Source: Actinomycetes bacterium
Lineage (GTDB): Bacteria; Actinomycetota; Acidimicrobiia; Acidimicrobiales; Acidimicrobiaceae
Assembly (NCBI GenBank): GCA_021846265.1
Contig: JAJZCF010000002.1
Coordinates: 1 to 44,486, forward strand
Direction: 5' to 3'
DNA length: 44,486 bases
The translations under genes were made by a program, and so were the position numbers. Positions 1 through 44,486 of this stretch are shown here, piece after piece. The first letter of the stretch is position 1. Each line of letters starts with the position of its first letter. The notes under the pieces were generated by a model, which was given only the letters and a program-made list of their open reading frames with translations, did no database searches and was not told the origin of the DNA.

Positions 1-229
1 CCAACCAGAATGAGCTTGTCAACTTTAGGTGCAAACACGCACATCTCCCCAGCAAGAAACCACTTATATGCCGCTTGAGGATCGATACCTCGAGATTGCA
101 CCCACTCAGGCAGGTTTTGAGGGAACTCGTAATGGTAGCTTGATTCGTCAACGGTTGACGCCCCATTCGCTTTTTGCTAAACGCACCTGATGAGTCTCCC
201 TTTAAAATCACAGCCGCCAGATCAGCCAT
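1..229 (-). pseudogene. Edge-truncated ORF, apparently frameshifted; product unknown
   Basis: Minus strand from ATG at 229 reads MADLAAVILKGDSSGAFSKK; a -1 shift at an A5 run (171-175) continues as ANGASTVDESSYHYEFPQNLPEWVQSRGIDPQAAYKWFLAGEMCVFAPKVDKLILVG, open to the window edge. Neither frame alone is convincing. Confidence 0.3.
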
Positions 230-377
230 AGAAATTTAAACAGAAAGGAGTGCTGGCCAACAGGCAAAAGCAAGCTCGTCCAAGTTGAGCATCGGCGCAA
301 GTCGACTGAATGCTCAAACTGACCTGTTTGCTAGGCCTATTATCACCATTGGTTCATTTAGTTCAGAGCTTTTGCGC

Positions 378-1664
<1,287 letters not shown>

Positions 1665-1729
1665 TCATTCGTGCCCCTCTGAGATCTCCTCGACCTGGGC
1701 ACGCCAAACACCTTAAACTTTTCTACAAT

Positions 1730-1835
1730 TTCATCCACCTAAACAGTGGATGAAGGCTCACATTCACCGTGCCCTAAGGCGCGGCGATCAGGTGAATCGA
1801 CTAATTAAGGCTAGTCGAGCGCAGATCCAAAGCGC
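1730..1835. other. Tandem stem-loop array in noncoding region
   Basis: TTCATCCAC/GTGGATGAA (1730-1754), ATTCACC/GGTGAAT with inner GTGCC/GGCGC (1762-1797), TCGACTA/TAGTCGA (1797-1818), GCGC/GCGC (1819-1835). Confidence 0.55.
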
Positions 1836-2200
1836 GTGTTCTCAGCAATCCTTAACAATTTCATAGCATTTTCTCACTTTCCCCACAGCCAACAGGTCAG
1901 GGCAAAATGCACCTCAATTGCAATTGGAGTCGGGCGAATAATGGGCATTTGGCGTTTCGCTTCAAAGATAGCGGGCGGCAAAGCAGGAATACAAGGGCCC
2001 CTAACCATATCAGGTGGCAGGTTAGAATCGAGCAAGACAAATACCCTAACCGTCCGTCGGAGGAATTGATTAGTGCTGAAGCGGCCCACTCGTAACCAAA
2101 AATTCGAAGCGACCCGCTGGTCGAGCGCTTCTAGGCCTTGGAGTGGTGGCTTCGCCTTATCCTGTTCTTTGCTATTTCGCCTGACTTTATTAGCTGAGAG

Positions 2201-2217
2201 CGCAATTTGAAATTGCG
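2201..2217. promoter_or_regulatory. Perfect dyad CGCAATTT-G-AAATTGCG upstream of crcB operon
   Basis: Exact 8-bp inverted repeat with a single central base, ending about 75 bp upstream of the crcB ATG. Confidence 0.45.
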
Positions 2218-2292
2218 GCTGTCAAACGGAATCATTTCTGAACTATACATGAGGGCAAGTAATCGACGCCCTTTTAAAATTGGAGCCTTACG

Positions 2293-2760
2293 ATGATCTC
2301 AAGGCTACGGACTGTGCCTCGTAAAAATAGCTCTACTCTTTTGGCGCTCGTCGCCGTGGGGGGCGCTGTCGGAGCTGGTGGCAGGGTCTATCTCGAAATG
2401 GCAATGGCCAGTAAAGGCTTTCCAACTGCGACGCTGGCTATAAACCTCACTGGGGCTTTTGTTCTTGGCGTGGTAGTCACAATGGCACAGAGTTCAATCG
2501 TGCAAAATGCCGCAAAGTTTCGGGCACTATTCGGTACGGGCATGTGTGGTGGATTCACTACCTTTTCTACAGCAACCCTCGAAACTTTCAACCTTTTTCA
2601 CCACTCCCAATTCGGTTTGGGCATTGAGTATCTAATTTTGACAGTAATTGGGGGCGTACTGGCGGTATATTTTGGCATAGTGTTATCCAGATTCGTCAGC
2701 CTCGTCAACCGAAGGTTCAGGGATGAGAGGCACTATAGCGACGGACAAAGGGAGGACTAG
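2293..2760 (+). CDS. crcB: CrcB/Fluc family fluoride channel, subunit 1
   Basis: 155 aa; GGAVGAGGRVYLEM, TLAINLTGAFVLG, GTGMCGGFTTFSTATLETF; four hydrophobic segments. Confidence 0.9.
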   Translation: MISRLRTVPRKNSSTLLALVAVGGAVGAGGRVYLEMAMASKGFPTATLAINLTGAFVLGVVVTMAQSSIVQNAAKFRALFGTGMCGGFTTFSTATLETFNLFHHSQFGLGIEYLILTVIGGVLAVYFGIVLSRFVSLVNRRFRDERHYSDGQRED

Positions 2761-2763
2761 AAA

Positions 2764-3093
2764 ATGCAAGAGTGGCACGCCGCCTGCAAGCTCTATATCT
2801 ATCTAGACGAATCGCAACGTATTCACAAAAGATCCGCACTGGATTTCCTCGCTTCAAAAGCCAAAGAGGCCACTCTGGGGATGACAGTTTTCAGGGGCAT
2901 AGAAGGAATCGGTTCACACCACCATTTGCACCGAGAGCGAATACTGAGCCTCTCGGACGACCTTCCCATTGTAATTGTCCTCATCGATACCAATGAAAAG
3001 ATCGACTCTTTTCTCGACTCAATAGAGTCCCACATCGAATCATTTTTCGTCACTAAAGAATCAGTCGAAGTACTGAATCGTAAGGTGCAATAG
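2764..3093 (+). CDS. DUF190 family (PII-like fold) protein
   Basis: KLYIYLDESQRIHKRSALDFLASKAKEATLGMTVFRGIEGIG...DLPIVIVLIDTNEKIDSFL matches the DUF190 pattern; located between two crcB genes. Confidence 0.85.
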   Translation: MQEWHAACKLYIYLDESQRIHKRSALDFLASKAKEATLGMTVFRGIEGIGSHHHLHRERILSLSDDLPIVIVLIDTNEKIDSFLDSIESHIESFFVTKESVEVLNRKVQ

Positions 3094-3094
3094 C

Positions 3095-3463
3095 TTGGAT
3101 AACGTCTTTGCTGCACTAATCGGTGCGGTTGGTGCCATAGCCAGGTATCTATTTGACAGGTGGGTCATGTCAAGAACTAATGGCGACTTTCCATTAGGAA
3201 CATTTGCCGTCAATATGTCGGGAGCACTTATCCTGGGATTTCTCTTTGGCCTTCTGACCAGCCATCTGCTCTCCCACGCTGGCTACTTAATACTTGGCAC
3301 GGGACTAGTAGGAACCTATACAACATTTTCCACCCTCAGTTTCGAAAGTTTCGGGCTGCTCAGAGAGGGTCAGGTCATATCAGCGATCATAAACATGGCT
3401 GGTAGCTTTCTCGCAGGGCTGGCAATGGTCGCCCTTGGATATCTATTGGGCGTTCACCTCTAG
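3095..3463 (+). CDS. crcB: CrcB/Fluc family fluoride channel, subunit 2
   Basis: GAVGAIARYLFDRWV, GTFAVNMSGALILGFLFG, GTYTTFSTLSFESFGLL; TTG start one base after the DUF190 stop. Confidence 0.88.
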   Translation: MDNVFAALIGAVGAIARYLFDRWVMSRTNGDFPLGTFAVNMSGALILGFLFGLLTSHLLSHAGYLILGTGLVGTYTTFSTLSFESFGLLREGQVISAIINMAGSFLAGLAMVALGYLLGVHL

Positions 3464-3466
3464 CGA

Positions 3467-3874
3467 CTACTGCTCCGAAGGACTCGCTTTGTGCTCTCCG
3501 CTATTGACGATCGTGGTAACAAGCTCTTGGATTAGGCCGTCTCTTGCCAGTTCAACCTTTTTTCTTAACGCTTCTGAATCCACGACCGGTCCTATCAGGT
3601 CAATCCCCTCGTTAATAACCTTTTGAGCACTATCGCCAAATTCAAACCCGATTTTTACCAGTTCAACCGCAGTGTTTAGGTCTCCCCCGCCGCCAGACAG
3701 GCTCTCTCCGGCAACAGAGGCCGCTTTGGCAATGGTTCCAATTACCCTGCCGATGGAGTCAAACAATGCTTGAGGATCTGCTTTGGAACGGTCCTGCTCA
3801 ACCGATGAAAGCCAGCTTCGAACCTTCTCTTCAAGTTCCTGCTGGGTCTCACCCTCAAAACTCAGAGTTGCCAT
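3467..3874 (-). CDS. Hypothetical protein
   Basis: 135 aa ORF starting inside the 3' end of the Nudix gene (20-nt overlap); no family recognised. Confidence 0.6.
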   Translation of the reverse strand: MATLSFEGETQQELEEKVRSWLSSVEQDRSKADPQALFDSIGRVIGTIAKAASVAGESLSGGGGDLNTAVELVKIGFEFGDSAQKVINEGIDLIGPVVDSEALRKKVELARDGLIQELVTTIVNSGEHKASPSEQ

Positions 3875-4586
3875 CTATTCCTCCTTTAACCTCTCCACCT
3901 GCCAACACATCCAACAAGTCCGACAATAGACTCGCAGTTGCTCCCCAAACAAGGTCCGTCTCCAGTTCAAAAAAATGCATTGTCCTGCTGCCAAACTCAG
4001 GTGACGACCATACCTCAGAATGATGCCTTTCAGGATCGATCAAGTCCCTCAGGCTCACTTTGATAACCCTTTCCACCTCTTCAGACTCGGAAAGTTGAGA
4101 ACTGTTCGGTATCTTGCCCACATAGGCAAGAAAACTCTCCGAATGCCTGATCGTCTGCAATGAACCGAGCAGGCCAATTCCTTCCACGTCGGACGGTTTT
4201 AGACCCACTTCCTCTTGAGCTTCCCTAATCGCCGCCTGGAAGAAGGTCTCTCCTGGCTCCACTCCGCCTCCTGGAAAGGATATCTCACCAGCATGCCTGG
4301 AAAGCTTTGTCGATCTCTTTGTGAGGACTATCCCCATGCTCCCATAAAAGTCAAATATTGGAATGAGAACTGCGGCTTGGCGCGAGGATCCGTTGGGCTT
4401 GGGACGACTATCAAAATGATCCGAACTCAGACGACTCCGTAGGATTAGAACCGCCTTTTCCAAGTCGACCTGGGCTAACTCTGAAATCTGCGTCTGCCAT
4501 AGTGACCTCTCCGCCACTCCGACGAAGGCGGGTACGGGAATAATTTGTGGATACCTGTTTCGATAATCTGCCGACGTATTTACCAA
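3855..4586 (-). CDS. Nudix hydrolase, CoA pyrophosphatase (NudL-like)
   Basis: Nudix box GGGVEPGETFFQAAIREAQEEVGL preceded by LTKRSTKLSRHAGEISFPGG. Confidence 0.87.
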   Translation of the reverse strand: MVNTSADYRNRYPQIIPVPAFVGVAERSLWQTQISELAQVDLEKAVLILRSRLSSDHFDSRPKPNGSSRQAAVLIPIFDFYGSMGIVLTKRSTKLSRHAGEISFPGGGVEPGETFFQAAIREAQEEVGLKPSDVEGIGLLGSLQTIRHSESFLAYVGKIPNSSQLSESEEVERVIKVSLRDLIDPERHHSEVWSSPEFGSRTMHFFELETDLVWGATASLLSDLLDVLAGGEVKGGIDGNSEF

Positions 4587-4670
4587 CTCTTACCCCCTCT
4601 CTCCGATGTTACTTGCCCCGAAGTACCAATTTGAGTTCCGATACTCAAGCCGACTCAGCAGAATTAACCG

Positions 4671-4700
4671 AAAAGGGGACAGAGCATCGCTCTGTCCCCT
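4671..4700 (-). terminator. Rho-independent terminator of groESL
   Basis: AGGGGACAGAGC-GAT-GCTCTGTCCCCT on minus strand (12-bp perfect stem, 3-nt loop), followed by TTTTCGG. Confidence 0.85.
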
Positions 4701-4747
4701 GGACTGCTTAGGGTCATTTCTTGCCTTGGCCATTCGGCCATGACAAG

Positions 4748-6391
<1,644 letters not shown>

Positions 6392-6685
6392 CTACTTATT
6401 CACCTTTGCCAGAATGTCACGAGAAGAAAGGACGAGGTAATCTACGCCCTCAAGGGACACTTCGGTACCGCCGTACTTCGAGTAGACGACCGTGTCACCC
6501 ACCTGAATATCTAGCGGAATGATCTGCCCAGTCGACTCAGCCCTGCGACCTGAACCGACGGCAAGAACCTCTCCCTGCTGCGGCTTCTCTTTAGCAGTGT
6601 CCGGAATGACCAGCCCTGAGGCGGTCCTCTCTTCGGACTCTGCCGGCCGCACTACAATGCGATCCTCCAGCGGTTGGAGCTTCAT
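6392..6685 (-). CDS. groES: Co-chaperonin GroES
   Basis: 97 aa; [44 protein letters not shown]. Confidence 0.98.
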
Positions 6686-6727
6686 CTAACAAGCCTCCTT
6701 GTAAGGTTTGGACCGGATATTGGCCAA

Positions 6728-6754
6728 TTAGCACTCTAGCAGTCTGAGTGCTAA
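6728..6754. promoter_or_regulatory. CIRCE element (HrcA operator)
   Basis: TTAGCACTC-N9-GAGTGCTAA, exact consensus, directly upstream of groES. Confidence 0.97.
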
Positions 6755-6831
6755 TTGCGGTAGTTATTCTTCACTTCGAGCCAAAATCTGCCAACTTTCC
6801 CGGGACGAGGTGCCAAAAGTATTCTCTGCGC

Positions 6832-7866
6832 TCACTCGTAATATTTGAGCATCGCCGATGGCTCAACACCAAAGGCAGGATCGCTAGGTCCCTCTACTGC
6901 GAGGCGGTAAGCACCTGCGGCAGCAATCATCGACCCGTTGTCAGTACAAGCGATGGGAGCAGGAATGGCCGACCGTATTCCCATCTCCTGCGCCGCCAAT
7001 GAAACTTCGTGGCGCAGCCTAGAGTTAGCGGCGACTCCACCTCCAAGCACGACCGATTTGACCCCGTAGGCTTTTGCAGCCGCAAAGGTCTTTTTCACCA
7101 ACACATCGATCACGGCTTCTTGGAAGCTCGCTGCGACTAGCTCTGGTGACGCCACCTTATTCGTCTCCAGATAGTTCAGTACTGCGGTCTTGAGGCCGGA
7201 GAAAGAAAAGTCATAGCCCTTATTGAGCATCGCCCTTGGAAAGCGAATAAAGTCACCTTCGACTTGCCTCGAAGCGAGGTCTATCGCTGGGCCACCAGGA
7301 AAGCCAAGTCCAAGAAGCCTCGCAACCTTGTCAAAGGCCTCACCCGCAGCGTCATCGATTGAAGTTCCGACAAGTTGATAGCTACCGGGACCGCTTACAT
7401 AGATCAACTGAGTGTGCCCCCCGGAGACCAGAAGAACCATAGCCGGAAGCTCCGCTGGATATGTTTCAAGCGACGAAGCGAAGATGTGGCCTTCCATATG
7501 ATCCACGCCGACAAGGGGTACCCCCCAGGCAAGAGAGAGGGACTTGGCCGCCGCCACGCCTACGAGGAGGGAACCCATCAGCCCGGGACCCTTAGTGACG
7601 GCAATTGCATCGATCTCTCGAGATGGGTTCGAAATCCTTGCCCTTTTCAAGGCCTCGTCAATTACCGAGATTATGACCCTTTCATGCTCCCGGGAGGCGA
7701 GTTCCGGGACCACCCCCCCAAAACCTGAGTGGATCTGGCCTTGAGTCGAAATCACCGAAGAGAGCACCGTATTTGCTCTCACCACCGAGGCCGCACTTTC
7801 GTCACAGGAGGTTTCTATCCCCAAGATGCTGTAATCATTGGCCCAGAACAGCCTTTTCTCACTCAT
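6832..7866 (-). CDS. tsaD: tRNA N6-adenosine threonylcarbamoyltransferase TsaD
   Basis: ILGIETSCDESAASVV, HMEGHIFAS, VSGGHTQL, GGGVAANSRLR. ATG at 7866 overlaps the rimI stop. Confidence 0.96.
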   Translation of the reverse strand: MSEKRLFWANDYSILGIETSCDESAASVVRANTVLSSVISTQGQIHSGFGGVVPELASREHERVIISVIDEALKRARISNPSREIDAIAVTKGPGLMGSLLVGVAAAKSLSLAWGVPLVGVDHMEGHIFASSLETYPAELPAMVLLVSGGHTQLIYVSGPGSYQLVGTSIDDAAGEAFDKVARLLGLGFPGGPAIDLASRQVEGDFIRFPRAMLNKGYDFSFSGLKTAVLNYLETNKVASPELVAASFQEAVIDVLVKKTFAAAKAYGVKSVVLGGGVAANSRLRHEVSLAAQEMGIRSAIPAPIACTDNGSMIAAAGAYRLAVEGPSDPAFGVEPSAMLKYYE

Positions 7867-8494
7867 CTGACTCGCCACTTTGCGCCTCCATCGGCTCCTC
7901 GACATCGAAGTCTACCGATCCTTCTAAAGCCTCCTCCTCCGTGGCGTCCCGCCCGAACTCTCTCAATTCAGTTCTAACCTTTTCTCTTCTCCGATTGTTC
8001 TCCTCTGACGCAATGTCGTAGCACCACATAATCACGGCGTCCTCATTGGACTCCGCGTAGTAATTCTTTCGGATGCCCACGGGTTCGAATCCAAATTTGA
8101 AGTAGAGCCGCTGGGCGACCTGGTTACTCGCCCTGACCTCTAACGTCATGTCCTTAATTGATAGTCCTTGAGCCACCTCAAAAGCGTTGAGAAGCAGACG
8201 CTTTGCGACCCCTTTTGACCCATAGGAGCCATCGACGGCAATATTGGTGATATGGCACTCATCGAGTATGACCATCATCCCGCAGTACCCAATGACCTTT
8301 GAGCCCAGAACGGCTACAAAGTACTGGCGAGATTCACCGAGGGAAATCTCGGAAAGAAATATCCCCAACGACCAAGGGCGAGGATATGACCGATTTTCGA
8401 TACGTAACACTCCAGGCAAGTGTCGTCGCCGCATCCTGATAACCTTCAAATCACTCACCGGATTGGAGCTAATTCCTCTCAATCCTTCACCCAT
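7859..8494 (-). CDS. rimI: RimI-type N-acetyltransferase with acidic C-terminal extension
   Basis: GNAT fold motifs (ITNIAVDGSYGSKGVAKRLL, LEVRASNQVAQRLYFKFGFEPVGIRKNYY) in tsaB-rimI-tsaD context. Confidence 0.92.
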   Translation of the reverse strand: MGEGLRGISSNPVSDLKVIRMRRRHLPGVLRIENRSYPRPWSLGIFLSEISLGESRQYFVAVLGSKVIGYCGMMVILDECHITNIAVDGSYGSKGVAKRLLLNAFEVAQGLSIKDMTLEVRASNQVAQRLYFKFGFEPVGIRKNYYAESNEDAVIMWCYDIASEENNRRREKVRTELREFGRDATEEEALEGSVDFDVEEPMEAQSGESDE

Positions 8495-9261
8495 TCCAAA
8501 TCACCAGTGGAATTCAACCTTTGGTAGCTCACCTTGGTATCGGCACCCCGCACATAAGAGATGGCCACGTCATTGTGGCTTTTCAACTTCGTCCTATCGG
8601 GCGCAGCATTCATTAGCTGCCACATCGACTCGCAGGTTTCCCGACGCATATCAGGAAGATGAAAATTGACAACGTCTCCGTCATAATCTCCAGCAAGAAC
8701 TTGGCTCGGAGCTCGATCCGAAACGACCAGAAAAGTCGTTCCCGTCTGATTTGCGTTACCAAGCCAAGTGGACAGTTGGTTCGGGCCAAGGACAACCGGC
8801 CCCGACAGCGTAGTCAAGCCCGAAAGACCCCTTGCGCAGATCGCTCCAAAGGCCTCCTGCTTCCGGACCCTTCTGAGGACGACAACCGGATCTAATGTTT
8901 CAGCGTAGATGTTAGCGATCACCTCATGAGAAGCAAGTGGAACAATCCCACAGCCTAAAGCGTATGAAAGAGTCTTTGAAAAGGTCACCCCGACCCTCAG
9001 GCCGGCCATTGAGCCAGGCCCGACCACTACTCCAATTGAAGATATCGAGGAGACTTCAAGGTTCATTCGGCTTACTAAGCTCTCCACCTCCAGGCTAATG
9101 GCCTCAATTTGGCGCAAGCTATCCCGCCGATCGGAGACGATCAACTTTCCCTCCGCAACCAAACCAAGAAGCAACTGTTCACCCGAGGTATCAACGAGGA
9201 GATGACATCCCGGAGCTCTCATCTCCCTCATAATGGTGTCCCGACCGTTCTCCTCGGTCAT
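8479..9261 (-). CDS. tsaB: TsaB, tRNA threonylcarbamoyladenosine complex dimerisation subunit
   Basis: LLVDTSGEQLLLGL, GVVVGPGSMAGLRVGVTFSKTLSYALGC; cluster context. Confidence 0.9.
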   Translation of the reverse strand: MTEENGRDTIMREMRAPGCHLLVDTSGEQLLLGLVAEGKLIVSDRRDSLRQIEAISLEVESLVSRMNLEVSSISSIGVVVGPGSMAGLRVGVTFSKTLSYALGCGIVPLASHEVIANIYAETLDPVVVLRRVRKQEAFGAICARGLSGLTTLSGPVVLGPNQLSTWLGNANQTGTTFLVVSDRAPSQVLAGDYDGDVVNFHLPDMRRETCESMWQLMNAAPDRTKLKSHNDVAISYVRGADTKVSYQRLNSTGDLEWVKD

Positions 9262-9734
9262 TGGACCTCCAAGTGACTTAATAGCGATTCAAATCTACCC
9301 AGCGAGTCATTTCTGAGGGTAAATTCCAAGATTCTTGATCCTTGATCCTGCCCAGGCACCTTGAAATCGACGACGACTACCGCATCGAGTTCGCCTTCGG
9401 CCCTCTCTCCCCACTCGACAACCGCGACCGCCCCTGCATCTAGTTCCTCGTCTATGCCGAGCATTTCAACCTCTACTGAACTGCTGGTTCGATAAAGGTC
9501 GCAGTGAAGTAGATCAAGGCGTCCCGAATAGCTTTTGACCATCAGAAAAGTCGGGCTGGTGACGGGTCCCTTGATGCCCAATCCGCGGGCAAAACCCTGC
9601 GTAAAGGCGGTCTTTCCCGCTCCCAGCGGACCACGAAGATCGATCACATCACCCGGGATAACCGCTAAAGCCAACTTCTCCCCTATTTCCTGGGTCTGTT
9701 GAACTGACCCAGAACGAAGCTCAAACTTTTTCAT
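9258..9734 (-). CDS. tsaE: TsaE, tRNA threonylcarbamoyladenosine biosynthesis ATPase
   Basis: DLRGPLGAGKTAFTQGFARGLGI, VTSPTFLMVKSY, HCDLYR, VVEWGER. Confidence 0.95.
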   Translation of the reverse strand: MKKFELRSGSVQQTQEIGEKLALAVIPGDVIDLRGPLGAGKTAFTQGFARGLGIKGPVTSPTFLMVKSYSGRLDLLHCDLYRTSSSVEVEMLGIDEELDAGAVAVVEWGERAEGELDAVVVVDFKVPGQDQGSRILEFTLRNDSLGRFESLLSHLEVQ

Positions 9735-9736
9735 GT

Positions 9737-10291
9737 CTACTGGTCCGCCAAAAGCCGGGCCTTCGCAAGATCCGACCTCATTGCCGCCAATACTCCAGTG
9801 CCACCTCGCAGAGCCGCCGCCGGATGATAGGTCGGAACCATAACGCAGCCGTGAAAATCAAATACCCGGGTTCGGAGCGAACCGATGCCCTCATTCACGC
9901 CCAGAAGTGCCTGCGTCGCCACTGCGCCCAAGGTTACGATCACGGTCGGATTGACAGTAGCTACTTGAGAAGTCAAAAATCTTTCGCAGCTTGCTATCTC
10001 TGCTGGAAGGGGGTTACGGTTGTTCGGGGGTCGGCACTTGACCGTATTGGTTATATAAACTTGTCCCCTATCCCTGCCCGTTTCCTGCTCAATCAGCTTT
10101 TCTAGCAGTTTTCCGCTTCGCCCAACGAAGGGAAGCCCCGCTAGGTCCTCGTCTCGTCCCGGTCCTTCGCCCACGAACATCATCGTCGCATCTTGCTTTC
10201 CCGCTCCGAAGACAACGTTATTGCGGGTAAGGCAAAGCTCACAAGCCCTGCATGCCGCAGCCTCAGTCGCCAAAGAGTCAAGGTCAGACAT
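9737..10291 (-). CDS. Uracil-DNA glycosylase, family 4 ([4Fe-4S])
   Basis: CRACELC...FVGEGPGRDEDLAGLPFVGRSGKLL...NTVKCRPPNNRNP...YHPAAAL; four-Cys pattern. Confidence 0.92.
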   Translation of the reverse strand: MSDLDSLATEAAACRACELCLTRNNVVFGAGKQDATMMFVGEGPGRDEDLAGLPFVGRSGKLLEKLIEQETGRDRGQVYITNTVKCRPPNNRNPLPAEIASCERFLTSQVATVNPTVIVTLGAVATQALLGVNEGIGSLRTRVFDFHGCVMVPTYHPAAALRGGTGVLAAMRSDLAKARLLADQ

Positions 10292-11460
10292 CAGCGCGCT
10301 ACCTCATTCTCGCTGAGGACTTGTGGATTCCCAACCAATACTCGAGGCACCCTGTTGCCGATCCTTGCGATCACCTCATAGGGGATAGTTGCGAGCTTTT
10401 CCGCCCACTCATCGGCGCCAATAAATTCCCGGCCTTGTCGGCCCAGCAGAACTACCTCATCGCCGAGGGCCACGTCAGATTCCTCTCCGAGATCAACCAT
10501 AAGTTGGTCCATTGTGATGACCCCCGCCAGCGGATAACGCCTACCCCTAATTAGCACTTCACCTTGCGCATCAAAAAGTGCCCTGGGGACCCCATCGGCA
10601 TAACCTATCGGAACGGTAGCAATAGTCGAGTCTACGATTACGTGTCTCTTTAGTCCGTAAGAAACCGCTTCACCGATAGGTATCCGCCTAAGGTGAGCAA
10701 CGCGGGCTTTGAGGGACATGACGGGACGCAGACCCGGCATTGGAACCTGCGCAGACGGGGGGTAGCCGTAAAGCTCTATGCCAACTCGAACCATGTCATA
10801 CCTTGAAGATGGGTACGAGATCGCACCGGCTGAATTAGCAATGTGGGAAAGCGCGGGGTAACACCCCACTGCGGCGAGTGCAAGTCTCGCCGCCTCAAAA
10901 CGTTTTAGTTGCTCAAGAGTAAAACTTCTACCCCTCGCATCATCCGCTACTGCCAGGTGGCTCCACAGCCCCCCCACGGTCAACTTGGAAAAGCGCGCTA
11001 TCTTCGCAATCTCCACCGCTTCTTCGAGGGAGGACCCCGCTCTCGCCATCCCGGTATCGAGGTGAATGTGGATCGATATTTCCGTGGATTCGTCTCCCCA
11101 GATGCGCTCCCTGGCTTCCGCTATTTCCCACGCTAGTGCTGGGTGGTCCACTGAAATCGTTAGGCCCGATCTAAGTGCGGCTTCAACATACTGTCGCTGC
11201 GGCTCTACGAGCAGGAGTATCGGAACTTTAATCCCACCGTCCCTCAGGGAGATGCCCTCTTCGATTGTCGCAACCGCCAACCAACTCGCTCCGGCCAAAA
11301 TCGCGGTCTTAGCAACTTCTGTAGCCTCGTGACCGTATGAGTTAGCCTTCACAACAGCACAGAGTTCGCTCGGGGCCACGATCCGGACTACCGCCCTAGC
11401 GTTGTGATAGAGCGCATCCAAGTCCACCTCGGCCCACGCCGACCGGCTCAGAGCCTCCAC
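10291..11460 (-). CDS. alr: Alanine racemase
   Basis: AWAEVDLDALYHNARAV, AVVKANSYGHEA (PLP Lys), HLDTGMARAG, VGIELYGYPP. Confidence 0.96.
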   Translation of the reverse strand: MEALSRSAWAEVDLDALYHNARAVVRIVAPSELCAVVKANSYGHEATEVAKTAILAGASWLAVATIEEGISLRDGGIKVPILLLVEPQRQYVEAALRSGLTISVDHPALAWEIAEARERIWGDESTEISIHIHLDTGMARAGSSLEEAVEIAKIARFSKLTVGGLWSHLAVADDARGRSFTLEQLKRFEAARLALAAVGCYPALSHIANSAGAISYPSSRYDMVRVGIELYGYPPSAQVPMPGLRPVMSLKARVAHLRRIPIGEAVSYGLKRHVIVDSTIATVPIGYADGVPRALFDAQGEVLIRGRRYPLAGVITMDQLMVDLGEESDVALGDEVVLLGRQGREFIGADEWAEKLATIPYEVIARIGNRVPRVLVGNPQVLSENEVAR

Positions 11461-11546
11461 GTCGCCTCCATCTATAACTGGTTTACATCAGCGCCTTCAA
11501 ACCAACAGGCTAGCGACAGATTAGACCGTTACACAAAAAAAGAGCT

Positions 11547-13010
11547 TCATATGATTCGATAAGCCGACTGGTCGAGATGCCACTTCTGGTTTAGCCCCTC
11601 GATCGCCCTTGGAACCTCCCGAATCAACCCTTCGGGCGAGGTTGAAAAGCCGCCGGAAAGGCGTGCCGCCCTCGCATGTACAAATGCCGCTGCGGCCGCT
11701 GCATCCACCGGATCCATCCCCGCCGACAAGAAGCTACCAACGATCCCCGATAGAACGTCCCCGGATCCAGCAAAAGCTAGCAGCGAATTTCCCTCCGCAA
11801 CGACGACTACCCGTCCGCCAGGGTCGGCGACAACTGTCGGCGAACCTTTAAGCATCACAATTGCCGACGTCGCTTTCGCCATAGTCCTAACCGCAGCTAC
11901 AAGATCGCTATCTTCGGCGACCTTGATGCCATCGGGTTTGCCGAGGTAATTGAACTCTCCTATATGAGGAGTAATGACGACTGGTCTCCTATTCGCCACG
12001 ACCGAGGCTTTTAGCTGGCTCGCCGAGGTGAAGGCTTTAATCCCATCTGCGTCGATCACAACCGGACGATCCGCTCCAGCGACAAACCTTCTCACCATGT
12101 TGGAAATCTGCAGCGACTCTCCGATGCCTGGTCCGATGACAGCAGCCCCAAAACGAGGGAGCTGGTCGAGCAGCGGTGGCGCCCACATTCTCTCGATCGA
12201 CCGAACAACATACTGTGAGGGAAGCTGCTGCAGGCTCTTCGCCTCGGTATGCAGAACCACCATTCCACTGCCGGCTGCAAATGCCCCAGAAGCCACCATG
12301 GTTGCCGATCCGGCCATCGAATCCGAACCGGCTACGACCATCACCGCCCTCCTCCACTTGTGCCCCTCGTGGCTGCCGACTGGGATAAGATCCTTGAGGT
12401 CGGTCTCCTCAAAGAGGTGACATTCTGGCTCATTCTGACTCTTAAAGATCTCATTCGAACCACCGTAAATGTCCCTGAGCACCAGAGAAATTTGACCCGA
12501 AATTCGCATCCCGTCGTTCTGGATATGGCCTGGCTTAAGGGCCCCAATCACAACCGTCTCGAGGGCAACTAGTGATCCACCCCTCCTCAAGCCGGAGTCC
12601 GAGTCCAACCCAGAAAGGATGTCTATCGCCAATATCGGAAGTCCCTTCGGCAGCCGGGGAGGATTAAAATCCCGGGAAAGACCAGATCCGAATATCGCGT
12701 CTACAACCAGATCCACTTCGCGGAGATCGCTAAGGTCAAGATTCCTCTCGATCAACTCAGCAAAGTCAAAAATCCTTACCTTCGCACCAAGTCCTATCAG
12801 GTGCTTTGCGGCTGCTAACCCATCTTTACCATTGTTTCCCGGACCGGCAAGAACTACAATTCTTCTGCCATAAAGCGAGCCACCGAATCTTTTCTCGATT
12901 CTCCTCGCAACCGAAAATCCGACACGATTGATGATTGCGTCTACTCCATGGGTCTTTGCCAACTCATTGTCGAAGATCGCAACCTGATTTGAGTTCACTA
13001 TCGGAATCAA
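11547..13010 (-). CDS. nnr: Bifunctional NAD(P)H-hydrate epimerase / ADP-dependent NAD(P)H-hydrate dehydratase
   Basis: N-terminal VVLAGPGNNGKDGLAAAKHL; C-terminal AGSDSMAGSATMVASGAFAAGSGMV, GSGDVLSGIVGSFLSAG. Confidence 0.94.
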   Translation of the reverse strand: MIPIVNSNQVAIFDNELAKTHGVDAIINRVGFSVARRIEKRFGGSLYGRRIVVLAGPGNNGKDGLAAAKHLIGLGAKVRIFDFAELIERNLDLSDLREVDLVVDAIFGSGLSRDFNPPRLPKGLPILAIDILSGLDSDSGLRRGGSLVALETVVIGALKPGHIQNDGMRISGQISLVLRDIYGGSNEIFKSQNEPECHLFEETDLKDLIPVGSHEGHKWRRAVMVVAGSDSMAGSATMVASGAFAAGSGMVVLHTEAKSLQQLPSQYVVRSIERMWAPPLLDQLPRFGAAVIGPGIGESLQISNMVRRFVAGADRPVVIDADGIKAFTSASQLKASVVANRRPVVITPHIGEFNYLGKPDGIKVAEDSDLVAAVRTMAKATSAIVMLKGSPTVVADPGGRVVVVAEGNSLLAFAGSGDVLSGIVGSFLSAGMDPVDAAAAAAFVHARAARLSGGFSTSPEGLIREVPRAIEGLNQKWHLDQSAYRII

Positions 13011-13074
13011 CTTCTGCCTCCAGCTATTTTCAATCCGGCCGTCCCGCCTTTAGCCATAGGTTGGGATCGAGGGA

Positions 13075-13503
13075 TCATGATCTTGACTTAACTTCCTCGT
13101 CGATGACGAATGCACAAAAAGCGCTAGCAATAGTCTCACTATGGGACATCGAGACGGAAAGGGAAACTACTCCAAGTTCCAAAAAGGTCTCCATTGCGCC
13201 TCCGAAAAAGCGAAGTGTAGGCTCACCCGATGGGAGCCTAATTACCTCTATTTCCCTAAAACGGGCGCCACGCATACCTTTGCCAAGGGCCTTCATGGCC
13301 GCCTCTTTGGCGCAAAAGCGTGCGGCTAGCGCTCCATAGGGATTTTTTCGGGCATAGGCGAAGGAGATCTCGGATTCAAAAAACAGTCGCTCCCTCAGTC
13401 TCGGGGTCCGCAGGATCGACTCCTTCATCCTGTGCACCTCCAAGATATCTATGCCAGTCCGGATGCTAACCACCTTGAAGAGGATAGAGGATCTGACCGA
13501 CAA
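13075..13503 (-). CDS. acpS: Holo-[acyl-carrier-protein] synthase
   Basis: GIDILEVHRM, RLFFESEISFAYARKNPYGALAARFCAKEAAMKALGKGMRG, SMSHSETIASAF. Confidence 0.93.
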   Translation of the reverse strand: MSVRSSILFKVVSIRTGIDILEVHRMKESILRTPRLRERLFFESEISFAYARKNPYGALAARFCAKEAAMKALGKGMRGARFREIEVIRLPSGEPTLRFFGGAMETFLELGVVSLSVSMSHSETIASAFCAFVIDEEVKSRS

Positions 13504-13545
13504 CCATCGCCTAGGAGTTGCTAGGGCGTCTCGGCAACCCTCGGG

Positions 13546-14469
13546 CTATTCGACGTCGTCGTGTCCGAGAAGAGCCAAGAAGTTACGGGCCGGTATCGAA
13601 AGAGTTCCTGGATGAAAGGCAACTCGGTACCCTCTGGTAATCGGGGGAAGCCCTTCCACTTCCAAGAGTGTCAATCTGCCTTCGTCGATATCTCGCCTCA
13701 CCGCCCTTGAAGAAAGGAATCCAGCACCTAGCGAACTCAATATCGCCTCTTTCACACCCTCCCCACCGGCAATTTCAAAACCAACTTCAAAAGGTATCTG
13801 GGCCTTTACTAGTGCGGTCTCGGCGACGTTCCTCACCCCGGATCCCTTTTCTCTCCAAACCATCGGAAGGTCAGCCAGATCTGCTTTGGCAAAAGAATTC
13901 CCATGTACCGAGACAAAGTCCTCGGACGCTACCAGCAGGAGTTCATCTCCGTCAATTGCGACCTCAGCTAGTCCGTCTGGCAAAGCCAACCTTGGAGATT
14001 CAAAAATCCCAAGCTCGGCATGCCACGACGCTACATCCTCCACAACCTGCTCAGAATTGCCTGACCTTAATTCGAGCTTGACGCCTGGATTCTCAGCGCG
14101 GTATCGAACCATCAGAGCTGGCATAACAAATGCCGCTACGGTGTTCGATGCGGCAGTCGAAAGAATGCCACCAAGACCCTTTGAAAGACTCGCTAGGTAG
14201 TCCAAAACTGATCGATACGATCGAAGTAAAAAAACCGATCGTTCTGCAAGCGCCATGCCTGCGGTAGTCAATTGAACTCCATGCCCTCTGCGCACATGGA
14301 GTCTTTCGCCTAAGGCTTCTGAAAGCTGCTTAAGTTGCTGAGAAACGGCCGGCTGTGACAAACCGAGTTGATTAGCGGCTTCAGAAATGCTCTTCGTCTC
14401 AGCTACCACAGCGAGGGTTATGAGGTAATTTGCGTCCACTCGCCTAGCGGTATCTTGGGTATATATCAC
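13546..14469 (-). CDS. LysR-family transcriptional regulator
   Basis: N-terminal HTH KSISEAANQLGLSQPAVSQQLKQLSEALGERLHVRRGHGVQLTTAG and LysR substrate-binding domain; exact start uncertain (GTG). Confidence 0.92.
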   Translation of the reverse strand: MIYTQDTARRVDANYLITLAVVAETKSISEAANQLGLSQPAVSQQLKQLSEALGERLHVRRGHGVQLTTAGMALAERSVFLLRSYRSVLDYLASLSKGLGGILSTAASNTVAAFVMPALMVRYRAENPGVKLELRSGNSEQVVEDVASWHAELGIFESPRLALPDGLAEVAIDGDELLLVASEDFVSVHGNSFAKADLADLPMVWREKGSGVRNVAETALVKAQIPFEVGFEIAGGEGVKEAILSSLGAGFLSSRAVRRDIDEGRLTLLEVEGLPPITRGYRVAFHPGTLSIPARNFLALLGHDDVE

Positions 14470-14616
14470 TTAATCAAAATACATTACAAAGCTAGCAATA
14501 GCTCCAAAAAACAAAAAGTAAGTCACCTGTATAAATACCTCGCTGCAATTCGGATAAGTTAGCGAGTCAATTATCAAGGCCTTTTTTTTGTCATTCTGCT
14601 ATCATTCTTTTCGCTT

Positions 14617-15351
14617 TTATGATAGACAAGCCGCCGCAAAGTCCTCCATTGATTGAAATCTCCAATCGGGCTCTACACTACCTTGAGGAGGCGGAGTGGC
14701 CCCCCACCCGCCAATATGTGCTCTTCGGTCTATCCAAACGGTACTCAGACCGAAACTTTTCGCTGGATAGTGATCATGGAAAAGGCTCTGCGCTACGTGA
14801 AGTATGCGATCTTTCTGTATCCCTAAAGATGATGCCCGATCAATTAGTAGCTGAAAATTAGCTGAATCGGGTTTGTAGCTTCCGGCATCATCAGCCGTGA
14901 TCACAAGGTCAAACTTGGCTTTTAATAGCTTGTTGCTCCGGCTAAATGAAACTCGATCTACGTTCGACAGAATAATGAGCTTGAACTTCTCACCCAAAAG
15001 GCGAAGGGAATCCTTCGAGTCTGAAAATGGTGGCCAGTCACCCACCGAATTAGCTAGCTCTGCCGCCTGTTCCTCGCCTATAGTAATCCCTAAGTCATCA
15101 GCTACCAAAAATGCACACTCGCTTAGGATTTCGGTGTAGTTCACTCGGGGCTTGGTTGCCTGAATCTTTGATTCATGTGCCGCAAAAGCAGCGAGAATTT
15201 CCTCCCCGCCTCGGTCAATGCTCGAAAGTTGGGGCCACCCCTTAATGGCCTTCACGATTCCCGTCTCCCAGTCGATAAGGGTGCCGTAGCAGTCAAAGCT
15301 AAGGGCTTCAAAGGCGTCAAACCTCGACATTAATCCTCCATCTTTTTTCAA
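14617..15351 (-). CDS. HAD-superfamily hydrolase, haloacid dehalogenase type II-like
   Basis: LSFDCYGTLIDWETG, IILSNVDRVSF, DLVITADDAGSYKPD, HVAQSLFHDHYPAKSFGLSTVWIDR. Confidence 0.88.
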   Translation of the reverse strand: MKKDGGLMSRFDAFEALSFDCYGTLIDWETGIVKAIKGWPQLSSIDRGGEEILAAFAAHESKIQATKPRVNYTEILSECAFLVADDLGITIGEEQAAELANSVGDWPPFSDSKDSLRLLGEKFKLIILSNVDRVSFSRSNKLLKAKFDLVITADDAGSYKPDSANFQLLIDRASSLGIQKDRILHVAQSLFHDHYPAKSFGLSTVWIDRRAHIGGWGATPPPQGSVEPDWRFQSMEDFAAACLS

Positions 15352-15449
15352 GCAGGCCGACTCTGCCCGACCCTTACAATGGTCTAACTTGGGAACTAGC
15401 TTCAGCTGCAGCTAGCCTTTTCAAGTAGTAAATTGGCTTCCGCCTAGAG

Positions 15450-17300
15450 TCATTCGACCGTGACAGTCTTGGCGAGGTTTCTCGGCCTGTCTACGTCAAA
15501 GCCCCTAAATCTAGCGAGGTGGTAGGCGAGAACCTGCAACGGAATCGTATCGAGCACGGGACTAAGAAGGGGATGAGTCTGCGGTACCAGAAAAGCCGCG
15601 TCACCCTCGGCAATTGTCTGCTGGTCACCCTCGTTCGCTACTAGCAACACTTTGGCTCCCCTCGCCTTGACCTCTTGGAGATTTGCCATGACTTTCTCCC
15701 ACAACCTACCTCTGGTGGCTATGGCCACGACAACGGAAGAGGGGTCTAGCATCGCTATAGGGCCGTGCTTTAGCTCTCCTGCAGGAAATCCCTCTGCGGG
15801 CAAATAGCTCAGCTCCTTGAGCTTTAGGGCACCTTCCAAAGCAACGGGAAAGCCAACATTTCGACCGATAAAGTAGAACCTCTCAAAAGCCTCCACTTTG
15901 GAGGCAACCTGAATCATCTCTGCAAATCTGTTAGTGAGTTGTTCCACCTTGTCTGGGAGGTCCGTCAGTGCAGTGGCTAACGCTTGAATCTCTTTGGCCG
16001 TCGAAGTACCTTTCAGCTTTGCGAAATAGATCGCAAAAAGCTCCAAAGCGACTATCTGAGCTAAGTAGGTCTTAGTCGACGCTACACACACCTCTGGGCC
16101 GGCGTGAGTATAAATAACCGCATCGGCCATTCGTGCCATCGAAGAATCGACGACATTCGAAACCACCAGGCTAATTGCGCCAGAATCAGACGCTTCGGCG
16201 AGGGCGGCGATAGTGTCCAATGTTTCACCTGATTGGCTTACCGCAATGACTAGGGTCTGTGGATCCAACTTGGGCTCGCGATATCGAAACTCACTTGCGA
16301 CATCGAGCTCTACGGGAATTTTACAAAGACTCTCGATGGCGTAGCGTGCAGCCATGCATGCATGGTAACTGGTACCGCAGCCGATCATAAATATCTTGTT
16401 CACCCCAAGAAGTTGTTCGAGGTCAAGTCTTAATTCATCTAGCTTGATGCCTGAGCTATCCCAGAGCTGAAGCCTTCCTGCGAGAGTATCCCTTATGGCC
16501 TGAGGCTGCTCCATGATCTCTTTAGACATGAAATCGTCATAGCCATCTCGGGCCGACCTACTCAAATCCCAGGTTACGACGAACTCCCTCGGCTCGGCGG
16601 GCTCATGATCTAGCTTGAAGGCGTTAATCTCCCCGAGCTCTACACCCGCCACGACGCCGTCGTCTATCTGGTAGTAATGTTTTGCCCTCCCCAAAATTGC
16701 CGGAATATCGGAGGCTATGAATCCCTCGCCATCGTTAGTTGCAATTATTAGCGGACTCGTCCTTCTGACACAGGCCAAAAGAGTCGGCCGGGAAGTCTCC
16801 ATTGCAACAATTGCCATAGCTCCCCGCAATTTAGAAAAGACTTCGGCGAGCGCAAAATCGATCCTGTCGGTCTCGATCAAAGCCACCTCCAAAAGGTGGG
16901 CAATAACTTCGGTATCGGTCTCTGAAGAAAACACGTGACCATGGTTCAAGAGCTCTTCCTTGAGCTCAAGGAAGTTCTCCACGATCCCGTTGTGGACAAC
17001 CGCAACCCGTCCCGAGCAGTCGAACTGCGGATGTGCATTCTCCTGCGACGGCTTCCCGTGGGTGGCCCAGCGATTGTGGCCCAAGCCAGAAATCGAGTCC
17101 GAGCCCTGGAAATCCTTGATGTGTTTTGACAACAGCTCTACAGAATGTGTACCAGTAGCCTCTCTGACCCTCACGAGCCTTCCATCTTGATAGATGGTCA
17201 TCCCGGCCGAGTCATAACCCCGGTATTCAAGGCGCCTGAGCGCTTCAACAATCACTTCTGGAGCGTCATGAACCCCACTAACCCCAATAATTCCGCACAT
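15450..17300 (-). CDS. glmS: Glutamine-fructose-6-phosphate aminotransferase
   Basis: MCGIIGVSG N-terminus, GLGHNRWATHGKPSQENAHPQ, two SIS domains, DRPRNLAKTVTVE C-terminus. Confidence 0.98.
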   Translation of the reverse strand: MCGIIGVSGVHDAPEVIVEALRRLEYRGYDSAGMTIYQDGRLVRVREATGTHSVELLSKHIKDFQGSDSISGLGHNRWATHGKPSQENAHPQFDCSGRVAVVHNGIVENFLELKEELLNHGHVFSSETDTEVIAHLLEVALIETDRIDFALAEVFSKLRGAMAIVAMETSRPTLLACVRRTSPLIIATNDGEGFIASDIPAILGRAKHYYQIDDGVVAGVELGEINAFKLDHEPAEPREFVVTWDLSRSARDGYDDFMSKEIMEQPQAIRDTLAGRLQLWDSSGIKLDELRLDLEQLLGVNKIFMIGCGTSYHACMAARYAIESLCKIPVELDVASEFRYREPKLDPQTLVIAVSQSGETLDTIAALAEASDSGAISLVVSNVVDSSMARMADAVIYTHAGPEVCVASTKTYLAQIVALELFAIYFAKLKGTSTAKEIQALATALTDLPDKVEQLTNRFAEMIQVASKVEAFERFYFIGRNVGFPVALEGALKLKELSYLPAEGFPAGELKHGPIAMLDPSSVVVAIATRGRLWEKVMANLQEVKARGAKVLLVANEGDQQTIAEGDAAFLVPQTHPLLSPVLDTIPLQVLAYHLARFRGFDVDRPRNLAKTVTVE

Positions 17301-17354
17301 TCTCTAGAGCCTATGCGAATATCGACCATACCAATTGCAGCCGGCCGGTAAGAC

Positions 17355-18677
17355 TTAGCGGTCGATTGATGCGACGATCTCCTCTGCTATGCCCTGAGCC
17401 CGTGCGTGGGTTTCAGCTTCCACCATAACCCTTACCACGGGTTCAGTGCCAGAAGGGCGAAGCAGTATCCTCCCGCTACCACCTAACAGGCTTTCCGCTT
17501 TTTCAACTGCCCCTCGCACCCGATCCGACGACGCCGCCCGCTTGGAATCCGATACCGCAACAGAGATCAGCACCTGGGGGTATTTGGTCATTGCAGCCTC
17601 GGACATATCCGAGAGCTTTGCGTTTGACCTATCCAATAGGTCAATAAGCATCGCTCCGGTCAACAGGCCGTCTCCCGTAGTCGCATAGTCAGAAAAGATG
17701 ATGTGACCCGACTGCTCTCCGCCCAATGACAGTCCATTTGCCTCCATCGCATCCAGGACAAATCGATCACCAACAGGAGTGACAAACAGCGAGATTCCTA
17801 ATCGCTCCATCGCTTTGTGTAAGCCAAGGTTACTCATCACCGTGGCCGCTATCCCGGCGCCCTTTAACTTTCCACTTTCAAAGAGGTCTGGAGCAAACAT
17901 AGCCATCAGCTGGTCTCCATCCACCACTTCACCGGATTCAGTCACCGCAATCACTCGGTCAGCATCGCCGTCAAAGGCAAGGCCAACATCTGCCCCTAGC
18001 TCTAACACCGCCCTCTGCAGCGAACCAATGCTCGTCGAACCACAGTCCTCATTGATATTTCTGCCCGAAGGATTGTCGGATAGAACACGCACCACCTCTA
18101 CTCCGAGTTCGGCAAATAGCTCCTTAGCCACTGAAGCGGCGGCACCGTTAGCCAGATCTAGCACTACCCGCAGGCTTCCGCGATCTCTCCCCGACCCGAC
18201 TGAGCTTAAAATATGCTGACAATACTCAACAGAGACGTCCTCAGTGACCAATGTGCCGACGGCTCTGACAGTCCTCGGCTGATTCGAGTGCAGAAAAGCC
18301 TCAATGGAGCCCTCAACGGCCTGTTGATCCTGATCGGACAGCTTTCTCCCGCCAGCTGAAAATACCTTTAACCCGTTATCAAAATAGGGGTTATGCGAAG
18401 CCGATACAACCACCGCTGGAAGTCGATATAAGGAGGAAGCAAATGCTATAGCGCCGGTTGGGGCTACCCCGACGTCGACCACATCGACCCCCACGCTCAT
18501 AAGTCCGGCGGCCACACCAGCCACGAGCATCGGGCCAGATTCACGCGTGTCCCTGCCGACAATCACCCGGCTCGCGCCCAACACATCGCCCACGCCGATA
18601 CCCAAAGCAAGGGCCAACGAGACCGTTAAAGTCTCGTTGGCCCTGCCACGAATTCCATCTGTTCCAAAACGAAGCAA
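17355..18677 (-). CDS. glmM: Phosphoglucosamine mutase
   Basis: LRFGTDGIRGRANE, VVSASHNPYFDNGLK, FDGDADR, RPSGTEPVVRVMVEA. Confidence 0.97.
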   Translation of the reverse strand: MLRFGTDGIRGRANETLTVSLALALGIGVGDVLGASRVIVGRDTRESGPMLVAGVAAGLMSVGVDVVDVGVAPTGAIAFASSLYRLPAVVVSASHNPYFDNGLKVFSAGGRKLSDQDQQAVEGSIEAFLHSNQPRTVRAVGTLVTEDVSVEYCQHILSSVGSGRDRGSLRVVLDLANGAAASVAKELFAELGVEVVRVLSDNPSGRNINEDCGSTSIGSLQRAVLELGADVGLAFDGDADRVIAVTESGEVVDGDQLMAMFAPDLFESGKLKGAGIAATVMSNLGLHKAMERLGISLFVTPVGDRFVLDAMEANGLSLGGEQSGHIIFSDYATTGDGLLTGAMLIDLLDRSNAKLSDMSEAAMTKYPQVLISVAVSDSKRAASSDRVRGAVEKAESLLGGSGRILLRPSGTEPVVRVMVEAETHARAQGIAEEIVASIDR

Positions 18678-18681
18678 GAAA

Positions 18682-19074
18682 CTAACGCTTAGAGAACTGA
18701 GGCGCCTTCCGGGCCTTCTTGAGTCCGTACTTCTTGGACTCTTTCTCTCGTGCGTCCCTGGTCAAAAAGCCAGCCTTCTTGAGGATCCCCCTAAGCTCGG
18801 GGTCTGCTTCAATCAATGCCCTGGCTATTCCCAGTCGAATTGCGCCGGCCTGTCCGGCTATGCCACCGCCGTCAACCGTGATAGATAGGTCGTATTCCGA
18901 TGCAACCTGGGCTACTCGCAACGGCTCAGTAGCCATTGTCTGCTGAGCAAGGGACGTTATATAACTTGCAAAGGGCTTGTTGTTGACCGTGATATTGCCT
19001 TCGCCGGCGAAGAGCCTCACCCTTGCAATGGCCTGCTTACGCCTTCCGGTGGACTGAATGGATGTCTTAGTCAT
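18682..19074 (-). CDS. rpsI: 30S ribosomal protein uS9
   Basis: [49 protein letters not shown]. Confidence 0.98.
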
Positions 19075-19102
19075 TTCCTAAAAACCTCTCGAATCAAAAG
19101 AC

Positions 19103-19558
19103 TCAGGAACCCTTCGGCGCCGTGCCGAGGGTGCGTAGAACCGGTTGCTGTGCCTGGTGGGGATGATCTGGACCGGGATAGACCTTGAGTTTCTTGGCCA
19201 TCTGGCGTCCTAGCGGGCCATGCGGCAACATTCCCTTGACCGCTTTTTCAATAACGAACTCCGGCTTTTCCTTGAGGAGGTCGCGATAGAGCGCAGCCCT
19301 AAGGTGGCCGGGATAACCCGTGTGGTGATACGCAAACTTGCGATCGGCTTTATTGGATGTCAACACGATCTTATCTGCGTTAATTACAATCACGTGGTCG
19401 CCAGCGTCTAGATAGGGTGCAAAAATTGCCTTATGCTTGCCCCTAATAATGTGTGCCACCTCGGTGGCGAGTCGCCCCAGCACCATCCCTTCGGCATCTA
19501 CTACATACCACTTGCGGTCTGCAACAGCGTCAGACTGCTTGGTCACGAATGTCTTCAT
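19103..19558 (-). CDS. rplM: 50S ribosomal protein uL13
   Basis: MKTFVTKQSDAVADRKWYVVDAEGMVLGRLATEVAHIIRGKHK; ATG at 19558 preferred. Confidence 0.97.
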   Translation of the reverse strand: MKTFVTKQSDAVADRKWYVVDAEGMVLGRLATEVAHIIRGKHKAIFAPYLDAGDHVIVINADKIVLTSNKADRKFAYHHTGYPGHLRAALYRDLLKEKPEFVIEKAVKGMLPHGPLGRQMAKKLKVYPGPDHPHQAQQPVLRTLGTAPKGS

Positions 19559-19563
19559 AATCC

Positions 19564-20547
19564 TCACCGGTTTAGAACTTGCTCTGGGCGGCTTTTGCGC
19601 CCAAGACACGAGGAAATAGCATAGACGGAATTGGGCACTTCACCAACCGGAAACAATAGCGGATCCAGATCCCCAGCTATAGATAACTCGCCGTAACCCA
19701 CTTCCACCAAATAGAGACCACCCGGAGGTGCTGGATAACGCTTTGTTCCAGAAGGGTACAGCACGCTTTTAGCAAAGGAGCTTACCGAGCATTTGCCCTT
19801 CCCTACCTCGACTAACGAACCTACAATGCCCCGCACCATCTGGTGACAAAATGCATTAGCCCAAATTTCGAAGTCGACAAAGCGCCCTCGCTTAGTCAAT
19901 CTCACCTCAAAAATCCGTCTGATCGTCGATGTACCCTCGGGCCCCTTTTTGCAGAATCCTGTAAAATCATGTTCGCCGATCAATGCATAAGATGCCGATC
20001 TCATCGCAGGAAGATCGAGCTCAAAAGGGACATGCCAACTGCGATCGGCGGTCAATGCGTCCCTTTCGGCTCCCGGAAGAATCCGATAAAGGTAGCGGCG
20101 GTATCTAGCCGAATGTCGAGCCGAAAAGGACTGGTCCGTCAGTCCGACCCAGTTTACCGAAACGTCGTCTGGCAATTGCCTAGCAAGCGACTGGTATAGG
20201 CCGTCAATGCCCCCCTTGTGGCTGGGCCCCGTAAAACTTATAACCTGACCTAAGGCGTGCACACCAGCGTCGGTTCGGCCAGCTACGACAATGTCAACGG
20301 GCTCGCGAAGGGCTCGCTCAATCGCTACGCCGAGCACGCCAATAACGGTCCTTTGTCCGGCCTGATAAGCAATTCCGTGATACCCAGTACCGACATAGCT
20401 GATCGACGCAGCGTAATGCAAAGCGGCCCCACCAGGGGCCGCTTCAAAATGCTGTATCTCAACCTCTAGGGCCGCAGAAGCTGAAGCATTCTCCTCGTCG
20501 AAGAGTCCGCCTTGTTCGGCTTCGCTGTCATGGTGAGACCTTGTCAC
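19564..20547 (-). CDS. truA: tRNA pseudouridine38-40 synthase with about 45-aa N-terminal extension
   Basis: [48 protein letters not shown]. Confidence 0.95.
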
Positions 20548-20900
20548 ACCAGTTCTATGACAACCATTGGGGCGTTATCCCCATGACGAGGTCCCCTTTT
20601 CAGAATCCTCGTGTACCCACCAGAGCGTCCCTCATAGCGTGGTCCGATATCTTCAAAAAGCTTATGAGCCATGTCTTTGTCTCTCAAAAATGAAACAACA
20701 AGCCGCTGATTGTGGACTCCACCAGCCTTGGCTTTGGTTATCATCTTCTCAACTACCGGCCTCAGCAGCTTCGCCTTCGCCTCGGTAGTCATAATCGACT
20801 CAGCAGCAAACAGCGACGCCGCCAGATTCGCCAAGATGGCTCGCTGGTGCGCAGCGCTGTGGCCGAGCCTCTTACCCTTCTTAGGGCGTCCCGGTGTCAT
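20544..20900 (-). CDS. rplQ: 50S ribosomal protein bL17
   Basis: [22 protein letters not shown]; position after rpoA. Confidence 0.97.
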
Positions 20901-21838
20901 TAGTCCCTGCTCCTCAATTGAAGTCCGCGGCCTTCAAGTCTCGAAGTGACCTCGTCTAAAGACTTCTGGCCAAAGTTAGTAATTGCAAGTAGATCTTCAG
21001 GTGTGCGATTTATCAGCTCACCAATCGAATTGATCTGGGCGCGCTTGAGGCAGTTCCTCGGGCGCTCGGTCAGACCCAGCTCCTCTATCGGGAGGTCCAG
21101 GTCGTAGGAACGCACCTCGTCGACTTCCGCCTCTGTCAGTTCGAGGCCCTGAGGACTCTCGCTGGTCTCCGCAATAAGAACCATAAGATTCTTAAGAGTC
21201 TCGCCTGCGGACGCAAGCGCGTCGGCGGGCGTTATCGAACCATCGGTCTCTATGTCCAACGTCAAGAGGTCGTAGTCGGTCACCTGTTCTACCCTGGTAG
21301 GAGTCACCGTAAAAGCGACCCTCCGAACGGGCGAAAAGATCGAATCAACTGGGATTATGCTAATGGTCGCCGACTTCTTGTTCTTGTCGGCGCTTCGATA
21401 GCCCTTCCCTCTTTCCACGACAGCGTCAAAAGCTAGCCGACCTTTTGCACTGAGACTGGCTATGTGCAGATCGGGGTTGACTATCTCGATATCGGCGGAA
21501 AGAGCAAAATCCTCAGCCCTAACGACCTTGGGTCCACGAACGTCGATCCGAATGGTCACAGGCTCCTCGGAAAAGGACCTCACCACGACGTCTTTTAGAT
21601 TCAAGACGATGTCGGTGATATCCTCCTTGACTCCGGTAAGCGTAGTGAACTCGTGCAGAGCGTCATCAAAACGCAGCTGAGTAACAGCTGCGCCCGGAAT
21701 AGACGACAAAAGCACACGCCTCAACGAATTTCCAATAGTGTGGCCAAATCCTGGCTCTAGCGGGCCGATAGTGAACTTCTGACGGTTCCCTATCGCCTCG
21801 CCGACGGCTTCAACCTTTGGTCTCTGAATAAAAAGCAC
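20900..21838 (-). CDS. rpoA: DNA-directed RNA polymerase subunit alpha
   Basis: [28 protein letters not shown]-type N-terminus; alpha-[26 protein letters not shown]. Confidence 0.98.
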
Positions 21839-21856
21839 TTTACTCCTACGAATTGG

Positions 21857-22483
21857 TTACTTGGAGTAGAGCTCGACTATGAGCTGCTCTCTTATCTGGG
21901 TATCGATCTGTTCCCTAAGTGGCGGATTAAGTACCTTCACCTCGAAACCTGTTCCCTCGGATTCCAGCCAAGCTGGAAGGCGACGGGCTAGGGTATCCCT
22001 GGTCGTGCGGACCTGAATGTTCTCACGAGTCTTCGCTACTAGGGCTACGGTATCACCCTTTTTAAGCCGATAGCTCGGAATATCCACACGCCTGCCATTG
22101 ACCGTTATATGGCCATGGCTCACAAGCTGACGGGCCTGAGATCTCGAAGAAGCCCAACCCGCTCTATAGGTGACGTTATCCAGCCTGAGCTCGAGCATCC
22201 TAAGAAGATTATCGCCCGTGATTCCGGCGGCGTGGTTCGCCTCGTTGTATGTATTGGCAAACTGCTTCTCGAGAATTCCGTAGATCCGACGAGCCTTCTG
22301 CTTCTCGCGCAGCTGCGTGGAATACTCTGACCCCTGCCTCTGCCGATCTTTACCATGCTCGCCTGGAGGATAGGGCTTCTTACCATCCATTGGGCAAGCC
22401 TTATCGCATTTCTCACCCTTTAGGTAAAGCTTCACCTTTTCCCGGCGACATTGCCGACAAACTGGTCCTGTATATCTGGCCAA
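21857..22483 (-). CDS. rpsD: 30S ribosomal protein uS4
   Basis: MARYTGPVCRQCRREKVKLYLKGEKC, LDNVTYRAGWASSRSQARQLVSHGHITVNGRRV. Confidence 0.98.
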   Translation of the reverse strand: MARYTGPVCRQCRREKVKLYLKGEKCDKACPMDGKKPYPPGEHGKDRQRQGSEYSTQLREKQKARRIYGILEKQFANTYNEANHAAGITGDNLLRMLELRLDNVTYRAGWASSRSQARQLVSHGHITVNGRRVDIPSYRLKKGDTVALVAKTRENIQVRTTRDTLARRLPAWLESEGTGFEVKVLNPPLREQIDTQIREQLIVELYSK

Positions 22484-22501
22484 CTTCTAATACTCCTCGA
22501 C

Positions 22502-22900
22502 CTAGACCCGACGGCGCTTCTTCGGCCTACAGCCGTTGTGCGGGATTGGGGTGACATCTTTTATAGAAACTATTTCAATTCCGGTGTTAGCAATCGCACG
22601 ATGCGCTGTGTCTCTTCCGGAACCTGGTCCCTTGAGCAGGACTTCGACTTGGCGAATTCCGTGTTCCTGGGCACGCTTTGCGCATGTCTCAGCTGCGACT
22701 TGAGCGGCGAACGGCGTCGACTTCCTCGATCCCTTGAACCCGACATTCCCAGCCGACGCCCAGGCAATAACATTCCCTGATGCATCGGTAATGGTCACTA
22801 TCGTGTTGTTAAACGACGAGTGGATATGAGCAACGCCATAGGCGATGTTCTTACGCTCACGACGCCGCGGACGCCTTCCGCCTGGCTTTGGCTTGGCCAT
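22502..22900 (-). CDS. rpsK: 30S ribosomal protein uS11
   Basis: [48 protein letters not shown]. Confidence 0.98.
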
Positions 22901-22954
22901 CTAGCAAACCCCTATATCTATCATCAACCGGAACAACAATGCCCGGCTACCGAA

Positions 22955-23332
22955 CTACTTCCGGACCTTCTTCTTGCCCGCAACTGTCTTCTTAGGACCC
23001 TTACGCGTCCTTGCATTGGTGTGAGTGCGCTGTCCTCTAACCGGAAGCCCTCTCCTATGCCTCAAGCCTTGATAAGAGCCGATCTGCATCTTTCTCTTGA
23101 TGTCTTGATCGACTTCACGTCTCAAGTCGCCTTCGACCTTTAGATTCTGGTCGATATAGTTTCTAAGCCGCGCGACTTCTTCGTCGGTCAGATCCTTCAC
23201 CCTGGTGTCAGGATTAACCTCGGTAGCCTCACATATCTTCCTCGAGCTTGTCAAACCAATCCCGAAGATATATGTCAAGGAGATCTCGAGCCTTTTATCT
23301 CTGGGGATGTCTACCCCTGCGATCCTCGCCAT
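22955..23332 (-). CDS. rpsM: 30S ribosomal protein uS13
   Basis: [60 protein letters not shown]. Confidence 0.98.
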
Positions 23333-23343
23333 TGTCCTACTTC

Positions 23344-23457
23344 TTAACCTTGCCGCTGCTTGTGTCGAGGATTTTCACAGATCACCAAAACCTGGCGTTC
23401 CCTGCGAATCACCTTGCACTTTTCGCAAATAGTCTTAACACTTGGCCGTACTTTCAT
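23344..23457 (-). CDS. rpmJ: 50S ribosomal protein bL36 (zinc-binding form)
   Basis: Hand-translated (too short for ORF track): [37 protein letters not shown]. Confidence 0.97.
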
Positions 23458-23503
23458 CGGCTTTCCTCACTCCAGACATCCCTAAATGACCTGCCTGGCT
23501 CGC

Positions 23504-23728
23504 TCACTTATAACGGTAAGTTATCCGTCCTCTAGTCAGGTCATATGGAGTTAATTCGATCTGAACACGATCTCCAGGAAGAATTCTGATCCTGTGCATC
23601 CTCATTTTGCCCGAGCTGTGGGCTAAAACCTTATGACCATTCTCCAGCTCGACGCGGAACATCGCATTCGGAAGGGGCTCAACAACCGTCCCCTCAAGCA
23701 CAATCGCATCTTCCTTTGGTGTCGTCAG
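23504..23728 (-). CDS. infA: Translation initiation factor IF-1 (probable CTG start)
   Basis: Track ORF begins at GTG (23701), but the in-frame upstream extension [10 protein letters not shown] restores full IF-1 length; AGGAGGA Shine-Dalgarno lies 4-5 nt before CTG at 23728. Confidence 0.9.
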
Positions 23729-23746
23729 AACTTCCTCCTATTGAAC

Positions 23747-23798
23747 TAGCACAACAAAACGGACCCAGACCCACCCCGCAGCCGCGGGTCCCCGAAGA
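23747..23798 (-). promoter_or_regulatory. GC-rich hairpin in infA leader, followed by GTTTTGTT
   Basis: Minus strand GGACCCGCGGCTGCGGGGTGGGTCTGGGTCCGTTTTGTT, with GGACCC/GGGTCC or CCCGC/GCGGG pairings. Confidence 0.45.
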
Positions 23799-23977
23799 CA
23801 AGACCAACTGTTCGAAGGCATGGCTCAAGGGAGGGGCGAGTGAGACCCAGAGGAACAATATAGTCGCTTTTGTCCCTTACCTGTTCACAATATTTATCGA
23901 GTCACCAATTGATTGGCAAAACAGCGCCAAACGCCAATCCACTCGATATCAATTATGACTCCCGTGGTCGTTAATTA

Positions 23978-24721
23978 TTACTCAGAGATGGTCAAAACCT
24001 CTGGTCCATCCTCGCCTACGAGAATTGTGTGCTCAAAATGTGCCGAAAGTGAACCATCTTTGGTAACCACCGACCATCCATCCTCCAATGTCACGGTCTC
24101 CTCCAAACCGATATTTATCATCGGTTCGACCGCGAAGACATTTCCGACCTTCATCTTGGGACCCGGCGCTCCGGGCCAATAGTTCGGAATCTGAGGCGAC
24201 TCATGCATTGCGGTCCCTATTCCGTGACCTACATACTCTTTTACGATACCGAATCCAAAGGGCTTAACGTGCTTTTCGACCGCCCGGCCAATCTCATTTA
24301 GGCGATTCCCGTCTCTTATAACGTCAATCGCCTTCCATAGGCTCTCTTCGGTCACTTTGAGCAGTAGCGCCGCTTCGTCAGAAATCTCACCGACCGCTGC
24401 GGTATAGGCTGCGTCACCGTGGTAACCCTCAATTATTGCTCCGGCGTCAATGGAGATTATGTCGCCTTCTTTAAGCACGTATTCCCCGGGGATACCGTGG
24501 ACGATCATGCTGTTGGGCGAGGTGCAAATAACCGCAGGAAAACCGTTATACCCCAAGAAGTTAGACCTCGCTCCGCGGGCTTCAATCACTTCACGCGCCA
24601 CCTTATCGATTACCAGGGTGGTGATACCAGGCGCAATTACCGCCCTAGTTTTCTCGTGAATCTCCGCTACGACCTTGCCGGCCCGTCGCATTTTGGCTAT
24701 CTCGTCTTTCGTGCGTCTCAT
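23978..24721 (-). CDS. map: Methionine aminopeptidase type I
   Basis: DIISIDAGAIIEGYHGDAAYT, YVGHGIGTAMHESPQIPNY, FAVEPMI. Confidence 0.97.
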   Translation of the reverse strand: MRRTKDEIAKMRRAGKVVAEIHEKTRAVIAPGITTLVIDKVAREVIEARGARSNFLGYNGFPAVICTSPNSMIVHGIPGEYVLKEGDIISIDAGAIIEGYHGDAAYTAAVGEISDEAALLLKVTEESLWKAIDVIRDGNRLNEIGRAVEKHVKPFGFGIVKEYVGHGIGTAMHESPQIPNYWPGAPGPKMKVGNVFAVEPMINIGLEETVTLEDGWSVVTKDGSLSAHFEHTILVGEDGPEVLTISE

Positions 24722-24747
24722 TCACATCCTCCAAAGCCAAAGCACCA

Positions 24748-25422
24748 TTACCACTTAGGTTGGCCCTTAGCCCTCTCCACCGCCGAAATAAGTCTCGCCA
24801 TAACCTCGTCGGGATCACCTTCGCCCAGAACAGACACGAGCTTCTCGCGGTCCTGATACCACTCTACCAGAGGTGCAGTTTGGCTCTCGTATAGGTCTAG
24901 ACGTCTCCTGACCGCTATTTCAGTGTCGTCGTCCCTTTGAACGACCTCTCCGCCACAGTTGTCACAGCTCCAGTCGAGCTTGGGAGGGGCTTGCACCGAA
25001 TAGTTGGCGCCACAGACTTTGCACACTCTTCGTGACGCTATTCGTCTGAGAACTAGATCTGTCGAGACGACCAGGTCCAAAACCAGGTCGATCTCAATAG
25101 GAAGCAAAATCTTCTCGAGATCCACCGCTTGTCCGACCGTCCTCGGATAGCCATCGAGAATGAATCCCATCTGACGCGCATCTGCCTCGGCCAATCTCTC
25201 GGCGACAACACCAGTTATCACCTTATCGGGAACGAGGTCGCCTTTGTCCATATAGCTTTTCGCTAAACTTCCAAACTCCGTGCCAGCCCTTACCGCTGCC
25301 CGAAGCATGTCACCAGTGGAGATATGGGGTACCGCATAGTGCTGCGATAACCTGACGCACTGCGTCCCCTTGCCGGCACCCTGCTTACCTAGTATCACTA
25401 GCCGCGTAGCGCGTACCATCAA
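24748..25422 (-). CDS. adk: Adenylate kinase, long form with four-Cys LID
   Basis: LGKQGAGKGTQ, ISTGDMLR, ILDGYPRTVGQA, CKVCGANY...CDNCGG. Confidence 0.96.
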   Translation of the reverse strand: MMVRATRLVILGKQGAGKGTQCVRLSQHYAVPHISTGDMLRAAVRAGTEFGSLAKSYMDKGDLVPDKVITGVVAERLAEADARQMGFILDGYPRTVGQAVDLEKILLPIEIDLVLDLVVSTDLVLRRIASRRVCKVCGANYSVQAPPKLDWSCDNCGGEVVQRDDDTEIAVRRRLDLYESQTAPLVEWYQDREKLVSVLGEGDPDEVMARLISAVERAKGQPKW

Positions 25423-25446
25423 AATGACCCTTCCGCTAGGAGCGAG

Positions 25447-26796
25447 CTACTTTAAAAAGCCCTCGTAGTTACGCATGGTCAACTGAGAATCGATCTGCTT
25501 GAGAGTCTCCAATGCAACCCCTGTGGCTATCAACAGCGTTATGCCGGCGAATGGATACCCGGTTACGTGCCATAAGGCAAGGGCAATTGACGGTATCAAT
25601 GCGACAGCAGCAAGAAATAATGCACCAGGAAGGGTGATGCGATTCAGAATCTTCGTCAAATGACGCTCAGTTGCGGGTCCGGGACGAATCCCCTGAATGT
25701 ACCCGCCCTGCTTCCTGATAACCTCTGCCTGCTGGTGCGGGTCAAAAGCGACTGTCACGTAGAAAAAGGTAAAGACGATGATCAGGAATCCATAGATACC
25801 TATGTAGGTGAAGCTCGTCGGTGAAACCAAATCGTTATTTACAAAGTTCCGGAAAAAGGTCCACGGGATAACATTCGAAAGCAGAACTGGGAAGTAAAGA
25901 ATCGATGAGGCAAAAATAATCGGAATTACTCCTGCCTGGTTGACCTTGAGCGGAATATAGGTCTGGTCCCCACCGTACATCTGGCGGCCTATTACCCTCC
26001 TCGGGAATATCACCGGAATCCGCCGTTGGCCTAACTCGACGATAATGATCGAAATGATCAGGCCTAGCGACAGGAGGACAATAACCGAAAACTTCAGCTT
26101 CCCTGCCTCGACAAAAATAATGTGTCCACCGGTCGGCAGCCCAGCCACGACGTTAGTAAAGATCAGAATTGACATGCCTTGGCCAATTCCTCGCTGGGTC
26201 ACCATTTCGCCAAGCCACATAACAAAGGCCGTACCGGCTGTGAATGTCATAACTATAAACAAAACCCGGGGAAGGGTGAAGTTCGGAATCAGATTGATCT
26301 TCTGATTGTTCGGAAGAAGTCCCGCCCCGCCCTTATGAAACACAAAGACTAAGCCTGTCGACTGCAAAAGTGCGAGAGTCACCGTCAAGTAACGGGTTGT
26401 CTGGGTAATCTTCCGCTGCCCGGCGGCGCCTTGTTCTCTCCACTCGTCGAGCTTTGGGATCACCGTCGTTAAAAGCTGGATAATAATTGACGAGGTGATA
26501 TAGGGCATAATGCCAAGACCAAAAACTGCCGCGCGCGATAGCGCATTGCCAGAGAAGAGATTCAAAAAGCTGAAGACTCCGCCCTGCTTTGCCGCTTGCT
26601 CCAGCTGCTGCACGGCCGCAAAACTCGTTCCCGGGATCGGGACGTTCGCACCTAGCTGGTAAATAGCGATAATCAACAACGTGAAAAGAACCTTGTTTCT
26701 AAGTTCCGCCACCCTGAAGATATTCCTCAGACTTCCGAGCACCCTCTTTAGCCCCCAAGCTACCTTGTACCGATCTCTAGATAAGATCGGCCACAT
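25447..26796 (-). CDS. secY: Preprotein translocase subunit SecY
   Basis: LGIMPYITSSIIIQLL, MYGGDQTYIPLKVNQAGVIPIIFASSIL, multi-TM. Start may be further in (GTG near 26742, MLGSLRNIFRVAEL). Confidence 0.97.
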   Translation of the reverse strand: MWPILSRDRYKVAWGLKRVLGSLRNIFRVAELRNKVLFTLLIIAIYQLGANVPIPGTSFAAVQQLEQAAKQGGVFSFLNLFSGNALSRAAVFGLGIMPYITSSIIIQLLTTVIPKLDEWREQGAAGQRKITQTTRYLTVTLALLQSTGLVFVFHKGGAGLLPNNQKINLIPNFTLPRVLFIVMTFTAGTAFVMWLGEMVTQRGIGQGMSILIFTNVVAGLPTGGHIIFVEAGKLKFSVIVLLSLGLIISIIIVELGQRRIPVIFPRRVIGRQMYGGDQTYIPLKVNQAGVIPIIFASSILYFPVLLSNVIPWTFFRNFVNNDLVSPTSFTYIGIYGFLIIVFTFFYVTVAFDPHQQAEVIRKQGGYIQGIRPGPATERHLTKILNRITLPGALFLAAVALIPSIALALWHVTGYPFAGITLLIATGVALETLKQIDSQLTMRNYEGFLK

Positions 26797-26833
26797 TTGA
26801 CATTACAAATTGAAAATCTTGCTAATTGCTAAA

Positions 26834-26863
26834 ATCCGGGCCCAGAGCAAACTGGACCCGGAT
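26834..26863 (-). terminator. Strong hairpin between rplO and secY (terminator/attenuator candidate)
   Basis: Minus strand ATCCGGGTCCAG-TTTGCT-CTGGGCCCGGAT then TTTAGC; 12-bp stem with one U-G wobble. Confidence 0.55.
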
Positions 26864-26906
26864 AAAGAATAACATCCCAAAGCGCAAGCCTTGAAATCCA
26901 CACCTT

Positions 26907-27407
26907 CTAACGATTAGTTAGTGCGTTACCCTTGGCGGGTACACGACGCCCACCGTTAGGAGCATCCAGGACCACAACCGTGCCACCGCTGGAGACAATT
27001 GCCTGCTTTGCCGCTTCGGAAAAAGCGTGCGCTGAAACGGTCACAGGTATGGTAAGCGAACCATTACCCAAAATCTTCACCGGCTCACCCTTGTGAACTT
27101 GTCCTTTTGCGAGGAGGATCGTTGGGTCAATCACGACCGTACCAGCCTCGGCGAGATTCTGCACGGCGCTCAAATTGACAACGCTATAGCTAACCCTAAA
27201 TGGATTGTGAAATCCCTTAAGCTTCGGCAACCTCTGAGTAAGGGGAAGTTGGCCTCCTTCGAAGCCCGCTGGAATTGTATCCCTTGCTCCCTGACCCTTT
27301 GTTCCACGTCCGGCGGTCTTGCCGCCTTTTCCGCCGATGCCTCGGCCTACCCGCCTCTTGCCCCTGTTGGAACCCGGCGCTGGAGCCAGTTCATGGACTT
27401 TAATCAT
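26907..27407 (-). CDS. rplO: 50S ribosomal protein uL15
   Basis: LAPAPGSNRGKRRVGRGIGGKGGKTAGRGTKGQGAR. Confidence 0.97.
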   Translation of the reverse strand: MIKVHELAPAPGSNRGKRRVGRGIGGKGGKTAGRGTKGQGARDTIPAGFEGGQLPLTQRLPKLKGFHNPFRVSYSVVNLSAVQNLAEAGTVVIDPTILLAKGQVHKGEPVKILGNGSLTIPVTVSAHAFSEAAKQAIVSSGGTVVVLDAPNGGRRVPAKGNALTNR

Positions 27408-27411
27408 CTAA

Positions 27412-27606
27412 CTAACCTTCCTGGCCTTCCGACACCTCTACCAAGTGCGAAACCCGTGCGATCATACCCCTGATCTCTGGTCGATCCGGAAGTGTCCTTG
27501 TCTTGCCTATCCGGCCAAGTCCGAGGGCCTTGAGCGTCCCGCGATGCTTTGGCTTGGAACCGATCTGGGAGCGAATCTGCCTTACTTCAAGAAACTCGCT
27601 CATCAC
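27412..27606 (-). CDS. rpmD: 50S ribosomal protein uL30
   Basis: [51 protein letters not shown]. Confidence 0.96.
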
Positions 27607-28142
27607 GCCTCCTTAGCATTACGCGCAGTGCGCTCTCTAAACCCACGAAGTACGCCAGCTGGAGTAACTTCTGAAGGATCCTTCCCTCTAAGTCTGGCGA
27701 TATCGTCTGGACGCTTGAGCTCTTTAAGGCCAGCGATCGTTGCATGAGCTACGTTTATGCCATTCGATGAACCGAGCGACTTGGCAAGAATATCCTTGAT
27801 GCCGGCCATTTCCAAAATTGCACGCGCAGCGCCGCCAGCGATGACACCGGTTCCTGGTGCTGCAGGCTTTAGCAAAACCCTGCCAGCGCCAGCCTCACCA
27901 ATGATCGGATGGGTGATCGTGTTCCCAGAAAGCGCAACATCAAAGAGGTTCTTCTTCGCCTCTTCGATCCCCTTCTGAACGGCGAGCCCCGCCTCTTTGG
28001 CTTTTCCATAGCCAAGCCCAACTTTGCCATTTCCGTCGCCAATGACCATCAAAGCGGTAAAGGAGAAACGACGTCCGCCCTTGACTACCTTGGCCACCCT
28101 GTTGACTTTGATAGTTCTCTCTTCGTACTGAGCTTCGGCCAT
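27603..28142 (-). CDS. rpsE: 30S ribosomal protein uS5
   Basis: [36 protein letters not shown]. Confidence 0.98.
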
Positions 28143-28507
28143 TAGAACTCCAATCCGCCTTCTCTAGCTGCATCGGCAAGGGCCGCTACCCGGCCGTGGT
28201 ACTTAAACCCACCACGATCGAAGACGACTGCGCCGATTCCTTGGGCCTTAGCCCGATCAGCCACCAACTCGCCAACCTTCTTTGCGGCGTCGATGTTGCC
28301 TGTATGTGAACCCTTGAAACTCGTCTCAAGGCTAGATGCCGAAACCAGTGTGTGACCACTAGAGTCGTCTATCACCTGAGCAACAATGTGCCTGTTAGAA
28401 CGAAACACCGCCAACCGGGGCCTTTGCTCGGTCCCTTTTACGGCCTTTCGTATCCTGTTGTGGCGCCTCTTGCGCAGGGCCTCTGGCGTAACTGTCTTTA
28501 TAGACAT
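28142..28507 (-). CDS. rplR: 50S ribosomal protein uL18
   Basis: [46 protein letters not shown]. Confidence 0.97.
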
Positions 28508-28526
28508 CTCTTAAACTCCTCTGACC

Positions 28527-29069
28527 CTACTTGCCGGACTTACCGACTTTACGTAGCACCTTTTCACCCTCGTAACGCACACCCTTGCCCTTGTAAGGCT
28601 CAGGCTTGCGAATCTTACGGATGTTGGCCGCTACTTGGCCTACAAGCTCTTTGTCAATACCCTTTACGGCAATCTTCGTTGGTGTCGGGGTCTCAAAGGT
28701 TATACCTTCAGGTGCCTCGACCCTCACCGGATGAGAAAAGCCCAAGGCAAGCTCTAGCTCGGTCGCACTCTTGGCGGCCGCCCTATAGCCGACGCCGACT
28801 ATCGCCAATTCCTTCGTGAAACCAATGGTCACTCCGACCACCATGTTGTTGAGAAGTGTCCTCGACAACCCGTGCATAGCCCGGTCTCTGCGCTCGTCCC
28901 CCTTGCGAGAGACGATCAGCTTGTCTTGCTGTTGTTCGATGGAAACTTCCTCAGGAAAGATTCTGGAAAGAGACCCCTTCGGGCCCGCAACTTCTACTGT
29001 GCGATCTTCGCCAAAGGAGATACTAACCCCACCTGGCACAGTTACTGGAGCCTTACCTATTCTCGACAC
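28527..29069 (-). CDS. rplF: 50S ribosomal protein uL6
   Basis: [30 protein letters not shown]. Confidence 0.98.
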
Positions 29070-29084
29070 GTCTAACTCCTCCCC

Positions 29085-29489
29085 TTACCATACGAAGCAG
29101 AGAATCTCGCCACCGACTTTGGCCTTGCGAGCCTCAGTATCGGTCATGAGACCCCTGGATGTGGAAAGGACCGCTACACCAAGGCCACCTAGTACCCTTG
29201 GAATCGAATCCGCCTGCGAGTAAACCCTTAAACCAGGCTTGGAGACCCTCTTAAGCCCAGAGATAGTACGCTCACGCTTCTGAGAGTACTTCATCCTGAT
29301 CTCGAGGGTCGTTCCCGGCTTACCCTCATTGGGGTGAACGGAAAACCCGGCGATATAACCCTCGCGCTCGAGGATCTTTGCCAGCTCATCTTTTAGCTTC
29401 GAACCGGGCATGCGCACTACGTCGTGCATCGCCTGATTCGCGTTCCTAATTCTGGTGAGCATATCTGCTATTGGATCATTGAAACCCAT
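29085..29489 (-). CDS. rpsH: 30S ribosomal protein uS8
   Basis: [44 protein letters not shown]. Confidence 0.98.
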
Positions 29490-29498
29490 CTCTACCCC

Positions 29499-29684
29499 TT
29501 ACCAGCTCGCCTTGGTCACGCCAGGAATCTCTCCTTGGTGAACCATGACCCTGAGACAGATCCTGCAGAGACCGAACTTGCGATACACAGCGTGCGGTCG
29601 TCCGCACCTCTGGCAGCGCGTATAAGCGCGAACCCTGAACTTCGGCTTTCTGTTTGCCTTAGCTATGAGAGCCTTCTTGGCCAT
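29499..29684 (-). CDS. rpsN: 30S ribosomal protein uS14, type Z (zinc)
   Basis: 61 aa with [22 protein letters not shown]. Confidence 0.97.
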
Positions 29685-29689
29685 AGTAC

Positions 29690-30265
29690 CTAAACCCCTT
29701 CCTTTCGGAATGGAAAGCCGAAAGCGTCGAGCAGGGCCCTGCCCTCGCTGTCATTTCTCGCACTTGTCACGATGGTGATATCCATACCTCTGGTCGTGTC
29801 GACCTTGTCGTAATCGATCTCAGCAAAGATAAGCTGCTCGGTCACTCCGAAGGTGTAGTTTCCGTGACCATCGAAAGATTTCGGGGAAAGACCTCTGAAG
29901 TCCCTTACCCTCGGAATCGCTATCGAAATCACTCGATCGAAAAATTCCCACATGCGATCTCCCCTTAGGGTGACCTTTACGCCAATTGGGTTGCCAGCAC
30001 GCAGCTTGAAGCTTGCGATCGACTTCCTTGCTCTAGTTACGACGGGCTTCTGTCCGGTGATGATCTCAATGTCCCTAAGCGCCGCATCGAGCTGCGATGC
30101 CTGCTGAGTTGCACGTCCAACACCAACGTTAACCGAGATCTTTACGAGCTTTGGCACTTCCATGACGTTCTTCAGCTCGAGCGTCTTTTGAAGCTCTGAG
30201 CGTATTTCGTCATTAAACTTGACCTTCAACCGCGGCGGGAGAGAATCAACTTTCACGTCGCTCAC
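29690..30265 (-). CDS. rplE: 50S ribosomal protein uL5
   Basis: [61 protein letters not shown]. Confidence 0.98.
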
Positions 30266-30567
30266 AGGTCACCTCCACACTTCTTGCAGACACGAATTTT
30301 CTTCCCATCGGCTTCGAACTTCATTCCAATCCGGGTCGGACCACACTTTGAACATACAATCGCCACATTCGATGCATCGATCGGCATATCCTTTTCGATA
30401 ATCCCACCTTGCTCGGTAGCGGTGCGCGCCTTTTGGTGCTTTTTAACCACATTCACGCCATTGACTATGACCTTGCCGGCTTTGGGAATAACGCTTGCGA
30501 TCTCGCCCTGCTTACCCCGATCCTTGCCGGTCAGCACGCTTACCTTGTCACCTTTGATGAGCCTCAC
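30262..30567 (-). CDS. rplX: 50S ribosomal protein uL24
   Basis: [42 protein letters not shown]...CKKCGG tail. Confidence 0.97.
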
Positions 30568-30935
30568 TACAAGACCTCCGGTGCTAGCGAAATGATTCTC
30601 ATAAACTTCTTATCCCTTAGCTCACGGCCAACAGGACCGAAAATACGTGTCCCTCTCGGCTGCATAGCGTCATTGATCAATACCGCGGCATTCTCGTCGA
30701 AGCGGATATAGCTACCGTCTCCCCGCCGCTTCTCCTTCTTGGTCCTGACGACAACGCACTTCACTACGTCACCCTTCTTGACCGCTGCACCCGGGATAGC
30801 GTCCTTGACTGTCGCTACGAAGACATCACCGATGCTCGCGTAGCGTCTACGAGATCCACCAAGCACCTTGATGCAAAGAACCTCTTTGGCGCCCGAGTTG
30901 TCGGCAACTCTGAGTCTGGACTCCTGCTGGATCAT
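30567..30935 (-). CDS. rplN: 50S ribosomal protein uL14
   Basis: [31 protein letters not shown] at 30935 overlaps rpsQ stop. Confidence 0.98.
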
Positions 30936-31216
30936 CGAGCACGCTCCAAAATCTCCACAAGTCGCCATCTCTTCAACTTGGACATAGGCCTGATCTCGGC
31001 GACCCTCACCCGATCGCCGATGCGGGCTTCGCCCCCTTCGTCATGGGTGTAGAGCTTCTTAGTCTTAGTCACCGTCTTGCGGTAGCGCGGGTGGCGCACC
31101 TTCTCTGAAATGGCGACCACGACGGTCTTATCCATAGATGTAGAGATGACGAGCCCCTCCCGGACCTTCCTGTCATTCTCTCTGGCCTCAATCGACTCTT
31201 GCGACGAAGTCATCAT
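30932..31216 (-). CDS. rpsQ: 30S ribosomal protein uS17
   Basis: [42 protein letters not shown]. Confidence 0.97.
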
Positions 31217-31428
31217 TCACCACCTGTCTGTGTGGCAAGTCCACCACGCTCCGAAATGAGCGTCGAGATCCTTGCGATCTCTCGCCTAAGCCTCTTCAGG
31301 CTGGCCGTATCAGTAGCCTGAGCCGTGGCCAGCTGGAACCTAAGGGTAAATAGCTCGCGCTTACTCTCCTCCAGCTTCTCAACTAGCTCCATATCGGCCA
31401 GCGTCCTTAGTTCAATTGCCTTGGTCAT
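31213..31428 (-). CDS. rpmC: 50S ribosomal protein uL29
   Basis: [41 protein letters not shown]. Confidence 0.96.
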
Positions 31429-31856
31429 CCCATCGCCCCTAGCGTCTCTTCGTCTTGCACTATGAATCGTGCCTTGATAGGTAGCTTCTGGATTGCCCTC
31501 TCCATGGCCGCTCTCGCTAGCTCTTCGGAGACGCCGGCCAGTTCGAACATGACCCTGCCGGGCTTGACAACGGCGACCCAGAACTCGGGGTTTCCTTTAC
31601 CAGAGCCCATTCTCGTTTCAGCGGGCTTTTTGGTAACTGGCTTGTCTGGGAAAACCCTAATCCAGACCTTTCCGCCCCTCTTGACGTGTCGGGTCATTGC
31701 AATTCTTGCGGCTTCAATCTGTCTGGCCGAAATCCACCCAGGCTCGAGTGCTTGTATGGCAAACTGACCAAAAGCGATCTCACTGCCACCCTTCGCCATT
31801 CCGGACATACGACCGCGCTGCTGCTTGCGGTGCTTAACTTTGCGAGGCATCAACAT
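31425..31856 (-). CDS. rplP: 50S ribosomal protein uL16
   Basis: [60 protein letters not shown]. Confidence 0.98.
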
Positions 31857-31859
31857 CTC

Positions 31860-32786
31860 TTAGTCAACCTCCCTCTTGAAGTGAGGAGTCTCGTGATGCG
31901 ACTCACGGGTCTTTCTTTCAATGTCTTCCTCTTCGGCAAGAAGCTTTTCTAACTCGTCAGCGACTGGTGGAGCACTAAGTTCCGTCGAAACCGCCTGAAC
32001 GGGAACGGTCACTTCTTCGACCACGTCGCCCGCTGCTAGCTCGACGCCCTCAGCCTCTGCTTTACGCCTTCCGCCGCCGGCAGAGATAACCCTCTTCGGC
32101 CTTGGAGCGCCCGTGTTCGCTTCGACCTTTGGCTTCACCTCGGCCAAGACGTCGCGGTAAGGAAGAATGTCACCCTTGTAGATCCAAACTTTCACGCCGA
32201 TTCTTCCGAAGCTAGTAGCAGCCTCCCTGAATCCATAGTCGATATTCGCCCTCAAAGTATGTCGAGGTACGCGACCTTCACGATACGACTCTTTACGGGC
32301 CATTTCGGCTCCACCCAGACGGCCCGAGCACTGCACCGTTACTCCCTGGCCGCCGGCCTTCTCGACCATCTGCAGTGCCCTCTTCATCGCCCTACGAAAG
32401 CTAACTCGCCTCGAAAGCTGATCAGCAATACCTTGTGCGACTAGCGCTGCATCGAGTTCGGGCTGCTTGATCTCTTCAACGTTGAGATTCACACGCTGAT
32501 TGCCGGTAATGTTTGCCAGACCTTGCCTAAGTCTCTCGGCTTCTTGCCCTTTTCGTCCAATGACTAGGCCAGGCCTAGCTGTATGAATGTCGACCTTGAC
32601 TCTATCTCTGGTCCGCTCAACGTCGACCCTGGATATAGCGGCATTTGCAAGCTCTTTCGTTAGATAAGCCCGGATCTTGTAATCCTCGATGATCCAAAGA
32701 CCATACTTGCGCTCCTCATACCAACGGGACTTCCACTCAGTCGTAATCCCAAGCCTAAAGCCGTAAGGATTTACCTTCTGGCCCAT
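31860..32786 (-). CDS. rpsC: 30S ribosomal protein uS3 with long charged C-terminal tail
   Basis: [26 protein letters not shown] at 32786 with upstream GGAG. Confidence 0.97.
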
Positions 32787-32787
32787 A

Positions 32788-33432
32788 TCACTCAGCTCCC
32801 TTATCAACTTCAGAAACAGTCTCTATCTCGGCTGCCTCTGAAGTACCTTCTGCAACCAACTCGGTCTCAACCACTTCAGCCTGCGTTGGCTGGACGTCCT
32901 CGATAAGCGACTCTTGGTCACCACTCGTCTGAACCTCTTCAGTGGCCACCTGCGAAAGCGCTTCCTGTGCTTGGTCTGCTACCTTTGCCTTCCGACCAGG
33001 CCTACGACTGCGCCGGCCCGTCCTTCTAGCTTCAGCTTCGCTTGCTTGCTTTGCCCGAAGTACGTCAATCTTTGCTTGCGGCATGCGGTCAACCACTATT
33101 GTCACGTGAGCACTGCGCTTGCGAATCCTCGAAGCAGAGCCCCTTGCACGTGGCTTGAATCTCTTCATCGTCACGCCCTCGTCGGCATAGGCTACCGAGA
33201 CGTATAGCTCATCTGGAACGAGCCCATGATTATTAGCTGCGTTGGCAATTGCAGACGCCAACAACTTTCCAACCATCAAAGCCGCCTCACGGTCGGTGTT
33301 TGCAAGGATGTCCAGCGCGGTAGCGACGTGCTTGTTGCGGATCAGATCCAGCACCTCTCGAACCTTCGAAGCCGACATCCGGTATCCGCGCAATACTGCC
33401 CTGACACCCTTTTCTTCCAAAGCAGTCGCCAT
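32788..33432 (-). CDS. rplV: 50S ribosomal protein uL22 with long acidic C-terminal tail
   Basis: [55 protein letters not shown]; tail of roughly 85 aa. Confidence 0.97.
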
Positions 33433-33713
33433 TATCTGCGCCTCGCTGATCTCTCTTGACCGGCATGGTATCTAAAGGTCCTCGTCGGTGCGAACTCGCC
33501 CAACTTATGACCGACCATCGACTCGGTCACATATACGGGTACATGTTTCCTGCCGTCATGGACGGCGATCGTATGACCCACCATGTCTGGGATGATGGTC
33601 GAGCGTCGAGACCAGGTCTTAATGACCTTTTTCTCGCCTTTCTCGTTTAGATCATCCACTTTTTTTAGAAGGTGGTCGTCAACGAAGGGACCCTTCTTCA
33701 AGCTCCTTGGCAT
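33432..33713 (-). CDS. rpsS: 30S ribosomal protein uS19
   Basis: [48 protein letters not shown]. Confidence 0.98.
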
Positions 33714-33728
33714 ATGTGCCCCTTATCC

Positions 33729-34565
33729 CTAGCGCCGTGCACCGCGGCCGCGGCGACGACGAACTATCAAACGGTCCGAGTACTTCTCTCTTGAACGAGT
33801 GCGCCCTTCGGGCTTACCCCAAGGCGAGACTGGGTGTCTTCCACCGGAAGTCTTTCCTTCTCCACCACCAAGTGGGTGATCGACCGGGTTCATCGCAACA
33901 CCTCTGGTTTGCGGCCTAATACCCTTCCAGCGGTTACGACCAGCCTTGCCGACAGAAAGCAGCTCAAACTCAGAGTTGCCAACTTCTCCAATCGAAGCAC
34001 GGCAGTCGATTGGAACGCGCCTCATTTCTGTGGAAGGCAGCCGGAGAGTAGCGAACTCGCCCTCCTTGGCGACAAGCTGCACGCTCATCCCGGCCGACCT
34101 AGCGATCTTTCCGCCTTGCCCCGGGCGAAGCTCCACATTGTGGATTACCGTACCAACTGGGATAAAACGCAATGGAAGGGCGTTGCCGACCTTTATGTCG
34201 GCCTTGGGACCTGACTCTATCGCATCTCCGACCGAGAGCTTCGCAGGGGCCAAAATATACCGCTTTTCGCCATCGGCATAATGCAGCAACGCAATCCGAG
34301 CGTTCCTGTTCGGATCGTACTCGATCGTCGCCACCTTGGCCGGTATAGCGTCCTTCGTCCTCTTGAAGTCGATCAAGCGGTACTGAACCTTGTGTCCGCC
34401 GCCCCTGTGCCTGGATGTCTTGCGGCCATAAGAGTTACGGCCACCGCTTCGAGACATGGGCTCAAGAAGCGACTTCTCAGGCTTAGTACTTGTTATTTCA
34501 GAGAAGTCCGATACCGACTGGAATCTACGTCCAGCGCTGGTCGGCTTCCTCTTACGAATTGCCAT
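33729..34565 (-). CDS. rplB: 50S ribosomal protein uL2
   Basis: [55 protein letters not shown]. Confidence 0.98.
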
Positions 34566-34577
34566 CTGAAGCGCCCC

Positions 34578-34874
34578 TTACTGCTCGAACATGTCGATCT
34601 TCTGGCCATCGGCCAGGCGGACCATTGCGTGTTTGCGATCGGGCTTAGTACTCCAGGTGCCCTTGCGGTTATTCCTTTTGCGCTTTCCCTTGCGGACCAA
34701 GGTGTTCACGTCCAAGACATTGACCTCGAAAAGCTGCTCAATAGCCTTACGAATATCCACTTTGGTCGCCGAATCGGCAACTATAAAGGTGTAGACACCC
34801 TCGTCCTTCAACTTGTAGCTCTTCTCAGAGACGATCGGCTTCTGGACAATTGAATACGGATCGAAGCCGCTCAT
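34578..34874 (-). CDS. rplW: 50S ribosomal protein uL23
   Basis: IVQKPIVSEKSYKL, YTFIVADSATKVDIRKAIEQLFEVNVLDVNTL. Confidence 0.97.
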   Translation of the reverse strand: MSGFDPYSIVQKPIVSEKSYKLKDEGVYTFIVADSATKVDIRKAIEQLFEVNVLDVNTLVRKGKRKRNNRKGTWSTKPDRKHAMVRLADGQKIDMFEQ

Positions 34875-35587
34875 TCTGCCTCCTCATCGCTTGACATCGG
34901 AGCAGCTGAAACCGTTAGCTGGCTCGGAGTATCGTCGATCTCCTCGCCGATCATGGCGCTCCTGGTAAAGACGATGTAATCATTTACTAAAACCGAATAG
35001 GCGTTTAGGTGCCACGGAAATGCCAGGGAAACCTCAGGGACATTCCTAAAGGACAAGATCAAGTTCTCATCCTCCGGCTCCACCACGAGTAAAACGTGCC
35101 CGTCGAAACCGCAGTTCTTCAAAAGTTCCATTGCGGATTTGGTAGAGGGCTTCTCCCACTTGGGATCTTCAATAACGACGATCCTGTTCGCCTCCGCCCT
35201 GTCCGACAGAGCGCAGAACAAAGCCTGCTGAATCATCTTACGAGGTGTCTTTTGCTGATAACTGCGAGGCTTTGGCCCGAGTGCAACGCCGCCACCTGAA
35301 TAGTGAGGCGCCCGAGTTGATCCTTGCCTTGCACGCCCAGTGCCCTTCTGACGGAAAGGCTTTGCACCGCCACCCGACACCTCAGCGCGAGTCTTGGTCG
35401 ACTGTGTACCGGAACGGGCCGCAGCTAATTGCGCCACGACGACTTGGTGCATCAGGTGAATATTCAGAGGTCGGCCAAAAAGCTCTGGATTCAGCTCCAC
35501 GCTTTCCAGTACCTTCCCAGAAAAGTCCTTGACCTCTGCCTGAGCCGAGCGAAGCTCGACTTCTTTTTTAAAGGTGATCTGCGCCAT
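34871..35587 (-). CDS. rplD: 50S ribosomal protein uL4
   Basis: AEVSGGGAKPFRQKGTGRARQGSTRAPHYSGGGVALGPKPRSY. Confidence 0.97.
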   Translation of the reverse strand: MAQITFKKEVELRSAQAEVKDFSGKVLESVELNPELFGRPLNIHLMHQVVVAQLAAARSGTQSTKTRAEVSGGGAKPFRQKGTGRARQGSTRAPHYSGGGVALGPKPRSYQQKTPRKMIQQALFCALSDRAEANRIVVIEDPKWEKPSTKSAMELLKNCGFDGHVLLVVEPEDENLILSFRNVPEVSLAFPWHLNAYSVLVNDYIVFTRSAMIGEEIDDTPSQLTVSAAPMSSDEEAE

Positions 35588-35589
35588 AT

Positions 35590-36231
35590 CTACTTAGCAC
35601 CCTTCGCTGCATTACGAATAACGACGGTGCCACCCTTGGGGCCAGGAATAGAACCCTTGATCAGCACCAGCTGACGCTCGGGATCCGCTTGAATCACCTC
35701 TAGGTTTTGAGTGGTGACCTTAACGTTTCCGTACTGGCCGGCCATCTTCGTTCCCTTGAAAACCCTTGAAGGTGTAGCACAAGCGCCAATTGAGCCGGGG
35801 GCTCTATGGTGCTTGTGGTTACCATGAGAGGCACCTTGTCCTTTGAAATTATGCCTCTTCATCCCGCCGGAAAAGCCATGTCCCCTGCTGATAGCGGTGA
35901 CATCTACTATCTCGCCTGGCGAGAAAGTGCTTGCATCAATTTCAGAACCAGGTACAAACCCTTCGGCTGAATCAATTCTCAGTTCCAAAATGGCCTTCCC
36001 TGGCTCGACGCCAGCCTTTTGAAACTGACCCAAGTCGGGCTTATTGAGACTTGCCTTACGCTTAAAACCGTAAGTCACCTGCAGTGCAGAATAACCATCT
36101 ATGTCGTCCGTCTTCGTTCGGAGTACCCTAACGGGTGAAACCTTAACCACAGTTACCGCGACGACTCGATTCTGGTCGTCCCATAACTGGGTCATACCGA
36201 CCTTTTCGCCCACGATCGCTTTTGAAGCCAT
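35590..36231 (-). CDS. rplC: 50S ribosomal protein uL3
   Basis: AIVGEKVGMTQLWDDQNRVVAVTVVK; ATG at 36231 preferred over the longer ORF start. Confidence 0.97.
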   Translation of the reverse strand: MASKAIVGEKVGMTQLWDDQNRVVAVTVVKVSPVRVLRTKTDDIDGYSALQVTYGFKRKASLNKPDLGQFQKAGVEPGKAILELRIDSAEGFVPGSEIDASTFSPGEIVDVTAISRGHGFSGGMKRHNFKGQGASHGNHKHHRAPGSIGACATPSRVFKGTKMAGQYGNVKVTTQNLEVIQADPERQLVLIKGSIPGPKGGTVVIRNAAKGAK

Positions 36232-36280
36232 CTTCGAAACTTCCTTGCTACATTGTGCGCCGATAATCCGACACACGAAT

Positions 36281-36304
36281 GCTCCGCCTGAAACCAGACG
36301 GAGC
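36281..36304 (-). other. Hairpin in rpsJ-rplC intercistronic region
   Basis: Minus strand GCTCCGTCTG-GTTT-CAGGCGGAGC: 10-bp stem with one U-G wobble. Confidence 0.55.
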
Positions 36305-36406
36305 CTCGAACCTTTTTTGCCGAAAGGTCCCCAAATAAATGGGCACAATCGGACCTAGAGAAAGCCCTAAGCAGTCTAAGCCGGCTAAGAGACTAGCCCT
36401 GCCGTC

Positions 36407-36733
36407 TTATACGTTTTGAATCTTTATCTCTATGTCTACACCAGCCGGCAAATCTAGCCGCTGAAGAGAGTCGACCGTCTTAGGAGTGTGATCGACTATA
36501 TCCAAAAGCCTCTTGTGAACCCTCATCTCGAAGTGTTCCCTAGAGTCCTTGTATTTGTGCGGAGACCGGATGACTGTGTAACGGTGCTTCTCCGTCGGTA
36601 GTGGCACCGGTCCGATAACACGCGCTTGGGTACGGACTACGGTATCGACGATCTTCCTAGTGGAGGTGTCAATTATCTCGTGATCATAGGCCTTGAGCCT
36701 GATCCGTATCTTCTGCCTATTTGTATCAGCCAT
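36407..36733 (-). CDS. rpsJ: 30S ribosomal protein uS10 (NusE)
   Basis: [64 protein letters not shown]. Confidence 0.98.
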
Positions 36734-36756
36734 CTCAGCGTTTCACCTTTGTGCAA

Positions 36757-36795
36757 AAATTAGGCCCGAACCCCGCATTTGCGAGGCCGGGCCTA
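36757..36795 (-). terminator. Intrinsic terminator between tuf and rpsJ
   Basis: Minus strand TAGGCCCGGCCTCGCAAATGCGGGGTTCGGGCCTA followed by ATTTTTG. Confidence 0.7.
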
Positions 36796-36805
36796 GATAG
36801 AACGA

Positions 36806-37993
<1,188 letters not shown>

Positions 37994-38068
37994 TTCCTCT
38001 ACTGCTCCGTGGGTCCAGAAACGTTGCGCGATTGCGCAGACTTTGGTCTAACCGCGAACCTATGCAGT

Positions 38069-40156
38069 CTACTCACCCCGAACCCGTTTTACTATCTCCA
38101 AAGCGATAGAATCCGGAGTTTCGTTGTAAGCGCTGAACTGCATAGTATAGGTCGCCCTTCCCTGAGTTCGTGACCTAAGATCGGTCGCGTACCCAAACAT
38201 TTCGGCGAGGGGGACCTGAGCCCGAATAACCTGGCTCGATCCCCGCTGATCCATCCCCTCTACCCTTCCACGGCGAGACGAAAGATCACCTATCACGTCC
38301 CCCATGTACTCCTCGGGGGTTACAACCTCTACGGCCATAACTGGTTCGAGAAGAACCGGGGACGCTGCTCTGGCGGCCTTCTTCACCGCCATCGATCCTG
38401 CTATCTTGAAGGCCATCTCCGACGAATCGACTTCGTGGTATGAACCGAAAGTCAATGTCACCCTGACGTCAACCATCGGGTACCCGGCCAAAACGCCGGA
38501 CTGGAGTGCCTCTTGAATACCTGCATCAACGGCGGGAATGTACTCCTTGGGAATCACACCCCCAGAGATCTTGTCTATAAATTCATATCCTCCACCGGGG
38601 CCAGTTGGCTCCAAGGAGATAACGACGTGTCCGTATTGTCCTCGTCCGCCTGACTGCCTGATGTAACGTTCCTCGATCTTGTCGACCTTCTTGCGGATCG
38701 TCTCGCGATAGGCGACCTGTGGCTTACCGACGTTAGCGTCGACTTTGAACTCTCGGAGCATCCGGTCCACCAGAACTTCGAGGTGCAGTTCACCCATTCC
38801 GGATATAACCGTCTGTCCGGTCTCCTCGTCAGAGCGAACCCTGAAGGTTGGATCCTCTTCGGAGAGTGCGTAAAGAGCCCGGCCCATCTTGTCTTGATCG
38901 GCCTTCGTCTTTGGCTCAACCGCTACATGGATGACGGGCTCGGGAAACTCCAGAGCTTCGAGGATGATAGGAGCATCGACGTCGGAGAGGGTATCCCCAG
39001 TAGTAGTATTTTTCAGACCTACAGCTGCGACGATATCACCGGCGTAGATCGTCTCAATGTCTTCCCTATGATTGGCATGCATCAATAGCAAGCGACCAAG
39101 ACGCTCTTTTCTATCCTTCGTCGTGTTCAAGACGGTAGCGCCTTTATCAAGAGTTCCAGAGTAGACCCTAAAATAAGTCAGCTTTCCGACATATGGATCT
39201 GTCATGATCTTGAAGGCCAAAGCCGAGAAGGCGTCCTTGTCGTCTGGATGACGGACCAAGGTCTCGACTAGCCGAGAATCGGTACCTTCGGTCGGTGGAA
39301 TATCAAGTGGCGAAGGAAGATAATCGACCACTGCATCCAGCATCGCTTGAACGCCTTTATTCTTAAAGGCCGATCCACACAGCACGGGCACTATCTGATT
39401 CCCAATGGTCAGCTTGCGAATGACACTCTTGAGGAACGACTGAGTGATCTCCTCTTCGGAAAGGAACTTTTCCATTAGGTCGTCGTCATAGTTCGAAAGA
39501 GTATCGATGAGCTCTTGGTATGCGGACTCAGCCTCGCCGACCATCGCTTCTGGGATATCTATTACGGTGAAAGTCTCACCCATAACGTCATCCCACACAA
39601 CGCCCTTCATGGCTATCAAGTCGACGATACCGGCAAATTCGCTTTCTGATCCGATCGGGAGCTGAATGACCGCCGGTATCGCATCCAGCCGATCCCTAAT
39701 CATCTCGACGCACCGCTCAAAGTTAGCGCCGACACGGTCCATCTTGTTGACGAAGCACATCCTTGGGACCTGGTACTTATTTGCTTGACGCCAGACGGTC
39801 TCAGTTTGTGGCTCAACACCTGCCACGGCATCGAAAACCGCTACTGCACCGTCTAGCACGCGAAGCGACCTCTCAACTTCGACCGTGAAATCGACGTGAC
39901 CAGGAGTGTCGATGATATTGATCCTGTGGTCATTCCAATATGCCGTGGTCGCCGCAGAAGTGATGGTGATACCGCGCTCTTGCTCCTGGACCATCCAGTC
40001 CATGGTCGCGGCGCCTTCGTGTACTTCACCGATCTTGTAGTTCTTGCCGGTGTAGTACAAGATGCGCTCTGTCGTGGTTGTTTTGCCCGCATCAATGTGG
40101 GCCATGATACCGATATTACGATATCTCTCTAACGGGTATTCACGCTTCGTTGCCAT
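38069..40156 (-). CDS. fusA: Elongation factor G
   Basis: [59 protein letters not shown]; 695 aa. Confidence 0.99.
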
Positions 40157-40346
40157 CTCTTGCCGCCTCGATCGGCCAATCTCTGAATTAAGGATCTAAT
40201 GCCACGCTGCCGCATCGCTTTATCCTCTAAAAGACACCAAACCCGGAGGGATTATCCCAAAAGGGCCATAGGCACCCAAACCACTAAGCCACTGGCGTGC
40301 GCCCCGTCCATTGCCTGCGGACCGAGTCTACACCCTTTCGTACCAG

Positions 40347-40370
40347 TGGCCTGACCAGCAGGTCAGGCCA
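40347..40370. other. Perfect hairpin in rpsG-fusA intercistronic region
   Basis: TGGCCTGACC-AGCA-GGTCAGGCCA, 10-bp perfect stem. Confidence 0.6.
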
Positions 40371-40421
40371 TAAAACCGGTAAGTGACACTTACTAACAGC
40401 CGGATCAACCGGAGAAACTAT

Positions 40422-40892
40422 CTACCAGCGGTAGTGAGCGAAGGCCTTATTTGACTCGGCCATCTTGTGCATATCTTCACGCCGCTTTACCGAAGCTCCA
40501 ATACCGTTCGAAGCATCGAGGATCTCTGCGGCTAAGCGCAGAACCATCGTCTTCTCGCGCCTCGACTTGGAGTGGCCCACCAACCAGCGGATGGCCAAAG
40601 TCGTTGCCCTGCGCGGCCGAACTTCAACCGGCACTTGGTAGGTGGCACCTCCCACCCTGCGAGAGCGCACTTCGAGTTCTGGTCGGGTGTTCTCGACTGC
40701 CCTTTTCAACACGGTCAACGGGTCAGAACCCGTCTTCTCCTTGACCTGATCCAGAGCACCATAAACAATATGCTCGGCGAGTGTCTTCTTCCCGCGTGAA
40801 AGAATTTTATTGACGAGCTGACTAACTAACACCGACTTGTAGATCGGATCCGCTATCAGCTCTCTCCTTGGGGCTGGGCCCTTTCTAGGCAT
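40422..40892 (-). CDS. rpsG: 30S ribosomal protein uS7
   Basis: [56 protein letters not shown]. Confidence 0.98.
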
Positions 40893-40897
40893 ATCGC

Positions 40898-41269
40898 CTA
40901 CTTCTCCTTCTTCGCACCGTAACGGCTTCTAGCCTGCTTACGATTCTTTACTCCGGCGGTATCGAGCGACCCGCGAATGATCTTGTACCGCACACCTGGG
41001 AGATCCTTCACTCTTCCACCCCTTACGAGCACGATAGAGTGTTCCTGAAGGTTGTGTCCAACACCAGGAATATATGCAGTGATCTCAACTCCACTGGTAA
41101 GCCGCACACGAGCGACCTTTCTCAAAGCCGAGTTCGGCTTCTTCGGTGTAGTCGTATAGACACGGGTGCAAACCCCCCTGCGCTGGGGCGAACCCTTTAG
41201 TGCAGGGGTCTTTGTTTTAGACCTCTTGCTCTCCCGCCCCTTACGCACCAGCTGGGCTATAGTAGGCAC
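40898..41269 (-). CDS. rpsL: 30S ribosomal protein uS12
   Basis: [54 protein letters not shown]. Confidence 0.98.
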
Positions 41270-41368
41270 GAATTACCTCTCCGTCATTGAATCGCTCACT
41301 AGGTGAGCCCGAATTGTTGGTCGAGACCAAAAGGCCCTACGACCCGACCTATCATGATACGCGCACCG

Positions 41369-41414
41369 ACCCGTAGTTCCTGCACCATTGTAATTCTTAC
41401 AGGAACAAACGGGT
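41369..41414 (-). other. Nested inverted repeats in rpoC-rpsL intergenic region
   Basis: ACCCGT/ACGGGT outer and TTCCTG/CAGGAA inner arms, with a competing TGTAA-TTC-TTACA hairpin (41389-41401). Confidence 0.5.
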
Positions 41415-41427
41415 CACATTGCGACTT

Positions 41428-44400
41428 TTATCCCTCCGAAGCGACTCCTCCGTCGGGATCTAATCCGGCATTCGGGTCAAATTCTCCCTCTGACCCCAAT
41501 ACCTTGCCCGCGTAGTAGTCATCATCGACTTCGAACTCGTCGAAATCGTCGAATTCCCTACTCGACCAGTAGTTAAGCGGCTTCGCATCTGGAGCAAAAG
41601 GAGACATCTCTCTATAAGCGGGCATTCCCGTACCTGCCGGGATCAGCTTACCTATGATGATGTTCTCTTTTAGACCCAAGAGCGAGTCCGACTTGCCTTC
41701 AATTGCCGCTTCCGTAAGGATTCTCGTCGTCTCCTGGAAAGATGCAGCAGACAGCCACGAATCCGTGGCCAATGATGCTTTGGTGATGCCCATAAGCTCT
41801 GGTCTTCCCTCAGCCGGACGCTCACCATCTGCTGCAAGCTTAGAGTTGACCTCGGCATATATCCGGGTGTCGACCCTCTCGCCTGGCAAAAATGGCGAAT
41901 CACCGGGCTCAGCGACTAGCACCCTTCTTAGCATCTGACGAACGATAAGTTCGATGTGCTTATCGTGTATAGACACGCCTTGGTCTCGATAGACCTTCTG
42001 AACTTCCTCGACCAAGTACTGCTGAGTCTCCCTGATTCCCCTGATCTCCAAGAGTTCTTTTGGATCCTTCGGTCCTTCGACCAGAGCGTCACCGGCCTCG
42101 ACCTCTTGGCCGTCTCGCACCTCTAGGTGGGTACGAGTCGAGAGGTAGTGGGATTCGTCGATTCCATCATCACCGATCACGGAAACTTTTCTGCCGTTTT
42201 CGTCGTCTTCCACCCGGACAACTCCCGTGGTCCTCGACAAAACTGCGGCGCCTTTTGGCGTCCTCGCTTCGAAGAGTTCTACGACTCTAGGCAGACCGTG
42301 AGTAATGTCCTGTCCGGCAATACCACCCTGGTGGAAAGTACGCATGGTCAGCTGGGTTCCAGGCTCACCAATCGACTGGGCGGCTATAACGCCGACCGCT
42401 TCACCTAGTTCGATGAGACCCGTGGCAGACAGCGACTGGCCGTAACAGACCGCACAAATTCCTTGCATCGCCTCGCAAGTCAGGACCGATCTAACCCTAA
42501 TCCTGTCGACGCCTGGGTCGTCCCTGATCCCAGCGACAAGGTCGTTGGTCAATAGCGTTCCAACCGGTATAACGCGTCCGCCGGCTAGTTTGACCGGCTC
42601 GACTAAGGTCCGGCCGTAGGCGCGAGTCTCAATGTAAAACCTCTTGCCCGGCTCGTCTGGCTTCATATCTTCGAGCCAAATTCCTCTCGTTGAGCCACAA
42701 TCATCCGAGCGAACGATCAACTCCTGGGCGACATCAACCAGCCTTCTTGTCAAATAGCCAGAGTCAGCGGTTCTTAGGGCGGTGTCTGCAAGACCCTTTC
42801 TCGCCCCGTGGGTCGAAATGAAGTACTCCAAGACCGACAGTCCCTCACGGAAAGAGCTCTTTATCGGTCGGGGAATCATTTCGCCTCGTGGGTTAGAAAC
42901 CAACCCCTTCATACCGGAAATCTGCCTGATCTGTTGGCTGTTACCTCGGGCTCCCGAATCCACCATCATGTCCAGAGGGTTGAAACCGATCTGGGAGAGC
43001 ATCGCCTCCATGGCCTTTCCAACTTCCGAGTTGGCCGAAGTCCAGGTTTCTATCTCCTTTTGACGGCGCTCGTCGTCTGTGATGAAGCCCCTCTTGAACT
43101 GCATCTCAGCCTTCTCGGCCTCTTTCTCGTATTTATCAAGAATGAGGGCTTTGTCCGGAGGCGTCTTGACGTCGTCTATCGAAATTGTCAGACCAGACTG
43201 TGAAGCGAAACGGAACCCGAGAGCCTTGATCTTGTCCAAGCTCTCTTGAACGGCAGCCTTGGGATACTTAGCCGCAATCTCTTCGACAATGGTGCCGATC
43301 GGAAGCGACCTCTTACCAACTAGCACGTTTATAAAACGGAAGTCCGATGGGAGTGCTGTGTTGAAGAACACCCTTCCTGCGGTAGTCAGGATCTCCTCAT
43401 AGATAGGCATGCCTTCCTGGTCTTCACCTACCTGGCGCCTCAGATTGATCTTGGAGTGCAAGCCAAGGCTCTTCTCTTCGTAGGCCATTTCGATTTCGTG
43501 GATCCGCCGGAAAGTCCTGCCTTCACCCGGCTCGCCCTCGACCTCCATGGTCAAGTAGTAGCAACCAAACACCATGTCCTGCGTCGGAACCGTAATCGGC
43601 CTACCGGTGGCAGGAGAAAGAATGTTGTTTGCTGAGAGCATGAGAATTCTAGCTTCTGCCTGCGCTTCTGCCGAAAGTGGAAGGTGAACAGCCATCTGGT
43701 CACCGTCAAAGTCTGCGTTAAAGGCTGTACAGACCAACGGGTGGATCTGGATCGCCTTACCCTCGACGAGCACCGGCTCAAATGCCTGAATTCCAAGTCT
43801 GTGAAGCGTAGGCGCACGGTTCAAGAGCACTGGATGCTCCTTGATCACGTTGTCTAGCACTTCCCAAACTTGCGGCCTTCTGCGTTCGACCATTCTTTTT
43901 GCGCTCTTGATATTTTGCGCGTACTCAAGATCGACGAGTCTCTTCATTACAAAAGGCTTGAAAAGTTCGAGTGCCATCTGCTTTGGTAGACCACACTGAT
44001 GAAGCTGCAGGTTCGGCCCGACGACGATAACGGATCGACCCGAATAGTCGACTCTCTTTCCCAAGAGGTTCTGGCGAAATCGGCCTTGCTTGCCCTTTAA
44101 CATATCCGAAAGGCTCTTGAGCGGCCTGTTGCCTGGACCAGTAACGGGTCGGCCCCTTCTGCCGTTATCGAAAAGTGCGTCGACAGCCTCTTGCAGCATC
44201 CTCTTCTCGTTGTTGACGATAATCTCTGGTGCGCCGAGATCTAGCAACCTCTTGAGGCGGTTATTGCGGTTGATAACCCTTCGGTAGAGGTCATTTAGGT
44301 CAGAGGTAGCAAACCGTCCGCCGTCAAGCTGAACCATTGGCCGAAGATCCGGCGGGATAACAGGAACAAGTTCAAGGATCATCGCCCTCGGGTCATTAAC

Positions 44401-44486
44401 TCGTCTACCCGCTTCGTCTCTTTGATTAAAGGCGGAGACAATACGAAGCCTCTTGATCGCCTTTTGTCGCCTTTGATTTGGCAGTG
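41428..44486 (-). CDS. rpoC: DNA-directed RNA polymerase subunit beta' (partial, 5' end outside window)
   Basis: [85 protein letters not shown]; frame stays open to the right edge ([26 protein letters not shown]). Confidence 0.98.

Follow-up and report, generated by a model that had tools for sequence, protein, structure and literature searches.

The interval 1730–1835 of the window (the whole stretch of DNA that was analysed, 44,486 nucleotides in length) occupies part of the gap that separates a minus-strand sqdB-like gene from a plus-strand crcB-DUF190-crcB cluster (2293–3463), in which a DUF190 gene is flanked by two crcB-family genes. The genes and signals bordering this gap are listed below; the score of the sqdB-like gene against its family model, 448 bits, falls below the curated cut-off of 575 bits.

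378–1628, minus strand: sqdB-like gene, UDP-sulfoquinovose synthase family (NCBIfam NF041015, E = 2.7e-134, 448 bits)
1628–1626, minus strand: probable GTG start of sqdB, after the RBS AGGAGGT at 1638–1632, with RBS and GTG kept in 4/4 orthologues
1647–1660, no strand assigned: GGACAACGTTGTCC, a perfect palindrome of 14 bp that immediately precedes the sqdB RBS
2293–2760, plus strand: crcB, fluoride channel family, divergent neighbour (TIGR00494, E = 1.7e-24, over the cut-off)

The same gap between the same pair of genes was found in four of five genomes of the genus, the fifth being without a close sqdB orthologue. The comparison set therefore consisted of four sequences (the window, G002, G003 and G004), which count as approximately three independent lineages, G003 and G004 being near twins. 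The element in the gap is single-copy in each genome and was found only in this genus, with no clear match in other genera. A covariance-model search of 397 genomes across the order gave a clear match only in the window's own genome, from a search list that did not contain the other three element-bearing members of the genus, which probably had not been drawn; the viral contigs that were searched contained no match to the element.

The original prediction described four stems tiled back to back over 1730–1835, all of which are present in the sequence and are listed here without strand assignment.

1730–1738 / 1746–1754: stem 1, TTCATCCAC/GTGGATGAA, intact in the window, shortened in G002 and lost in G003 and G004
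1762–1768 / 1791–1797: outer stem 2, ATTCACC/GGTGAAT, broken in G003 and G004
1769–1773 / 1778–1782: inner stem 2, GTGCC/GGCGC, enclosed by outer stem 2
1797–1803 / 1812–1818: stem 3, TCGACTA/TAGTCGA, sharing base 1797 with stem 2
1819–1822 / 1832–1835: stem 4, GCGC/GCGC, whole in the window only

The distance to crcB, predicted as about 450 nt, was measured as 458 nt to the crcB start at 2293. Searches for tmRNA, tRNA and Rfam families (at the gathering score) returned no match, and no Rfam family, tRNA or ORF accounts for the region, in agreement with the claim that no convincing reading frame or known riboswitch motif explains it. Small ORFs that run through the conserved core (described below) in the direction of sqdB and are open in 4/4 orthologues, namely a 17-codon frame (MKxLRIAExxRxGSxxD) and an 11-codon frame with two Cys, were judged by eye and rejected as coding because nearly all changes are non-synonymous, that pattern alone being the ground. 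The idea that TTCATCCAC represents DnaA boxes was abandoned, since G003 and G004 do not retain the sequence.

On both strands, the segment 1710–1860 folds better than its dinucleotide shuffles (plus strand, −45.4 kcal/mol, z = −3.90; minus strand, −52.4 kcal/mol, z = −3.70), as the original prediction had proposed to check, and the GC-corrected energy of the region ranks 7th (plus) and 8th (minus) among 1479 segments of 120 nt. The folding of the reported region is thus unusual, not extreme, and perfect hairpins of at least 9 bp with loops of at most 10 nt occur at several other places in the 44-kb window. Longer perfect hairpins of 10–14 bp were noted at 4674–4700, 6725–6757, 18610–18644, 20421–20444 and 40347–40370, some of which may be terminators.

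Across the four orthologues, the stems are retained to very different degrees: pairing amounts to 69% for stem 4 (68.8% of cells), 72% for stem 1, 82% for outer stem 2, 95% for inner stem 2 and 100% for stem 3. The dyad of stem 3, CGACTA-N8-TAGTCG, comprises 20 bp that are identical in 4/4 orthologues and lies within the conserved core; as it never varies, it gives no covariation and is silent on RNA structure. The orthologues contain two double-change pairs, a number reached by 352 of 500 shuffles, so that the covariation by which the predicted RNA was to be judged is no greater than in the shuffles. Excess folding is seen on both strands of the window and of G002 (z = −3.8 to −4.8) and missing in G003 and G004 (z = −0.5 to −1.0), the minus-strand values being −3.8 and −4.0 in two orthologues and −0.7 and −0.5 in the other two. 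When the window is compared with G002, folding has survived above the level expected from random substitution (fractions of 0.000–0.105, depending on test and strand), and the hairpins may possibly have a role in the sqdB leader of this sub-lineage. Folding is stronger on the minus than on the plus strand in 4/4 orthologues, which weakly hints at the direction of sqdB. G003 alone has three repeats of a short unit around ACAAAAGTTTAAAGAG immediately downstream of the element (L011, just below 1259).

Taken with these comparisons, the observation behind the original prediction was confirmed and its interpretation partly supported. A non-coding element does exist in the gap, but its reading as a novel structured RNA is not supported in the form described, given that stems 1, 2 (outer) and 4 are not kept and that G003 and G004 lack excess folding. 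The suggestion that the minus-strand transcript would be a leader of sqdB is a sensible guess as to direction. The best reading is that the reported hairpins lie mostly in the sqdB leader and are unconserved beyond one sub-lineage.

Conservation of the gap is concentrated elsewhere. The window and G004 are most alike over 1800–1888, with an identity of approximately 92%; the value is approximately 55% over stems 1 and 2 and drops abruptly to a near-random level on the crcB side of approximately 1889. The peak exceeds most of the sqdB coding DNA that was compared (72–90%). Of the reported interval, the core overlaps just the final third, and the strongest conservation is thus mostly outside 1730–1835. 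A second identity peak of 92–98% between the same two sequences covers the first sqdB codons (1577–1640), well above the remainder of the gene. The core and the heptad units that can be read in it are as follows.

1798–1889, minus strand: conserved core, proposed sqdB operator and promoter region, delimited by identity between the window and G004
1840–1846, plus strand: fourth, distant heptad-like TCTCAGC, 21 bp from the next and invariant in 4/4
1861–1867, plus strand: heptad unit TCATAGC
1872–1878, plus strand: heptad unit TCTCACT (TCTCACC in the relatives)
1883–1889, plus strand: heptad unit CCACAGC (GCTGTGG towards sqdB)

A degenerate unit (CTTAACA, approximately 1851–1857) lies between TCTCAGC at 1840–1846 and TCATAGC at 1861. 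The part of the core at 1798–1838 is left unexplained by the array, and sigma-70 promoter scans detected no convincing conserved −35/−10 pair.

The site bound by PhoP of Mycobacterium tuberculosis is TCACAGC-N4-TCACAGC, and tandem tri- and tetra-repeats are bound more tightly (PMC4832192). Direct 7-bp repeats with a 4-bp spacer, as in a PhoP-type operator, are present at 1861–1889, and three copies of TCACAGC at 11-bp spacing have their unique best match in the window at 1861 (16/21 among 88,916 positions) and a unique best match at the same place in each of G002, G003 and G004 (17/21). The chance of such a match in simulation is approximately 0.0015 per 664-bp region, or approximately 0.004 when three published consensuses are allowed; several consensuses were tried. 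Counting against the match, the middle unit fits TCACAGC at just 4/7 positions in the window, and the 11-bp periodicity of the core is only modest when judged without a consensus. The array resembles the M. tuberculosis PhoP boxes in its three tandem heptads with 4-bp spacers and in the presence of two close PhoP homologues in the genome; it differs from them in that the putative site reaches only 16–17/21 with a poor middle unit, and in that the gene controlled here would be of a different lipid-gene type.

A comparable array was found before sqdB in g6, another genus of the family, whose sqdB orthologues share approximately 70% protein identity. In 5/5 g6 genomes, CTGTGAA-N4-GTGTGAA is located 144–148 bp before sqdB, oriented as in the window. 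A matrix built from the g6 sites alone ranks the window core first of 88,916 positions and also places the core first in G002 and G004, the second match in G002 being the pst promoter box. The score was reached by chance in 15 of 13,200 simulated regions and, for the whole window, in 14 of 200 simulations. Against this stands a control with 13-bp spacing, which was also top-ranked at a lower score (15.7 versus 18.1) and has not been explained away.

It is established for other bacteria, reportedly including cyanobacteria, that sulfolipid takes the place of phospholipid when phosphate is limiting, and the genes next to sqdB in sister genomes belong to phosphate uptake. In G002, a pstBSCA operon is convergent with sqdB and a methyltransferase gene; in G004, pstC and pstA, as far as the contig reaches, are arranged in the same way; and in the window's genome sqdB lies at the contig end, with pst and the methyltransferase on another contig. 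The pst promoter in this genus carries its own TTYAC repeats at 11 bp, and a pst-box matrix ranks the window core only approximately 72nd; its top plus-strand matches in G002–G004 fall on the core. Points of likeness to the PHO boxes of Escherichia coli PhoB and Streptomyces PhoP (GTTCACC-N4-GTTCACC) are the 11-bp repeat period, the adjacency of pst and sqdB in sister genomes and the GTTCACC-like repeats of the genus pst promoter; however, the sqdB units are nearer to TCACAGC/CTGTGAA than to GTTCACC or CTGTCAT, and they are in the opposite orientation to the pst boxes of the genus.

The genome encodes five OmpR-family regulators at the threshold used. The nearest solved relative of two of them is M. 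tuberculosis PhoP (E = 1.7e-75 and 5.4e-71), and one is a homologue of M. tuberculosis RegX3 (E = 1.1e-58). In the DNA-reading helix of the first PhoP homologue, Asn212, Glu215, Tyr217 and Tyr220 are kept, with Val213 replaced by Ile and Ser216 by Thr, so that a candidate cognate regulator with a matching recognition helix, as a PhoP-type operator demands, is encoded in the genome.

These sequence comparisons suggest that the core at approximately 1798–1889 probably serves sqdB as promoter and as operator for tandem binding of a response regulator, with the hairpins mostly in the leader. The three heptads resemble TCAYAGC on the plus strand and CTGTGAA when read towards sqdB; with 4-bp spacers they stand one helical turn from each other, and together with the more distant fourth they would be bound in tandem by an OmpR/PhoB-family regulator. 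The likeliest binder would be one of the M. tuberculosis PhoP homologues, a RegX3/PhoP-type phosphate regulator being the alternative, and its binding, presumably governed by a phosphate signal, would switch leftward transcription of sqdB. The dyad CGACTA-N8-TAGTCG would be placed close to the promoter or the transcript start, and the other stems (1730–1797) would fall in the 5′ leader as hairpin-forming sequence kept in the window/G002 sub-lineage only.

Several other explanations were considered. That the hairpins are neutral or fortuitous palindromes which happen to adjoin a conserved promoter and have no function is possible though on balance doubtful: stems 1, 2 and 4 decay in the sister lineage, where there is no excess folding, yet z is near −4 in the window and G002 and retention between these two is better than random. 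As neutral hairpins are compatible with the operator/promoter reading, the confidence given to the two overlaps. The main rival to the operator/promoter reading, slightly less probable than neutral hairpins, is that the minus strand encodes a cis-acting structured leader RNA for sqdB, comparable to a riboswitch or an attenuator. The transcript would begin near 1854, from the extended −10-like TGCTATGAA; the loop of hairpin 3 contains CCUUAA, with which UUAAGG would pair, and a fast-evolving expression platform would be made up of the hairpins downstream. UUAAGG, CCUUAA and hairpin 3 are invariant in 4/4 orthologues, the minus strand folds better throughout, window-G002 folding is retained beyond random substitution, and the order of a conserved core and then a variable part able to fold recalls a riboswitch; the region also resembles the cis-regulatory leaders of Rfam in being hairpin-rich, upstream of a biosynthetic gene and provided with a conserved core. 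Unlike those leaders, however, it matches no family, shows no covariation (pairs that are conserved show no variation, and the stems that vary are unconserved) and does not conserve its stems; in addition, G003 and G004 lack excess folding, the excess over shuffles is equally strong on the plus strand, the element is single-copy and genus-limited, and the core is best explained by a DNA motif common to another genus. A combined form, in which a genus-specific sqdB RNA leader with the UUAAGG/hairpin-3-loop pseudoknot would sense phosphate, sulfur or lipid status alongside a promoter controlled by a response regulator, is improbable.

An independent small RNA transcribed from the gap would fit the compact folding and the conservation outside coding sequence, but it is very improbable, since no terminator-like U tract follows the hairpins, the stems are not conserved, and the conserved part differs from the strongly folding part. 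A decayed mobile element, MITE or REP-type repeat, which the back-to-back inverted repeats might recall, can be set aside almost entirely: a mobile repeat should occur in several copies, whereas there is one copy in the genome, situated between the same gene pair in four genomes and absent from viral contigs. A new RNA is not demonstrated, and the core has the look of a common type of DNA switch.

If the operator/promoter reading is right, sulfolipid synthesis through sqdB would be tied to a PhoP/PhoB-type two-component regulator in uncultured Actinomycetota of acidic habitats, and a regulator site of one kind would be common to two genera. As a caution, a hairpin cluster beside a conserved promoter can mimic a structured RNA.

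Two sequences outside the core were also noted. A near-copy of half of the conserved dyad, CGCCAAACCTTAATTAGTCG, was found in L183 at approximately 1501–1520 (G000 C157:22782–22801) between ndk-like and mreB-like genes, with one change in G002; this second near-copy, before the mreB-like gene, looks unrelated. The palindrome GGACAACGTTGTCC before the sqdB RBS, for which two further GACAACGTTGTC occurrences in the genus (G001 and G002) showed no clear regulon, is kept in 4/4 orthologues while its flanks vary, is the only match in the window at up to two mismatches (0.07 expected), and has the look of a putative LacI-family operator.
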